From Bacteriovorax stolpii (lineage in GTDB: Bacteria; Bdellovibrionota; Bacteriovoracia; Bacteriovoracales; Bacteriovoracaceae): a DNA stretch of 64,000 nt. Positions 1 to 64,000 of the stretch are shown here, piece after piece. The stretch spans positions 1-64,000 of the forward strand of contig CAMASK010000001.1 of NCBI GenBank assembly GCA_945860895.1. Direction: 5' to 3'. The notes beneath the pieces were generated by a model. The model made no database searches. It saw nothing but the letters and a program-made list of their open reading frames with translations, and was not told where the DNA came from. Each line of letters starts with the position of its first letter. The first letter of the stretch is position 1. The position numbers were made by a program, and so were the translations under genes.

Positions 1-346
1 CGTAAGATGTAACACCCACAAATATATCATTAGCAGCAACTACTGTGGGCATATTAACTCTTACTTGGACCATTGATCTTTGTAAATTTCCCATTTGTCC
101 CCACTGAGCACCTAGAATACATGGATTTTCCTGCTGAACTCTAACTAAACCAATACCATTTGCTGCATAAGGTGAACTATATGGCATAGTATTTTGGTAC
201 TGTGAACACTGACCATTTGCTGAGTAGCTCACACATGTTCCATATCCGCTGCCATAAAGATTACTCCTACCTGATTCATTTCCCTTTCCGCAACCACCGA
301 GTGAGAGCATTGCTAGCAAAGAGATTAATAAAGGTGCCGCTTTCAT
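1..346 (-). CDS. Putative secreted lipoprotein (3' end outside window)
   Basis: Reading the minus strand from the ATG at 344-346 gives an open frame to the left edge, so only the first 115 or so residues are visible. It begins MKAAPLLISLLAMLSLGGCG, a classical lipoprotein signal peptide with lipobox LGGC. An AAGGAGAA ribosome binding site lies just upstream. The mature part is rich in Ser, Gly, Tyr and Asn and contains several Cys. I do not recognise a family. The gene diverges from the membrane protein gene at 513, so the 166 bases between them must carry both promoters. Confidence 0.75.
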   Translation of the reverse strand, partial: MKAAPLLISLLAMLSLGGCGKGNESGRSNLYGSGYGTCVSYSANGQCSQYQNTMPYSSPYAANGIGLVRVQQENPCILGAQWGQMGNLQRSMVQVRVNMPTVVAANDIFVGVTSY

Positions 347-512
347 GTAAACTTCTCCTTCGTCTTAAGACGATTACTTTGAGCCTATCGGATGAAACCC
401 TCCTTGAACTTTAGTAAATATTTTTTGATGGACTTAATTGATAGATCTTGTCGGTATTAGTTGACTTTTTCTGCCTAGTTTTAACCCTTTAGCGAACTGT
501 TATGATGGAAAG

Positions 513-1460
513 ATGAACAATATTTTTATTCGCCCTCGAGAAGAGTTGAAGAGAGTCTTCAAAACAGAGGATACCCGTTTTTTGATTTACACCGGTTTAA
601 AGGTCTCCGGCATCTCTTTTATTATCAATCTTTTTATCTACTCCGCTCTCTTTCAAGTGATGCGTTTGAATTATGCATTTTTTAAGGCCCATGGTTTTCC
701 CGATATGCAGGATGAATCTGTTTTCTATAATTACTTATTATCTGAAGCAGCTGATAACTTAACGATTTTTTTTCTCTTTCACATCTTTCTCTTCTTCATT
801 GGTACTTACGTCGGATGGTTAATTTTAAGACCTTTCCGAATGATGGGGGAGTACTGTGTAGAGGCTTTGGAAAATCCCAATGCTGTTTTTAAAGTGGATG
901 AATTCAGCACTTATAAGTTACTTATTCGTTTTTCTGAATTCTTTTTTGAATATTTACGCGAATCACGCCTAAAAGGAGCTATTTCCACTAATAGCATTCC
1001 TCCACAGTATTCACGGATTCATAAACCAATTGCTGACAAGATCTTCATGTTACACTTTGGACTTTTACTTATCATCATTGCGATCTGCTCCAATGTCTTT
1101 TTAATTGAAAATGCCAGTGCGATTTATCAGAACATGATTGAGCTGGCGACAAAGACTCTCACTAGTTCGAAAGAGGCCAATCGTTTTTTTGGCCATCAGA
1201 TGTTTATTATGGATGATATTGTGACTCTTTCCATTGTGTTGATCACTTTTAGTTATCTCGCATTAGGATTCCATCTTTATGAAAAAGTTTCTGGCGCTGC
1301 GTTTGGAATTTTTTCTACTATGCGATCATTCATGAAGGGTAACTACTTCAGTCGGGTACATCTACTGGGTTATGCTTATCTAAGGGACTATACGCGCAAG
1401 CTTAACAAATATCTCGACTACATTGAGAATAATTTGGTGAAAGAGAAACCGAAAGGTTGA
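513..1460 (+). CDS. Multi-pass membrane protein with HAMP-like segments, function unknown
   Basis: The 315-residue protein has four hydrophobic segments, near residues 25-50, 82-105, 175-198 and 230-255. They are arranged as two pairs, each followed by a cytoplasmic-looking amphipathic stretch. The last one (about residues 270-310) has the spacing of a HAMP linker: a Gly-Asn turn, an Arg-Val pair, then Leu/Asn heptads. No kinase, cyclase or chemoreceptor output domain follows. The ribosome binding site (GGAAAG) is weak. It lies upstream of the DsbA-like lipoprotein gene with a 73-base gap. I do not recognise a named family; the HAMP resemblance is my own pattern reading. Confidence 0.6.
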   Translation: MNNIFIRPREELKRVFKTEDTRFLIYTGLKVSGISFIINLFIYSALFQVMRLNYAFFKAHGFPDMQDESVFYNYLLSEAADNLTIFFLFHIFLFFIGTYVGWLILRPFRMMGEYCVEALENPNAVFKVDEFSTYKLLIRFSEFFFEYLRESRLKGAISTNSIPPQYSRIHKPIADKIFMLHFGLLLIIIAICSNVFLIENASAIYQNMIELATKTLTSSKEANRFFGHQMFIMDDIVTLSIVLITFSYLALGFHLYEKVSGAAFGIFSTMRSFMKGNYFSRVHLLGYAYLRDYTRKLNKYLDYIENNLVKEKPKG

Positions 1461-1533
1461 AATAAAATCGTAGTTTCATTAACATAGTGGGAATAAAACA
1501 ATAATTGTTCTCAAAAGATAGAAAAGGAAGTTT

Positions 1534-2313
1534 ATGAAAAGTCGTTTCATTATGGTTTTGGCCTTGGTTTTGGCCAGTGCCTGTACATCAAAAGATGATC
1601 TTAAAAAAATGATCAAAGAAAATCCTGAAATCATAACTGAAGCCATTGAGGCTAATCCTGAAAAATTCATAGAGGCACTTAACAATGCAGTGAAAGCTTC
1701 TCAGGAAGGTCAGGGTAAAAAGCGTGAAGAAGAAGAGAAGAAAGTACTTGAAGAAAGTTTCAACAAGCCACTTTTAGCGGAAATTCGTTCTGATGAAAGT
1801 TTCCGTGGTAATGCTGATGCTCCTATTACGCTAATTGAATATTCAGATTTCGAATGTCCATTTTGTTCGCGTGGATTCAATACTGTTATGGAATTAATGG
1901 AAAAATATAAAGGCAAAATCCGTTTTGCTTATAAGCATCTCCCACTTAGCTTCCACCCTCAGGCAATGCCAGCTGCTCAGTATTACGAGGCCATTCGTCT
2001 TCAGTCTCCTGAAAAAGCATGGGCTTTTCATGATGCTATCTATAAAAATCAGCGCGCTCTTCAAAACGGTGAAAAATTCCTGAAAGAAGAAGCAAATAAA
2101 CTGAAAGTTGATATGGCGAAATTAGCTAAAGATGTTAAGTCTGATGCAGTTCAGGCACGCATTGATGCTGACATTGCTGAGGCTGGTAAATTTGGATTTC
2201 AAGGAACTCCAGGGTTCTTGTTAAATGGTATTCCAGTTAAAGGTGCTTACCCAGCTTCTCACTTTGATTCTCTTATCGCTGAACTTAAAAAGCGTGGAAA
2301 AATCTCTCTTTAA
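1534..2313 (+). CDS. DsbA-family thioredoxin-fold lipoprotein
   Basis: The 259-residue protein starts with a lipoprotein signal (MKSRFIMVLALVLASACTS, lipobox ASAC). A charged helical linker follows (about residues 20-85). Then comes a DsbA/Com1-type thioredoxin domain with active site ECPFC (about residues 109-113) and the cis-Pro region QGTPGF near residue 230. Members of this family oxidise or isomerise disulfides of exported proteins. The lipid anchor places it at the outer face of a membrane. The helical spacer is typical of lipidated BdbD/DsbA relatives. A strong terminator follows directly, so it ends its transcription unit. Confidence 0.88.
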   Translation: MKSRFIMVLALVLASACTSKDDLKKMIKENPEIITEAIEANPEKFIEALNNAVKASQEGQGKKREEEEKKVLEESFNKPLLAEIRSDESFRGNADAPITLIEYSDFECPFCSRGFNTVMELMEKYKGKIRFAYKHLPLSFHPQAMPAAQYYEAIRLQSPEKAWAFHDAIYKNQRALQNGEKFLKEEANKLKVDMAKLAKDVKSDAVQARIDADIAEAGKFGFQGTPGFLLNGIPVKGAYPASHFDSLIAELKKRGKISL

Positions 2314-2338
2314 TCTTTTTGATAAAAGTCTTTTAGAT

Positions 2339-2367
2339 AATAAACCCCGGCCAGTCCGGGGTTTATT
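2339..2367 (+). terminator. Intrinsic terminator after the dsbA-like gene
   Basis: A perfect 12-bp stem (2339-2350 with 2356-2367) with GC-rich core CCCCGG/CCGGGG and a 5-base loop is flanked by A on the left and T on the right. It separates the thioredoxin lipoprotein gene from the flagellar cluster. Confidence 0.85.
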
Positions 2368-2538
2368 ATTGAATATATTGCTTGGCAATATGTCAGAAAA
2401 TAACTGGCAAAATTTGCCTCCCGCCCTAAACAAGGCAATTTATTCCCCGGCCAAATGGTCATCCTTGCTTCAAACTCAAGTGAAAGTTATAATTTTGACA
2501 GAGACTCCCACGGACTGGGAAATGCTATAAAGGTACAA

Positions 2539-3069
2539 ATGGCAGATGAAAAATCAAGACAGGTTGCAACCTCGTCAAAAAATCCGTTACTCACTTTGCT
2601 TATGGCAATCAATATTATTGCTATGGGAACCGTTGCTTATTTTCAATATCGTTTTATGGATATGGAAGCTAAACGTCCGGATCTCAGTCAACTCCTAAAA
2701 GAAAAAGATGCTCCAAGTGAAGGGGAAGCAGATGGTGAAGCAAAAACAGTAGAAGTAGTGAAGAAAGAAAATCTTCTTCCGCTAGATAGCTTCACAGTAA
2801 ATCTTGCACAAGGTGAAGGTCCTCGACGTTACGTTCGCCTCGATGCTGTACTTAAAATGAGTGATGATGCTAAAGCTCCTGAGTTTGAAGCTAGAAAGCC
2901 ACAAATCAGAGATTCCATCATCAGTATTTTAAATACTAAGCGAGCTGATGATTTGCTTAAGAAAGAAGGCAAAAGCTTTTTGAAAGAAGAGATTAAAGCT
3001 TCTATCAATTCATTTTTAATTGATGGAAGAGTGGAAGATATTTATTACATAAGCTTCCAGATTAACTAG
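2539..3069 (+). CDS. fliL: Flagellar basal body-associated protein FliL
   Basis: FliL is a single-pass inner-membrane protein that rings the stator and supports torque generation. From the ATG at 2539 (MADEKSRQ) the protein is 176 residues. It has a short cytoplasmic tail, one membrane segment (about residues 17-37), an acidic linker and a periplasmic FliL domain containing LLPLDSFTVNLAQ and the ending VEDIYYISFQIN. An in-frame ATG at 2455 would add 28 non-conserved residues and has no ribosome binding site; AAAGG precedes 2539. It opens the flagellar block. TTGACA (2495) and TATAAA (2526) lie upstream but 25 bases apart, so the promoter is unresolved. Confidence 0.9.
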   Translation: MADEKSRQVATSSKNPLLTLLMAINIIAMGTVAYFQYRFMDMEAKRPDLSQLLKEKDAPSEGEADGEAKTVEVVKKENLLPLDSFTVNLAQGEGPRRYVRLDAVLKMSDDAKAPEFEARKPQIRDSIISILNTKRADDLLKKEGKSFLKEEIKASINSFLIDGRVEDIYYISFQIN

Positions 3070-3110
3070 TAGCAGGATGCCACTAGTTTAAACTCCCAGG
3101 AGGGGAACCC

Positions 3111-4106
3111 ATGGCCCAAGTATTGAGCCAAGAAGAAGTAGATGCATTACTAAGCGCTGTGAATGATGGCACAGACGGTGACGGTAATGATGAAAGAGGT
3201 GGAGTTTCCGGACTAGGTTCGTCTGATGAAACCAATATCCAGCCTTATGATCTAACTAATCAAGACCGAGTTATTCGGGGGCGAATGCCGATCCTCGAGA
3301 TTATCTACGAGAGATTCATTCGTCAATTTCGTGTTTCACTCTCAAACTCACTAAGAAAAATTTCTACTATTTCAATGATCTCAACTGATCTTTTGAAATT
3401 TGGTGAGTTCGTAAATACGCTTCCGATTCCATCTTGTATGTGTATCATGCGTTTCAACGAACTTCGCGGTCCTGCTTTAATTGTGTTTGAATCAAAACTG
3501 GCCTACGCCATCATCGATTCATATTTTGGTGGAACAGATCGCCCTTTCACAAAAATTGAAGGGAAAGAATTTACCTCAATCGAACTTTCTTTCATGAGAC
3601 GTGTGATGGATATGGCCATCAGTGATTTAGAAGAAGCCTGGGCACCGGTACATAGAATTGATGCTCAATATTCAAGAACTGAAATTAATCCTCAGTTTGT
3701 GGGTGTGGTTCCACCTTCTGATGTAATCATCACCACCACTTTCGAAGTAGAATTTGAATCGGCTTCGGGAACGATCATGGTAGTGATTCCTTACTCAACG
3801 ATTGAACCGATTAAACAAAAACTTTCCTCCAGCTTCCAGGCCGATAATGATGTTGTTGATACACTCTGGAACCGTTCGATGCAGGAACATGTTCATCATT
3901 CTGAAGCCTCAGCGGTTGTTAAATTAGGTGAAACAGACATGACTATCGGTGATTTAATCAGTCTTCAAGTAGGAGATGTTATTCCTCTTTCTCAGGAAGT
4001 TTCAGGTGAACTTGATTTAGAAATTGAAGATTCAAAAAAATTAAAATGTTTAATTGGTGTCTATAAGGGCAACCGCGCTGTTCAAATTACAAGAAGAATT
4101 AGATAA
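3111..4106 (+). CDS. fliM: Flagellar motor switch protein FliM
   Basis: FliM forms the middle of the C-ring and binds phosphorylated CheY to reverse rotation. The 331-residue protein starts with the CheY-binding peptide LSQEEVDALLSA (residues 5-16). A CheC-like middle domain follows, including the conserved GGTDRPF, and then a C-terminal SpoA (FliN-like) domain. The length is normal. A strong ribosome binding site (CAGGAGGGG) precedes the ATG. The intact N-terminal peptide indicates that the motor is under chemotaxis control. Confidence 0.97.
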   Translation: MAQVLSQEEVDALLSAVNDGTDGDGNDERGGVSGLGSSDETNIQPYDLTNQDRVIRGRMPILEIIYERFIRQFRVSLSNSLRKISTISMISTDLLKFGEFVNTLPIPSCMCIMRFNELRGPALIVFESKLAYAIIDSYFGGTDRPFTKIEGKEFTSIELSFMRRVMDMAISDLEEAWAPVHRIDAQYSRTEINPQFVGVVPPSDVIITTTFEVEFESASGTIMVVIPYSTIEPIKQKLSSSFQADNDVVDTLWNRSMQEHVHHSEASAVVKLGETDMTIGDLISLQVGDVIPLSQEVSGELDLEIEDSKKLKCLIGVYKGNRAVQITRRIR

Positions 4107-4118
4107 AAGGAAGAAACC

Positions 4119-4475
4119 ATGGCAACTCAAGAAATGTCAGAAAATAACAAAGATGCGATTCGTGAACTTGCTGATGGAATCAAAGCAGGTGATGATGCCC
4201 TCAATAAACTCAAAGTACAGAACCTCGACTTTATTCTGGATATCCCGCTTAAAGTAAGTGTGGAACTAGGTAGAGCTAAAGTGATTATTAAAGATCTTCT
4301 TCAGCTGGGTCAGGGTTCAGTTGTTGAGTTAGATAAGCTTGCAGGTGAACCATTAGAGGTTCTTGTTAATGGCAAACTGGTTGCAAGAGGTGAAGTTGTA
4401 GTGGTAAATGAAAAATTTGGGATTCGTCTTACCGATATTATAAGTCCATTAGAACGTATTGAATCTCTGAAGTAA
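4119..4475 (+). CDS. fliN: Flagellar motor switch protein FliN
   Basis: FliN builds the base of the C-ring and docks the FliH-FliI export ATPase. The 118-residue protein has a charged helical N-terminus followed by one SpoA domain. That domain contains [14 protein letters not shown], then [20 protein letters not shown] and [17 protein letters not shown], the canonical FliN core. It starts 12 bases after fliM, consistent with translational coupling. Confidence 0.97.
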
Positions 4476-4513
4476 GTCGCTGAAATTTACGTCAACCAGG
4501 AAGGATGACCGTT

Positions 4514-5689
4514 ATGAATAAGATGTTCGCAATTACAATTTTCTCTCTTTTATTGTCGGGCCTGGCTCTAGCGGGTGTCAAAGTGACTTCACTAGATCTA
4601 ACTACCAATGGCGATAATGGCTATGTCAATATCACTCTGGATGGGCGATCAAATGATCTGCCTGATTTAAAGGTTTACGGTAAAGTGATTGAACTTACTC
4701 TTTCCAATGCTGATGGCTTTGAATCCATTTCAAAAAATATTAAAGGTGCTCAACTTTCTGCCAATAGCCTTAATGGAAAGGCGATTGTAAAAGCAATTCT
4801 TCCCTATGATGTGAAATCTTCATCTGTGGACGTAGGATGGAAAAATTCAAAAATTGAAGTGGTTTTTCCGCGTGGAAAAGTGGCTCCGAGTAAAACAGCT
4901 TATGAAGGTTCTGGTATTGGTCCGAAAGAAACTCAGGATGCTAAACCTGTAGCTCCAACAATTGATAAAAAAACAGAAAATAAGGTTTCTAAAGATCTTC
5001 TTAATGAAGATTATCTGAATAAACTTATTAAAGAAGAAGCGACTGTCGCCAAAGAGCCAGAGAATACTGCCATCGTAAAAAATGATGAAGTTAACACGAA
5101 ACAAGCTGCCATTGCTAAAGTTAATACTAAGGTGATTGGAACAAATAATGAAGTTCCAAAGGCAGTTGGCTCGAGTGATAATTTTTCTTTTGCTGGCTAT
5201 GCTGCCAAATTCACAATTTTCCTCGCTCTTGTGCTTGGTCTTTTTTACGGCGTAGTTCAGTTGCTGAAAAAAGGTGTTTTTAATCGTGGAAAACTTGGCT
5301 TTTTAAATAACACTCAATTGATTGAAGTTCTGAGTACAACTTATGTTGCGCCTAAACGCTCTCTCATGGTGATTAAGGCCCACAAACAAATCTTTCTGGT
5401 TTCAAACTCTGAAGCTGGGTTAACTTTTCTTTCTGAGATGACTGATACTACTGGTCTCATCAAAGAAGGCGAAAAATTCATGACCGGAACAAACTTTGAC
5501 TTAAATCTTGCTGCTGAAAATAACTCTGATTATGAATCAATGATTAAACTTAAAGACAACATCAATGAATCTACTCCTGTCAATGAAGATAAGGGGCTTT
5601 CAAAGATTGCCATCGCTAAAGACATTGTGAAATTTTCAGATGAATTAAAGAAGAAGGCCAAGAAACTTAAGCCGATTGAGTTTAATTAG
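4514..5689 (+). CDS. fliO: Flagellar export protein FliO with long N-terminal AMIN-like extension
   Basis: FliO helps assemble the FliP ring of the export gate. The protein is 391 residues from the ATG at 4514. An upstream in-frame ATG at 4505 abuts the AGGAAGG ribosome binding site and is unlikely to be used. It has a signal peptide, a beta-rich domain (about residues 20-120) that looks like an AMIN domain, and a Lys/Glu/Ala-rich linker. A membrane segment (about residues 225-245) and a FliO-type cytoplasmic domain (GKLGFLNNTQLIEVLSTTYV and the following MVIKAH) come after. Typical FliO proteins are only about 100-150 residues. Identity rests on the C-terminal domain and its place directly before fliP. 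Confidence 0.85.
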   Translation: MNKMFAITIFSLLLSGLALAGVKVTSLDLTTNGDNGYVNITLDGRSNDLPDLKVYGKVIELTLSNADGFESISKNIKGAQLSANSLNGKAIVKAILPYDVKSSSVDVGWKNSKIEVVFPRGKVAPSKTAYEGSGIGPKETQDAKPVAPTIDKKTENKVSKDLLNEDYLNKLIKEEATVAKEPENTAIVKNDEVNTKQAAIAKVNTKVIGTNNEVPKAVGSSDNFSFAGYAAKFTIFLALVLGLFYGVVQLLKKGVFNRGKLGFLNNTQLIEVLSTTYVAPKRSLMVIKAHKQIFLVSNSEAGLTFLSEMTDTTGLIKEGEKFMTGTNFDLNLAAENNSDYESMIKLKDNINESTPVNEDKGLSKIAIAKDIVKFSDELKKKAKKLKPIEFN

Positions 5690-5708
5690 TCTTTAACCAA
5701 GGTCTGGC

Positions 5709-6455
5709 ATGAAGTTTTTTTTCCGAGCTGCTCTTGCTGTCTGGTCAATTTTTTTGACCAATGTTGCATTTGCTCAATCAACGACTAATCTTCCCGGTGT
5801 AGCTTTGAATTTTGGACAAGGAACGAATCTCGTCGATACGATGGAAGTCCTTTTATTGTTCACTGTTTTGACTCTGGCCCCGGCGATTATCATTTTATGT
5901 ACCTCTTTTACCCGTATTGTCGTTGTTTTGTCTTTCATGAGACAAGCCTTGGGGACACAAAACATGCCACCCAATCAGTTGTTGATTGGCTTTGCTATGT
6001 TTCTTTCGGTCTTTGTGATGATGCCAACTGGACAGTCTATTTATAAAAATTCCATCCAGCCTTATCAGGCAAAACAAATTGATGCCACTCAGGCGATCAA
6101 GGGACTTGAGACTGATTTGCGCGCTTTTATGCAAAAGCATGTGAGAAAAGCAGATATAGGATTATTTTATGATGTCACTAATGCTGCGGCTCCGGCAGAT
6201 ATCAATGCCGTACCAACTCATTACTTAATTCCAGCATTCATTATTTCAGAACTTAAAACTGCATTTCAGATTGGATTTTTACTTTATATCCCTTTCATTG
6301 TTTTAGATATGGTGGTGGCCTCTGTTTTGATGGCAATGGGAATGATGATGCTTCCTCCAATGCTGGTCTCAATGCCTTTTAAACTTCTGCTTTTCGTCTT
6401 AGTTGATGGATGGCAATTGGTGACCGGAGCGATTTTAAGATCGTTTAACACCTAA
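5709..6455 (+). CDS. fliP: Flagellar type III export gate protein FliP
   Basis: FliP forms the pentameric core of the flagellar export channel. The 248-residue protein has a cleavable signal peptide ending near AFAQ, as is usual for FliP. It then carries the family motifs TSFTRIVVVLSFMRQALGTQ, NQLLIGFAMFL and the C-terminal MGMMMLPPMLVSMPFKLLLF. Length and order (fliO-fliP-fliQ-fliR) are canonical. Confidence 0.97.
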   Translation: MKFFFRAALAVWSIFLTNVAFAQSTTNLPGVALNFGQGTNLVDTMEVLLLFTVLTLAPAIIILCTSFTRIVVVLSFMRQALGTQNMPPNQLLIGFAMFLSVFVMMPTGQSIYKNSIQPYQAKQIDATQAIKGLETDLRAFMQKHVRKADIGLFYDVTNAAAPADINAVPTHYLIPAFIISELKTAFQIGFLLYIPFIVLDMVVASVLMAMGMMMLPPMLVSMPFKLLLFVLVDGWQLVTGAILRSFNT

Positions 6456-6464
6456 GGAAGACCT

Positions 6465-6737
6465 ATGGAAAATGATTTTGTAATTGAAGTTGTGAATCAA
6501 GCCATTCGAGTCACTTTAATGCTTGCAGCACCAATGTTAATCGGCGCACTGGTAGTAGGTGTGGTGGTTTCGATTTTTCAGGCAGTGACCCAAATTAATG
6601 AACAAACTCTTTCTTTTATTCCTAAAATACTTGTGATTATCGCGGCGCTGGTTATCTTCAGTCCATGGATGATGGAGACGATGGTTACCTACACGCGTGA
6701 ACTCTTCATTAGTATTCCGGAATTGATCAGGCGTTAA
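6465..6737 (+). CDS. fliQ: Flagellar export gate protein FliQ
   Basis: This 90-residue protein has two membrane helices and the FliQ signature AVTQINEQTLSFIPKI between them. FliQ wraps around the FliP-FliR core of the export gate. The stop codon shares its last base with the first base of the fliR start, showing tight coupling. Confidence 0.96.
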   Translation: MENDFVIEVVNQAIRVTLMLAAPMLIGALVVGVVVSIFQAVTQINEQTLSFIPKILVIIAALVIFSPWMMETMVTYTRELFISIPELIRR

Positions 6738-7516
6738 TGAATTTTACCATTGCCGATCAGCAAGTTTTCCTGGCTTTCTGGATAGGCTTCTCCCGTTGGA
6801 TTGCAGTCCTTTTTCAATTACCTTTATTTGATAACGTCTCAGTTCCTATGACTGTGAAAGTTCTGACTAGCTTTCTGATTGCTTATGCATTTTTTCCGGG
6901 ACTTGAGGGCACACTACTTGCAGAGGTGAATACAGTAGGAGTGGACAACATCTGGGTCTTGATGATGTTTCATACGACTACAGGCTTAATTATTGGATTT
7001 TTGGTGAAATGTATTATGAGTTTATTTGTAGCAACCGGTAGCATACTGACCCAACAGATTGGATTCTCCTCTGTTAGCTATTTTGATCCCACTCAGGGCC
7101 AGCAGGTGGGACCGTTTGAGCGTCTGATTGAATGGACCATGGTTATCTTAATACTTTCCTCCGGTGCCCTGGTTCCCATGTTCAAAGGGGTCTATGAATC
7201 CTTTTTTTCTGTCAATTTCTTAAATGCCGATAAAATGCTCAAATCGCCTGAGTATTTTGTGTTATTCTTTAAGTCAGCTTTCAGTGCTTCTATCCTTTTG
7301 GCGGGACCATTGATTTTTGCAAATCTTCTGATGAATTTAGTAATGGGGATTGTGGCCCGGACTGTTCCTCAAATGAATGTTTTGCAAGTTAGTTTCGTAT
7401 TGAATATTGGTTTTGGACTGCTTCTCTTCTTAGGAATAGGAGAGGAGTTTTTCCAGGTAAGTTTTGATTTGTATGTTGAAAAGTTAGGTGATTGGTTTCA
7501 ATTTATCACTAATTAA
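6737..7516 (+). CDS. fliR: Flagellar export gate protein FliR
   Basis: FliR is the single-copy subunit that completes the FliP5-FliQ4-FliR1 export channel. The 259-residue protein has about six hydrophobic helices. It includes the family segment GIVARTVPQMNVLQVSF near residue 215 and a hydrophobic C-terminus. It overlaps the fliQ stop by one base (TAATG). Confidence 0.96.
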   Translation: MNFTIADQQVFLAFWIGFSRWIAVLFQLPLFDNVSVPMTVKVLTSFLIAYAFFPGLEGTLLAEVNTVGVDNIWVLMMFHTTTGLIIGFLVKCIMSLFVATGSILTQQIGFSSVSYFDPTQGQQVGPFERLIEWTMVILILSSGALVPMFKGVYESFFSVNFLNADKMLKSPEYFVLFFKSAFSASILLAGPLIFANLLMNLVMGIVARTVPQMNVLQVSFVLNIGFGLLLFLGIGEEFFQVSFDLYVEKLGDWFQFITN

Positions 7517-7541
7517 TCAGCACAAAATATAGAGGCACAGG

Positions 7542-8618
7542 ATGGCCGACGAAAACGACGACGAAAAAACCGAAGAACCCTCCCAATATAGGCTCGAAGA
7601 GTCTCGTAAAAAGGGTGAGGTTGCAGTATCTAAAGAGCTTACTAGTGTGCTCCTCCTTTCCGGCTCACTTCTCACTCTCATTGTTTGTAGTGTATTCGTT
7701 TATGAGCAATTCACTCATTACATTGAATGGATTTATCGTCTTGATTTCAAAACAATTTATACGGCTGAAAAATTTAGTGATGTAATCAGTCAGACGGCCT
7801 GGACTTTGGTGAAATGTGCCGGGCCATTTTTTGCAGCTTCAATTTGCTTAGGCGTATTTGCAACTTTCATTCAAATTGGTTTTCTTTATTCTCCAGAAAT
7901 TATGGAAGTAAAATTTGAAAGATTGAATCCAGTACAGGGGATTCAGCGACTCTTCAGCAAAAAAGCTTTGGTTGAAGCCATCAAGGGTGTTTTTAAATTT
8001 GCGGTCGTCATAGTCATCACTTACAACGTGATGAAAGAGAATATTGTTTCATTTTTAGGTTTTCTCCATGCCGACGTTGCCTCCAGCCTGGGTTTTGGTA
8101 AATACCTGATGATTAAGCTTGGATTTTCAGTATTGCTAGGATTGGGAGTTATTGCTCTGGCCGACTTTGCTTGGGAAAAGTGGAGTTATCGCAAAAAGAT
8201 GATGATGACCAAACAAGAGGCAAAAGAAGAATCCAAAGAGAAAGATGGTAATCCTGAAATCAAAAACCGTATCCGCCAGATTCAAAAGCAAATGGCCCAA
8301 AAGCGCATGATGAGTGATGTGAAGAAGGCCGATGTAATTGTTACCAATCCAACTCATATTAGTGTAGCATTGAAGTATGATGGAGACGCGATGGTAGCCC
8401 CATCCGTTATGGCAAAAGGTGCCGATCATTTGGCCCTTCGGATCCGAGAGATTGCAAAGGAAAATGATATTCCAATCGTTGAAAATATCATGTTGGCGCG
8501 AACGTTATATAAAACAGTGAAAGTGGGACATGGAGTTCCTCGCACATTGTACAAAGCGGTCGCAGAAATTTTGGCTTTCGTTTATAAATTAAGACGTAAA
8601 GAGAAAGCCCTAAAATAA
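7542..8618 (+). CDS. flhB: Flagellar export switch protein FlhB
   Basis: FlhB switches export specificity from rod/hook to filament substrates after self-cleavage. The 358-residue protein has an acidic start containing EKTEEPSQYRLEESRKKGEV, four membrane helices and a cytoplasmic domain. That domain carries the autocleavage motif NPTH at residues 269-272, in the context DVIVTNPTHISVALKY. The motif is intact, so the specificity switch should work. Confidence 0.97.
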   Translation: MADENDDEKTEEPSQYRLEESRKKGEVAVSKELTSVLLLSGSLLTLIVCSVFVYEQFTHYIEWIYRLDFKTIYTAEKFSDVISQTAWTLVKCAGPFFAASICLGVFATFIQIGFLYSPEIMEVKFERLNPVQGIQRLFSKKALVEAIKGVFKFAVVIVITYNVMKENIVSFLGFLHADVASSLGFGKYLMIKLGFSVLLGLGVIALADFAWEKWSYRKKMMMTKQEAKEESKEKDGNPEIKNRIRQIQKQMAQKRMMSDVKKADVIVTNPTHISVALKYDGDAMVAPSVMAKGADHLALRIREIAKENDIPIVENIMLARTLYKTVKVGHGVPRTLYKAVAEILAFVYKLRRKEKALK

Positions 8619-8661
8619 ATTTTTAATGCTCAGGATGAGCACTTCTTAGTAAGAGGTAACC

Positions 8662-10737
8662 ATGGAAGGATTCGTTTCAAAATTCAAATCCTTAACGCAA
8701 AATTCGGATGTGGTCATTGCCATCGGATTAATGATTGTCCTTGGGGTAATGGTTGTTCCTATTCCACCATTTCTGCTGGATTTGTTTCTTACGCTTTCTA
8801 TTGGAATTTCAGTCGCAGTTTTATTAACTGCAGTTTATTCTAAGAAGCCCCTGGATTTTTCAACTTTTCCAACTGTGCTTTTAATCACAACGTTATTTCG
8901 TCTATCACTTAACGTTGCATCAACCCGAAATATTTTGCTTCACGGCTCCAGTGACGGAACAGGAGCTGCCGGGGAAATCATCAAAGCTTTTGGTGATTTC
9001 GTCGTTGGTGGTAATTATGCCGTAGGTATTGTTATTTTTATCATCCTTGTGGTGATTAACTTTATGGTAATCACTAAAGGTGCTGGTCGAGTAGCCGAGG
9101 TTTCTGCACGATTCACTTTAGATGCAATGCCAGGTAAACAAATGGCCATTGATGCTGATTTGAATGCCGGATTAATTGATGAAAAAGAAGCTAAACGTCG
9201 TCGTACTGAAGTTGCACAAGAAGCAGACTTTTACGGGTCTATGGATGGTGCTTCGAAATTTGTACGAGGAGAAGCCATTGCGGGGATTTTAATTACTGCC
9301 ATTAACATGATCGGTGGGATTATTATTGGAGTTGCTCAGCAGGATATGAGTTTTTCTGATGCTGCTCAAGTTTTCACACTTTTAACTGTTGGTGATGGTT
9401 TAATCGCTCAGATTCCTGCTCTGATTATCTCAACTGCTGCTGGTATTATCGCCACTAGAAATTCCAACACTGATTCTCTGGGGACACAGGTAGGAAATGA
9501 ATTTAGTGCCAATCCAAAATCATTTTATATTACCGCCGCTTCACTTACCATTTTCGGCTTGATTCCAGGTTTTCCAGGACTTCCGTTCATAATGATGGGG
9601 GGACTGGTTGCCTTCACTGGTTTTAAGATTGAAAAGAATAAAGAACTTGCGAAAAGTGCCGCCAGTTCAAGTGCTGTGGAAGAGACAAAAGCTAAAGTCG
9701 AAACGCTTGAATCTCTACTACCTGTTGAATTAGTTCAACTTGAAGTTGGTTACGGAATTGTGAGTATAGTTGATGCTAAACAAAATGGTGACCTGCTTGA
9801 ACGTATCTCTCATATCAGAAAACAGTTTGCTGTGGATTGGGGAGTCATCATTCCTTCGGTACGCATTAAAGACAATCTGGAATTAAAGCCAGGTGGTTAT
9901 TCAGTTAAATTAAAAGGTGTTGAGATTGCTAAAGGTGAACTCATGCCAGATCACTTAATGGCCATGGACCCTGGGACTGTGATTGAGCAGATGGACGGAA
10001 TTGAAACGAAAGAGCCTGTTTTTGGTTTACCGGCGATATGGGTGACAGATGATCGCAAAGATGAAGCTCAATATAATGGTTATACCGTTGTGGATCTTTC
10101 AACAATTGTTGCGACTCATTTAACAGAAGTCTTAAAGACTAACTTAAGCGAACTTTTTGGACGTCAGGAGTTAGTGAAGGTTTTAGATAACTTTAAAGAA
10201 GAAAATCCTAAGATCGTAGCGGACCTAGTCCCTGATATAATGACTCTTGGGTCCGTTCTGAAAGTCCTTCAAAATCTTCTAAGAGAAGGTGTTTCAGTAC
10301 GCGATCTTCGGTCTATTTTAGAAACACTCGCTGAATTTGGAACATCCACTAAAGATACCGAAGCACTAACTGAATACGTTCGACAGTCCCTATACCGTTC
10401 TATTACAGAAAAAATTAAGAGCTCGGCCGGGGATGTTCCTTTGTTCACCCTTGATCGTGCTTTAGAAGAAACCGTCGCCAGATCGATTATCCATACCGAT
10501 CATGGAACACAATTAAACCTTGATCCAAAAGTGACTCAAACTATTTTGGCATCTTTAAATGAAAAGATTGAAGAAGCTACCTCTCAGGGGGAAAAGATGG
10601 TTGTACTATGTTCACCAGTCATTCGACGCCATTTCAAGAGGTTGACTGAAAAATTCATTCCCAACATGATTGTGGTGAGTCATAATGAATTAAGCCCCGA
10701 AGTTAATATTAGATCCCTCGGTACGGTGAGGTTATAA
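8662..10737 (+). CDS. flhA: Flagellar export protein FlhA
   Basis: FlhA forms the nonameric export platform that binds chaperone-substrate complexes and couples the proton gradient to export. The 691-residue protein has about eight N-terminal membrane helices and the FHIPEP signature containing RFTLDAMPGKQMAIDADLN near residue 150. The large cytoplasmic domain ends in SLGTVRL. Length and motifs are normal. Only 3 bases separate it from flhF. Confidence 0.97.
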   Translation: MEGFVSKFKSLTQNSDVVIAIGLMIVLGVMVVPIPPFLLDLFLTLSIGISVAVLLTAVYSKKPLDFSTFPTVLLITTLFRLSLNVASTRNILLHGSSDGTGAAGEIIKAFGDFVVGGNYAVGIVIFIILVVINFMVITKGAGRVAEVSARFTLDAMPGKQMAIDADLNAGLIDEKEAKRRRTEVAQEADFYGSMDGASKFVRGEAIAGILITAINMIGGIIIGVAQQDMSFSDAAQVFTLLTVGDGLIAQIPALIISTAAGIIATRNSNTDSLGTQVGNEFSANPKSFYITAASLTIFGLIPGFPGLPFIMMGGLVAFTGFKIEKNKELAKSAASSSAVEETKAKVETLESLLPVELVQLEVGYGIVSIVDAKQNGDLLERISHIRKQFAVDWGVIIPSVRIKDNLELKPGGYSVKLKGVEIAKGELMPDHLMAMDPGTVIEQMDGIETKEPVFGLPAIWVTDDRKDEAQYNGYTVVDLSTIVATHLTEVLKTNLSELFGRQELVKVLDNFKEENPKIVADLVPDIMTLGSVLKVLQNLLREGVSVRDLRSILETLAEFGTSTKDTEALTEYVRQSLYRSITEKIKSSAGDVPLFTLDRALEETVARSIIHTDHGTQLNLDPKVTQTILASLNEKIEEATSQGEKMVVLCSPVIRRHFKRLTEKFIPNMIVVSHNELSPEVNIRSLGTVRL

Positions 10738-10740
10738 AGA

Positions 10741-12279
10741 ATGTTCGTTAAGAAATTCGAAGCCGATACATTAGAGGAAGCACTCAAAGCAGTTAAATTT
10801 GAGCTGGGTCCTGATGCAATTATTCTTAAGACTATTACTAACAATGGTCTAAAAGGTGCGTTCAAGAAAAAGCGCATCGAGATTACGGCAGCAATCTCGG
10901 AAAAAAGTTTCGAGAAAAAAGCCAAGGTGGACAAAGTGCTAAACAATGACCAAAAAGAATCCCTTTATCAAAAACCAGCTTCTTCCATTAAGGAAACGAT
11001 TACCAAATATAATGGTCAGCCTGGCCAGAATTCAAATTCAGCTGGTTATGGAAGTATGGGCCTGAACAAAGTTGTTAATACTTTGGCAAAAGGTACTGCG
11101 AGTCTAGGTGATATCACTACTAAAACTTCATCTTTAATTAAAAATAGTCTGGATGATTTTTTAACAGATGGGGAAGAAACATCTGGATTTGATCTTGATT
11201 CAAGTGATGATGAGCCAATTACTTATTCTCGCTCGCAAAATCGTGGAAAATATTCTGAGCCCCCTCAGGAAAAACCGGCTCCACGAGCGTCGCCTTCCAG
11301 ACAGATGTCAGACGAGCAGGTTGAGTTCAATCAACGTCAGGCCCGGCCTCAAGCTGAAGCTCAACCAGTAAATACAGTGAGCCGTGATGCTTATAATGAG
11401 CTCAGGTCTGAACTAAGAACTCAACAACATAAAGTGGAACTTCTTGAACAAAAGATCATGGAGCTTTCTCAGAATTACCATTTCAATCAGAAGCATCTCA
11501 ATGAAGCCAAAGGTGTTTACCAGTTAAGAACTACGCTTAAAACTTTGGATGTTGATGAATCTCATATTCTTGATTTAATTAAAAAAGCCAATTATGAGCT
11601 ATCGAAAGAAGATCTGGAAAATCCAGATGTGATCTTTGAATTTGCACTTAAAGAAATGGCTGTATCCATCAATACAGCTATTCCATTATTTGCCAAAGTT
11701 GTTAACGGTGAGCCTGTAATTACTGTTTTAGTATCTGAGGCTGCTTCCGGTCAAAGCACCATGGGTATGAAAATTGCCGTGCTTAAAAAAGATGTGGTAG
11801 TGATTCAATACTTTCATGATGCTCAAAATAACGCCTCAACCGACTTTGCCGCTCAGGTTTTCGGGATTAAAGTCGAAAAAGTGCAAAACTTCTCAGAAGT
11901 GGTAGGTCTTTGTCGAAAAGCGACGGAAGCTGGCAAATCTGTTCTGGTGGATGTTCGCCTGAATAGCAAATTTAGCGATGAAACAAAAAAATTCGTTGAG
12001 ACGCTTAAGCGTGGTTTCCAATATGTAGAAGTCCTAGGCACACTTTCGGCAATTCATTCTGAACTTTATAATCGAAAAATTATTGCCCGATATAAGGACG
12101 TCGTAGACGGTGTTATAATTTCTCATGTGGATCTTTGCATGAATTTTGGGGCCCTTTTCAATATTCATAAAACCCATAACAAGTTACCTCTTAAATTCTT
12201 TGGAACAGGCCCGGTAGTTCCAGATGATATCGAAGGTGCGACGGCTGAAAGATTGATGTCAGGTCTCTTTCAGTTCTAA
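10741..12279 (+). CDS. flhF: FlhF-like flagellar placement protein with degenerate GTPase motifs
   Basis: FlhF is the SRP-type GTPase that marks the pole for flagellar assembly. The 512-residue protein opens with the FlhF B-domain (MFVKKFEADTLEEALKAVKF). A long Ser/Gln/Pro-rich linker (about residues 70-215) and an N-G-like domain follow. In the G domain the P-loop GPTGVGKTT is replaced by SEAASGQST (332-340). The DTAGRS motif becomes DVRLNSK (from 404), and TKLDE becomes SHVDLC (461-466). The C-terminal GTGPVVPDDIEGA is preserved. Nucleotide binding by the usual mechanism therefore looks lost, although the open frame and operon position argue for a functional scaffold. Confidence 0.88.
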   Translation: MFVKKFEADTLEEALKAVKFELGPDAIILKTITNNGLKGAFKKKRIEITAAISEKSFEKKAKVDKVLNNDQKESLYQKPASSIKETITKYNGQPGQNSNSAGYGSMGLNKVVNTLAKGTASLGDITTKTSSLIKNSLDDFLTDGEETSGFDLDSSDDEPITYSRSQNRGKYSEPPQEKPAPRASPSRQMSDEQVEFNQRQARPQAEAQPVNTVSRDAYNELRSELRTQQHKVELLEQKIMELSQNYHFNQKHLNEAKGVYQLRTTLKTLDVDESHILDLIKKANYELSKEDLENPDVIFEFALKEMAVSINTAIPLFAKVVNGEPVITVLVSEAASGQSTMGMKIAVLKKDVVVIQYFHDAQNNASTDFAAQVFGIKVEKVQNFSEVVGLCRKATEAGKSVLVDVRLNSKFSDETKKFVETLKRGFQYVEVLGTLSAIHSELYNRKIIARYKDVVDGVIISHVDLCMNFGALFNIHKTHNKLPLKFFGTGPVVPDDIEGATAERLMSGLFQF

Positions 12280-12344
12280 AAATGTTTGTTCCTTGATTCT
12301 TTAAGGCCCGACAGGATGTCAGGCCGTGCGGTTACAGGAGTTAT

Positions 12345-13226
12345 ATGCACAAGACCAGTGAGTGGTTGCTTTCTTTTAGTTCAAATCAGAATATTAAGTC
12401 TAATTCCAGATCTCTTATCAAAAATGGCTTCAGGCGATGTTCAAAAATTTCCATTACAGGTGGAAAGGGTGGAGTTGGAAAGACCTCAATTGCACTTAAA
12501 ACGGCAATGGAGCTGGCAAAATCAGGCTTTCGCACTCTTCTGATTGATTGTGATTCTAATCTTTCCAATACTGCTATTAAATTAGGTCTTCCTCTTGAAA
12601 ATAAGTTTGAAAAACTTCTTTCTGCAGAAGCAACCTTTGAAGAGATCATCATTCAACTTGGTAACTTTCATTTACTTCCCGCCTGTAACGGCTCGATTGA
12701 AGTTTTTGAATCAAGACTAAATTTTGATGAAATCATCATCGATATTATTAATTCACATGAGCACGAATATGATTATATTCTGCTTGATTGCCCTGCTGGT
12801 GTCTCCCGTGAAGCTCTGACTTTAAATGCTTTTTGTGATTATCGCTGGGTGATTGTAACCCCAGATAAATCTTCTATTACTGATTCTTATTCACTCGTTA
12901 AATTGCTCGCAAATCGCTTTGGCATTAAAGAAAACCATTTGATGGTTAATATGTATCAAAATGATAAACAATATCAAAAAGTAGTCTCTACCTTGAGTGA
13001 AACAATCGAGAATTTTCTTGGTTTAAGTACAAAAGTGCTTGGTGGAATCCAAAAATTGGAAGTTTCTGCCGAAGGATTTGATACTTTTTTCCTATCTGAA
13101 ACAAAAACTGAATGGCAGAAAAACTTCGTTAAACTTTTATATGGGTTCACCGAAAAAGATGGTGGACCGACGGCACTCCATAAAAACGGAAGTAGCCTGA
13201 TGGCCAATGAACAAGACGTTCACTAA
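12345..13226 (+). CDS. flhG: MinD/ParA-type ATPase FlhG (FleN/YlxH)
   Basis: FlhG controls flagellar number and position, normally by activating FlhF GTPase activity. The 293-residue protein has a deviant Walker A motif, GGKGGVGKTS, after about 40 residues. The switch-like LLIDCDSNLSN and Walker B DYILLDCPAG follow, all intact. The N-terminal segment before the P-loop lacks the DQAxxLR activator motif that FlhG uses on FlhF, matching the degenerate FlhF next door. Start chosen for CAGGAG upstream of the ATG at 12345. Confidence 0.92.
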   Translation: MHKTSEWLLSFSSNQNIKSNSRSLIKNGFRRCSKISITGGKGGVGKTSIALKTAMELAKSGFRTLLIDCDSNLSNTAIKLGLPLENKFEKLLSAEATFEEIIIQLGNFHLLPACNGSIEVFESRLNFDEIIIDIINSHEHEYDYILLDCPAGVSREALTLNAFCDYRWVIVTPDKSSITDSYSLVKLLANRFGIKENHLMVNMYQNDKQYQKVVSTLSETIENFLGLSTKVLGGIQKLEVSAEGFDTFFLSETKTEWQKNFVKLLYGFTEKDGGPTALHKNGSSLMANEQDVH

Positions 13227-13248
13227 ACGGTAAGCACAGGAGAGCTCA

Positions 13249-14034
13249 ATGTCATCACTTACGGCCAAACTCAAGAACCTTAAAGATTACCGTTCAACCG
13301 TTGAACCAAAAGTAAAAGAAGAAATCATTCTTGAATACGCACCACTGGTACGTTACATCGCCCAGAAGATTGCTTCAAGACTTCCACCAAATATTGAACT
13401 CGATGATATGATTTCGTGTGGGGTCATCGGATTGATGGATGCGATCGAAAAATTCGATCCTACTCGTGATAATAAATTTAAAACATATGCTGAGTTCCGT
13501 ATTCGCGGTGCCATCCTGGATGAACTTCGCTCTCAAGACTGGGTTCCACGTTCAGTACGTGAAAAAGCTAAAGTTGTTGAGAAAGGTTATGCGAAACTTG
13601 AAAAAGATTTCGGTCGTCCGGCAACGGATGAAGAGATGTGTGTTCACCTTCAGTGCTCAATGGATGAGTTCCATGAACTTATCAATAAATCAAAATCAGT
13701 TTCTTTAATGAACATCGATGATGCAGCTGCCATGAGTAAAGGCGATAAGCGTTTGATGGTTTCTCTTATGGAAACTTCACGTTCGGCTAACCCTCAATCA
13801 GCTGTTGGATACAAGCATGCACAGGAAATCATCAAAGATGGAATTAAGTCATTGCCTGAAAAGCAGCGTCTGGTCCTTTCACTTTATTACTTCGAAGATC
13901 TGAACCTTAAAGAAATTGGCCAGGTTTTGGATGTCACTGAATCACGTGTCTCTCAGCTTCACACTCAGGCGATTTTAAAGCTTAAAGCGAAGCTCCGTAA
14001 TCAGTTCGAGTCTCATGAAGACATCGCCAGTTAA
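13249..14034 (+). CDS. fliA: Flagellar sigma factor FliA (sigma-28)
   Basis: This 261-residue sigma-70-family protein is of the FliA/WhiG type. Region 2 contains YAPLVRYIAQKIASRLP and YAEFRIRGAILDELRSQDW, followed by VPRSVREKA. A C-terminal region 4 helix-turn-helix contains LNLKEIGQVLDVTESRVSQL. It directs transcription of late flagellar and chemotaxis genes. It is the last gene of the flagellar block and is followed by an intrinsic terminator. No anti-sigma FlgM gene is seen beside it. Confidence 0.96.
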   Translation: MSSLTAKLKNLKDYRSTVEPKVKEEIILEYAPLVRYIAQKIASRLPPNIELDDMISCGVIGLMDAIEKFDPTRDNKFKTYAEFRIRGAILDELRSQDWVPRSVREKAKVVEKGYAKLEKDFGRPATDEEMCVHLQCSMDEFHELINKSKSVSLMNIDDAAAMSKGDKRLMVSLMETSRSANPQSAVGYKHAQEIIKDGIKSLPEKQRLVLSLYYFEDLNLKEIGQVLDVTESRVSQLHTQAILKLKAKLRNQFESHEDIAS

Positions 14035-14060
14035 TTAAAAATAAAATTAATCGCTTAAAA

Positions 14061-14085
14061 AGCCCTCGTATGAGGGTTTTTTTTT
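14061..14085 (+). terminator. Terminator of the flagellar block
   Basis: The stem AGCCCTC (14061-14067) pairs with GAGGGTT (14072-14078) over a GTAT loop, with G-T wobble at the base. A run of nine T follows. It lies 27 bases after the fliA stop. Confidence 0.85.
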
Positions 14086-14195
14086 GATAAGAATTGCTAA
14101 ACTGCCCCTACGGCTTGCTTGAAATAATCCCTTCCCAATCCCTGCATTTTTGTCGGAAAATTAACTATTGAATATCACAAAGTAAAAGGCTCATC

Positions 14196-16493
14196 ATGGA
14201 CTGGAAGAAGACCTTTAATCAAGGGCAGTGGGTAATCCACGGAATCTTTATTATTTCTGTATTAGTTGCAATTGGTTCTACACTCTTTGCATTCAGACTA
14301 AATCACTTACAGAGTACTGAAGAAGAGCAAATCATCAAGATCAATTCTGTAATCAAAGATCTTAAACAAGACAATAGTTTCGAGAAGATTGGTAAATATC
14401 TTTCATGGGCTCAGCCAGATAAGGCCAATGATAAAATGCGTGAACTGACTCAAAAAATTGCTGAAACTGAAGAAATGCTTGAAATAAAGGCAAGTAAAGA
14501 AGTGGGCCTAGGCCTCAGGACTTTCAATAAATTGATTAATAATAATACCGGCATGAGTAATCCAACAGATGCCCTAAAAGTTTTGAATCAGAAAATCAAA
14601 GCTCTTCATGCTGTGAGTGAATCGCAAAAATATAGAACGATCATTACTATCACTGAAAACATGCTGGAACGTACTGGCAGTTTAAACTCTAAAAACGTAG
14701 GCGGCTCAATTCAAGTAAGTTATTTGAAAACTGATCTTAAGCGACTAGAGCAATTGATTGAGGGTTCAACTCTGGATGAAAATGCTAAAAATGCATTGAA
14801 TAACCGTTTTCAATCCATGAAGTACGAAATGGATCTTTTAGAGAGTCTCAATTCTCAATCAAGAAATTTAAAAGTTCATATTAATCAATCTGCCCTGGCC
14901 CTTGGTCAATGGTTATTAGATGTAGAGAAAAAGGCAACTGAGATCAAAGGCATGCGGGCAGGAAAGCAAAATCAATTGATTATTATGCTAACTGGACTCG
15001 TAGCCTTCCTTATTTTGTCTTGGATTGGCCTTGCGTATTTGTTTAGATGGCAAAAGAATAAAATTTCCCTTCAAATGGAAATGGAAGTCAAAACGGTAAT
15101 TGAAAAAGGCATTATTAGCGATCAAAGGTATATGATTGATCATTATTCTGATAACACCCGTGATGAAATCGTAAGACTCCTTGATGAATTAAAAATTAAG
15201 TTAAATCTTGGAACCTTATTGCATGAGGGGTTACCGTTTGCAGGATGCATGATTGATTATAACTTTAAGCTTACCTGGTACAACAATCTCTTCCTTGATC
15301 AACTCTATTTGAGTGATGAAGAAGTAAGAAGTGATGCTTTTAATTGGGATTATGTTCGTGATTATTTAAATCTTGAAGAAGATCCAATTTATCAGGCCAT
15401 GGTCAACAAAATCGCCGGGATTTACCCTGTTAAAGTAAAGCAGGATGAGCTTACACCTGCTCAGCCTTACGAAATGTATGTAACACCTGTTTTAGAAAAT
15501 CGTGAAAGCAGAGTGATGGTATTCTTCTACCCATTAATTTCTGTTAAGGAAGCCATTAAAGAACAGGTTAATTTGACTGAAGCATTTATTCATAAATTTA
15601 TTAATCTTTGGGACCAAAATCTTTTGGATGAGGATGAACTCAGATTGATGGAGAAGAATTTTAAAAGCAATGACATGGATAAGCTATATCTTGACCTGCA
15701 TTCAATTCATGAGCGAGTTATTGCAGAGAAGTCAGAATGCATCTCGGCGATCCGCTCATTGGAAAAAGAAAATGAAGATTATTCTCATGCTCTTCAGCAC
15801 ATGCAAGAAATTGAGATTGAGAGAAAGTTGATTATTAAAGAAGAAATTAAAACGGCTAATGATCTGAGAAACTCATTTATTACTTCAATTGAGAAAAGTG
15901 AAAGTCTTCTTCACATCAATAAGACTATTATGCAACAGAATGATGATTACAAGAATGAAGCTCATCGTTTGCACATGGTTTCATTAGAAGCTTTGAAAAA
16001 AGGAAAGGAGTCCATGGAAATTCTCAATCAACTTGATAGTGTTAAAACAGATTACAAGAAACTTAAATTCGAATTAATGGAAGTTAAGGCAAAACTGATT
16101 TCTATGAATAACTCTCTTTTAGCTCAATTACCCCCTCTGGATGAGAACCAACAAAAAATTGCAACCAGATACAAAGATGAACTTGCCCGACTTGATTTCA
16201 ATGTAGCCACTCTTGATAAAAAGCTTACTCAATTGGATGTGCTATTATCCAAACTAAACATGATTCATGAAAAGCAGCCGGTAGAACAGACCGCTTTTAG
16301 TTTTCAAACTTCACAAAAAGATCATGAACTTCGTGAAGCTTTACTCGAGATTCAAAAAATTCTTAACCTAGAGGAGAATAAAATTCTCGATCATTTTCAA
16401 ACTTTGCATGGTCTTATAAAGAAAGAGATTAAACCCATTACGAATACTAATGCCTTTTCTCCTTCGATTGAAGGGGAAAATGTTCTCTCTTAA
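14196..16493 (+). CDS. Two-TM sensor-like protein with PAS-like domain and coiled coil, no output domain
   Basis: The 765-residue protein has a membrane anchor near residues 15-37. A largely helical segment (38-260), presumably periplasmic, and a second membrane helix (about 262-283) follow. A PAS-like domain lies around residues 340-450, containing GCMIDYNFKLTWYN. Some 300 residues of coiled coil rich in Glu, Lys and Leu come next. The architecture resembles a chemoreceptor or histidine kinase, but I see no kinase motifs, MCP signalling hairpin, GGDEF or phosphatase domain. It follows fliA after a terminator. Its stop directly abuts the next ATG (TAAATG), so it is coupled to the pseudouridine synthase gene. 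Confidence 0.7.
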   Translation: MDWKKTFNQGQWVIHGIFIISVLVAIGSTLFAFRLNHLQSTEEEQIIKINSVIKDLKQDNSFEKIGKYLSWAQPDKANDKMRELTQKIAETEEMLEIKASKEVGLGLRTFNKLINNNTGMSNPTDALKVLNQKIKALHAVSESQKYRTIITITENMLERTGSLNSKNVGGSIQVSYLKTDLKRLEQLIEGSTLDENAKNALNNRFQSMKYEMDLLESLNSQSRNLKVHINQSALALGQWLLDVEKKATEIKGMRAGKQNQLIIMLTGLVAFLILSWIGLAYLFRWQKNKISLQMEMEVKTVIEKGIISDQRYMIDHYSDNTRDEIVRLLDELKIKLNLGTLLHEGLPFAGCMIDYNFKLTWYNNLFLDQLYLSDEEVRSDAFNWDYVRDYLNLEEDPIYQAMVNKIAGIYPVKVKQDELTPAQPYEMYVTPVLENRESRVMVFFYPLISVKEAIKEQVNLTEAFIHKFINLWDQNLLDEDELRLMEKNFKSNDMDKLYLDLHSIHERVIAEKSECISAIRSLEKENEDYSHALQHMQEIEIERKLIIKEEIKTANDLRNSFITSIEKSESLLHINKTIMQQNDDYKNEAHRLHMVSLEALKKGKESMEILNQLDSVKTDYKKLKFELMEVKAKLISMNNSLLAQLPPLDENQQKIATRYKDELARLDFNVATLDKKLTQLDVLLSKLNMIHEKQPVEQTAFSFQTSQKDHELREALLEIQKILNLEENKILDHFQTLHGLIKKEIKPITNTNAFSPSIEGENVLS

Positions 16494-17321
16494 ATGCGTT
16501 CTTTTAATATAAATGTTTCAAAGTACTTCACGGCTAAAATAAAACTCGGTGAAGTACTTCATAAAGTAACATCTCTTGACCCATCTATTCTATCAGATGC
16601 TGCCCAAAAGGGTGCTGTCTGGATCCAGAAGGGTGGTAAGGGTAAAATTCTTAAGCTACGATCAACTGATGCGATAGTTGATCCTGATGACAAAGTTAAT
16701 TTCTATTACGATCCACGTGTCCTCTCTTATCCTGAATTGACTAATGCTGAATGTGTGCTAGAAACGCAAGATTATGGCATCTGGATAAAACCGGCCGGTG
16801 TTCTTCCACAAGGAACGCAAACTGGAGATCATACTGCGCTTCTAAGAATTATTGAAAAACTCAAAAAAAAAGAAGTTTACCTGATTCATCGTCTGGACCG
16901 TGAAACTGAAGGCTTAATGGTCGTTGGTTATACCTCGGATGCAGCATCTCGATTAAGCGATTTATTTGCAAAAAATAAAATCATTAAGACTTACCAAGCT
17001 ATCGTTAAAGGTGAGCTAGAAAGAGGACTTCGAAAAACAATTACAGATTCACTTGATGGAAAAGAGGCGATTACCCATTTTGAAGTATTGGAAAATGCGA
17101 ATGGAAAAAGTCTCTTAGAAATTAGGATCGATACAGGTCGCCTTCATCAGATCCGCCGTCACCTCGATGGAATTGGGTATCCAATAATGGGGGATCCAAA
17201 ATATGGTAAGGGTAATAAGAATCGCGAGGGGCTGAAGCTATTGGCAAAATCCTTAGCCTTTAAAGATCCATGGACAGGCCAAAAAGTGGAAGTGGCGCTG
17301 GGGTCTCAACTTGTAATCTGA
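16494..17321 (+). CDS. RluA-family RNA pseudouridine synthase
   Basis: The 275-residue protein has an N-terminal S4-like region. A pseudouridine synthase domain follows with the catalytic motif HRLDRETEGLMV (the Asp in HRLDRE is the catalytic residue) and the later GRLHQIRRHLDGIGYPIMGD block typical of the RluA/RluC/RluD group. It isomerises specific uridines in rRNA or tRNA; the target cannot be told from sequence alone. Its ATG follows immediately on the preceding stop and has no separate ribosome binding site. Confidence 0.9.
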   Translation: MRSFNINVSKYFTAKIKLGEVLHKVTSLDPSILSDAAQKGAVWIQKGGKGKILKLRSTDAIVDPDDKVNFYYDPRVLSYPELTNAECVLETQDYGIWIKPAGVLPQGTQTGDHTALLRIIEKLKKKEVYLIHRLDRETEGLMVVGYTSDAASRLSDLFAKNKIIKTYQAIVKGELERGLRKTITDSLDGKEAITHFEVLENANGKSLLEIRIDTGRLHQIRRHLDGIGYPIMGDPKYGKGNKNREGLKLLAKSLAFKDPWTGQKVEVALGSQLVI

Positions 17322-17466
17322 TCAAGTTATTGATTTTAATAGCTTATTTGTGCCTCTCCAATATTTTTACACCTTTGTAAAAACTTCATTTCTTCGATCA
17401 TTCCTACCAATAAAGTCGCTGAACCCATAAGATAGCGCCAAGCGTTATCTTCTTTTTGGAGCCAGT

Positions 17467-19017
17467 ATGTTCAATTCAAGTTGGTTAGTATTAGCAGTAC
17501 TTGTTTCGACTTCCAGTTTTGCTGGAATCAGTTTCAAGCAAAAACAATTGAGAGTTAACTCTCTTATGAAACTGCAAAAACATGCTCCTGCCATTGCCTT
17601 AGAGGCCTATCAAAGAGAATTAGATTATGAACAAAGAGGGTTGTCAGTTGAAAGCCGTGCAAAAATTGAAACAAATCTCTTAGCAGATAAAATACGCCAA
17701 CAAATTCACGTCGCTTATAGGGCTGCCTTAGATCAGCATCAGGATTCAGATTCTGCTCGTGAAGAAGTCAGAGCAGGAATTGAAAAGGATCTGGAACTTG
17801 CAGCACCTGAATTGAAAGAAGAATTACTTACTCTCGCAATGAATACTCTTGATTCAATTGACCAAGGTGGAGTCAGTCAGAATGTTGAATTGGCCACCTT
17901 AGAGCAATCCATTAAAGAAGAAGTCATTGTTAGAAAGAAATTTTTAAACGCCGAAGTTCCAGACGCAATGATATTTATTCCTGAAACACAAATTTCTGAT
18001 CCTAATAAGAAAGAATATGCTTCCAAAGCAGAGCTGATGGAGTCTCTGGTTTCAAATCAGGAGAGTAGCGGTTGGGTATCTACCAGTAACCAAACTGTAA
18101 ATACTGCCGTTATAACAAAGGTGGATTCGAAAATTTCTCTACAAGTGAAATTCTCTTTCCTGGGGGTTGCAGTTGAGGCTGGACCCAGTATCATTTTTAA
18201 GCGTGAATACATCACTAACGCCACAATTATCGCCGAAGGTTTAAGCCCTGTTCTGATGAGGGATGGAAATTTTGATTATTGGAAGCGTGACAGTAATAAC
18301 AAAATTGTTCTTAAAAATGGGGTACAACAAAAAAGATTCATTTCTTTTACTTGTGATACTCAACTCCAATTTGGAACGGAATATGAAGGGGCTGGTGGAT
18401 TTAAATTCTTAGGTCTTGGTGGGACCAGCTCGGTTTCACAAAAATTTGTTAATACAGTAATTATGACCTCTCGTCGTATTGCCTTGCCTGAATATGTTGA
18501 GGGTAAAAGCATGACCATCAAATATCTTTCCGAACTTTGCCATAATAATTTTCTTTCAGCTCACTATAACAATACGATGACAGTAGCGGATTCATTAAAT
18601 GCCATGATGAGAAATGTGGTAGCTGGTCTTGAATTTTCTCACCCCAAAACAAAATGTGCCGTGGATACCCAGTGTTACAACTGGTTCAATAAAGAAGTTA
18701 TCGCATTGGTTAAATATAACAACTTTCCACGTTGTGCAGAGGAAAATAGCCGTGAAAAATTCCGTTCTTGTCAGCTGCGAGGTCTTAAAGGACAGAATTG
18801 CCCCGTTTATGAGAAAGGACAGCACACCTCTGATGGACAATGGGAATACACTTGTGATGTTGGATTAAAATGCGTGAAATCTGAAGGGAGAACTTATTTC
18901 TTAGGCGCAGTATGGTCTTATTCTAAAGGAAGCTGCCAGGTAATTAAACCTAAGACTTATAAGAGTCCTTTTGAAAAGAAAGTTCCTCAATATATTGAAC
19001 TAGATTTATCCCCTTAA
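17467..19017 (+). CDS. Secreted protein with helical N-half and Cys-rich C-terminus, unknown
   Basis: The 516-residue protein begins with a signal peptide (MFNSSWLVLAVLVSTSSFAG). An N-terminal helical, Glu-rich region (about 20-165) is followed by a beta-rich middle region (about 195-340). The C-terminal third carries at least ten Cys, including CAVDTQC and CDVGLKC, which suggests disulfides. No enzyme motif is apparent and I do not recognise the family. Ribosome binding site GGAG precedes the ATG at 17467. It converges on coaE with a 4-base overlap of stop codons. Confidence 0.7.
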   Translation: MFNSSWLVLAVLVSTSSFAGISFKQKQLRVNSLMKLQKHAPAIALEAYQRELDYEQRGLSVESRAKIETNLLADKIRQQIHVAYRAALDQHQDSDSAREEVRAGIEKDLELAAPELKEELLTLAMNTLDSIDQGGVSQNVELATLEQSIKEEVIVRKKFLNAEVPDAMIFIPETQISDPNKKEYASKAELMESLVSNQESSGWVSTSNQTVNTAVITKVDSKISLQVKFSFLGVAVEAGPSIIFKREYITNATIIAEGLSPVLMRDGNFDYWKRDSNNKIVLKNGVQQKRFISFTCDTQLQFGTEYEGAGGFKFLGLGGTSSVSQKFVNTVIMTSRRIALPEYVEGKSMTIKYLSELCHNNFLSAHYNNTMTVADSLNAMMRNVVAGLEFSHPKTKCAVDTQCYNWFNKEVIALVKYNNFPRCAEENSREKFRSCQLRGLKGQNCPVYEKGQHTSDGQWEYTCDVGLKCVKSEGRTYFLGAVWSYSKGSCQVIKPKTYKSPFEKKVPQYIELDLSP

Positions 19018-19655
19018 TTATCAAATATCTGGCGGAGGAATTGATTAATCTCTTCTGCCATTTCTTCCTCTGTCAGAGAATTATTGATAATAAATTCTGC
19101 TTTTAATTTTTTATCTTCGATATCCATCTGTTGATTTAAAATGTTCTCTGCCATTTCTTCAAGAAGACCATCTCGTTTCATGAGACGAGTCCTTTGAATT
19201 TTTCTTGGAGCATAAACCAAAACGTTCAAATCAAATAATCTTTCCAGATTTTTCTCAAATAACAGAGGCACATCATAAATCACAAATTCAGGATTAGTGA
19301 GTTTTAAAAAAGCGGCTTCAAAGGCTTTGGGCAATCGCTGGTAGATAAAATTTTCGACCTTCGTCTTAACTCCTGTATTTAAAAAAACTTTTTCTCTTAA
19401 AGTTGGAAAATGGATGGTTCCATCTTTTATTGCTTCAGGGATTTCTTTAGAAATAAAAGAAAAAGTTTCAGGCAGTGTATAGATCTCCTTAACCAGATGA
19501 TCAGCGTTGATTATAGGAATTCCATGTTTTTTGAAAGCTTCTGCGACTGTCGTTTTTCCGGAAGCTATTCCACCTGTTAAACCGATAACTGGAACTTTTA
19601 ATCCATACAAACGGTGATCTGGTGTTAAGCGCTGGTACTTTGCCTTAAGTTTCAT
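19014..19655 (-). CDS. coaE: Dephospho-CoA kinase
   Basis: CoaE phosphorylates the ribose 3'-OH of dephospho-CoA, the last step of coenzyme A synthesis. The 213-residue protein has the P-loop GLTGGIASGKTT near residue 25, then INADHLVKEIY and the segment VIYDVPLLFEK, all typical. It has about 20 extra N-terminal residues before the usual start. The ATG overlaps the mazG stop by four bases, so coupling supports this start. Confidence 0.95.
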   Translation of the reverse strand: MKLKAKYQRLTPDHRLYGLKVPVIGLTGGIASGKTTVAEAFKKHGIPIINADHLVKEIYTLPETFSFISKEIPEAIKDGTIHFPTLREKVFLNTGVKTKVENFIYQRLPKAFEAAFLKLTNPEFVIYDVPLLFEKNLERLFDLNVLVYAPRKIQRTRLMKRDGLLEEMAENILNQQMDIEDKKLKAEFIINNSLTEEEMAEEINQFLRQIFDN

Positions 19656-20437
19656 TTCTTTTTAACCTCAATCCATAATTTTTCCAGCTCCTCCTGAGGG
19701 GTTTGTTCAAGAGTGGCACCCATTGATTTCACTATGTCTTCTACTTTTTGAAAGCGTTTAATAAATTTTTTATTGGCATCCTTCAAGCATTCTTCAGGGT
19801 TTAAATTTAAATGCCGAGCCAGTTGGGCTACCGAAAATAATAAATCCCCAATCTCTTCTTTTACTCTGTCTGAATTAAATTTCCCACCTGGTGGAAGTTC
19901 TTCTTTTACCTCTTGCCACTCTTCCTCAACTTTGGAAATGACTTGATAATAATCTTGCCAGTCAAAATTAACAGTCGTGGATTTTGTTCCTATTTTAAAG
20001 GCTGCCTCAAGGGCGGGAGCATGAAGAAACTTAGTATCAATAGAGTATTTTTTTTCACCTTTTTCTTTAGTCTTAATCTCCTTCCAATTTGCCACCACCT
20101 CATCGCTTGAAAGATTATTCGATTCGTTTCCAAAGACATGGGGATGGCGGCGAATAATTTTATCCGCCAGAGTCTTTGCCACTGATTCCAGTGAAAATTT
20201 ATTTGTTTCCTGGGCAATTGTAGAGTGGAGCAGAATTTGTAACAAAACATCTCCTAGTTCCTCCTCCATGAGCTTGGGATCTTTTAATTCAGTGGCTTCA
20301 ATAAACTCATAAGTCTCTTCAATAAGATATTTCAGTAAGGATTCATGAGTTTGCTCTAAATCCCAAGGACAACCTTTGATGGGATCTCGAAGTTTCTCGA
20401 TAACTTCTATACATCTAAGCAGTTCTGAGTGACTCAA
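19652..20437 (-). CDS. mazG: Nucleoside triphosphate pyrophosphohydrolase MazG
   Basis: MazG hydrolyses NTPs and dNTPs to monophosphates and clears aberrant nucleotides. The 261-residue protein has tandem MazG domains. The first contains CPWDLEQTHESLLKYLIEET and the metal-binding EExxE/ELGDVLLQ pattern. The second contains KVEEEWQEVKEELP and EEIGDLLFSVAQLARHL. It is co-transcribed with coaE and diverges from ybeY across about 43 bases. Confidence 0.95.
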   Translation of the reverse strand: MSHSELLRCIEVIEKLRDPIKGCPWDLEQTHESLLKYLIEETYEFIEATELKDPKLMEEELGDVLLQILLHSTIAQETNKFSLESVAKTLADKIIRRHPHVFGNESNNLSSDEVVANWKEIKTKEKGEKKYSIDTKFLHAPALEAAFKIGTKSTTVNFDWQDYYQVISKVEEEWQEVKEELPPGGKFNSDRVKEEIGDLLFSVAQLARHLNLNPEECLKDANKKFIKRFQKVEDIVKSMGATLEQTPQEELEKLWIEVKKK

Positions 20438-20480
20438 ACTTGGCTCCTTCTTATTGCCTGGTATTCAAGAAAAGGATAAC

Positions 20481-21032
20481 ATGGCCATTATGAAGAAACA
20501 CGCTTTCATCCAGGTTGATTTTCAATCCTCAGTTAGGCTGAGTGCCTCCGAAAAGCATAAAATTGCTAATTGGCTTAAGATGGCTTCTGGGGTCATAGAA
20601 ATATTGATTAAGAATCATAAAATTATTCACTCTAGTTGGCTTAAAGATACTTCATGCATAAAAGTTTCGGTTCTTCTTTGCGGAGAAGCTAAAATAAAAC
20701 AGCTAAATTCTGAGTATCGTAATAAAAATAAAGTGACTGATGTCCTCTCATTTCCCTCTTTTAATTCTTTACGCAGGGCCAAAGAGAAAGGTGATTTTAC
20801 TACTGAAGAGCTATATCTTGGAGACCTGGCCATTTGTCATTCAAGGACAAAGCAGCAAGCACGAGACTTTAAAATTTCGTATTGGGACGAATTTATTCAC
20901 TTGTTCATGCATGGAATAATTCATCTTTTAGGTTATGATCACGAGCTTTCTCAAAAAGAAGAGAAAGTGATGCAGAATTTCGAAAATTTAAGTCTTGATA
21001 TGTTCTCAAAAGCAAAAAAAAAGGGTCCATAA
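20481..21032 (+). CDS. ybeY: Endoribonuclease YbeY
   Basis: YbeY is the metal-dependent RNase needed for 16S rRNA 3'-end maturation and ribosome quality control. The zinc-binding motif HGIIHLLGYDH (H-x3-H-x5-H) is intact, and VTDVLSFP upstream is the family signature. ATG 20481 is preferred because AAAGGA lies just before it. An in-frame TTG at 20454 would only add nine residues. The 183-residue product ends KKKGP, and its last codons and stop lie inside the left arm of a terminator hairpin now split by an insertion sequence. Confidence 0.93.
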   Translation: MAIMKKHAFIQVDFQSSVRLSASEKHKIANWLKMASGVIEILIKNHKIIHSSWLKDTSCIKVSVLLCGEAKIKQLNSEYRNKNKVTDVLSFPSFNSLRRAKEKGDFTTEELYLGDLAICHSRTKQQARDFKISYWDEFIHLFMHGIIHLLGYDHELSQKEEKVMQNFENLSLDMFSKAKKKGP

Positions 21033-21038
21033 TTAGAC

Positions 21039-21073
21039 TGTACCCTTAAAAAAGTACATTTAAAAAAAACAGC
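21039..21073. repeat. Left terminal inverted repeat of the IS3-family element
   Basis: It starts TGTACCC and shares scattered identity with the right end over about 35 bases, including an ACA and an A-rich block ending in GC. Confidence 0.65.
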
Positions 21074-21929
21074 TCAAAAGCCCCCGGCACTCTGCCGGGG
21101 GCTTTTTGTTTAAACCCTTTTGTGGACGTTCGTTATTGTAATATTCAATTGTCCTTCTGACTTCATCGCTCACTTCTTCATATGTTTTACATTGTTTTAC
21201 CTCAGCTAAGTCCTTAAATGTTCCAAAAAAGTTTTCAATGGGAGCATTATCTAAACAATTGCCTCTCCTGGACATAGATTGCGTTACACCAGATTGTTCT
21301 AACAGATTTACATAATGAGGATGGGTATATTGGAATCCTTGGTCGGAATGAATTAGCAAGTTTGATTTTTTATGCTCTGGAAGTTTAGACAATAATTTTT
21401 TAAATTCCTCGATGAATTGGCTAACTGCCGGTGTCTTCATCAAATTGTAGGAAACAATTTCATTAGTTCCGAGATCCTTGGTGGCTGATAGATAAGCTTT
21501 TTCGCATTTTCCATAATAAAGGTAAGTCATGTCAGTTGAGTAGGCTTGGTCTGGCAGTGGCTGAACAAAGTTTCTGTTTAAGATGTTCGGGATTAAATCA
21601 TGCACTTTGGCACTTGTGCTCATTCCTCTGTATGGGTTGCGCCTTCTAATTTTTGTGTGAAGACCATACTGGCTTTTAATTCTGGCTATCTTCTTGTGGT
21701 TAAATATGTGCCCATTCCTCCTTAGAATCATGTCTAGAGTTACGATTCCGGCCTTTCTTCGACTTTTCTCAAAATGATGACGAATGACTCTAAGAGAATT
21801 AAAGTCTCGAGTTTTTCTAGGTTCTTCGTTCTTCAAAAAGGCGTAATAACCACTCCTGCTCACCTCAGCGTAACGACACATCATGGACAAACAGAGTGAT
21901 GAATCTTTCTTGAGGGCCTCACGAATCAT
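21060..21929 (-). CDS. IS3-family transposase OrfB (DDE integrase domain)
   Basis: The 289-residue protein has an N-terminal HTH_21-like region and an rve integrase core. The DDE triad is visible as Asp in YSTDMTYLYYG, Asp in LLIHSDQGFQYTHP and Glu in NAPIENFFGTFK. It is probably made mostly as an OrfAB fusion by -1 frameshifting in the preceding gene. The frame is open from the slip site through the ATG at 21929. Its last codons fold into a 14-bp hairpin. Confidence 0.93.
   Translation of the reverse strand: MIREALKKDSSLCLSMMCRYAEVSRSGYYAFLKNEEPRKTRDFNSLRVIRHHFEKSRRKAGIVTLDMILRRNGHIFNHKKIARIKSQYGLHTKIRRRNPYRGMSTSAKVHDLIPNILNRNFVQPLPDQAYSTDMTYLYYGKCEKAYLSATKDLGTNEIVSYNLMKTPAVSQFIEEFKKLLSKLPEHKKSNLLIHSDQGFQYTHPHYVNLLEQSGVTQSMSRRGNCLDNAPIENFFGTFKDLAEVKQCKTYEEVSDEVRRTIEYYNNERPQKGLNKKPPAECRGLLSCFF
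21076..21106. terminator. Strong hairpin in the 3' end of the IS transposase gene
   Basis: A perfect 14-bp stem (21076-21089 with 21093-21106, core GCCCCCGGCA) has a 3-base loop, with A and T runs at the base. It overlaps the end of orfB and could stop transcripts entering or leaving the element. Confidence 0.7.
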
Positions 21930-21937
21930 CTCGAACT

Positions 21938-22312
21938 TTAAAGTTCGTCGTCCGAAAGGCCCCGGAGCTTTTTTAGATGAGCGATGACCTCTTTCTGGTA
22001 AGCATTTTCAGCTTTTAGCTCCTCAATGCTCATTTTGTGTATGGATTTATTTTTTCCACGCCTGTCGAGATAGGAAGGCATCTTACTTTGGGATCTCCAA
22101 CGAGTGAGGCAAGAATCTATGTAATGTTTATCGAAACAGGAAACACCAAGCAAATGATTAAAAAACTCTACTCTCGTAAACCCATCGGTTGGCCCAGCCA
22201 GGATTAACTCTTTGAAAGCTTCAGTGAATTGTACTTGATTCTTAGGGGTAACTTTCGCAACGTAGGGGCTACTAACTAGCTTTTTCCGCTCTGAGATTGA
22301 TAGGGCCTTCAT
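21938..22312 (-). CDS. IS3-family transposase OrfA
   Basis: The 124-residue protein has a helix-turn-helix-like DNA-binding region followed by a leucine-zipper segment (IEELKAENAYQKEVIAHLKKL region near the end). It starts 8 bases after AAGGAG. Near its 3' end lies an A6G slippery heptamer that can shift ribosomes into the orfB frame. Confidence 0.9.
   Translation of the reverse strand: MKALSISERKKLVSSPYVAKVTPKNQVQFTEAFKELILAGPTDGFTRVEFFNHLLGVSCFDKHYIDSCLTRWRSQSKMPSYLDRRGKNKSIHKMSIEELKAENAYQKEVIAHLKKLRGLSDDEL
21968..21974 (-). other. Programmed -1 frameshift site (A6G) joining OrfA to OrfB
   Basis: On the minus strand the sequence reads AAAAAAG, with orfA codons CTA AAA AAG. A -1 slip continues into the orfB frame, which is open from here to the orfB ATG. 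This is the classical IS3 arrangement for making the full transposase. Confidence 0.85.
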
Positions 22313-22353
22313 GATCTGCTCCTTTTAAGGATTTTAACCCGTTTTTCAGGCAA

Positions 22354-22388
22354 GCAGTTTTATTTGCTTGTCTAAAAAACGGGGTACA
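22354..22388. repeat. Right terminal inverted repeat of the IS3-family element
   Basis: It ends GGGTACA, the exact complement of the seven outermost bases of the left end. It lies between the orfA ribosome binding site and the right arm of the split terminator. Confidence 0.65.
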
Positions 22389-22427
22389 GATCATAATGGA
22401 CCCTTTTTTTAAGTATAATTAATTATC

Positions 22428-23780
22428 TTAGAGCTTGATAGCTTTCTGATCTTTTGAAAGAGCAGTCTTCAAATTCACTCGTCCACCAGAAACAATTTTT
22501 CCTTTAAATTCAGGAACAGCAACTGATGATTTCATAAGCACTGCTTTAAGCTGAACAGCTGTTAATTCTGGATAATATCCTAGAACCATAGCAGCTACGC
22601 CTGAAGTATTTGGAGATGCCATTGAAGTTCCTGAGGCCATTCCGTACTTGTTACCAACAATTGTTGAATAAATGTTCGAGCCAGGAGCAGCTAAATCCAC
22701 GGTGTTTTTACCAATATTTGAAAAACTAGAAAGTGAGCCTGAGCTAGTTGTAGAAGCGATAACCAATAAGTTTTCGCTATCGAATGCTGCCGGATATTTT
22801 GGTTCAACATCATTGTCGTGCCAAGCAAACGGACCAGAAGAATCGTTACCAGCTGAAGCTATAACCAGAACGTTGTACTGTTCGCCAATTTCATTGATTA
22901 CATCACGAACAACCATTCCGCCTTCATTAACTGATTTACCGAAAGAACAGTTGATAACTTTAGCTCCATTCTTGGCAGCATATTTGTAAGCTTCAACAAT
23001 ATTTGAATCAAGTTCATCTGAATCGTCAGGCACAGTTCTGATCGCCATAATTTTCACGTTATTAGCTACACCAGCAATACCTAGACCGTTGTTTTGAGTT
23101 GCTGCAATTGTTCCAGCAACGTGAGTTCCGTGCCAGTGAGAAGCCATCGTATTCATAGTTGCGCGGCCTTGAGCATCTCTGACCAGGGTATTGATTCCGT
23201 GAATATCATCAATGTAACCATTGTTGTCATCATCGATTCCGTTCGCAGGAATTTCATCTTCATTTGTCCACATGATATCTTTTAAGTCTTCATGATTGTG
23301 ATCAACTCCGGTATCAACAACTGCCACGATAACTTCCTGGGCATCTTTATTTGGAAGGGAATCATAAGCTGAACTTACATCCATACCAGTACGAGTTGTG
23401 AAGGCCCAAAGCTTTGAAGCATCTGGATCATTGAAAGACACAAAGTTGAAATCCGTAAAGCTCTTAATGGCCAAGGAAACATGGTCCAATACTTCAAGCT
23501 TAGGCATCATTCTTTTTTCGCCGTAGAAATCTTTTTGAGAATATTCAACAGAGTCATTGATCGAAAGCTCTTGAGTTAAATCCGAAAGATGATTGGTTTT
23601 AACTAAATAAAGATTACCGATAACTTTTTTTGCGCTCTTAATTAGGGGAGATTTCACCAAGTTCTGACCTGCTTTCATTTTGATAAACAAATGCTTAGGG
23701 TGAAAACGGCCACCAGAAGCCTGGGCAGACAGGGAAATTGCCGTAAAAATCATTAAAATTCCAATACTTAGCTTGTTCAT
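22428..23780 (-). CDS. Secreted subtilisin-like serine protease (S8)
   Basis: The 450-residue precursor has a signal peptide (MNKLSIGILMIFTAISLSAQ), then a propeptide of roughly 100 residues. The peptidase S8 domain has all catalytic residues: Asp156 in VAVVDTGVDHNHED, His217 in WHGTHVAGT and Ser386 in GTSMASPNTSG, with oxyanion Asn312 in ASAGND. The start at 23780 is chosen because AAAGGA lies 8 bases upstream; an upstream in-frame ATG at 23813 would bury the signal peptide. It ends shortly after the Ser region. It is probably an extracellular or periplasmic degradative enzyme; a role in prey digestion is only a guess. Confidence 0.93.
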   Translation of the reverse strand: MNKLSIGILMIFTAISLSAQASGGRFHPKHLFIKMKAGQNLVKSPLIKSAKKVIGNLYLVKTNHLSDLTQELSINDSVEYSQKDFYGEKRMMPKLEVLDHVSLAIKSFTDFNFVSFNDPDASKLWAFTTRTGMDVSSAYDSLPNKDAQEVIVAVVDTGVDHNHEDLKDIMWTNEDEIPANGIDDDNNGYIDDIHGINTLVRDAQGRATMNTMASHWHGTHVAGTIAATQNNGLGIAGVANNVKIMAIRTVPDDSDELDSNIVEAYKYAAKNGAKVINCSFGKSVNEGGMVVRDVINEIGEQYNVLVIASAGNDSSGPFAWHDNDVEPKYPAAFDSENLLVIASTTSSGSLSSFSNIGKNTVDLAAPGSNIYSTIVGNKYGMASGTSMASPNTSGVAAMVLGYYPELTAVQLKAVLMKSSVAVPEFKGKIVSGGRVNLKTALSKDQKAIKL

Positions 23781-23999
23781 TAAACGCATCCTTTCTATGC
23801 AGGTAAAAGTCATCCAAACGATACAAGGAAAAGACTAATCAGCGCAACTTAAAGGTTCTGACTTCTGACAGGTAAGGAAACATTTACATTGTGCGTTATC
23901 TTGGTCCGTTTGCCTTGATACAATGGGTCAAGGAAAGGGTTGGTTTTTCTAGGATAATGTTTAAATCACCCATTCTAAAAACAAAAGGTTTGAACCTTC

Positions 24000-25349
24000 A
24001 TGGCTTCTTTAACAAACAAACAAGTTTTCTCCTTATGCCTCACCATGATGATGAGTTCTGCCCATGCACTCAATGACACGATTCAAGGTTCTCTTGGTGG
24101 TATGAGTAATCAGGTTAATCGAGATATTGGTGACGTTCCAGGTAACCGTTACAATGGTGATTTCAATTTTAATTATCACAGAGATTCTTCTTTTGAGGTT
24201 GAGCGTAAGTTTAACCTTTCTGCACAAATTAATGATCAGAGTTTGACCATGTATTCTTTGCAAGAAGCTTACGTTGGATATAAAGGCATTTTTAGAGGTT
24301 GGAATTCAGTCACTAAAACGGGTGATCAGGTCAAATTCGGCAGACAAATTCTTCCTTGGTCAGAATTGGATAAAGCATGGGGTTTAGGTAAATTAAATAA
24401 CCGCAAGAATTTTGATTTCTTTGATCCAGGTCAGGAAGGTTTGATTGGATTAAATTATGAAAATAAATCAAGTTCAGGTTTTTTTTGGAAAGCTTTTGCT
24501 TCCGGCCTGTACGCGCCTGAGATGAACCCGGGCCTTGATGTCAATAAATCAGACAACACAATTACTTCTCGAAACCCTTGGGCCAATCCACCTGCTGCAA
24601 CTACGGTGATTGATGGGAATGTAACTCCCATTCAATATATTGTTCAATATCCTTCTATTTCGGATGTTGTTTATCGCTATTCTTTGGGTGCCAATGTTGG
24701 CTGGGAAAATAAGCATTGGGCAGCTGATGGTTTCTTTATTCGTAAACCAGAAAACAATATTTCAACCAATGTAGAAGTTGCCCTCGCTCAAGATGCAGCT
24801 TCGGTTAAAGCTTTCATTAAACCTGAAGTTTATTATCATGATGTTTTTGGTGGTGCTTTGAAATATAGAAATGCAGATGTGGAAATGAATGTGAGTGGTC
24901 TGGCGGTTTATCCAAACACTTTTCCAGATGGTAACCAGGACGCTACTACCTATACTGAAATCAAAACCGAGAAGCGTCGTGAAGCTTACTTAGGTGGCGG
25001 TATTTCTAAAATCAATGACAAATATGGAATGGGTTTTAACTATGTGGCCCGCGTAAGTCCATTTGACCGTCAACGAGACTCACTAGCTCAAGATCCTCGT
25101 TGGAACCAGGCAGTACATGGATTTTTGTCCCGAAATTTAGGTCGTAAGTATCGTCTTTCTGGGGACCTGAAATACGACATGCTCACCACTGATCGTTTAG
25201 TGATGTTGCGCGCTGGTTATAAAGTATCGAAAGAGTTGCTTATGAGTTTGGGAGTGAATATGATCGGGACCCCAAATAGCGGCAAGTCGTATTGGTCACC
25301 ATTTACTAATAACGATGCTGTGTTTGCAGGACTTCGCTATATTTTTTAG
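24000..25349 (+). CDS. Outer-membrane beta-barrel protein, porin-like
   Basis: The 449-residue protein has a signal peptide (to about AHA, residue 23). It then has alternating aromatic/polar strands throughout and ends in ...FAGLRYIF, a C-terminal Phe typical of BAM substrates. The segment KFGRQILPWSELDKAWGLG resembles alginate-export or DUF1302-type barrels, but I cannot fix the family. It diverges from the protease gene across about 220 bases and lies 7 bases before the first of two lipoprotein genes. Confidence 0.8.
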   Translation: MASLTNKQVFSLCLTMMMSSAHALNDTIQGSLGGMSNQVNRDIGDVPGNRYNGDFNFNYHRDSSFEVERKFNLSAQINDQSLTMYSLQEAYVGYKGIFRGWNSVTKTGDQVKFGRQILPWSELDKAWGLGKLNNRKNFDFFDPGQEGLIGLNYENKSSSGFFWKAFASGLYAPEMNPGLDVNKSDNTITSRNPWANPPAATTVIDGNVTPIQYIVQYPSISDVVYRYSLGANVGWENKHWAADGFFIRKPENNISTNVEVALAQDAASVKAFIKPEVYYHDVFGGALKYRNADVEMNVSGLAVYPNTFPDGNQDATTYTEIKTEKRREAYLGGGISKINDKYGMGFNYVARVSPFDRQRDSLAQDPRWNQAVHGFLSRNLGRKYRLSGDLKYDMLTTDRLVMLRAGYKVSKELLMSLGVNMIGTPNSGKSYWSPFTNNDAVFAGLRYIF

Positions 25350-25356
25350 GGAATGT

Positions 25357-27876
25357 ATGAATTTTTTTAGAACATGTTTAACTTCGCTATTTCTAGCTTC
25401 GATGATTCTCATCGGCGGCTGTAATGACATGTTCCAAAAAGAGATCAAAGATAAATCTTTAGAATCGAATCGTTTTAAAGCAAATTGTGAATTAAATGTT
25501 GATGAATTTGCGCTGATTCTTGAAGAGCCAATTGAAGAAGCCATCGATTGCCTTGGAAAAAACTTAAAATTATTTATTAAAGCCGTTGAATCGAATAAAC
25601 CCGGTTATTTATCCCGTAAAGCGCTTGAAAGCTATATCAAGAGAAACCGTAAAGATATTAAGCCGGAAGTTCTAAGAGTTCTTAAGAGTGTTTTTGACAT
25701 TAATTTTCTGGTCTACGGTGAAGATCCTGACTACATGTCAGATGCCAATGTTGATGCTCTTATTAATTTTACAAAAATCTTCAATGAGCAAGCTTCAAAA
25801 AATTTCAAGCCAGTGTTTATGGACGAAGATCCAATTGAATATGAAACTTATAGATTCAGAAGAGACCAGCGAATCAAACCAGCTGCCCTGATAATTTCAT
25901 CAGGTCTAAGAAACATTTTTAATGCCAATCGTAATGGTAAAATCCATACACTTGATCTGAATTCACTTTTGGATGCATTCACAACTGAGAACAATGAAGA
26001 TTCATTGGGGAAAATTAAAAAATTACTTTTTCTCAAGAAAGTTGCTCTTGGTGGTTCTAAAGACGAAATAACTCATTTAGAATTGAGCCGTTTAATTGAA
26101 AACTTCAGCTCATATGTGCTACTTGCCCTTGATGCTATGAGATCTAAAGACATTCGTCTTGATCAAGAATCTACAATACATTTATTGAATTCTGACCTTG
26201 AAATGCTCAACAGCCTAGTTTTTTCAGGCAGTATGGGTGATCGTGAGAACGAGAAACTTTTCTCACTTCGTGAAGCTATTCATGCTATTAATATTTTTGA
26301 TAAAGATCAAAAGTTAAACTTAGACAAATATTATGATCTTCTGAAAGAAGCCAAAATGATTGTGATGGAAGGAGCTGCTGAATCGATTACCGGTGGTGAT
26401 CTTCGTCGTTTGTTCACTCATGGTCTAACTTTGCTTAAAACAGGAACTTTTTATCACCGTTTCTGGTCAACAGAAAGAGTCCTTTTGGAGTCTCGTCCAG
26501 GACGTCCTATTACTTATGATTTCAAAAATTTATATGCTCTATTTAGAAGTGAAAAAAACCGAGTAGATTCATTTGTCCGTATTCTTAAGTCTTACCGCTT
26601 TATGAAAGGGGAGAATCTTTCTGCTTTCTATACTGAGGAGTACCGCCGAAACGCCAATGCCACATTTGAGATTGCCATCTACGAATATGCCATGACTCTG
26701 CTTATGAAAAAGTATGGTTGTCCAAATAACACTTTAGACGGAAAAGTGCTTTGTGATGCTGTTGCCAAGCTCAATGGTGTTTATCTAAAAACTGATCATG
26801 TAATCAATATTGTGAACAAATTTCGTAAGGTCTTGATCGATAATGAATTAATCTATCCGGGTCGCGAAGAAAAAACCGCTGAGACTATTACTCTTCTTGG
26901 TTCTCTCTTTCAGTATCAGTCAGACGAAAATAAAGTCTTTGACGTAAATGAGGCAACCGAATTTGCCGTCAGTTTGTTTACTGCCATTGATATTTCTAAA
27001 GACATTAATGAGCATTTCTTAAAGCTGCAAAAAGAAAATAAATGTGAAATGGACAAGTTCGCAAGAGTTTCTCCAAAATGTTTTAAGGAAAATTTCTTTG
27101 AGGCTGTTTGTTTCAATTACCCCGATCAGTTTCCAAAATTATTTGATTCATTGGGTGCTACTGTTTATGAAAATAAGAAACTCGTTTGTCGCATACCTCA
27201 AGCTGCTACCAATGTAAGACAGAATGCCGCAAACCTGGCATATTTAAATCGGTCCATCATAGCTGCCCGTACTTGCAATATATATCCTAATACAGATGAA
27301 GAAATTTATTATTCCAAGAGCGATATGATGTCGATCTTCCTGGCGATGATGCATATTGAAACAACCATTATTCGTTGGGATAATCGTACTCATAATAACG
27401 TAATGGATCCGGCAGAAGTTATGGATGCTTATAGTATCTATTCTCCCGCCCTGGATGGATTTTTAGAGAAAATGCCTGGAGTCGTGAAAAAACTCAAAAA
27501 ACAAATCTATCAATTCATGGTGAAATATGAGCAAGTTCCAGACATAAAAGATTTTGGTTCAATTTGGAAGTTTGCAAAATTTTTAATGACTTTCAATAAG
27601 GATGCCACTGCAAATCGTAAAACTATTGCATCTCTTCTAGTGACCATTGGAGAACAAGGAGCACCTTCAACTTTTGACTGTGCACTTTTAAGAGATCCCG
27701 ATCATATCCCTGATAATACTTCGACTACGAGAACATCGCTCGCCAAACGGAACGAAGAATTTGGGCCAATTGCTTTAATGCATGACGACATGGATATATA
27801 TTTGGATGTTGAAAGAGAATCGGATAGCTGGATCAAGATCTTCCTGAATACATCCTGGCCGAATTTGTTCCCTTAA
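25357..27876 (+). CDS. Large lipoprotein with EF-hand-like loops (paralogue 1)
   Basis: From ATG 25357 the protein is 839 residues with a lipoprotein signal ending LIGGC. An in-frame ATG at 25315 lies inside the upstream barrel gene. The mature protein is mainly helical. It contains loops resembling EF-hands: NANRNGKIHTLD (about 189-200), DKDQKLNLDKYY, the DENKVFDVNE segment near 523 and NRTHNNVMDPAE near 676. The start of the mature region (SLESNRFKANCELNVDE) and the block MMHIETTIIRWD recur in the next gene. Function is unknown; a calcium-dependent surface role is inference. Confidence 0.75.
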   Translation: MNFFRTCLTSLFLASMILIGGCNDMFQKEIKDKSLESNRFKANCELNVDEFALILEEPIEEAIDCLGKNLKLFIKAVESNKPGYLSRKALESYIKRNRKDIKPEVLRVLKSVFDINFLVYGEDPDYMSDANVDALINFTKIFNEQASKNFKPVFMDEDPIEYETYRFRRDQRIKPAALIISSGLRNIFNANRNGKIHTLDLNSLLDAFTTENNEDSLGKIKKLLFLKKVALGGSKDEITHLELSRLIENFSSYVLLALDAMRSKDIRLDQESTIHLLNSDLEMLNSLVFSGSMGDRENEKLFSLREAIHAINIFDKDQKLNLDKYYDLLKEAKMIVMEGAAESITGGDLRRLFTHGLTLLKTGTFYHRFWSTERVLLESRPGRPITYDFKNLYALFRSEKNRVDSFVRILKSYRFMKGENLSAFYTEEYRRNANATFEIAIYEYAMTLLMKKYGCPNNTLDGKVLCDAVAKLNGVYLKTDHVINIVNKFRKVLIDNELIYPGREEKTAETITLLGSLFQYQSDENKVFDVNEATEFAVSLFTAIDISKDINEHFLKLQKENKCEMDKFARVSPKCFKENFFEAVCFNYPDQFPKLFDSLGATVYENKKLVCRIPQAATNVRQNAANLAYLNRSIIAARTCNIYPNTDEEIYYSKSDMMSIFLAMMHIETTIIRWDNRTHNNVMDPAEVMDAYSIYSPALDGFLEKMPGVVKKLKKQIYQFMVKYEQVPDIKDFGSIWKFAKFLMTFNKDATANRKTIASLLVTIGEQGAPSTFDCALLRDPDHIPDNTSTTRTSLAKRNEEFGPIALMHDDMDIYLDVERESDSWIKIFLNTSWPNLFP

Positions 27877-27960
27877 TAGCTATTAACTTGTTGATATTTA
27901 AAGTTTTCGGCGTTTTTGCCGGGGCTTTACCTGCCTTCGTAATCCCCTGAAAATTATAGA

Positions 27961-30294
27961 ATGAAATTTAACTATGGCTTATTGATACTCATTCTTCTGC
28001 AACTCTCTCTTGCCGGCTGTGGTGATCTTATAGGTAAAAAGCTAATTGATAGCAGCCTTGAATCAAGTCGGACTCGAGCTAATTGCGAATTGAATATGGA
28101 TGAAATTTCAGACATCCTTACCAAGAAAATTACCGGTACTATTGATTGCCTTGAAAAGAATTTAGAAATATTCATTGATATGTCTGAACTTGGAAGAGGT
28201 GAAGTTCTATCACGAACTTCACTAATAAATTATCTCAAGAGAAATCGTCCAGATATTAAACCTAAGACTTTTGAAGTTATTGATGTCATATTTGCTTTAT
28301 CGCATTTGATAACCGGTGAAGATAAAGACTTCATCTCTAGAAGACACGTTAATCAAATTATCAATTTAGTTCGTATTTTTAACATCCATGCTTATCGTCA
28401 TTACTCCCGTACATTTGGTTCAGATCAGCCTGCTACATTGGCCATTCATGAATCCCACCGAAAGCGTGTAGAGGATGCTGCTACAGAAATTAAAGCAGAG
28501 CTTGATGAAATTTTTGTAGCTGATAGAAATGGCGAAATTCATTTTCAGGATCTAATGACTTTAATTAAGGCATTTGTAGATAATGATGAAGACCTGGCAA
28601 AAATAGAAGGCATTTTGTTTGTAAAAAAAATAATCGCCGGTGGTGATACCATAACAATTAATCACAAAGAATTAGGTTTTATCTTTTCCCATTTACCAAA
28701 ACTTCTTTCTTTGGCTTTAGATGGAATTCGTTACAAGTATTTACTACTAGAACAAAAAGATACTTTCCAATTTATTAAAGAAGATGTTGAGGATCTGGCG
28801 AATATTCTTTTTCATCCTGTCCGAGGTGATCGACGTTTTGAGCCAATGTTTGAGATGGACATGGCAATTGATGGAATGGACCGTTTCATAAAAGATGATA
28901 AGAAAAAGATTGGTAAATATCGCGTTTTGATCAAAGAAGTAAAAAAGATTTTAACTAAAACCAGGAATGAAGGTTTTACGCCCGAGGAAGAAGAATGGGT
29001 TACGGGTAAGGATCTAGAAAAAATGTTCTCGCATATCTACAACGTTACTGCCAAGGGACTCATATTTCATAAGATATACAATACTCCGAAGATTAAGGCT
29101 CTGCTTGATTTACCCCAATCTGTTTATCTTGATCCTAAAATATATGAATTAGATTTCCCTTTAAATAAGACCGAATTGAATGAATTTTGCCGAATCATTA
29201 ATACTTACCGTTATATGAGAGGCAGTTTTGATATTGCCTACTATTCATTAGATCACAAACGTAATCCCAATGGGCCAGCGGAAATTGCAACTTTCGAATA
29301 CTTAATTAAAACGACATTTGGATACTACGGAAGTTCACTCTCAATGGGAGATCAACAGCTTCGTGATATTATGAAAAAATTTGAGAATGAATTGATTGAA
29401 ATGAATATCATTCTTCCACGTCGTTCCAGAAATACGGCAGAAACGATTGCACTTTTGGGATCATTGTTCCAAGCCCAATCAGATGATAATAAAGTGTTAG
29501 ATGTGGATGAAGCGACTGAATTTGCGATCAGTTTAATGACAGCAATGGATGCTCAGAAAACTCTATTCAAATTTTATGAACAGAAAGTTGTCGAAGATGC
29601 TTCAACTTGCCATCTTGATGAATTTGATCGAATCAACCCTGAATGCTTTAATAAATATTTTTACAACGGTGTTTGTACTCATTATCGTCAATATTTCCCA
29701 AGATTATTTGAATACCTTGGAATAAGTGATGAGGCGAGCTGTGATGCTAACTTTAATTCGGAACACAACTTTAACTACTTAGTGGCTTCCGCTAAGGCCG
29801 CTAGATTTTGTCACCAATACCCAGATGATCTGAGCGAAATTCCTTATACAGAAGGTGACATCATGTCGATTCTTCTGGCGATGATGCACATTGAAACAAC
29901 CATTACTCGATGGGATTCAAACTTAAATAATTTTATGGATGCAAATGAAGTTATGGATGCTTACAGTATCTATAAACCTGCCATCAATTCAATGTTACCA
30001 AAACTCCCAAGTGTTCTTGATACTCCTAAAATTCGCGAAACTCTGGCCAAACAAGTGTTCCTTTATTTGGTAAAATTTGAAGAAGTACCTAAAACTCAAA
30101 AAGGTCAGGATATTTGGAAGCTGGTTAAATTCCTTTTGTCATTTAACGCTAAAAAAGCTCCCGCAGAACGTAAAACTATCGCTTCAATTCTTAGAATAGT
30201 CTCTGAAGAAGGTAAAAAGAAAGCCGATGCCCAAGGTGAACTGTCATTTGACTGTAATTGGTTAAGAGACCCCGATAATATCCCTCGAGAATAG
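27961..30294 (+). CDS. Large lipoprotein with EF-hand-like loops (paralogue 2)
   Basis: The 777-residue protein has a lipobox LAGC after MKFNYGLLILILLQLS. It is a tandem paralogue of the preceding lipoprotein, sharing SLESSRTRANCELNMDE, DNKVLDVDEATEFAISL and MMHIETTITRWD. The loop DSNLNNFMDANE (652-663) fits an EF-hand calcium site at positions 1, 3, 5, 9 and 12. Other loops (ADRNGEIHFQD near 187) are partial matches. Both proteins end with a Cys-containing tail (FDC...LRDPD). The family is not one I can name. Confidence 0.75.
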   Translation: MKFNYGLLILILLQLSLAGCGDLIGKKLIDSSLESSRTRANCELNMDEISDILTKKITGTIDCLEKNLEIFIDMSELGRGEVLSRTSLINYLKRNRPDIKPKTFEVIDVIFALSHLITGEDKDFISRRHVNQIINLVRIFNIHAYRHYSRTFGSDQPATLAIHESHRKRVEDAATEIKAELDEIFVADRNGEIHFQDLMTLIKAFVDNDEDLAKIEGILFVKKIIAGGDTITINHKELGFIFSHLPKLLSLALDGIRYKYLLLEQKDTFQFIKEDVEDLANILFHPVRGDRRFEPMFEMDMAIDGMDRFIKDDKKKIGKYRVLIKEVKKILTKTRNEGFTPEEEEWVTGKDLEKMFSHIYNVTAKGLIFHKIYNTPKIKALLDLPQSVYLDPKIYELDFPLNKTELNEFCRIINTYRYMRGSFDIAYYSLDHKRNPNGPAEIATFEYLIKTTFGYYGSSLSMGDQQLRDIMKKFENELIEMNIILPRRSRNTAETIALLGSLFQAQSDDNKVLDVDEATEFAISLMTAMDAQKTLFKFYEQKVVEDASTCHLDEFDRINPECFNKYFYNGVCTHYRQYFPRLFEYLGISDEASCDANFNSEHNFNYLVASAKAARFCHQYPDDLSEIPYTEGDIMSILLAMMHIETTITRWDSNLNNFMDANEVMDAYSIYKPAINSMLPKLPSVLDTPKIRETLAKQVFLYLVKFEEVPKTQKGQDIWKLVKFLLSFNAKKAPAERKTIASILRIVSEEGKKKADAQGELSFDCNWLRDPDNIPRE

Positions 30295-30360
30295 TGAGTC
30301 ATCTCTTTTCAAAAGACCTTTCTCTTTGTTAAAGTGAAGAACACTTTTGGAAGGTTCTAA

Positions 30361-31513
30361 ATGGATGATTCGCTGCAACTAAAACTGGCTGATTATAAAT
30401 CACAGTTCTCTCAAGTAAAAGAAACTCTCGAAACCATTCGGAGGTCGCTTTGACGTCGAACGTAAAAAAAACCGCATCAAAGAAATTTCGGAACTAGAGG
30501 CACTTGAAGGCTTTTGGAACGACACTAAAAATGCTTCTAAGATTCAAAAAGAAAAATCAATTTTAGAAAGTACTGTTAAAGGTTATGCCGCCGTGAAGTC
30601 ATTAGCGGATGACTTCGAAGTATTGCTTGAAATGGGAGAGTCCGGAGACGATTCATCTGTAAATGAAGCGCTGGAACTATTTCCGAAACTTCAAACAGCA
30701 CTGAACGAGGCTGAACAAAAAGCCCTGTTGTCGGGCGAGACTGATCCCAATAATGCAATTGTTACCATCAACGCCGGAGCTGGTGGAACTGAAAGTTGTG
30801 ATTGGGCAAATATGCTCATGAGAATGGTAACTCGCTGGTGTGAGCGCAAAGGCTTTAAAGTTACTGTTACTGATTTTCAATATGGGGATTCAGCTGGAAT
30901 TAAATCTGCCACCCTGCTAGTCCAAGGTCCATTTGCTTACGGGCTTTTAAAATCAGAAAGCGGAGTTCACCGTTTAGTGAGAATTTCCCCTTTTGATTCC
31001 AATGCCCGAAGACACACTTCATTTTCTTCAATTTATGTCACAGCAGAAGTCGATGACACCATTGAAGTTGAAGTTTTAGACAAAGATCTAAGAATTGATA
31101 TTTACCGCTCTGGTGGTGCTGGTGGACAATCAGTGAATACGGCTGATTCTGCTGTCAGATTCACTCACTTTCCTACTGGAATTGTGGTGGCATGTCAGAA
31201 TGAACGCTCTCAGCTCCAAAACCGTGCTATGGGTATGAAGATTTTAAAATCTCGGATTTATGAGTACATGCTAGAGCAGCGTAGAAAAGAGCAGGATAAG
31301 ATTGAGGCAGGCAAGAAAGATATTGCATGGGGATCTCAAATCCGTTCTTATGTTCTTCACCCTTACAAATTGGTGAAGGATCATCGTAATGGATTCCACT
31401 CCTCTCAAGCCGAAACGGTACTGGATGGAGATTTGGATGATTTTATGAAAGCTTATCTCCAGTGGCAGAGTCTCGGGGGAGTAGTTCAAGATACAGGAAT
31501 GGATGATTTATGA
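30361..31513 (+). CDS. prfB: Peptide chain release factor 2, expressed by +1 frameshift
   Basis: RF2 reads UGA and UAA stops and triggers peptide release. The gene reads 30 codons from ATG 30361, meets an in-frame TGA at 30451-30453, then continues in the +1 frame from 30452 to 31513. This gives about 383 residues. The specificity motif SPF (ISPFDSNARR) and the catalytic GGQ (RSGGAGGQSVNTADSAVR) are intact. The preceding ribosome binding site is GGAAGG. Its stop overlaps the downstream lysS start (TTATGA). Confidence 0.96.
30439..30454 (+). promoter_or_regulatory. prfB autoregulatory +1 frameshift site
   Basis: The sequence CGGAGGTCGCTTTGAC places a Shine-Dalgarno-like GGAGG three bases before CTT TGA C, the same spacing as in E. 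coli prfB. When RF2 is scarce, ribosomes slip +1 on CTT and complete the protein. Confidence 0.93.
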
Positions 31514-33078
31514 GTGATATGAATTTAACGACATCGGGGAAAATCATGAAAGACAAACACATCAGAAGATGGACAGAACTATTTTCAGAACAAATGGATG
31601 TTCGTTTAGATAAAAGAAAGAAGCTTGAATCATCTGGTTCAAATCCCTATAAGAATGGTTTCAAACCAGACACAAAGTTTAATACTTTGACCGAAAAATA
31701 TCATCACATGACCAAAGAAGAAATTGGGGAGACTCCCCGTTATAAGGTCGCTGGTCGGGTGATGATGGTAAGAGATTTCGGTAAAGCTGCCTTTCTTCAG
31801 TGTGATGATGGTTCAAGTCGTTTTCAGCTTTATGTGAATAAACAAATCACTTCAGAGAAAGGCATGGAAGAATATAAATATCTTGATTTCGGAGATATCG
31901 TATATGCTGAAGGCGATGTGTTTAAAACCATGAAGGGTGATCTTGCTCTGAACGTACGTGAATTTGTTATTTTAACGAAATCCATTCGTCCACTACCTGA
32001 AAAATTCCATGGATTAACCGATACTGAACTTCGTTATCGCATGCGCTACGTAGATATGATCATGAGTCAAGAAACTCGTGAGAAGCTACGTCGTCGTTCT
32101 GAAATCATTCGCTATATCAGAGAGTATTTTTATAAAAATGATTTTTTGGAAGTTGAAACTCCCATGATGCATTCAGTGGCCGGTGGTGCTGCTGCTAAAC
32201 CTTTCAAGACCCATCATAATGCTCTTGATATGGAACTCTTTATGCGTATTGCTCCAGAGCTTCACTTGAAGCGTCTGATCGTGGGTGGATACAACAAAGT
32301 TTTTGAGATTAATCGTTGTTTTAGAAATGAAGGTTTGTCACTAAAACACAATCCAGAATTTACTTCGATTGAGTTCTACTGGGCTTACGCTGATTATTAC
32401 GATCTGATGGATTTTACTGAAGCCTTAATCACAGGTCTTGCTCATGATGTTATCAAGTCTGATACTGTAACTTTCGGTGAAAATGAAATTAACCTAAAGG
32501 GTCCATACGCTCGTTTCACTATGAGAGAAGCTGTGGCGAAATTTACGAACTCCACCATGGAGCAAGTGAATGATCGCATCCATTTATTATCTCTCTTAAA
32601 AAATACTAATGCTGATCTTAAAAAAGCTCAAAGCTTGTCATGGGGCAAGTTACTGGTACTTTGCTTTGAGGAACTAGTTGAAGCCAAACTTATTCAACCA
32701 ACATTTATCACAGAATATCCAACTGAAGTTTCTCCGCTTTCTCGTCGTAATGATGAAAATCCGGAATTCGTAGATCGTTTTGAATTCTTCATGAATGGCT
32801 GGGAAGTAGGCAATGCCTTCTCTGAGTTAAATAATCCAACTGATCAACTTGATCGTTTTGCCGATCAGGCCATGGCCAAAGAAGCTGGTGATGATGAAGC
32901 TTCAGACATGGACTATGATTTTGTTCGTGCCCTTGAATACGGAATGCCTCCAACAGCAGGGCAGGGTATTGGTATCGATCGTTTAGTCATGATCTTAACT
33001 AATTCACACACAATTCGTGATGTGATCCTTTTTCCGCTTCTTAAGAAAGAACATTTCTTTTCTGAAGAAGATGCTTAA
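31510..33078 (+). CDS. lysS: Lysyl-tRNA synthetase, class II
   Basis: LysS charges tRNA-Lys. The 522-residue protein has an N-terminal OB-fold anticodon-binding domain. The class II core follows with motif 2 (CFRNEGLSLKHNPEFTSIEF) and motif 3 (GQGIGIDRLVMILT). The ATG at 31510 overlaps the prfB stop. An alternative ATG at 31546 is preceded by CGGGGA and would give 510 residues, so the exact start is uncertain. Its 3' end overlaps the next gene by 8 bases. Confidence 0.95.
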   Translation: MSDMNLTTSGKIMKDKHIRRWTELFSEQMDVRLDKRKKLESSGSNPYKNGFKPDTKFNTLTEKYHHMTKEEIGETPRYKVAGRVMMVRDFGKAAFLQCDDGSSRFQLYVNKQITSEKGMEEYKYLDFGDIVYAEGDVFKTMKGDLALNVREFVILTKSIRPLPEKFHGLTDTELRYRMRYVDMIMSQETREKLRRRSEIIRYIREYFYKNDFLEVETPMMHSVAGGAAAKPFKTHHNALDMELFMRIAPELHLKRLIVGGYNKVFEINRCFRNEGLSLKHNPEFTSIEFYWAYADYYDLMDFTEALITGLAHDVIKSDTVTFGENEINLKGPYARFTMREAVAKFTNSTMEQVNDRIHLLSLLKNTNADLKKAQSLSWGKLLVLCFEELVEAKLIQPTFITEYPTEVSPLSRRNDENPEFVDRFEFFMNGWEVGNAFSELNNPTDQLDRFADQAMAKEAGDDEASDMDYDFVRALEYGMPPTAGQGIGIDRLVMILTNSHTIRDVILFPLLKKEHFFSEEDA

Positions 33079-34270
33079 TTCTTACCTTAGTATCTTAAAA
33101 ATTGTTCTTCATGGGCGCTCAGCGGGTAAAATCCTGCTAGCGACCATATTTAGTTTTACATTTTCCATTTCAGTTATTCTTTGTACTTTTGGCCTGATGG
33201 ATGGCTTTGATCATTTATTAAAGTCTGGTCTCAGGCATTCATCCGGTGATTTACTGATTACCTCTAAAAAAGGTTTCTTTCCCCTCACTTCAGAACTAAA
33301 AAAAAATCTCGAATCGATCCATCCTCTGGCGATGGCTCCGGTCATCCAGACGGAAGCATTTGCGATTCATGAAGGAATTAGTAAGGGAGTACTCGTACGA
33401 GGCATTGAGGGAGAGAATTTTTCACAAGCAACTGGTCTTAAGCTTCATGTTGAAAATACTGGACTGATCATCGGAATCGAACTGGCCCACGCTTTAAAAG
33501 TGAAAGTAGGTGATGAAATTGCACTTACTTTTGGCAGAGGAAATGCCTCATCTGAATCATTGCCTACAGTCAGGCAATTTAAAATTACTGCCCTTGTTAC
33601 TCATGGGATTTATCAAAAAGATTTACGGCTAATTTATCTTCCTCGTGAGGTACTGGCCGAGGTTTTAGGAGTCAGAGACTGGGTTAATCTTGTGATTCTT
33701 TCAACTCAGGATCCGGCAAAGCCACTTGAATCTTTGGATTTAATTCAGATTGATCAGCAAAAACTTCGCCGTGAATTATCTATCGATTTTTTTGTTCGTC
33801 CTTTCTGGAGCGAATATTCATTCCTTATTGAAGCTGTGAAGGTTGAGAAAATTTCAATTTCTTTAATTTTACAATTAATTGTAGTTGTTGCTGTTTTCAA
33901 CATTATCGCTTTCGTCATTTATATTATGGAAAAGAAAGCACAGGATTTTTTCTTTCTGAGGGCAGTGGGTATGTCCCTTCACCAGATCATGAAATTCTGG
34001 TTCATTTCGATTTTTATCGTGTGGGCACTTGCTTGCGGTGGAGCTTATCTTCTGTCGTTATTATTTAATTGGAGTCTGGCAAATCTTTCATTTTTTCAGA
34101 TACCGGGAGAGATTTATGTTCTCTCCTCGTTACAAATCCGATTAGATAGTAAGGCATATGTTATTGTTTATCTGGTTTCCTTGTTATGGGTTCTGCTGGC
34201 AGGACTTTTTGGATACTGGAGATTAAAAAATAGACCAATCGTGCAGGGTCTTCGTCAGGAGTTCGCATGA
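33071..34270 (+). CDS. Lipoprotein-releasing ABC transporter permease (LolC/LolE type)
   Basis: The 399-residue protein has the FtsX/MacB-type layout. There is one N-terminal membrane helix (about 20-45), a large periplasmic domain, then three C-terminal helices with the FtsX-domain stretch around VVAVFNIIAFVIYIMEKK and FFFLRAVGMS. With LolD it extracts lipoproteins from the inner membrane for transfer to LolA. Only one permease gene is present here, suggesting a homodimeric LolF-type transporter or a second subunit elsewhere. It overlaps lysS by 8 bases and lolD by 4. Confidence 0.85.
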   Translation: MLNSYLSILKIVLHGRSAGKILLATIFSFTFSISVILCTFGLMDGFDHLLKSGLRHSSGDLLITSKKGFFPLTSELKKNLESIHPLAMAPVIQTEAFAIHEGISKGVLVRGIEGENFSQATGLKLHVENTGLIIGIELAHALKVKVGDEIALTFGRGNASSESLPTVRQFKITALVTHGIYQKDLRLIYLPREVLAEVLGVRDWVNLVILSTQDPAKPLESLDLIQIDQQKLRRELSIDFFVRPFWSEYSFLIEAVKVEKISISLILQLIVVVAVFNIIAFVIYIMEKKAQDFFFLRAVGMSLHQIMKFWFISIFIVWALACGGAYLLSLLFNWSLANLSFFQIPGEIYVLSSLQIRLDSKAYVIVYLVSLLWVLLAGLFGYWRLKNRPIVQGLRQEFA

Positions 34271-34926
34271 CTTTTATTCGCCTCGAACAGGTGGAAAAAT
34301 CGTTTGGAAAAACACGCGTTCTACGTGGTCTGAATGTTAGTATTGCTGAAAAAGAACAAGTGGCCATTCGTGGAGCCTCGGGGTCTGGAAAATCGACTCT
34401 ACTTTATTTATTGGGTGGGCTAGACCAGCCAACCTCCGGAAAAGTGATTATTAATAATAAAAATATTTCCGCCATGGGTGATGAGGATCTGGCCCGTTTT
34501 CGTAACGAGTCAGTTGGATTTGTTTTTCAGTTTCACTTTTTACTTCCTTCTATGACTTGTCGGGACAATATTTTACTTCCGGCTAGAATTGGGGGAAGAA
34601 ATTTAGCTCAAGTAGAAAAAGATATTAGTAAGCTTTCGGAATACTTAGGCGTTAATCACTGTTTAGAGAAGTATCCTTTTGAAATTTCTGGCGGTGAGCA
34701 GCAGAGAATAAATATTATTCGTGCTTTAAGTTTACGTCCTAAGATACTTTTGTGTGATGAGCCAACTGGTAATCTAGATTCAAAAAATTCGGAAAAAGTG
34801 ACTACACTTCTCAAAAATCTAACGACTGATTTTAATGCTACCTTATTAGTGGTGACTCATGATGATAAGGTGGCTTCGCACTTTCCTCGGAAAATAGTCA
34901 TTGAAGATGGTCAGATAATTGGCTAG
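34267..34926 (+). CDS. lolD: Lipoprotein-releasing ABC transporter ATPase LolD
   Basis: The 219-residue ABC ATPase has Walker A GASGSGKST, a Q-loop (FVFQFHFLLPSM, typical of the LolD/MacB group), signature ISGGEQQR and Walker B LLCDEPTGNLD. It powers the permease encoded just upstream, with a 4-base ATGA overlap. The many lipobox proteins in the window are plausible clients. Confidence 0.92.
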   Translation: MTFIRLEQVEKSFGKTRVLRGLNVSIAEKEQVAIRGASGSGKSTLLYLLGGLDQPTSGKVIINNKNISAMGDEDLARFRNESVGFVFQFHFLLPSMTCRDNILLPARIGGRNLAQVEKDISKLSEYLGVNHCLEKYPFEISGGEQQRINIIRALSLRPKILLCDEPTGNLDSKNSEKVTTLLKNLTTDFNATLLVVTHDDKVASHFPRKIVIEDGQIIG

Positions 34927-34983
34927 TATTCTCAACTGCAAATAAAATTAATAGGATAGCGTTTCGCGCCAAGGACTCCGCAG

Positions 34984-37299
34984 TTGAAAAAAGCCCTGCT
35001 TTTGACATTCATTTTTATGTTAACTTTTGGATCGTCCGCCGTTTTCGCTCAGGAAATCATTGGCCCCATCCGAGAATTTTTTCGTGTCGATTCGGTTGAA
35101 ATTGAAGGCAATAAAAAAGTTGAGTCTGAAGCAATCACTGAGAAATTAAGCATCCGTCCAGATATGATGCTGGATAACTATCTACTCAGAAAAGATCTCT
35201 CCCGCATTTATGACATGAAATATTTTGAGGAAGTTGAAGCCTATCACAAGATAAAAGATGGAAAAAATATTCTTCTTTTTAGACTTAAAGAGAAACCAAT
35301 CATAAGTAAGATAACTTTTGATGGTAACGATGAAATCAACGATGACGATTTAAAAGAACAAGTTAAGACTAAAGAATTTAATATTCTTGATATTTCCACC
35401 CTTAAAAATGACGTTCTCCTTCTTCAAAAACACTATGAAGAGAAAGGTTATTTTCTAGCTCAAGCCACTTACAAGCTGATTGATAACAAGAACGGCTCCG
35501 TAGAGGTTAAGTTTAAAATTAAAGAATGGGACAAGGTAAGAGTTAAGAAAATTACTTTCCTGGGAAATAAAGCTTTAGCTGATGAAGAATTAAAAAGCTT
35601 CATGCAGACTCACGAAGAGTCCTATTTTTCCTTTTTGTCTGGCTCTGGAAACTTCAAAGAGATTAATTTTCAAACGGATGTGGAAAGACTTAAATATTTC
35701 TATAAAACTCGCGGTTACTTGCAGATTAATATACAAAATCCTGAAGTCACGGCTTCTGAAGATAAAAAGTGGATTTTTATCACCGTCAGACTAACTGAAG
35801 GTCCACAGTTTTCAATCAACAATGTTTCTTTCAATGGCGAACTTCTTTTCACTGAAAAAGAGATGATGGAGAAATTAAAGATTAAGTCTGGTGACATCTA
35901 TAACGAAGAGAACCTTCGACTTGATATTCAGACCTTAACTGAGATGTATCAAGACAAAGGTTATGCTTTTGCCAACGTACTCAGGACTTTAGAAATTGTT
36001 CCAGGTGAAAATAAAGTCGATGTAATTTTTTCTTTCGAGAAAGGGGTCATCGCTTACTTTGGTAAAATCATCATGAAAGGCAACACCAAGACCAGGGATA
36101 AAGTTATCCGTCGAGAGTTGCGAATTCATGAGGGTGAAATGTACTCCGGCTCCAAGCTCAGGTTGTCTAAGGACAATGTTAACCGACTCGGATTTTTTCA
36201 GCCTGAAAGTGTTATTTTCAATACCATTACCCGAAAGGGGACTGATAATATTCTTGATCTTGAAATCTCAATTAAAGAGCGCCCAACTGGGCAGATCTCT
36301 TTAGGTGCAGGTTACTCAACGGCTACGAAAGGATTTATCCAAGCTTCTGTGGCTCAGAATAACTTCCGTGGACTTGGTCAGAATATTAACCTCAACCTTT
36401 CTTATTCTAATCGCCAACAGATCTATAACGTGGGTTTCACTGAGCCTTATCTTTTTGATACGAAGTGGACAGCTGGAGCAGATTATTATCAAACGGTTTC
36501 ATATTTTATTCGTTCTTTTGGTTATCGTAAGCATGGTGCTGATCTTCGCGTTGGTCACCCCATTTTTGAATACACTCGCTTATTCTTGACTTACCGATAC
36601 GAAGACAACATGGTTACGAATGTTATTAATCAGGGAATTAAGAAAGAAATAGAAAATGGCTCGGCTTCATCTCTACAAGCTTCAATAATCCGAGATAAGC
36701 GTAATAATATTTTTGAACCCAGCAATGGTTACTATGGCAGTTCATCCCTGGAATATACTGGTCTAGGCGGTACTATGCGTTGGATAAAAGCCGATGTTGA
36801 GGGCCGTTACTATAAACCTCTTATAGGCGAACTGGTGATGCGTACCCGTCTTAATGCTACCCAGTTATTTAAAACGACACCGAGAGAAATACCTCGCGTT
36901 GAAAAATTCTCAATGGGTGGCGCTCGTAACATGCGAGGCTTTAACCTGGAGGATATTGGGCCAAGAAGATTCGCGTTGAACACTGAGACTAATAAGCAGG
37001 AAGTGTTTAACTTTGGTGGTCTTTTTAGTCTTTTAGCAACCTTGGAATTTGAACATCCTTTGATAAAGGAAGCTGGACTAAAATGGGTCGTATTCTACGA
37101 TGCTGGTAACGTTTTTGAACAACGCATCGGCGAAAATAATGATTTTGCATTAAGAAGTGATTACGGTTTTGGATTCCGTTGGTTTTCACCAATTGGTGTT
37201 CTTAGATTTGAATTTGGTTTTCCTATCAATCCCAAGGACGATAAACTCCATCAGGAATCAGGGAATCAGTTCCATTTTGACATAGGACAATTGTTCTAA
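34984..37299 (+). CDS. bamA: Outer-membrane protein assembly factor BamA
   Basis: BamA inserts beta-barrel proteins into the outer membrane. The 771-residue precursor begins at a TTG codon with a signal peptide (MKKALLLTFIFMLTFGSSAVFAQ). Five POTRA domains (about 30-400) follow, each with the G-N-x-x/GD pattern such as VEIEGNKKVESEAITEKL. The C-terminal 16-strand barrel contains the lid-lock motif region (FSMGGARNMRGF, the conserved xRGF) and a final Phe. Its position upstream of skp and lpxD is conserved in many Gram-negatives. Confidence 0.96.
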   Translation: MKKALLLTFIFMLTFGSSAVFAQEIIGPIREFFRVDSVEIEGNKKVESEAITEKLSIRPDMMLDNYLLRKDLSRIYDMKYFEEVEAYHKIKDGKNILLFRLKEKPIISKITFDGNDEINDDDLKEQVKTKEFNILDISTLKNDVLLLQKHYEEKGYFLAQATYKLIDNKNGSVEVKFKIKEWDKVRVKKITFLGNKALADEELKSFMQTHEESYFSFLSGSGNFKEINFQTDVERLKYFYKTRGYLQINIQNPEVTASEDKKWIFITVRLTEGPQFSINNVSFNGELLFTEKEMMEKLKIKSGDIYNEENLRLDIQTLTEMYQDKGYAFANVLRTLEIVPGENKVDVIFSFEKGVIAYFGKIIMKGNTKTRDKVIRRELRIHEGEMYSGSKLRLSKDNVNRLGFFQPESVIFNTITRKGTDNILDLEISIKERPTGQISLGAGYSTATKGFIQASVAQNNFRGLGQNINLNLSYSNRQQIYNVGFTEPYLFDTKWTAGADYYQTVSYFIRSFGYRKHGADLRVGHPIFEYTRLFLTYRYEDNMVTNVINQGIKKEIENGSASSLQASIIRDKRNNIFEPSNGYYGSSSLEYTGLGGTMRWIKADVEGRYYKPLIGELVMRTRLNATQLFKTTPREIPRVEKFSMGGARNMRGFNLEDIGPRRFALNTETNKQEVFNFGGLFSLLATLEFEHPLIKEAGLKWVVFYDAGNVFEQRIGENNDFALRSDYGFGFRWFSPIGVLRFEFGFPINPKDDKLHQESGNQFHFDIGQLF

Positions 37300-37334
37300 T
37301 CAGTGATAAAGTTTGGCTACTTTAAGGAGAAAAT

Positions 37335-37844
37335 ATGAAGTTTTTATTAGCATTATTGATCACTACATTTAGCATTACTGCTCAGTCAGCTGTTCTTGTT
37401 GGTTTGGTTGATATCCAAAAAATCATAACTACAATTAAAGAAGGTAAAAGCGTTCAAAAGCAACTTGAGAAGGCTTTTACTGATAAAAAGGTCATTCTTA
37501 AGAAGGATGAGGATAAAATTAAAAAAGCTCAGGAAGATTATAAAAAACAAAGCATGGTTTTGGCGGAAGCTGCTCGCATGAATAAAGAGCGCGAAATTCA
37601 GGAATCAATGATGAAGCTTCAAAGTAAGACTATGGAGTTTCAAAAAGACATCCAGAAAATGGAGCAAGACATGAAAAAACCAATTCTTGAAAAGCTTCGT
37701 CCAATCATTGATGAAATTTCCAAAGCGAATGCTGTTGCTATGACTTTTGAGCTTTCAGCTGCTCCGATTATTTATGCTGAATCTAAAAAAGATATCACTG
37801 ATGAAGTGATTAAAGCTTACGACAAGAAATATCTTGGAAAATAA
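37335..37844 (+). CDS. skp: Periplasmic chaperone Skp/OmpH
   Basis: The 169-residue protein has a signal peptide ending near AQSA. The VGLVDIQKIITTIKEG start of the OmpH domain and a long Lys/Glu-rich coiled coil form the jellyfish arms of Skp. The protein holds unfolded outer-membrane proteins on their way to BamA, encoded just upstream. AAGGAG precedes the ATG and its stop abuts the lpxD start. Confidence 0.9.
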   Translation: MKFLLALLITTFSITAQSAVLVGLVDIQKIITTIKEGKSVQKQLEKAFTDKKVILKKDEDKIKKAQEDYKKQSMVLAEAARMNKEREIQESMMKLQSKTMEFQKDIQKMEQDMKKPILEKLRPIIDEISKANAVAMTFELSAAPIIYAESKKDITDEVIKAYDKKYLGK

Positions 37845-38888
37845 ATGAAACTAAGCGATCTTCTAAAGTTTGATACAACTTTAAAAATTGTTAAAAACCC
37901 TGAATGGCCAGAAGAAATTCTGGCCATTTCTGCATTAGACGCCATCCTTCTTCAGAGCTTTATTTTCATCAGGAATGCTAAGTTTTTGGCCAAGATGATT
38001 CCTAAGCTACAAGAATTACATTCTTCGAAAGTAGGGCTGATCATTGATGAGAAATTTTTTAATCTCATGAATGCTGAGACTAAAGTCGAAATTGAAAAAA
38101 TGAGCTGGATTGCAACGACTCCGAACGTTGCCCTTTCACTTACACTTTTATCAAAACCATTTTACGATATGAAAATGAAGTTCCTCAACACTCAGGTTGA
38201 TGGACGTCAGATGGGTACGACTGAAATTGATCCAACTGCTCGCATTTCTCAGAATGTATTTATCGGAGAAAATGTAAAAATTGGCGCCAACGTTGAAATC
38301 ATGAGTGGTTGTGTGATCAATCCTTACGTTACGATTGACGATGACACTAAACTTTATCCAAATGTTACGATTTATTCTTATTCAACCATTGGCAAAAATT
38401 GTCGCTTCCATTCTGGAGTGGTGATTGGGTCGGATGGTTTCGGATATACCTTTCATCAGGGCAAGCACCAAAAAATCTGGCACATGGGTGGAGTGAATAT
38501 TCATGATGATGTTGAAATTGGTGCAAATTCTTGCGTAGATATGGGAACTTTTTCTCCGACAATCATTGGTTCAGGAACAAGGATCGATAACCTCGTTCAG
38601 ATTGCTCATAATTGTAAAATTGGAAAAGGTTGCATCCTTTGTGGTCAATCAGGCATTGCTGGAAGTGCAGTGCTGGAAGATTACGTTGTTCTTGGAGGAC
38701 GTGCGGCCATTGGGCCTGATTGTCATATTGGTATGGGAACTCAAGTGGCAGGTGGAGCAAAAGTTAATGAGGGTGCCATCTGGCCTGCTGGTTCTAAATT
38801 AGGCGGTCATCCTGCTAAAGATTTAAAAGAATGGATGAAAGGCGTGGCGTATTTAAGAAATATGTCACTCAAATCAAACAAAGAATAA
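37845..38888 (+). CDS. lpxD: UDP-3-O-acylglucosamine N-acyltransferase LpxD
   Basis: LpxD adds the N-linked hydroxyacyl chain, the third step of lipid A synthesis. The 347-residue protein has an N-terminal uridine-binding domain (to about 115). It then has a left-handed beta-helix of hexapeptide repeats (VFIGENVKIGANVEIMSGC and onward) containing the conserved GFGYTFHQGKHQKIWHMG, followed by a C-terminal helix. It follows skp with no gap. Confidence 0.96.
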   Translation: MKLSDLLKFDTTLKIVKNPEWPEEILAISALDAILLQSFIFIRNAKFLAKMIPKLQELHSSKVGLIIDEKFFNLMNAETKVEIEKMSWIATTPNVALSLTLLSKPFYDMKMKFLNTQVDGRQMGTTEIDPTARISQNVFIGENVKIGANVEIMSGCVINPYVTIDDDTKLYPNVTIYSYSTIGKNCRFHSGVVIGSDGFGYTFHQGKHQKIWHMGGVNIHDDVEIGANSCVDMGTFSPTIIGSGTRIDNLVQIAHNCKIGKGCILCGQSGIAGSAVLEDYVVLGGRAAIGPDCHIGMGTQVAGGAKVNEGAIWPAGSKLGGHPAKDLKEWMKGVAYLRNMSLKSNKE

Positions 38889-38897
38889 GGAGTTTTT

Positions 38898-39398
38898 ATG
38901 TTGATGGATAAGAAGCAGGTGATGAACTTTCTTCCTCACAGAGATCCCTTTCTCTTTATAGATTCTGTTGAAGCTATAATTATGCCGCAAGAGCTTAAGG
39001 ACAAAAAAGGTCCTTTTACTCCTCAGCAATTAATTGGTGGAAAAACTATTTGTAAATTCAAAGTCGATAATACAGTTAAAGTTCTTGAAGGACATTTTCC
39101 CGGTAATCCAATTCTGCCGGGTGTAGTTCAGATTGAAATGATGGCCCAGGGGGCTTCGTTTCTGGCGGTTAACTGTCTTGAAAAATCTTTTGAAGATTCC
39201 AAGTTAGAAGTGGCTCTTTTGGGTGTGGATTCAGCCCGATTCAGAAAACCAGTTAACCCGCCAATGGATCTGGAGATACATTCCACTTTGACTAAAGTTC
39301 GTGGCGCAATTCAAATGTATGATTGTGAAATTTATGCTAATGGTGAATTAATGAGTCAGTCCACCATCATGGCTTCTTTAAAAATAACTTATAAATAA
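38898..39398 (+). CDS. fabZ: 3-hydroxyacyl-ACP dehydratase FabZ
   Basis: FabZ dehydrates 3-hydroxyacyl-ACP in fatty acid elongation and competes with LpxA/LpxD for substrate. The 166-residue hot-dog-fold protein has the catalytic His in LPHRDPFLFID and the catalytic acid region in GHFPGNPILPGVVQIEMMAQ. The location between lpxD and lpxA is the common arrangement. Confidence 0.95.
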   Translation: MLMDKKQVMNFLPHRDPFLFIDSVEAIIMPQELKDKKGPFTPQQLIGGKTICKFKVDNTVKVLEGHFPGNPILPGVVQIEMMAQGASFLAVNCLEKSFEDSKLEVALLGVDSARFRKPVNPPMDLEIHSTLTKVRGAIQMYDCEIYANGELMSQSTIMASLKITYK

Positions 39399-39415
39399 TT
39401 AAGAGAGAGTCTTTT

Positions 39416-40219
39416 ATGTCAAAAAATTACGAAGCTCATCCAATGTCTTTTGTTCATCCTGAAGCGAAAATCGGTAACAATGTAAAGATTGGACCTTTTT
39501 GTGTCATTGGCGCCAATTCAGTTATTGGTGATGATTGTATTTTTCACTCAAATGTTGTGGTCGATGGTCATACGACCATCGGTAAAAATAATAAGTTTTT
39601 TCAATTTGGATAAATTGGTGCCCCTCCTCAGGATAATTCTTATATAGGCGAGCCAACTGAAACGATCATTGGAGATAACAATACATTTCGTGAATATGTC
39701 TCTATTCACCGTGGAACACTAAAGCAGGATAAAAAAACCATTATCGGTTCAAATTCACTATTCATGGCCTATTGTCACATAGCCCATGATTGTACTTTGG
39801 GTAACAATTTAACTTTCGCCAACTCAGTGAATCTTGCGGGTCATGTGAATATCGGTGATAGAGTTATCATTGGTGGTAATACCGGTATTTCGCAATTTGT
39901 GACAATTGGTAGAGGGGCTTATATTGGGGGCGGTTCTGGAATTGATCGTGATGTACCCCATTTTTGTACTGCTTACGGAAACCGCATTCGTTTAAAAGGT
40001 ATCAATATAATTGGACTTAAACGTCAGGGACATTCAAAAGAAATCGTTTCTGAAGTGGTAGACTTCTATCGGACTATGGAAGCTTCCGCACTTGCTCCAA
40101 GGGCCTTTGTCTCTCATGCTGAACTTATGGAAGATTACAAAGCAAATGAAGTGATTCAGGAAATCGCTTCATTCATTAAAAAATCTGAAATTGGTATTGC
40201 GCCGTTCATGGCAAGCTAG
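39416..40219 (+). pseudogene. lpxA: UDP-GlcNAc (or GlcNAc3N) acyltransferase LpxA, interrupted by an in-frame TAA
   Basis: LpxA performs the first acylation of lipid A synthesis. The reading frame 39416-40219 encodes a complete LpxA-like hexapeptide-repeat protein of about 267 residues. It includes IHRGT, HIAHDCTLGNN with the catalytic His, and GLKRQGHSKE. Codon 66 is TAA (39611-39613), between FFQFG and IGAPPQDNSYIGEPTE. Both halves are in the same frame, so this is one substitution rather than an indel; a Ser or Ala codon is expected there. The coding sequence otherwise shows no decay. It could be a sequencing error, a recent mutation, stop-codon readthrough, or reinitiation. I mark it broken but suspect it is functional. 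Confidence 0.75.
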
Positions 40220-40226
40220 GTAGAAA

Positions 40227-41189
40227 ATGAAAAAAGTTCGTGTTGCAGTATTAGGTTATGGGCACTTGGGTAAATGGCATTGTCAGAAAGTAGAGGCCCA
40301 TAAAGATATGGCAGAGTTTGTCGCCATCGTAGAAAAATTTCCCGCGGGACAAGAGTCGGCTAGAATAAATCATCCTCAGGTAAAAGTTGTAAGCGACATA
40401 AAAGAGATTATCAATGATATTGATGCCGCTTTTGTTGTGACTCCCACCTCCACTCACTTTGAGCTGGTTAAATATTTATTAGAAAATAATAAGCATGTTT
40501 TTTGTGAGAAACCGATTTGTTCCAACGATGAAGAAGGTAAGGCGTTGGCCAGAATTGCCGCTGATAAAAAGGTTGTTCTACAAGTAGGTCATAGTGAGCG
40601 TTTTCATGAAGCTTGGGAAAAACTGAAAGATAAATTTGCCAAACTTACTCCACCTTACACAGTTCGCATGAACCGTGTAGCACCCTTTAAAGGACGTGCG
40701 ACTGATGTAGATGTTGTTCAGGATCTAGCGATTCATGATCTTGATCTCGTGCTGCATTTATTCAAACAAAAGCCTCTTCGAATCACAGCTCAAGGGCAAA
40801 AAATCAGAACTAATAATTGGGACCATGCCAATATTCATTTGGCCCTCGAAGATGAATGCCATGTTTTTCTGGTTGTTGGAAGAAATGCCGTAAAAGAAAT
40901 GAGAGACGTCGAAGTGATTTCTAAAGATGGTATGATGATGGTTGATTTGTTTACGAATAAAATCTTTGAAGCTACAAATACTAAATACGAAGATGGTACT
41001 TTTGTAAAAGATCAGGATTACAGCAAGCGTGACCACCTTCTGCTTGAGCACAAATATTTTTACGATTCAGTTTTAAAATCAAATCCTGCCATAATTGGAC
41101 TTCGGGATGGATTGAATGCAGTTCACTTAGTCGATTGCACATTAAAATCCATGGAAACCCAGAAAACAATCCAGGTGAACCTTGGCTAG
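40227..41189 (+). CDS. Gfo/Idh/MocA-family oxidoreductase, possibly GnnA
   Basis: The 320-residue protein has an N-terminal Rossmann motif VAVLGYGHLGKWH. The EKP-type motif CEKPICSNDEEG near residue 93 and a C-terminal alpha/beta substrate domain follow. It sits between lpxA and lpxB. In Acidithiobacillus and Leptospira, GnnA of this family oxidises UDP-GlcNAc at C3 to make the diamino sugar used by LpxA. Bdellovibrio lipid A is reported to contain such a 2,3-diamino sugar. Position and family support a GnnA role, but the partner aminotransferase GnnB is not in the window, so this is inference. Confidence 0.8.
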   Translation: MKKVRVAVLGYGHLGKWHCQKVEAHKDMAEFVAIVEKFPAGQESARINHPQVKVVSDIKEIINDIDAAFVVTPTSTHFELVKYLLENNKHVFCEKPICSNDEEGKALARIAADKKVVLQVGHSERFHEAWEKLKDKFAKLTPPYTVRMNRVAPFKGRATDVDVVQDLAIHDLDLVLHLFKQKPLRITAQGQKIRTNNWDHANIHLALEDECHVFLVVGRNAVKEMRDVEVISKDGMMMVDLFTNKIFEATNTKYEDGTFVKDQDYSKRDHLLLEHKYFYDSVLKSNPAIIGLRDGLNAVHLVDCTLKSMETQKTIQVNLG

Positions 41190-42303
41190 TTGTCTGCTCA
41201 TCGCCGGAGAAAAATCCGGTGAAGAGCATGCCCTGAGTTTTTTTCCTGAACTTAAAGCTCTTACTCCTGGAGTAGAGTATTTTGGTGTTGGTGGAGAAGA
41301 ATTAAAAGAACATGGTTTAGATCTGCTTTATCACTTAAAGGATTTCTCGAGCATGGGATTTTCTGAAGTCATTAGTAAAATTCCTTTTTATTTCAAAGCC
41401 ATGAAAAATATTGAAAATCAGGTAAGAATGAGGGGAACTAAAGTTGCCATCCTTATAGATTTTCAAGATTTTAATATGAGACTGGCCAAGAGGCTCTCAA
41501 AGCAAGGTGTAAAAGTACTTTATTATGTAGCACCTCAAGCCTGGGCCTGGAAGCCACATCGGGCACAAGTCTTGGCGAAAACCGTTCATACCTTATTCAC
41601 AATTTTACCTTTTGAAAAAGCCTGGTTTAATGAAAGAGGAGTGAAGCAAGTGATGGGCATACCTCATCCTTTAATGCTTACCTACAAAAAATTTTTAGAC
41701 CTAATTCCCCCAAAGCCTTTCGCCTCATTGAAGCCAAAGATTAAAATTTTAATTTTACCTGGTAGTCGTAAATTTGAAATTTATTCTTTATTACCAAAAT
41801 TCATAGAAACGATCCGGATTTTAAAAAAAACCTTTGCTATCGAAGTTCATTTGGTAAAAGTCAGTCATATCAAAAAGGATATCTACGAATATTATCAAAA
41901 TGATGTTGATATATTTTACGAATCTACTGATCTGACCACGGCTATGAAAGAATGTCATTTTAGTCTGGCTGCCAGTGGTACTGTCACGCTTAGTACAGGT
42001 CTTTTTGAACTCCCCACCGTTGTTTGCTATAAGGCTGCACTTTTAAATGAATTTGTTTTTAATAATTTTATAAAATACAAAGGTCCCATCTCTCTCACTA
42101 ATATCATCCATGGTAAAATGCTTTTTCCAGAATTTACGCAAGACCAAGTTAACCCTCATCAACTTGCTCAGGTAATTAGCACTTGGTTAGAAAATGAAAC
42201 AGTTTATAATGAATTAAAGGCAGAATTAAAGAAGACCAAGACTCTTCTTGCGGGCGATCATTTTTCGGTTCCAGAATTCATGTCGCAGGTAATTCATGAT
42301 TGA
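41182..42303 (+). CDS. lpxB: Lipid-A-disaccharide synthase LpxB
   Basis: LpxB joins UDP-diacyl and monophosphate diacyl sugars into the lipid A disaccharide. The 373-residue protein starts at TTG 41182 with CLLIAGEKSGEEHA. It has YYVAPQAWAWKPHRA, the ILPGSRKFEI loop and ASGTVTLSTGLFELPTVVCY, all family motifs. The ribosome binding site AGGTG and an 8-base overlap with the upstream gene support the TTG start. Confidence 0.95.
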   Translation: MASCLLIAGEKSGEEHALSFFPELKALTPGVEYFGVGGEELKEHGLDLLYHLKDFSSMGFSEVISKIPFYFKAMKNIENQVRMRGTKVAILIDFQDFNMRLAKRLSKQGVKVLYYVAPQAWAWKPHRAQVLAKTVHTLFTILPFEKAWFNERGVKQVMGIPHPLMLTYKKFLDLIPPKPFASLKPKIKILILPGSRKFEIYSLLPKFIETIRILKKTFAIEVHLVKVSHIKKDIYEYYQNDVDIFYESTDLTTAMKECHFSLAASGTVTLSTGLFELPTVVCYKAALLNEFVFNNFIKYKGPISLTNIIHGKMLFPEFTQDQVNPHQLAQVISTWLENETVYNELKAELKKTKTLLAGDHFSVPEFMSQVIHD

Positions 42304-43399
42304 AGTTGAACAAGTTAAAACTAGAATTAAAATAAAGTCATTACTGAAGAACACTGCCTTCACTCCCTTGAGCTTTGTCTGGGAGTGGGTTTATCGTATT
42401 CGCCGCTCGTTTTTTGAATATGGAGTTTTAAAAAAAACCACTTTCAAGGTTCCGGTTATTTCGGTGGGTAACTTATCATTTGGCGGGACCGGAAAAACAC
42501 CTACCATTATCTGGCTTGCTGAATGGATGATTTCTAAAGGTCTCACCCCTGTGGTGCTAACCCGAGGTTATAAAGGCCAGCTCGAGCATTCTTCTGGACT
42601 TTTAAAATCTGGTCAGAAATTTCGCTTGAATCCCTTTGATTATGGTGATGAACCACTCATGATTTCCAATAAGATGAGCCGGGGAGCAGTGATTGTCGGA
42701 AAGAAGCGCGCTGAAAATTTACTGAAGTATTTTTCGGAAGTTAAACCGGATGCAGTTTTACTTGATGATGGATTTCAACATCTTCAAATTTATCGTAGTT
42801 TTAATATCGTCCTTTTTGATGCCTTGATGCCGCTTAATCTTTATAAGGTTGCCCCCTTGGGCTATTTAAGAGAAGGACTGACTGCACTCAAAGATGCTGA
42901 TGCTATTATTATTTCTCGGGCCGATATGGTAACAGCAGAAAAATTACAAAAATTGAAAAAAAAACTGAGTCAGTATTTTCACCATAAACCACCAATTGCA
43001 CTGACCAGTTACCATTCGGTTGGGGTTTTTGATGTTCATGATAAATATATTTTTTCCATTCATGATTTAAAAGGAATGAAGGCTATTGCAGTTACGGCCA
43101 TAGCTTCACCTGACTCATTTTATAAATATCTCGAAAATTTCGGGATCGAAATCTCTGAAAGGGTGAGTTTTCCAGACCACTATTTCTTTTCGCCTGAAGA
43201 TGTTAATGACTTGCTAATTAAGGCCTCTCAGCACTCTGCTATTATTATCTGCAGTGAAAAAGACATGGTTAAGATGAAACGAGTTTCCCAAGATCCGCGC
43301 ATACTTTCAACCAAAATTAAAGTTGAGTTTATTAGTGGAGAACAAGAGCTGGTTCAGGGCTTAAGCAAAGTTCTCCAGCTTGATTCACTAACTCAATAA
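42296..43399 (+). CDS. lpxK: Tetraacyldisaccharide 4'-kinase LpxK
   Basis: LpxK phosphorylates the 4' position of the lipid A precursor at the inner membrane. The 367-residue protein has a membrane-associated N-terminus (FVWEWVYRIRRSFFEYG). Walker A in ISVGNLSFGGTGKTP and the downstream DAVLLDDGFQHLQIYR block are intact, as are GYLREGLTALKDAD and the Lys/Asp motif ICSEKDMVKM. Its presence implies that a 4'-phosphate is made at least transiently. Confidence 0.95.
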   Translation: MIEVEQVKTRIKIKSLLKNTAFTPLSFVWEWVYRIRRSFFEYGVLKKTTFKVPVISVGNLSFGGTGKTPTIIWLAEWMISKGLTPVVLTRGYKGQLEHSSGLLKSGQKFRLNPFDYGDEPLMISNKMSRGAVIVGKKRAENLLKYFSEVKPDAVLLDDGFQHLQIYRSFNIVLFDALMPLNLYKVAPLGYLREGLTALKDADAIIISRADMVTAEKLQKLKKKLSQYFHHKPPIALTSYHSVGVFDVHDKYIFSIHDLKGMKAIAVTAIASPDSFYKYLENFGIEISERVSFPDHYFFSPEDVNDLLIKASQHSAIIICSEKDMVKMKRVSQDPRILSTKIKVEFISGEQELVQGLSKVLQLDSLTQ

Positions 43400-43440
43400 A
43401 CTACAATAAAGTAAATAGTTAAACTTAAAGGAAAATAAGC

Positions 43441-44502
43441 GTGAAAATTTGGCTTATAGCTCTCTTTATTCTCAGCGGTTGCTCCTCAAATAAGAAAGAA
43501 AAGGATTTTCAGGCATCGCTGGATAAGCCAGGAGAGCTTACACCTGAAGCTCAGGTGGAAGCTCCAGAAAAGTTATTGGAAAAATTTGAAGTCGAAAAAA
43601 TAGAAACGGTTACTGGAACTGAAAAAAAAACTCTCGAACAAAAAATTTCTCCAGCAAAAGATACCAATAAGTCAGTCGTCGTAAAACACAAAGCAATTAA
43701 GCCGGCACTTCCTTTAACTCAGGACGTTCCAGTGAATAAGTTACCAAAGGACTATCCAGCTCCATTGGTTTCTGTGAATGCAAAAGCTGAAAAAGTCTGG
43801 AGTAAATATAAACCTAATCACATCGTGGATCAAAAAGTCTTTTTAGATATTCATTACCTTGGAATGACCGTGGGAAAAATCATGGTCACAAATCGTGGCA
43901 AGAAAATGATCAACGGAAAAGAGGTTTGGCATTTTCACTCACGATTTAAATCTGCCCCTTTTTATAGCAACATATATGAACTAGACGATACAGTTGATAC
44001 TTATGTCACAACTGATCAATTTCTTTCGAGCCGATATAGCCTGATTCAGAGAGAAACTAAGCAGAATGTAGATGATCTTCAATTGCATGATCGTGAACAG
44101 ATGAAGACTTTTTGGTTTTATAAACAAAAAAAATCAAACGGTGACATTAAAAATAAAGAAAAAAAAGAATATATTCCTTACTTCAGCATAGATCCCTTTT
44201 CTGTTCTATTCCTCTTTCAGGGCTTACCTATGAAAAACGGTGATATCTATGAAATTCCAATTATCAATAAAGGCAAAATATTGATCTTAAGAAGTGAAGT
44301 TGAAGGCCGTGAAGAAATTCAGACAGAGTTAGGTGATAAGAAAAGCATCAGGATCCATGCAACAACCAAATACACTGGAGAAACTCTTAAGGATGGGGAT
44401 CTTTATTTCTGGTTTAGTGATAATGCCTCTCGTACTTTGCTAAAGGCTCAGGCAAAAATAAAAATTGGTTCAGTAACTGCAGATATTGTGGATGGTAAAT
44501 GA
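43441..44502 (+). CDS. DUF3108-type lipoprotein
   Basis: The 353-residue protein starts at GTG with lipobox LSGC (MKIWLIALFILSGCSS). After a charged Lys/Glu/Pro linker (about 20-120), the C-terminal 220 residues resemble DUF3108. Features are a Leu-Gly-x-x-x-Gly-Lys strand, YELDDTVDTYVT, and FSIDPFSVLFLFQGLPMKNGD. This family is often found near lipid A or outer-membrane genes, and its function is not established. Its end overlaps the glycosyltransferase start by 4 bases. Confidence 0.75.
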   Translation: MKIWLIALFILSGCSSNKKEKDFQASLDKPGELTPEAQVEAPEKLLEKFEVEKIETVTGTEKKTLEQKISPAKDTNKSVVVKHKAIKPALPLTQDVPVNKLPKDYPAPLVSVNAKAEKVWSKYKPNHIVDQKVFLDIHYLGMTVGKIMVTNRGKKMINGKEVWHFHSRFKSAPFYSNIYELDDTVDTYVTTDQFLSSRYSLIQRETKQNVDDLQLHDREQMKTFWFYKQKKSNGDIKNKEKKEYIPYFSIDPFSVLFLFQGLPMKNGDIYEIPIINKGKILILRSEVEGREEIQTELGDKKSIRIHATTKYTGETLKDGDLYFWFSDNASRTLLKAQAKIKIGSVTADIVDGK

Positions 44503-45674
44503 GAGAAAGACTTCGCTTATCTGATTTAAGCGTCCTTTATATTTGTCTATCAGAAGAATGGAGTAGCATTGAGAGACGTTGCATTGCAGATGCCACATAC
44601 TTCAGAAATATTGGTGGATCAGCCTACATCCTATGCCATGAAAAATCTCTGATTGATAAAGAAGCTGAAAAAGAATCTATTCCTCGCATTTATTTTTTGA
44701 CCGGTCTTTCGACATTGAGAAGTAAGCTCAATTTTTATTTTCAAATCCAGCATATTCTTCAAAAGCAGCAAATCGATTTAATTCATTCTTATAATTATGA
44801 TTCACTATTGCCCCTGGGGATGATTTTGAAAGGGATGCCACAGATTCCTATGGTCTTTACATTCAATGAAAATATCACGTGGAAAAGAAGTTCATTCTTT
44901 GACAAATGGTTCTTATCTCGAACAGACTCTATTTTTACTTTTTCATCTAATATACGCGAACTGGCTATTGAATCTTTCCCCGTTAATTCTCGCAAAATTC
45001 ATGTCACAGGTGCGGGGATTGATTTTCCGGCAAAAATAAATCGTGCTGCCCATCCTGTAGAAAAAAAGAAAATCATGACCTTCATTTCGCGGACCGAAGA
45101 AGATCTTAATTGCATCAGAATTTTTGTGGATGCCATTCAGCCACTTCTCTATAACTTGGAACAAATGGATTTTAAGCAGCATCTTGTGTTTATATTTCTG
45201 ACTGATATCTCCTGGTATGATCATCCACTTTACGATTCCTTGAAACGCATGATTCTTGAGCGCCATCTGGAAATGAATATCAGTTTTGAGACCCGCCCTT
45301 TGAATAGTACTAGTTTCCAGGACTGCGATGTTTTTGTGGGACTGCCTATGAATGAGCTTTTTTCGGATCTTGATCTCTTCGCTTTAGTGACCCAGACCCC
45401 TGTCCTTTTGCCTCGGACATCCACACGGCAGCAGGTAGTAAAGCAGGGAAAATTTGGGGAAACCTACTATCCGGAAGATGGAAGAGAGCTGCGAGACAAA
45501 TTAATCAAGATTCTTACTAATTATCCTAAGTACTTAGAGGAGCTCAATGGAGTGGAATTAGAACTTCAGGAGCAACATCACTTTGAGCGCTATGCCGAAG
45601 AACTCTATGCTCATTACGAGACGCTTTATGCGCAGCGACGTAGGTACACTCAAAAGAAGAAAAAACTCGCTTAA
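44499..45674 (+). CDS. Glycosyltransferase-like protein (GT-B, group 1 style)
   Basis: The 391-residue protein has the GT-B layout: an N-terminal domain with IDLIHSYNYDSLLPLG, then KIHVTGAGIDFP at the domain junction. A C-terminal domain follows, including DCDVFVGLPMNELFSDLDLFALVTQTPVLLP where GT4 enzymes have their donor-binding E-x7-E region. That motif is only loosely preserved. Given its place after lpxK and the DUF3108 gene, it may decorate lipid A or LPS. Substrate is unknown. Confidence 0.65.
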   Translation: MRERLRLSDLSVLYICLSEEWSSIERRCIADATYFRNIGGSAYILCHEKSLIDKEAEKESIPRIYFLTGLSTLRSKLNFYFQIQHILQKQQIDLIHSYNYDSLLPLGMILKGMPQIPMVFTFNENITWKRSSFFDKWFLSRTDSIFTFSSNIRELAIESFPVNSRKIHVTGAGIDFPAKINRAAHPVEKKKIMTFISRTEEDLNCIRIFVDAIQPLLYNLEQMDFKQHLVFIFLTDISWYDHPLYDSLKRMILERHLEMNISFETRPLNSTSFQDCDVFVGLPMNELFSDLDLFALVTQTPVLLPRTSTRQQVVKQGKFGETYYPEDGRELRDKLIKILTNYPKYLEELNGVELELQEQHHFERYAEELYAHYETLYAQRRRYTQKKKKLA

Positions 45675-45746
45675 TCCCCCACAATCATTTATATTTTTCG
45701 CTCTTCAGTAGAAGAATTAATGTCTAGTAAAAAGGGGGGCTATATT

Positions 45747-47495
45747 ATGGCCACCACAAAAACTGCAACTGCATCTGCATCTAAAAACTTTGTAATCCCG
45801 TCTTGGATCAAAGGGTTCGACTTCGAAATGGGCGAAGCAACTGAAACAAAGGCAAAAACTGAATTCGGAGATTTGATCAACTCTGCATCCGCAAAGAATT
45901 TCGCTGAAGGCGAAGTTTTCATGGGTAAAGTCGTTGCTATGAATGATGAATTCGTAACGGTAGATATCGGTTATAAGCAAGAGGGTCTTGTACTCGCTCG
46001 CGAATTCCGTAACTACGACGGCACGATGAAAATCAAAGTCGGCGAAGAAATCCAAGTTTATCTAGAAAAGCTTGAGTCTGCTATGGGGAACTTAGTTCTT
46101 TCTAAAGACAAAGCTGAAATCTTGAAAGCATGGGACAAGATCTCTGAAGCTTGTGAAAAAGGTGAGCCTGTTGAAGGTACCGTTATCGCAAAAGTTAAGG
46201 GCGGTCTTTCTGTTGATATCGGTGTTAAAGCTTTCCTTCCAGGATCGCAAATTGACATCCGTCCAGTTAAGAACCTTGATAAGTACATTGGTAAAACAAT
46301 GGAATTCAAAGTTATTAAATTTAACAAGAAACGTGGAAACATTGTTCTTTCTCGTCGTGCAATCCTCGCTGAAGAGCGCGGTAAGATGAGAGATGAAACA
46401 TTGACTCAAATTCAAGAAGGTATGATCGTTAAAGGTATTGTTAAAAACATTACTGATTACGGTGCATTCATCGATCTTGGTGGTGTTGATGGTCTTCTAC
46501 ACATTACAGATATGTCTTGGGGTCGCGTTAAGCATCCTTCGAACCTTCTTGGTGTTGGTGATGAAGTTGATGTTAAAATCCTTAAATACGATGCTTCGAA
46601 AGAGCGCGTATCTTTGGGTCTTAAGCAAGTTCAAGCTAATCCTTGGGAATCTGCTAAAGATAAATATATGCCAGGTTCAAAAGTTTCTGGAGAAATCGTA
46701 TCTGTTAAAGATTACGGAATCTTCGTTGAGCTTTCTGACGGTATCGAAGGTTTGATCCACGTTTCAGAAATGAGCTGGACAAACAAAAAGTCTGCTAACA
46801 AAACTTACAACGTAGGCGATAAGATCGAAGCTGTAGTTCTTGAAGTAGATGTTGAGAACAAGAGAATCTCTCTTGGTCTTAAACAGTTGATGCCAAATCC
46901 TTGGGATGATTTAGCTGCTAAATTCAACCCAGGTAAAATGGTTGAAGGTACAATTAAAGCAATCGTTGATTTCGGTCTGTTCATTGACCTTGGCGAAGAA
47001 GTTGATGCTCTCATTCACGTTTCAGATATTTCTTGGACTAAGAAAGCTGTTACATTGACTGAAGAGTACAAAGTTGGCCAAAAAATCAAAGCTGTAGTTG
47101 TTACAGTTGATAAAGAAAACCAAAAATTCTGCTTAGGCCTTAAACAGCTTGAGGAAGATCCTTGGAAGAGAATCGAAGAGCGTATGCCAGTTGGTTCACC
47201 TGTTGAAGGTGAAGCAGTTCGTATTACTGAATTCGGTGTATTCGTTGAACTTGAAACTGGAATTGAAGGTCTAGTTCATATCTCTGAAATCTCTGAAGAG
47301 CGCGTAGAGAAACCATCGGATAAAGTTAACAAAGGCGATAAAGTTAAAGCCATCGTTATCTCTATCGATAAACAAGCCAAGAAGATTGCTCTTTCTATGA
47401 AAGCAATTGCAACTGGTGAGTACAAGTCGAACTACAAAGCTGAAACAGCACAACCGTCTACTCTTGCTGACAAACTGAAAGGTTTCAAAGTTTAA
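45747..47495 (+). CDS. rpsA: 30S ribosomal protein S1
   Basis: S1 binds mRNA and helps start translation on weakly ribosome-binding or structured messages. The 582-residue protein has six S1 OB-fold repeats. Later repeats show the GMIVKGIVKNITDYGAFIDL and GLLHITDMSWGRVKHP patterns, with NPWE/NPWD/DPWK spacers. The start at 45747 is preferred because AAGGGGGG lies just upstream; an in-frame ATG at 45720 would place that site inside the gene. Codon usage is strongly biased, as expected of a highly expressed gene. A terminator follows. Confidence 0.96.
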   Translation: MATTKTATASASKNFVIPSWIKGFDFEMGEATETKAKTEFGDLINSASAKNFAEGEVFMGKVVAMNDEFVTVDIGYKQEGLVLAREFRNYDGTMKIKVGEEIQVYLEKLESAMGNLVLSKDKAEILKAWDKISEACEKGEPVEGTVIAKVKGGLSVDIGVKAFLPGSQIDIRPVKNLDKYIGKTMEFKVIKFNKKRGNIVLSRRAILAEERGKMRDETLTQIQEGMIVKGIVKNITDYGAFIDLGGVDGLLHITDMSWGRVKHPSNLLGVGDEVDVKILKYDASKERVSLGLKQVQANPWESAKDKYMPGSKVSGEIVSVKDYGIFVELSDGIEGLIHVSEMSWTNKKSANKTYNVGDKIEAVVLEVDVENKRISLGLKQLMPNPWDDLAAKFNPGKMVEGTIKAIVDFGLFIDLGEEVDALIHVSDISWTKKAVTLTEEYKVGQKIKAVVVTVDKENQKFCLGLKQLEEDPWKRIEERMPVGSPVEGEAVRITEFGVFVELETGIEGLVHISEISEERVEKPSDKVNKGDKVKAIVISIDKQAKKIALSMKAIATGEYKSNYKAETAQPSTLADKLKGFKV

Positions 47496-47530
47496 GTTTA
47501 GTTATTTCCATCCCGCTATTTGGATGAATG

Positions 47531-47557
47531 AGGGCCCGCAGAAATGCGGGCCTTTTT
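47531..47557 (+). terminator. Terminator after rpsA
   Basis: An 8-bp GC-rich stem GGCCCGCA (47533-47540) pairs with TGCGGGCC (47545-47552) over a GAAA tetraloop, then TTTTT. It lies between convergent rpsA and the carboxylase-like gene. Confidence 0.9.
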
Positions 47558-48764
47558 ATTTCGAAAAGTCTGTTATCCAGTCATAAGATCCTAATTTCCT
47601 ATCTTCCAAGCTTAGATCTATTTGCTTAATCATCTCTCGACTAGATTGACCATTCAGGCTCACAAAAGAGCTGGCATAGATCTTTAGGCCAGGGAACATA
47701 TTCTTCAAAAAATGAGCAAATTCAAGAATTGAATCCGGCTTTCCAATAATTTCTCGATATTGTTTTTTTGTCAGATACTTTTGCGGAAAAATCATCTGCA
47801 TGTTTTTAATAGATGGATCCAAAATATAGTAAACTACACGTCCGGTCTTGGTTCTTAATTTCATTCTCCATGAGAATTGATGACCATCCTCAGTCCATGA
47901 AACTTTTCCTGGATATAGATGATGTCTCAAGGGAATGAGTACTTGGAGAACCACATATAAAGATAAACAAAGCACCAAGAGTCTATTAGGCCGAATAAAT
48001 CTATAATCAGTTTTTGGAAAAAAATCATCAAACCAGGTTAATTTTCTGGGCCAGCTTGGGCCAAAAAATAAAGCCGTCATCATTAAGGCAAACCAGGGAA
48101 AGGTTGCTAAACCAAAATGATAAACATTATTTAAGTGAAAGAATATTGTCGCTGTGAAGGCTAGTATTCTCGAACGTCTCCAACAGAGAAAGGGAACAAC
48201 AAATAGATCAAACAACAGACCACCATATACATAGAAATTTTGGAATTTTTCTAAACCCATCGTTTTAATGGTATTGCCTGATAACCATTCAGAATCAAGT
48301 TTTGCAATTCCCGCAAAAAAATAGACTACTGAAATTTGGAATATCATCAGATAAAAATACCAAGCTGGTAGAGCAAGTTTTTTATTTTTTATGACTGGCA
48401 TCCAGATAAGCCAAAAAGCGATCAGACAATACAGATACAAATGGTTAATATATTCAGATTTCTCCATGAGAAAGAGAAGAGAGTATCCAAGAAACAAAAT
48501 CACTGCTGAAAGGCGCTGATGAATTCCAAAAGCAAATGTAAATCCTGCCAGAATAGTTATTGAATAATGAATAACTAGTCCCCAGAAAGGCCATGGGCTG
48601 AGCCATTCAAAATACAAATAAGTAAAATGAAAAGGTGCTAAGTATTCCTGAAAGTCTCCTAGAAACAAACTATTGATCAACTCCCACGAGAGTAATGTTC
48701 CTGCGAAAAAGCGCAGATAAATTAAAATTGCAGAATCTAAGGGTTTAAAGAGCTGCTTAAGCAT
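47556..48764 (-). CDS. Vitamin K-dependent gamma-carboxylase-like membrane protein (HTTM family)
   Basis: The 402-residue multi-pass protein strongly resembles the membrane half of animal gamma-glutamyl carboxylase (GGCX). INHLYLY (His108) matches the GGCX segment with catalytic His160. YFFAGIAKLDSEWLSG (Lys155) matches the segment with catalytic Lys218. FGPSWPRKL (about 235-242) matches CSPEWPRKL, and the C-terminal LRHHLYPGKVSWTEDGHQFSW matches a further conserved stretch. GGCX numbering is from memory. It lacks the large lumenal C-terminal domain of the 758-residue animal enzyme. No ribosome binding site is evident. Substrate and quinone cofactor are unknown. Confidence 0.85.
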   Translation of the reverse strand: MLKQLFKPLDSAILIYLRFFAGTLLSWELINSLFLGDFQEYLAPFHFTYLYFEWLSPWPFWGLVIHYSITILAGFTFAFGIHQRLSAVILFLGYSLLFLMEKSEYINHLYLYCLIAFWLIWMPVIKNKKLALPAWYFYLMIFQISVVYFFAGIAKLDSEWLSGNTIKTMGLEKFQNFYVYGGLLFDLFVVPFLCWRRSRILAFTATIFFHLNNVYHFGLATFPWFALMMTALFFGPSWPRKLTWFDDFFPKTDYRFIRPNRLLVLCLSLYVVLQVLIPLRHHLYPGKVSWTEDGHQFSWRMKLRTKTGRVVYYILDPSIKNMQMIFPQKYLTKKQYREIIGKPDSILEFAHFLKNMFPGLKIYASSFVSLNGQSSREMIKQIDLSLEDRKLGSYDWITDFSK

Positions 48765-48859
48765 CGGCGCAAGATTAGTCCACTGGCTGAATTAAGCCAC
48801 TATAAGAAATCATCAAGATCTTCATAATGGATCAATTGGCGGTCTGCGAAAATTAAATG

Positions 48860-48875
48860 GCCCACCGAAGTGGGC
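48860..48875 (-). terminator. Terminator-like hairpin with TTCG loop
   Basis: On the minus strand GCCCAC-TTCG-GTGGGC is followed by an AT-rich tail (ATTTAATTTT). It lies just after the stop of the secreted protein gene at 48883 and before the carboxylase-like gene. Confidence 0.7.
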
Positions 48876-48882
48876 TATTTAT

Positions 48883-49530
48883 TTAGTTTGAAAAAATTTT
48901 CAATCCACCGTTACCCGAAATGTGAACGGTATCATTTCTTTCGAAAGCCGTTCTCCAGGAATTCATGGAGTACTTAATAGTTAAAATGGCACCAACTACT
49001 GGTTGAGCTTTTGTTCCGTGATTTGTGATCCCTTGAAGTTTCATGCTGGCATTGAAATCCCATCCATATCCAGTTTTAACTGATACCGGCTGAACAATAG
49101 CATTTTGAATATATTTTCCTGTGCCATTATAAGAACAGTTATATGTGTAAAGAACCATATATTCAAAACGAACAACTTCTACTCCACCAGTCATCATTTT
49201 AGTGGCAAATTTTTTCTGAACAGGGAAAGAACAATTTTCCATATCAAGAGGATCCACAATTTCTTTTGAAATTGGGTCCTTGGGTACGATGTTAATTGGA
49301 GTAAAACTAGTAGTGTTAGAAGGCTTACCTTTTTGAACTAAAGTATAAACCTGTTCTCCAAGGGCAACGATTTCTTTTGCGATAGCTATGACTTCTCCTG
49401 CATCACCTTCAATTGCTGACTGAGAGTCAAAATTTTCAACTTCAATTGTTTCAATATAAAGTGTTTCCACTTTTGCATAAGAAACTGTCGTCATGAGTGC
49501 GAGACACAGACTCATTATCAAATTTTTCAT
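48883..49530 (-). CDS. Secreted protein with Glu-rich mature N-terminus, unknown
   Basis: The 215-residue precursor has a signal peptide ending SYA (residue 19). The first 40 mature residues hold eight Glu (for example VETLYIETIEVENFD). A beta-rich domain with two Cys follows. No family is recognised. It lies upstream of, and in the same orientation as, the gamma-carboxylase-like gene, with a hairpin between. The region 49531-49745 beyond its start has no gene that I can see. Confidence 0.65.
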   Translation of the reverse strand: MKNLIMSLCLALMTTVSYAKVETLYIETIEVENFDSQSAIEGDAGEVIAIAKEIVALGEQVYTLVQKGKPSNTTSFTPINIVPKDPISKEIVDPLDMENCSFPVQKKFATKMMTGGVEVVRFEYMVLYTYNCSYNGTGKYIQNAIVQPVSVKTGYGWDFNASMKLQGITNHGTKAQPVVGAILTIKYSMNSWRTAFERNDTVHISGNGGLKIFSN

Positions 49531-49745
49531 TATTTCCCCCAGTTAAATTCCCATGGAGAGCTTCTATCAAGCGTTAAAGCGATTGGTCAAGAGCGAAGTA
49601 GTTTTAGTATTTTTTACTGCGGCACCAAGTTAAAGTTAGTAAAAACAATAGCTTCGCTTCTTTGCTGATTTTGCGGAACGTAAACAAGTAGAAGTTTGTC
49701 TAATGATAATTTAAAGTTTTCCTAATATATCAAAAGTTAGGCACC

Positions 49746-50699
49746 CTAAAGAGCGGCCTTTCGACGAATAGTGAATGCCCGATGGATGTCTGTATGATGA
49801 AAATCCTGAGGAATTGTCCATTGGGAGATTTCTTTAACTTCATATTGAGAGGTAATAATATGATGAAGTTCAAACTTACGTTTATTGGTAGAGAAGAAGA
49901 GAGTTCCCTCAGGGTTTAACATCTTCATGCAATCTCTGATCATGATTGGATGATCTCTTTCAATATCTAAATCTTCTTCCATTCTCTTAGAATTTGAGAA
50001 GCTTGGTGGATCCAAAAGGATTAAATCGAATTTTACATTTGCCTCTATCATTAGTGTTAATTCTTTTAAAACGTCTGCCTGAATAAATTTATGTTCTGAC
50101 GGATCCAAATCGTTCAGCACAAAGTTTTCCATTCCCCAATCAAGATAAGTCCGGGACATATCGATTGAAGTAACCAGTGCACCGCCCTTGGCTGCGGCCA
50201 CACTCAAAGAAGCTGTATAACAAAAAAGATTAAGTACTTTTTTCTGAGCACAATTATTAAGCAAGAATTGTCGTAATGGACGGTGATCTAAAAATAATCC
50301 AGTATCAAGATAGCGTTCAAGATTTACCCAAAATTTAAAAGGGGTCTCATTTACAGTAAAATAATCCACCGATCCTGGTGCTAGTGGCTTGTACTGCTCA
50401 TTGCCTTTTTGTCTTTGTCTTATTTTGAAATGCTGATGCTCTTTAGGGATATTGAATACTTCTTTGATAGCCTCTTCTATATTTTGCTGATGCACGGCCC
50501 TGATTGGCTCATCCTCTTCAGACAATCTTTTCCCTTGCTCATAAATTACAGCTTCAAGACCGTAAATATCAATCAAGTAGGGGTATTCAGGTATATCCTT
50601 GTTATAAATTCTGTAGGCTTCTATGCCATTTTTTTGGCGGTAAGACTTGAGCTTTTTAAGATTCTTTTGCAGTCTATTTTTAATGGCTAGTGAGTCCAT
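49746..50699 (-). CDS. Class I SAM-dependent rRNA methyltransferase, RlmK/RlmKL C-domain type
   Basis: The 317-residue protein matches the C-terminal (RlmK) half of E. coli RlmKL. It has a PUA/EEHEAD-like front with AYRIYNKDIPEYPYLIDIYG, the conserved DTGLFLDHRPLR, SAM-binding LNLFCYTASLSVAAAKGGA and the catalytic-region motif LILLDPPSFSNSKRM. RlmK makes m7G2069 of 23S rRNA. The RlmL half (m2G2445) is absent, so this is a stand-alone enzyme. It diverges from clpS. Confidence 0.88.
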   Translation of the reverse strand: MDSLAIKNRLQKNLKKLKSYRQKNGIEAYRIYNKDIPEYPYLIDIYGLEAVIYEQGKRLSEEDEPIRAVHQQNIEEAIKEVFNIPKEHQHFKIRQRQKGNEQYKPLAPGSVDYFTVNETPFKFWVNLERYLDTGLFLDHRPLRQFLLNNCAQKKVLNLFCYTASLSVAAAKGGALVTSIDMSRTYLDWGMENFVLNDLDPSEHKFIQADVLKELTLMIEANVKFDLILLDPPSFSNSKRMEEDLDIERDHPIMIRDCMKMLNPEGTLFFSTNKRKFELHHIITSQYEVKEISQWTIPQDFHHTDIHRAFTIRRKAAL

Positions 50700-50763
50700 G
50701 AGGAGTTATTGCCTTTCATTTGGAATTGGTGCATCCTCAATACTATACCAATGTGAAAAAAAT

Positions 50764-51084
50764 ATGTCTTCAGAAACTGATAGAGATGAACAATCTGGCA
50801 CTGCTACAGTCAACAAAAAAAAGTTGCAGCCCCCTCGTATGCACAAAGTCCTTATGCATAATGATGACTATACAACTATGGAATTTGTTGTCCTAGTTCT
50901 ACAGAAATTTTTCAATAAAAATTATAATGAAGCGCAGTCAATTATGCTTGATGTCCATAGTAGTGGTTATGGGGTGTGTGGCATCTATACTTATGAAGTT
51001 GCTGAATCTAAAGTGGCTAAAGTCATTAAATTTGCTCGAGACAATGGTCACCCATTACGCTGTAGTACTGAGCCCTCCGAATAA
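50764..51084 (+). CDS. clpS: ClpS adaptor for the ClpAP protease
   Basis: ClpS delivers N-degron substrates to ClpA, the next gene. From ATG 50764 the protein is 106 residues. It has a flexible N-tail, then MHKVLMHNDDYTTMEFVVLVL, the N-degron pocket region, and HSSGYGVCGIYTYEVAESK. An upstream in-frame ATG at 50647 would run antisense through the methyltransferase start and adds no conserved sequence. Confidence 0.94.
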   Translation: MSSETDRDEQSGTATVNKKKLQPPRMHKVLMHNDDYTTMEFVVLVLQKFFNKNYNEAQSIMLDVHSSGYGVCGIYTYEVAESKVAKVIKFARDNGHPLRCSTEPSE

Positions 51085-51159
51085 ATAAACTTCTGTCTAA
51101 CCTTGCCTTTTTTCTTTTCGGTAACATCTTCTGTATAATGAAGATGTGAGGGAATTACT

Positions 51160-53502
51160 ATGATTAGCCAAAAATTAGAACAAATATTAAATCGGGCCAT
51201 CAAACGTGCGAACGAAAAACGCCATGAATTTTTGACTTTAGAAAACGTTCTTCTTTCTATGCTGGAGGATGAAACAGTGACTGAAGTTCTGACAGACTGT
51301 GGGGCGAATCTTCCTGATTTAAAAAAAGATTTACAGATTTTCATCAATGAGGAGAAGAATTACTCTCTTTTAAGTGAAGATGAAATTCAGGATTTAAACC
51401 GCAAGCAATTTGGAAATGACCAATTGAGGGAAATTGCCCGTGAAAATGGGATTTTCTATCAGCCTGAAATTTCCCTCAGTCTTCAGCGAGTGATTCAAAG
51501 AGCTGCCATTCATATTCAGAGTTCTGGCAAAAAATCAATTAATGCCATTAACATCCTGGTGGCCATGTTTAGTGAAAAGGAGTCCCATGCGACCTACTTT
51601 TTAGAGCGTCAGGGAATCAATCGAATTGATATTGTAGAAAAAATATCTCATTCAATTGACCGTCCTATTAAGGGCTCTGAGTCCGAAGAATCCAGCACTG
51701 AAGGTGGACAAGAAACTTTCCGTCGTGAAGAAAAGTTTGAAAAAGCCTTATCCGAATACACTACCAATTTAAATAATCTTGCCCGTCAGGGTAAAATTGA
51801 TCCCATTATCGGCCGAGAAGATGAAATTCAGCGAATCATTCAAATTCTTTGTCGTCGCCGCAAAAATAATCCCATTTTGGTGGGTGATGCTGGCGTAGGT
51901 AAGACTGCAATTGCTGAAGGCTTGGCCAAGGCGATTGTGGAACACAAGGTTCCAAGTGTTCTCGCTAATACAACTGTCTATAGTCTGGATATGGCTTCAC
52001 TTCTTGCCGGAACTAAATTTCGTGGTGACTTTGAAGAAAGATTAAAATTAGTTCTTCAGGCACTGGAAAAACAAAATGAGAAACAAGGGTCCATCCTCTT
52101 CATTGATGAAATTCATACCATCATCGGAGCTGGTGCGACTTCTGGCGGAAGTATGGATGCCTCCAATCTTTTAAAGCCTGCACTTTCAAAAGGTCAGCTT
52201 CGTTGTATGGGTTCCACTACTTTTGATGAATATCGTAAATATTTTGAGAAAGATCAGGCCCTGACCCGCCGTTTTCAAAAAATTGACGTTCTGGAGCCAA
52301 CCGTCGAGGATTCAGTCAAAATTCTCGCGGGTCTTAAATCAAAATTTGAGGATCACCATCAGGTAAAATATCCCGATGCTATTATCCGCGCCGCCGTTGA
52401 ATTGTCACAGAAACATGTGACTGATAGAAAATTGCCAGATAAGGCCATTGATGTGATCGATGAGGTGGGTTCATACCTGAGACTAAAGCCAGAAAGTATG
52501 AAAGATGCTGAAGTCAGCATGGAAGATATTGAGCACATTGTTTCAAAAATTGCCCGAATTCCGCAAAAATCAATCTCAATGAATGAGAAAGATAAACTCC
52601 GTTACCTTGATCGTGACTTGAAGATGATGATTTATGGACAAGATGAAGCCATCGATAAGGTTTCCAACGCCCTTATTCTTTCAAGGTCTGGATTGGGTCA
52701 TACCAACCGTCCCATCGCAAGCTTCATGTTCACGGGACCAACCGGGGTTGGTAAAACAGAATTGGCCAAACAATTGGCCCATTTAATGGGCATTAATTTC
52801 ATTCGCATCGACATGTCTGAGTTCATGGAAAAGCATACAGTTTCTAAATTAATCGGAGCTCCTCCGGGATATGTGGGTTTTGATCAAGGTGGTGTCTTAA
52901 CTGATGCTATTAACAAAACTCCTTACTCAGTTCTGTTGATGGATGAGATTGAGAAGGCCCATCCGGATGTTTTCAACATTCTTTTACAGGTCATGGACCA
53001 TGGATCACTTACAGATTCAAACGGCAGGACCTCAGATTTTAGAAATGTCATCGTTATTTTGACCTCAAATGCGGGGGCAAAAGAGATGGAGGCCGGATCA
53101 ATTGGCCTTTCTGGGGCCCGTGGAGGGGAAATAAATTCCACCAAGCGAGATCAGGCCGTAAAAAATTTCTTTACCCCAGAATTTCGAAATCGACTGGATG
53201 CCATCATCAGTTTTAACAAACTGGCACCCAAAAATATTGAAATGGTGGTGGATAAATTTCTCATGGAGCTGGAAAACCAGCTTGCGGATAAGAAAGTTGA
53301 GCTTGAAGTCTCTGAAGCCGCTAAAGCATGGCTTAGCTTGAATGGCTATGATGATAAACTTGGTGCGAGACCTATTTCTCGTCTGATAAATGATAAAATT
53401 AAGAAACCACTTGCCCACGAAATCCTTTTTGGAAAGCTTGAAAGTGGAGGAAAAGTTGTGGTCGATATCAAAAATGATGATCTTGTTTTCACTTTTTCCT
53501 AA
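51160..53502 (+). CDS. clpA: ATP-dependent Clp protease ATP-binding subunit ClpA
   Basis: ClpA unfolds substrates and feeds them to ClpP. The 780-residue protein has the Clp N-domain repeats (1-150) and a first AAA+ module with [15 protein letters not shown] and [12 protein letters not shown]. The second module has [29 protein letters not shown] and a ClpA-type C-terminal domain. The ClpB-type middle coiled coil is missing, which with clpS upstream marks it as ClpA. ClpP is not in the window. Confidence 0.96.
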
Positions 53503-53524
53503 ATATCTTTAACGATCTTACCGA

Positions 53525-53569
53525 TCCTCATGCATACGATGTTTGAAAAACAAAATGTGTGCATGAGGA
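53525..53569. repeat. Inverted repeat downstream of clpA
   Basis: A 13-base arm TCCTCATGCATAC (53525-53537) pairs with GTGTGCATGAGGA (53557-53569) with one wobble, around a 19-base A-rich loop. No T-run follows on either strand, so it is not a typical terminator. The rest of 53503-53722 is AT-rich leader without a gene that I can see. Confidence 0.55.
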
Positions 53570-53722
53570 CCTCAAAAAAAACTCCTCAAACACCGAATTG
53601 ATAAAAAAAACATCATATTGAAATAAAATATGTATTTTTTATTTGCGTTAGATTGAATTTGTGATTAAGCTTTAAATAAGAAAGGTCAATTACTTGTACC
53701 AACTATTTCCTGGGAGGAAATC

Positions 53723-53824
53723 ATGGCTAAGAAAGCAGCAAAAAAAGCTACTAAAAAAGTAGCAAAGAAAGCAACAAAGAAAGTTGCAAAGAAAGCTACT
53801 AAGAAAGCTTCTAAGAAGAAGTAG
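53723..53824 (+). CDS. 33-residue Lys/Ala-rich histone H1-like peptide
   Basis: This short gene follows a strong ribosome binding site (GGGAGGAAA) and is closed by a strong terminator. The product is almost entirely Lys, Ala, Thr and Val in repeats of the type KKATKKVA, 18 of 33 residues being Lys. Such sequences resemble the DNA-binding tails of bacterial H1-like proteins (Hc1/AlgP type). It is short for that family, so it could be a free DNA- or RNA-binding peptide. The repeats make slippage and length variation likely. Confidence 0.8.
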   Translation: MAKKAAKKATKKVAKKATKKVAKKATKKASKKK

Positions 53825-53830
53825 TCAGCT

Positions 53831-53864
53831 AAAAAAAAAGCCACCTTCGGGTGGCTTTTTTTTT
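53831..53864. terminator. Bidirectional terminator with TTCG loop
   Basis: Nine A, then GCCACC-TTCG-GGTGGC, then nine T (53831-53864). It serves the histone-like gene on the plus strand and, by symmetry, the MFS gene on the minus strand. Confidence 0.93.
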
Positions 53865-53893
53865 GTCTTTTTTCTCGATTTTCCCTATGAAAA

Positions 53894-55237
53894 CTACTTT
53901 TTCTCTTCTTGGGACTTCTTCTTCTCTTTGCCTAGGTAGAGTCTTGTAATTGAATTAAAAGAATTGAAAATTTCAGGTGCTCTGGTGAAGTTTAAAATCT
54001 TTGGAATGCGACCTATAAAATTCACATGAGGGGCGAAAATAATCACCATGATTCTTAAGAATGTTGATGTCGCAAAGAGGATCAAATAGTGATCCCATGA
54101 GGCCGGGAGGTTTTTCATGAACCATGCTCCAAGCAATGACCCAGTTACCATTCCGGTAGTATTGAGGAAGGTAATGTAGGTAATAATGCTGGTTCGTTCT
54201 CGATCGTCAATTTTTTGAAAGTATAAAAGAATGGTTGAAAGCTCAAAACCGGCCCAATAACATCCCGAAAGGAACTCAATCGTTACAATTAGCCAGAAAT
54301 TTTGGGTAAGTGACCACCATAAGGGGCTTGTAGCGATACCAATGGTGGATAAAATTAAAATTTTGTTGATATGCCGAGATTTTGCCCGTTTCTGGAGAAT
54401 TCTAAACGCGAAGACCCTGCCAAAATAAGCGATAGAGGTCACAATCATGTACTCAAGGTAATTAAATTTTAATTTTCCGAGCATATAGGGATTAAAGTAA
54501 GGGGCAGAAAAATGCACGGTAATGTAAAAGAAAAAAAGAAACAAGATAAGTTTACCCTGATCCGTTTTACTAATATTTTTGATGAATTCCCGAAAAGGGA
54601 CGCGATGCTCTGATCCGGGTGCCAGATCATAATCATTATGATTTCGTTTAACTTCGTACCACGAAAAGCATTTAAGAATAAATCCCGCGATGAAAATTCC
54701 TACAAAAACCTGAAGCTCTTGTCCCTTATCCTTTGCCCAATATAATAGAAGGCCACTTGTGATGAGGCCCAAAAACACTGATGATTGCCCGAATTGGCTT
54801 CTAATTGAAAAGAATCTGATGCGAAATTTTTGAGGTACTGTATGTCCTATCAATCGATTCCATGGAGGATTAAGAGAAAGCAAGCTTGCCCAATAAATTC
54901 CCAGGACTCCAATCACGATAATGGCGGAATTAATTTTAAACCAGCCAATCAAAATAAGTGGAATCATGGACAACGCCTGGACTGTTAGAAAAAGCAAAAG
55001 ACGATTTTTAAGGGAATATCTTCTAAAAAAAGAGCGAATCGAAAATAACTGGAAGAGAACGCCTATAAATTGAGGAATCACGGTGCCAAGGCCCGAAATC
55101 ACTTCAGAAATTCCCAATGCCAGCATAAACGCACAAAAGTAACTTTCCGCCATCCCAATGTTCAGGCTGGTATAGGTGGCATCTCTAAAAGATGCACGAA
55201 TATGTTGTTTAGTTGAAACAGGAGCTATTTTGCTCAT
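53894..55237 (-). CDS. Major facilitator superfamily transporter
   Basis: The 447-residue protein has about 12 hydrophobic segments with a central cytoplasmic loop near residues 185-220 and charged ends, as in MFS transporters. Loop residues such as RIRFFSIRSQFGQ between TM4 and TM5 fit the fold. The substrate cannot be inferred. It ends at a shared terminator and diverges from the DUF502 gene at 55325. Confidence 0.75.
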   Translation of the reverse strand: MSKIAPVSTKQHIRASFRDATYTSLNIGMAESYFCAFMLALGISEVISGLGTVIPQFIGVLFQLFSIRSFFRRYSLKNRLLLFLTVQALSMIPLILIGWFKINSAIIVIGVLGIYWASLLSLNPPWNRLIGHTVPQKFRIRFFSIRSQFGQSSVFLGLITSGLLLYWAKDKGQELQVFVGIFIAGFILKCFSWYEVKRNHNDYDLAPGSEHRVPFREFIKNISKTDQGKLILFLFFFYITVHFSAPYFNPYMLGKLKFNYLEYMIVTSIAYFGRVFAFRILQKRAKSRHINKILILSTIGIATSPLWWSLTQNFWLIVTIEFLSGCYWAGFELSTILLYFQKIDDRERTSIITYITFLNTTGMVTGSLLGAWFMKNLPASWDHYLILFATSTFLRIMVIIFAPHVNFIGRIPKILNFTRAPEIFNSFNSITRLYLGKEKKKSQEEKK

Positions 55238-55324
55238 CTGATCGGCCTATGCTATTCTCAGGGAAGTTCTAAAACAGAATATCTTACTCTATTAAAAACT
55301 ACACAATAAAATGCGGCAAAAAAC

Positions 55325-55918
55325 ATGAAGTATCTGAACCAAATTTTTTTTAAAGGCTTAATTGTCGTCCTTCCAATCACCCTAACTTTTTATTTGCTCT
55401 TCTGGGCAAGTATGAATATTGAGTCCCTTTTTGCTTCTGGACTTAGATACGTATTAGGACAGGAATTTTACATTCCTGGTTTAGGCATATTGCTCACCTT
55501 CGTTTTTATCTTTTTAGTTGGTTTGTTGGTTAATAATTATGTAACGGGCAAATTTTTTGGCTGGCTTACTCAGTCTTTAGAAAAAATTCCTCTGATCAAA
55601 GTCATTTATAATCCACTAAAAGATCTTATGGCCTTGATTCCAGGTCGTAGTAACTCTAAAGATAAACCACAAAAGGTGGTTTTAATTCAGCTTGAGCATT
55701 TAGGTGTGGAAGTAATGGGATTAGTAACACGTGAAGAATTAGATGAAATACAGGATAATACTAAGGTCACAGTTTATGTTCCTTTCAGTTACATGTTAGG
55801 TGGCGTAACTCTCATTGTAGGAAAAGACAAAGTGAAAAAAGTAGATATGCAAGTAGATCAAGCCCTAAAACTTTCAGTCACCGCCTGGATCAAGGCAAAT
55901 GAGGAGCCTCGTGGATAA
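55325..55918 (+). CDS. DUF502 family membrane protein
   Basis: The 197-residue protein has two N-terminal membrane helices (about 10-32 and 52-75). A cytoplasmic domain follows with IPLIKVIYNPLKDLMALIPG and VTVYVPFSYMLGGVTLIVGK, the DUF502 signature segments. The family's function is not established. The stop lies inside the start region of the next gene. Confidence 0.88.
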   Translation: MKYLNQIFFKGLIVVLPITLTFYLLFWASMNIESLFASGLRYVLGQEFYIPGLGILLTFVFIFLVGLLVNNYVTGKFFGWLTQSLEKIPLIKVIYNPLKDLMALIPGRSNSKDKPQKVVLIQLEHLGVEVMGLVTREELDEIQDNTKVTVYVPFSYMLGGVTLIVGKDKVKKVDMQVDQALKLSVTAWIKANEEPRG

Positions 55919-56552
55919 ATGTCCTGTTTGTCATGGCTATGACAACCACGAGTTTTCCCGGGATAAGAAGCGAATTTATTACTTATGTAATGACTGCTCC
56001 TTACTTTTTGTTCCTCGTAATCTATTAATCGGAATAGATGAAGAAAAACAACGATATCAAGCCCATAATAACGATTTTGAAAATGCGGATTATCGAGCTT
56101 ATTTATCCAAAATAATCGACTCATTAGAGCCTTTTTTATTAAAAGGAACTCAGGGGTTAGATTTCGGATCTGGCAAAACCACTTTATTTGCCGATTTAGT
56201 TAAAGAGCGGGGATTTGCAATGATCTCTTATGATCTTTATTTTCATCCCGATGAAGAAATTTGGTTTAAAAAATTTGATTTTATAGTTCTTTCCGAAGTT
56301 ATAGAGCATTTAAGAGAACCTCGTCATTGCCTGGAAAGAGTGAAGTCACTTTTAAATTCGAGTGGACAACTATTTATTAAAACTAAATTCTATCCTTCTG
56401 ATAAAAAGTTATTTGATAATTGGTTTTACAAACGCGACATGACTCATGTGCAGTTTTTTAATCGCAATTCTCTCAATCAACTTGCAAAGTCAGTTGGTTT
56501 CTCAGGAAGTTTTAAAATGATAGGTGAAGATCTTTATCGAATAGTTTTATAA
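55911..56552 (+). CDS. SAM-dependent methyltransferase with N-terminal zinc-ribbon-like motif
   Basis: From GTG 55911 (GAGGAG just upstream) the protein is 213 residues; an ATG at 55899 would give 217. Two Cys pairs, CPVC and CNDC, form a zinc-ribbon-like N-terminus. A class I methyltransferase domain follows with GLDFGSGKTTLFADL and VLSEVIEHLREPRHCLE. This layout is seen in methyltransferases that act on sugars or small molecules. Target unknown. It overlaps the DUF502 stop. Confidence 0.8.
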   Translation: MDKCPVCHGYDNHEFSRDKKRIYYLCNDCSLLFVPRNLLIGIDEEKQRYQAHNNDFENADYRAYLSKIIDSLEPFLLKGTQGLDFGSGKTTLFADLVKERGFAMISYDLYFHPDEEIWFKKFDFIVLSEVIEHLREPRHCLERVKSLLNSSGQLFIKTKFYPSDKKLFDNWFYKRDMTHVQFFNRNSLNQLAKSVGFSGSFKMIGEDLYRIVL

Positions 56553-56554
56553 AA

Positions 56555-57079
56555 TTATTGCATCGATTGAAAATACTGAGACATATTATTAATGAGTTCA
56601 TTTCTGATTTTTAATTCGCGATATTTAATATCAGACATATCAAAGATTTTTTTGGCAATCGAGTTTTCTACGGTGCCATTGTATTTGTCTGATAAAAAGA
56701 TCACTTCTTTTATTTTAACAGTTGCCAGCATTTTAGCACACTCGTGACAGGGGAAAAGAGTCACATAACAACGTGAATTTTCCAAAGAAGTTTTGGCATG
56801 AAGGACTGCATTGGCTTCAGAATGAACAACGTAAGCGTATTTCTGCTGGTCTAAAGGAACTGATTTGTTATTTCCCCACGGAATTTTAGCTTCATTAATT
56901 CCCGCTATAAAACCATTGTACCCCATGGATAATTGGTGATTATTATTGTCCACAAAGACGCACCCAACTTTAGTATTCGGGTCTTTACTCTTGAATGAAG
57001 CCATCATGGCCTGAAGCATGAAGTACTCATCCCAATTTAGGTAGGATGTGACGGGCATGAAGTTAACATTTTCGGACAT
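56555..57079 (-). CDS. Deoxycytidylate (dCMP) deaminase-like protein
   Basis: The 174-residue zinc deaminase has HSEANAVLHA (zinc His and catalytic Glu) and PCHECAKML (two zinc Cys), plus DPNTKVGCVFVD. This matches the dCMP deaminase/ComEB group, which supplies dUMP for dTMP synthesis. A relaxed role in cytidine salvage cannot be excluded. It converges on the methyltransferase gene with a 2-base gap. Confidence 0.88.
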   Translation of the reverse strand: MSENVNFMPVTSYLNWDEYFMLQAMMASFKSKDPNTKVGCVFVDNNNHQLSMGYNGFIAGINEAKIPWGNNKSVPLDQQKYAYVVHSEANAVLHAKTSLENSRCYVTLFPCHECAKMLATVKIKEVIFLSDKYNGTVENSIAKKIFDMSDIKYRELKIRNELINNMSQYFQSMQ

Positions 57080-57149
57080 TTTTATCTCAACATTTATGAT
57101 ATTTCGAAGTATCTTTTAAGGGTCAATAACTGTCAATCAAGGTGCAATC

Positions 57150-57470
57150 ATGAAATACGAAATTCCTCGCGAAATGTTCAAACAACGTTTAGAAGATCGA
57201 TTAAACTTTGTATTCGTAGATCTTTTGCCTGCTGAGAGCACTCCAGTTAAATTCGAAAACGTAGAAAATATTATTTATAGTTCTCAATTTAAGACTGATT
57301 TTTCAGCTAAGTTCCCCAATAAAACTCAGAATGTTCTGCTTTATAGTCTTCAAAAAGGCGATGAAGCACCGGCTAAAGCAGCTAATGATTTAGCAGAGTT
57401 GGGCTACCATTTTGTTTATTTTTATAATGGATCAGCAGCCGATGTGGTTCTGGATAAAGGTTTGAATTAA
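57150..57470 (+). CDS. Rhodanese-like domain protein lacking the catalytic Cys
   Basis: The 106-residue protein resembles a single rhodanese domain: FVFVDLLPAES near residue 20, then NVLLYSLQKGDEAPAKAAND and a Gly-Tyr-x-Val-Tyr strand with a Gly-rich end. At the active-site loop (about 66-72), where YC-x-x-G is expected, it has YSLQKGD with no Cys. It may be a binding domain. AAGGTG precedes the ATG. Confidence 0.6.
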   Translation: MKYEIPREMFKQRLEDRLNFVFVDLLPAESTPVKFENVENIIYSSQFKTDFSAKFPNKTQNVLLYSLQKGDEAPAKAANDLAELGYHFVYFYNGSAADVVLDKGLN

Positions 57471-57473
57471 TTA

Positions 57474-57506
57474 TTAAAAAAAGCCCTCTAACGAGGGCTT
57501 TTTTTT
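57474..57506. terminator. Bidirectional terminator between convergent small genes
   Basis: An A-run, GCCCTC (57483-57488), loop TAAC, GAGGGC (57493-57498), then eight T. It lies right after the rhodanese-like gene and before the convergent gene ending at 57517. Confidence 0.92.
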
Positions 57507-57516
57507 GTCTTTTTTC

Positions 57517-57834
57517 TTAAAATCTAGCAAATCGACATTGAATGTTCGACCATCCATTCACGAAGGGATTAAATCCATTCGTATAAACAACCGCATATCT
57601 ATAGGAGCCGGCCGGCATAAACTGTTGAGCAAAGAATGCATTGAAGAGTGGTCCACCAGCTGTTTGTCCAAAGACCTGGCCATTACAAATGATCGGTTCA
57701 TAGTAAGGATTGAAAACTTCAGCGGTAACTTGTCCTGGATTAACAGTTACATAAACTCTTGCTGGAAAAAATTGGGCAAAAGCACTAGAAACCAATGTTA
57801 GAGCGAAAACAACAAAAAGCACTTTAAGTTTCAT
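57517..57834 (-). CDS. Small secreted protein, unknown
   Basis: The 105-residue precursor has a signal peptide (MKLKVLFVVFALTLVSSAFA). The mature part is aromatic- and Asn-rich, with two Cys (PIICNGQVFG and IQCRFARF) that could pair. The start at 57834 is chosen because GGAGG lies 5 bases upstream. No family is recognised. It is divergent from pepD. Confidence 0.7.
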   Translation of the reverse strand: MKLKVLFVVFALTLVSSAFAQFFPARVYVTVNPGQVTAEVFNPYYEPIICNGQVFGQTAGGPLFNAFFAQQFMPAGSYRYAVVYTNGFNPFVNGWSNIQCRFARF

Positions 57835-57973
57835 GGAAACCTCCAAATTTTAATCAGAATATATTTTTCCTTATAGAAAGCCTTTGGGCAGCCTGTCAAT
57901 AACCCCTTGCTGACAATCTCATTGAACAAGGGTAAAACGCTTGAAAATTCACAAGTTAGCTCTCGAGGTAAAA

Positions 57974-59425
57974 ATGCATATTCCTACCCATTTTCCTACT
58001 CAACCCCAGAAAGTATGGGGATATTTTCATGCTATCAATCAAATTCCCCGTCCTTCAAAGAAAGAAGACAAATTTCGCGAGTTCATTCTTAAAGAAGCCG
58101 AGAATCTTAAATTAAAAACCCATACTGACGAAGTGGGGAACGTGATTGTTTATGTTCCTGCCTCAACTGGTTATGAAACCCACGAAGCAGTAATCATTCA
58201 AAACCACATGGACATGGTGACTGATGCCACTCCAGATAGAAATATAAATTTTAGCACTGATCCAATTGTTACTTTTCGCGAGGGAGATTGGATAAAAGCA
58301 GATCGCACGACTCTTGGTGCGGATAACGGAATCGGTTGCGCTGCTGCTTTGGCATTGATGCATGATTATTCTATTGCACATCCGGCACTGGAACTTCTAT
58401 TCACCATAGATGAAGAGACTGGTTTAAAAGGGGCTTGGGGAGTAAATGCTGATTTCCTCAAAGGTAAAAAGATGCTTAATCTTGATACTGAAGAATGGGG
58501 TAGTCTTTATATTGGATGCGCTGGTGGAATTGATTACGAATTTAAAAAAATAATTGAAATGGTGCCAGCTAAAGTTAAAAGAACAGGGGCCAGGCTTCTG
58601 GTGGGAGGCTTTCTTGGTGGCCACTCCGGTGTAGATATTCATGAGCAGAGAGGCAATGCCATTAAATTTTTAATGGATTGGATCAACTCTATGCCTGAAG
58701 GTTCTTTTGAATTGAATGAATGGAGAGGCGGTAAGGCCCACAATATTATTCCCCGAGACGCGTTCGCTTTAGTGAATTTAAATGATATTGCTGTCGCAGA
58801 AGAGACATTAAAAACAGTGGTTGCTCGTTGGAAGTCCTTCATGCCTGAAGGAGACAGACAATTTTTCGGGAAAATTGAAAAGCAAGATTCTCCATATGCG
58901 CAAGTCGTTTCTATTAAAGATCAAAAATCACTGACTGGCTTTTTAATGGCGTTTCCACATGGGGCCCACGCTTACGATTTGGCCAGTAACAAAGAGCTCG
59001 TCTCATTGAGTAACAACCTCGCTATTTCACTGCTCGTGAGAGGTCAGTTTTATCTCGAAAGCTCGCTGCGCTTTTTTGATCGCCAAGAATGTGTCGGTCT
59101 AGAAAATCAAGTTACGGCCTTGGGTCATGGATTTGGTATGGAGCTCACGAAAAATGGTGAATACCCAAGCTGGAAACCACTCCGAGACAATAAATTATTG
59201 GATCTTGTTTCGGATAAATATCAGGAGCTTTTTAATAAAAAGGCGAAGGTCACAGCGATACATGCTGGTCTTGAATGTGGTATACTTAGGGACAAAATTG
59301 GTCCCATTGATGTGGTTTCGTTTGGGCCAACCATCATGGGGGCACATTCACCTCAAGAAAGAGTACTTGTTCCAACAGTTGAGCACTTTTGGGATTTATT
59401 AAAAGCTGTGCTTAAAGCACTTTAA
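57974..59425 (+). CDS. pepD: Cytosol non-specific dipeptidase PepD (M20)
   Basis: PepD hydrolyses dipeptides such as Xaa-His. The 483-residue length matches E. coli PepD. Zinc-binding motifs of the M20C group are visible: [45 protein letters not shown] and [14 protein letters not shown] 57974 with GAGG upstream is preferred over an in-frame TTG at 57941. Confidence 0.95.
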
Positions 59426-59436
59426 AGGAATTGATC

Positions 59437-59787
59437 ATGATCTCTTACGAAAATTATAAAATTATCCACCTCTTTTCCATTGTGGTTTTACTAACAGGTT
59501 TGGCCATCAGTTTTTATGGAAGCCAGGTAAAGCACATAAAAATTCTCACTGGTATTGCGACTCTAATGACTCTTGTGGGAGGCATGGGACTTATGGCACG
59601 TCTGGGAATTGGCCATGTAGGTGGGTGGCCTCTTTGGATTCAGCTAAAGATGGCGATCTGGTTTATCATTGGTATTGGTGGAGCTATTGTTGCCAAAAGA
59701 TTTCCAAAATTCGGAAAACCTGCATACTTTGCATCCCTTTTTCTTTTTGGGATTGCCAGCATGTTGGCGAACTATAAGTTCGAATAA
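59437..59787 (+). CDS. Small membrane protein with about four TM segments
   Basis: The 116-residue protein is hydrophobic, with helices near 10-28, 35-55, 62-85 and 92-112 and a conserved-looking [14 protein letters not shown] loop. AAAGGA precedes the ATG by 8 bases. It follows pepD closely (about 11 bases), so co-transcription is likely. I do not recognise a named family with confidence. Confidence 0.7.
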
Positions 59788-59829
59788 TTTTTCTTTTCAA
59801 TTCTTGTATTAAGGCCGACAATTTAATCA

Positions 59830-60051
59830 ATGATTGATTGGATCCTCCAAATCTTTATTTATATCACAATTGCTGACGTTCTATTGAGCTGGGTTCCTGA
59901 TATGCGTAGCCAGTCATGGGCCCAAAAACTGCATGAGTTTGCGAATGTGCCTCAGAAACCAATCAGAGATTTGTTTCCGAAGGATATTCCTATAGATCCT
60001 GCACCAATGATTGTGATCATACTGTGCCAAATTTTAATGTATATCATTTGA
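59830..60051 (+). CDS. YggT family membrane protein
   Basis: The 73-residue protein has two hydrophobic helices and the central YggT-like segment ADVLLSWVPDMRSQ...PIRDLFPKD. It is a single-repeat YggT. The family is often near cell-division or pyrroline-carboxylate genes, but its role is unclear. It ends 8 bases before the next start. Confidence 0.8.
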   Translation: MIDWILQIFIYITIADVLLSWVPDMRSQSWAQKLHEFANVPQKPIRDLFPKDIPIDPAPMIVIILCQILMYII

Positions 60052-60059
60052 GGGGATTC

Positions 60060-60872
60060 ATGGACGAAATCGAACTCATGGTCTCTGAGACCTATAAACA
60101 TCTTCATGAAAATTACAGCCAGGAACCTATCTCAGCTCCTTGCTTTATGACTGTTAAAGAAGATGAAGAAAGTGAATATCCTGATAGTCCTGGAATTATT
60201 TATCACTTACAAAAATCCACTTCACTATTTGTTATCAGAACTCTCGTTTCTCATAATCTGAGACAAGACTTCAAGGATATTCTGGCCCATCCAGAAGAAT
60301 ACCCAAGTTTGAGGCTCCTTGAAGGCGGATTAGAAGATCTTAATCAGAAGTTACGTTTTTTTATGCTGGATAATCATCTTCAAGCCGAAATTATTCATGA
60401 TCAGATTTCTAATCGTCGTTTCCCAATCCATGAAGAAGTAATGTGTAATTTATCAGACCCTGGCTTTAGCTGGTGGTTGACGAAAAAGAATAATGGATTC
60501 CAAATAGCATTTACACTTTCAGTGACTGCAGAAGACACCACAGTAAAACTTGGTCCTATAGGTGATCAACAGCTGGCCCATAAAAGTTTTCGTCACATGC
60601 AAAGTCTTATGCAGGAAGCAGGACTTAACTTGAATATTCAAAATGAAACTAATCGCGTTCAGTTTAATGAGGGCGAAGAATTTCTACTGGAAGAATTAAA
60701 AGATCTTTTTGAATTTGGTGTGATTGGAGAGGGAATGGTTAATCTTTTCAAGCTGCTTGCGCGCAGAATTCATGATCACTCCCAGCTTGAAACGTTATGG
60801 CTATATCTCCAGGAGATAGCGGCCATGAGAAGATTCTGGATTCAAGTTCAGTATGACTTGCTAAAGACTTAA
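60060..60872 (+). CDS. Conserved-looking cytoplasmic protein, unknown
   Basis: From ATG 60060 (GAGGGG upstream) the protein is 270 residues. An in-frame ATG at 60024 would overlap the yggT-like gene. No signal peptide or membrane helix is seen. The sequence is mixed alpha/beta, with an acidic first half and a helical C-terminus. I do not recognise a domain. Its stop overlaps that of the convergent gene by 4 bases. Confidence 0.65.
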   Translation: MDEIELMVSETYKHLHENYSQEPISAPCFMTVKEDEESEYPDSPGIIYHLQKSTSLFVIRTLVSHNLRQDFKDILAHPEEYPSLRLLEGGLEDLNQKLRFFMLDNHLQAEIIHDQISNRRFPIHEEVMCNLSDPGFSWWLTKKNNGFQIAFTLSVTAEDTTVKLGPIGDQQLAHKSFRHMQSLMQEAGLNLNIQNETNRVQFNEGEEFLLEELKDLFEFGVIGEGMVNLFKLLARRIHDHSQLETLWLYLQEIAAMRRFWIQVQYDLLKT

Positions 60873-61114
60873 TGTTTGCTCGTTTTTAGGCTTTCTTCAT
60901 GCTTGGCAGCAAGGTATCCGGTCACCATTAATTGCGCCAGCATTCCAAGCTCTTCATCATCAGTAATTCCATAAAAGTTTTCAATATGCTGAACAAAAAT
61001 CTCAACATCATCATCTTTTAAATGTTTTTCAACCATCGACATCATGTCCTCAGATTCCATTTTTTCGAGTGAGGTAAAGAATGAAGTAAGAATTTGTTGT
61101 TTTTCGCTGCTCAT
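60869..61114 (-). CDS. Small acidic helical protein, unknown
   Basis: The 81-residue protein is helical, rich in Glu, Asp and Met, and lacks Cys or a signal peptide. AAAGGA lies upstream of the ATG. It could be an adaptor or regulator; nothing specific is seen. Confidence 0.6.
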   Translation of the reverse strand: MSSEKQQILTSFFTSLEKMESEDMMSMVEKHLKDDDVEIFVQHIENFYGITDDEELGMLAQLMVTGYLAAKHEESLKTSKH

Positions 61115-61200
61115 TTTTTTATCCTTTGGTGCCAGTTTTGCACCACGTAATTTTAAATTTGTCTTTTAATCGTGTCCATGAGAACAATCGAATAATTCTT

Positions 61201-61230
61201 TTAATCTAAGTAACTATTGCTTAGTATTAA
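61201..61230. promoter_or_regulatory. Dyad upstream of the outer-membrane protein gene
   Basis: TTAATCTAAG (61201-61210) is mirrored by CTTAG-T-ATTAA (61220-61230), ten paired positions with one bulged base. It could be an operator or a small hairpin about 45 bases before the start of the barrel gene. Confidence 0.35.
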
Positions 61231-61272
61231 GGCTAAATTCAATTTAATGATTGTAAGGAAGGCGACATCAGT

Positions 61273-62262
61273 ATGAAAAGTTCTTTTCTATTCTTCTTAA
61301 TCTTAGGTGCCTTCTTGGCAACTCAAGCTTCAGCCCAAACTAAAATTAAAACAAAAAAAATAATCAAGACGACCACTGTTACAACTATTGCTAAAGCAGC
61401 TGCTCCTGTTGCCGAAGCCCCGAAGTCTTCTTTTGATAAGTTTTATGAGCGTTTAAGTATTGGATACTTTGGTGCTGTAACAGCGCCGACTCTTCAAAAT
61501 TGGAACTCTGACTATGCTGCAACCTCTCCTGAAACTTCAGGAAATTGTAAAAATTGTGATTCATACGCTTTCAATATCTGGAGTCAGGTGAACTTCGGTT
61601 ACAATTTTGGCGCTAAATTTAAATTTAACATTATTCCACGTTTTACTGTGTTTTTTGATAGTCCCAAAACTCAGGAACCAGGCGAGCGCGGAAATGTTTT
61701 AATTGAGGATGCCTTAGTGGGTTTTTCCGGTGTTCTTTATACTTCAGAAAATAAAAAATTTAACTGGTGGATGCGTCCTGGAATGCGTCTTCCGACATCT
61801 CATGCTTCAAGACATTACAATAATAAGGATTCTAAAGAAAATGGTCCGGGTTTTGGCCGCCTGACTTATAATTTGGAAATTACGAATTCATTCACCTATG
61901 ATTTCAATCCAAAATTCCAATTGGGTCTTTCCTATCAGAACCGTTATTGGATATTTGAAAATCGTTATAATGCTTCTAGAAATCGTCATTATATTGCACC
62001 TAACTTTACCTATACAATCAATGAAACGACTAAGCTCATTGGTTACTATGAAAACATGCTTGAAAATAATAAGCGTTGGAAGTCGATCAACGGCAAAAAT
62101 CCATCTTATAGAAACATCTGGCAGAACGCTTACATAGGGGTAGGAAAAGATCTGACTTCAAAGCTTAATGTGTATCCATACATCTCAGCTTACGTGAATG
62201 ATGTACCTTTTTCTTTGAGGTCATTCTGGATTGGAGCTTGGATCTCTTACACGATTAAGTAA
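61273..62262 (+). CDS. Outer-membrane beta-barrel protein, unknown
   Basis: The 329-residue precursor has a signal peptide ending ASAQ. A Lys/Thr/Ala-rich linker (about 22-55) is followed by alternating aromatic strands consistent with a barrel of about 12 strands. A CKNCD motif lies near residue 95. AAGGAAGG is about 10 bases upstream. I do not recognise a substrate-specific family. Confidence 0.75.
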   Translation: MKSSFLFFLILGAFLATQASAQTKIKTKKIIKTTTVTTIAKAAAPVAEAPKSSFDKFYERLSIGYFGAVTAPTLQNWNSDYAATSPETSGNCKNCDSYAFNIWSQVNFGYNFGAKFKFNIIPRFTVFFDSPKTQEPGERGNVLIEDALVGFSGVLYTSENKKFNWWMRPGMRLPTSHASRHYNNKDSKENGPGFGRLTYNLEITNSFTYDFNPKFQLGLSYQNRYWIFENRYNASRNRHYIAPNFTYTINETTKLIGYYENMLENNKRWKSINGKNPSYRNIWQNAYIGVGKDLTSKLNVYPYISAYVNDVPFSLRSFWIGAWISYTIK

Positions 62263-62395
62263 TTAATATTAAACTGATTTTGTTCGCTACCGTGTAATTA
62301 CTAACGCAGTATTTACAAAGCTATATCATTCGTGGTACACACAGGCCCAGTCGTAAATTTTGTTTGCCTTGTTCTCCACCCGGATCTTTCCATGT

Positions 62396-62436
62396 CTTAA
62401 GGTCTAAGTGGTTCCCAAGGTCATAGAGACCTTAGG
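62396..62436 (+). promoter_or_regulatory. Stem-loop in the long leader of the DEAD-box helicase gene
   Basis: CTTAAGGTCT (62396-62405) pairs with AGACCTTAGG (62427-62436) with one wobble, around a 21-base loop. It lies in the 257-base region before the helicase start, which otherwise holds no gene that I can see. A long structured leader is common for cold-induced helicase genes. Confidence 0.4.
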
Positions 62437-62519
62437 TTCGCTCAAAAGTGACCCGCTGACTGTCTCTTAATTTTCAAATTTTGCATTTTATTTATGTTTA
62501 TTTCTCTAAAGGAGAAACT

Positions 62520-64000
62520 ATGTCTTTTATCGATCTTGGACTAAAAGAGTCCTCTCTCAAAGCTATTCAGAAAATGGGTTATGAAACTCCGTCTGAAATT
62601 CAAGTTAATGCCATTCCAGCATTGATCAAAGGTGATATCGATTTTATCGGCCAAGCTCAAACTGGTTCAGGAAAAACGGCAGCTTTCGTTCTTCCACTTC
62701 TTGAAAAACTAGATTTCAAAAATCCTGCTCTTCAGGCTTTGATCCTTGCTCCTACACGTGAACTTGCAAACCAGATTCACGAAGAAATTCAAAAACTATC
62801 TTCATTTGAACCAATTCGTTCAATGTCTGTATATGGTGGTACTTCTACCGGTCTTCAAATCAAAGATTTTAAAGCTAAGAAGCCACAGATCGTTGTTGGT
62901 ACTCCTGGACGAGTGACTGATCTTATCGAGCGCGGAGTGCTTAAATTTGAACACACTAAATTTGTGATTTTAGATGAAGCTGATGAAATGCTTGATATGG
63001 GATTCTTTGATGATGTTACTGACATCATTGCCAAAATTCCTGAAAAGAAAATCTGGATGTTCTCTGCAACTATGCCGGGACCTATTGCAAGCTTAGTTGC
63101 TCGTGAATTCAATAATCCAGTTATTGTTAAAGTAACCAAGAAAGTTTTAACAGCTGATTCTGTTGATCAACAAGCTGTTGTCGTACGTCGTGAAAACGGT
63201 ATCGAAGCTCTTTGTCGTTATATGGATTTCTCTGATGGTATGTATGCCATCATTTTCACCAGAACTAAAATTGGCGCGAAAGAACTTACTGATGAATTGA
63301 ATGCTCGTGGATATCCAACTGATGCACTTCATGGAGACATGGATCAAGCCGCTCGTGATATGACGATGAGAAAATTCAAAGAAAAGAAAATTAACCTTCT
63401 GGTTTGTACTGATGTTGCTGCCCGTGGGATTGATGTAAACAATCTTACTCACGTTATTAACTTCGGTCTTCCACAAGATAACGAATCATACGTTCATCGT
63501 ATTGGTCGTACTGGTCGCGGTGGTTCGAAAGGGATTTCTCTTTCAATCATCGAGCCTTCTGAGCAGTCACGTGTTGGTCAGATTGAAAGACTTACGAAAG
63601 CACAAATTCAGCGCGTAGAGCTTCCAACTGTTAATCAAATTCGTGAGAAGATCCTTGAGAAATCAATGGTTCGCTTCACTGATCATGTGACAAATTTCAA
63701 AGCTGAAGAAGCTCAGCATTTTGATTCTTTCACGGCTAAATTCAACGATCTTAGTAAAGAAGATTTAATCAAAGGCATTTATGGTTTCATGTTTGAGAAC
63801 ACTCTCAAGCGTTACCAGAAAGCTCAAGAGATTGGTGTTGCTCCTCGTGGATCAGCTCCTCAAGGTGACAGAGGTGTTCGCGTATCTTCTGGTATGCAAA
63901 GATTTTTCATCAACCTTGGTACAATGGATGGAGTTAACTCAGGTGAACTTCTTAAATTTGTTGCTCAGGCCGCAGGAATTAATGGCCGTGATATTGGTCG
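62520..64000 (+). CDS. DEAD-box RNA helicase (3' end outside window)
   Basis: At least 493 residues are visible. The helicase motifs are intact: Q motif (GYETPSEIQ), motif I AQTGSGKT, PTRELANQ, TPGR, motif II DEAD, motif III SAT, ARGID and the HRIGRTGR motif VI. After the core (about residue 370), a helical region and the start of a DbpA-type RNA-binding domain (RFFINLGTMDGV) place it in the DeaD/CsdA-DbpA group. Such helicases remodel structured RNA in ribosome assembly and mRNA decay. AAAGGAG precedes the ATG. Confidence 0.93.
   Translation, partial: MSFIDLGLKESSLKAIQKMGYETPSEIQVNAIPALIKGDIDFIGQAQTGSGKTAAFVLPLLEKLDFKNPALQALILAPTRELANQIHEEIQKLSSFEPIRSMSVYGGTSTGLQIKDFKAKKPQIVVGTPGRVTDLIERGVLKFEHTKFVILDEADEMLDMGFFDDVTDIIAKIPEKKIWMFSATMPGPIASLVAREFNNPVIVKVTKKVLTADSVDQQAVVVRRENGIEALCRYMDFSDGMYAIIFTRTKIGAKELTDELNARGYPTDALHGDMDQAARDMTMRKFKEKKINLLVCTDVAARGIDVNNLTHVINFGLPQDNESYVHRIGRTGRGGSKGISLSIIEPSEQSRVGQIERLTKAQIQRVELPTVNQIREKILEKSMVRFTDHVTNFKAEEAQHFDSFTAKFNDLSKEDLIKGIYGFMFENTLKRYQKAQEIGVAPRGSAPQGDRGVRVSSGMQRFFINLGTMDGVNSGELLKFVAQAAGINGRDIG

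Follow-up and report, generated by a model that had tools for sequence, protein, structure and literature searches.

In its usual form, FlhF is a GTPase that positions the flagellum at the cell pole and works as a GTP-dependent homodimer. The window, by which we mean the whole 64,000-nucleotide stretch of the Bacteriovorax stolpii contig that was analyzed, encodes a degenerate form of this protein in part of a flagellar export-gate cluster with the gene order flhA-flhF-flhG-fliA, all on the plus strand. The flhA gene (8662–10737, +), a 691-amino-acid ORF identified as FlhA by FHIPEP, lies directly upstream of flhF in a conserved synteny. It is followed by flhF (10741–12279, +), encoding a 512-amino-acid FlhF with a degenerate SRP-type GTPase domain, and flhG (12345–13226, +), encoding a 293-amino-acid MinD-like ATPase with an intact deviant Walker A. 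Downstream are a fliA-type sigma-28 factor gene (13249–14034, +) and a gene for a 765-amino-acid membrane/coiled-coil protein that matches no Pfam family (14196–16493, +). Related loci also have flhF flanked by flhA and flhG, a neighborhood consistent with orthology. The nearest relatives were metagenome-assembled Bacteriovoracaceae, Bacteriovorax and Halobacteriovorax genomes, and the order to which they belong, Bacteriovoracales, is made up mostly of predatory bacteria.

The window FlhF scored 57.7 bits against TIGR03499, below the curated cut-off of 174.15, with the match covering residues 1–88; PRK14721 also matched the N-terminus. Synteny and the presence of the B-domain nevertheless ruled out that this is a different paralogue. 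The B-domain, a FliG-interaction-domain (FID)-like region spanning residues 1–60 (10741–10920, +), had a mean weighted conservation of 0.80, the highest in the protein, and its β-strand/helix pattern was present in the predicted model. At the other end, homology to the Pfam SRP54 GTPase domain (PF00448) reached 28.3 bits against a gathering threshold of 22.7, over residues 393–510 only, and alignment placed the retained G5/closing block FFGTGPVVPDDIE at 12196–12234 (+). The preliminary description of this DNA, made from the letters alone, had noted both of these regions as kept. A single-sequence PDB search with FlhF returned nothing beyond one match to the low-complexity linker. The AlphaFold model had a mean pLDDT of 70, with most G-domain blocks at about 80–93, and when it was compared with the PDB using Foldseek the top matches were SRP GTPases and FlhF (8r9r, TM 0.77; 2px3, TM 0.73, both by target). 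As modeled, the pseudo-G domain keeps the SRP/FlhF NG fold. A second, canonical flhF elsewhere in the genome had been named as grounds for rejecting the earlier interpretation, but a TIGR03499 search of the organism's own genome (94.6% complete) found none; the remaining hits were Lon and two proteins matching over the NG part only, which we took to be FtsY and Ffh.

Three loops of the GTPase domain are altered: the pseudo-P-loop (G1) SEAASGQST at residues 332–340 (11734–11760, +), with Gln338 in place of the catalytic lysine; the pseudo-G3 DVRLNSK at residues 404–410 (11950–11970, +), which retains Asp404 but has lost TAGR; and the pseudo-G4 SHVDLC at residues 461–466 (12121–12138, +), which has lost its lysine but has an invariant Asp464 and a nearly invariant Cys466. 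The coordinates, strand and loops given earlier were all exact, and the frame is open. Alignments to relatives and to the FlhF structure 2px0 set SEAASGQST on GxxGxGKT(T), DVRLNSK on DTAGR(N/S), and SHVDLC on TKIDE, ruling out the explanation that intact motifs had merely shifted. We then aligned 83 distinct FlhF sequences of the order, equivalent to about 49 effective sequences at 70% identity. All 83 carried glutamine for the P-loop lysine, so none has a canonical GxxGxGKT, and the first P-loop glycine was also replaced, by serine in 96% (weighted). The DTAGR consensus was lost, the G4 lysine was present in only 2 of the 83 sequences, and essentially the aspartates alone remained of G3 and G4. 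The expectation that the degenerate loops are fixed across a clade was therefore borne out. Over 85 sequences, Gln338 was encoded by CAA in 54 and by CAG in 31; as both codons are used, selection acts on the amino acid, and glutamine itself is maintained.

The degenerate FlhF was found in 119 of the 129 genomes of the order. Canonical TIGR03499 proteins, at E ≤ 1e-24, were found in 0 of these 129 genomes versus 193 of 240 other genomes of the phylum. The P-loop lysine (GK) was present in all aligned FlhF sequences from other families of the phylum, even in L067–L076, the family with the most divergent FlhF C-terminal block, and the outgroup L178 has GKT. At outgroup loci L155–L174, FlhF of the Bdellovibrionia type often lacks the G4 lysine (TGLDE and variants) with the P-loop lysine intact, and the accompanying FlhG is without DQAxxLR.

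Selection on the altered domain was estimated from congeneric pairs with finite dS. The pseudo-G domain gave dN/dS values of about 0.005–0.08, which are rough because dS was often near saturation, and in these pairs the G domain was far more conserved than the linker. By these comparisons, the pseudo-G domain is under strong purifying selection. Together with the match of its fold to SRP GTPases and FlhF, this conservation indicates a protein whose fold is maintained and whose site carries a single, fixed set of changes. A kept GTPase fold, lost nucleotide-binding motifs and a conserved sequence make it, at the level of sequence, a pseudo-GTPase, and we infer that the FlhF of this order works without a productive GTP cycle.

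FlhG presents the opposite picture at its ATPase site. GGKGGVGKT, the Asp pair and Walker B are all present in the window protein, as had been described, and across the order the deviant Walker A KGGVGKT, the Asp pair and Walker B form invariant columns, with one exception. This exception, L025 (G103), is the FlhG of one congener, which has SPGSGKT for GGKGGVGKT and lacks the W-L-x-S motif described below; the FlhF of that species has the usual features of the order. Toward the C-terminus, where FlhG proteins carry a membrane-targeting helix, helices are predicted at residues 256–280 and would be no more than possible candidates for it. In other species, a DQAxxLR motif ahead of the P-loop is the FlhG enhancer element that stimulates the FlhF GTPase. 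This motif was absent upstream of the P-loop in the window protein and in all 78 distinct FlhG sequences of the order (0/78), and it was present in outgroup families of the phylum, for example in L137, L150 and L154. The N-terminus is, however, not simply stripped of its activator, as a reading based on the absence of DQAxxLR would have it. A conserved (T/A)S(E/D)WLxS occurs there in 74 of the 77 distinct FlhG sequences of the order with KGG, mostly 22–36 residues before the P-loop, and in the window it falls in an N-terminal helix at residues 2–13 (12348–12383, +), at the place of DQAxxLR. The segment is predicted to be helical with low confidence, and the motif was not seen among the outgroup FlhG N-termini inspected. 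Its position, the same as that of the enhancer helix, suggests that the W-L-x-S helix may be a substitute contact in place of DQAxxLR.

The preliminary description had read the changes in FlhF and FlhG as a coupled loss of both halves of one interaction. DQAxxLR is likewise missing from FlhG in families where the FlhF P-loop is intact, namely Bdellovibrionia and several others; the two losses are therefore uncoupled and did not occur as one event. On an FlhA tree, built as a quick tree with a midpoint root, the lysine-to-glutamine change took one step and the loss of DQA three, and the order formed one clade with 100% support. The outgroup distribution of FlhG and these step counts rule out coupled loss. 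The earlier interpretation as a whole therefore stands for the clade-fixed loops, the single flhF and the unshifted motifs, and fails for the coupling.

The description of a polar-placement system also proved incomplete, as FlhF persists in genus g28, of the same family as the window genome, without detectable flagellar genes among those searched. Four g28 genomes were available, of which G066, G068 and G069 are 94–99% complete and G067 is 88% complete. FlhA, FliG and flagellin had no match in any of the four, and an FlhG ortholog was not found there, the matches there being no stronger than those of other ParA/MinD-type paralogues. Within the order, FlhF without FlhA occurs in g28 only. FlhF with the glutamine P-loop is retained in three of the four species (L108 3009–4136, −; L109 2744–3871, +; L107 3041–4081, +), where its gene adjoins a FliA-type sigma factor and a homologue of the 765-amino-acid membrane protein of the window (E 2e-13). 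Upstream of flhF, and overlapping it by 4 bp, is a gene for a 169–173-amino-acid protein (L108 4133–4642, −; L109 2226–2747, +; L107 2535–3044, +) that is largely confined to g28; the 169-amino-acid form had no convincing Pfam or PDB family match. In the fourth species, G067 (contig 22, L245/L242), flhF is missing between the small upstream gene and the sigma factor on a continuous contig. This absence, along with the possibility that g28 lost its flagella recently, would fit a passing relic, in which case FlhF would have no non-flagellar function and would otherwise be merely an adapted flagellar placement protein. We consider this unlikely, because G068 and G069, although widely diverged (dS above 1), share 92–93% identity in the B, N and G domains (93% in the G domain) against 48% in the linker, and because flhF forms a tight cluster with fliA and the membrane-protein gene and overlaps a gene largely restricted to the genus. 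Kept under selection in a genus with none of FlhA, FliG, flagellin and FlhG detected, FlhF probably has a function outside flagellar assembly.

These observations favor a reading in which the FlhF of this order is a pseudo-GTPase acting as a constitutive tether, with numerical control by FlhG and probably an additional non-flagellar role; we put its probability at roughly 0.6. The N-terminal FliG-interaction-like domain would capture cargo, and the pseudo-NG domain would dock on a partner at the pole or membrane without a GTP switch. Numerical control would be left to FlhG, predicted to be a still-active ATPase, which may contact its partner through the new N-terminal W-L-x-S helix. Both polar tethering and a partner contact through W-L-x-S are proposals of this model, which, with a GTP-independent tether and control by FlhG, appears to be the most economical. 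In Shewanella putrefaciens, HubP is bound by the NG domain whatever its nucleotide state, and FliG is a partner of the FID (PMC11236974), so tethering is possible in the absence of a switch. In Pseudomonas aeruginosa, the FlhF-FliG interaction is stabilized by GTP binding (PMC12713375), and a GTP-free tether would thus need compensation. A search for FipA/DUF2802 gave no matches in the order, and none in the controls either.

Contrary to what had first been claimed, not every nucleotide-handling feature has gone. The claim holds for the lysines and DTAGR, but the G3 aspartate (D404) persists in 82 of 83 sequences, the G4 aspartate (D464) in 83 of 83, the G5 TG with its glycine (G490) in all, and the P-loop Gly-x-[ST] (G337, [ST]339) in nearly all. 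The persistence of these residues leaves room for weak or altered binding of a nucleotide or other ligand. The site could then be altered and not dead, with SE..GQ[ST] and the G3 and G4 aspartates binding a guanine nucleotide or another ligand weakly without hydrolysis, and FlhF being slow or constitutively loaded. The retained positions and the invariant Gln338 do look as if the pocket holds something; the joint loss of the G1 lysine, the G4 lysine (kept in 2/83) and the DTAGR switch, together with the first P-loop glycine, makes this reading doubtful in our assessment. Very improbable, and already disfavored, is a gradual relaxation in which the GTPase decays across Bdellovibrionota with this order as the end point and FlhF of little importance: Bdellovibrionaceae and relatives already have TGLDE or similar in G4 and an FlhG without DQAxxLR, and G067 lacks FlhF between its neighbors on one contig, but a pseudo-motif invariant over about 49 effective lineages, a very low dN/dS and retention in 119/129 genomes are not how relaxed genes behave.

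Set beside known systems, the pseudo-GTPase tether favored here shares with FlhF (TIGR03499; PDB 2px0, 2px3, 8r9r) the B-domain/FID, the NG fold, the G5 block and the flhA-flhF-flhG-fliA synteny, and differs in that the P-loop lysine, DTAGR and the TKxD lysine are replaced throughout the order (57.7 versus 174.15 bits). Its FlhG has the MinD-type ATPase core, gene position and short N-terminal helix before the P-loop of FlhG/FleN/YlxH proteins, but the conserved (T/A)S(E/D)WLxS in place of their DQAxxLR helix. Bdellovibrionia resemble the order in an FlhG without DQAxxLR and in an FlhF often without the G4 lysine, whereas their FlhF has the P-loop GK and their FlhG lacks W-L-x-S. Eukaryotic pseudoGTPases such as p190RhoGAP pG1/pG2 and degenerate septins have similarly lost their motifs while their GTPase fold serves for interactions, though they belong to unrelated GTPase classes, and none of those compared is SRP-type or bacterial.

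A 2025 review on the diversification of FlhF and FlhG treats FlhF as a GTP-dependent switch (PMC12826062), and our search of open-access papers turned up no description of an FlhF that works free of nucleotide, nor any of the Bacteriovorax FlhF. The need of FlhF for GTP varies by species, and a tether role was recently found (PMC12826062, PMC11236974, PMC12713375). An order in which the GTPase site has been removed and the protein is strongly selected offers a natural separation of scaffold from switch function, and its sequence conservation suggests that FlhF works here as a scaffold and not as a switch. If nucleotide binding is absent, the SRP family would include a pseudo-GTPase fixed across a whole clade, and the finding also suggests a function for FlhF outside flagella.
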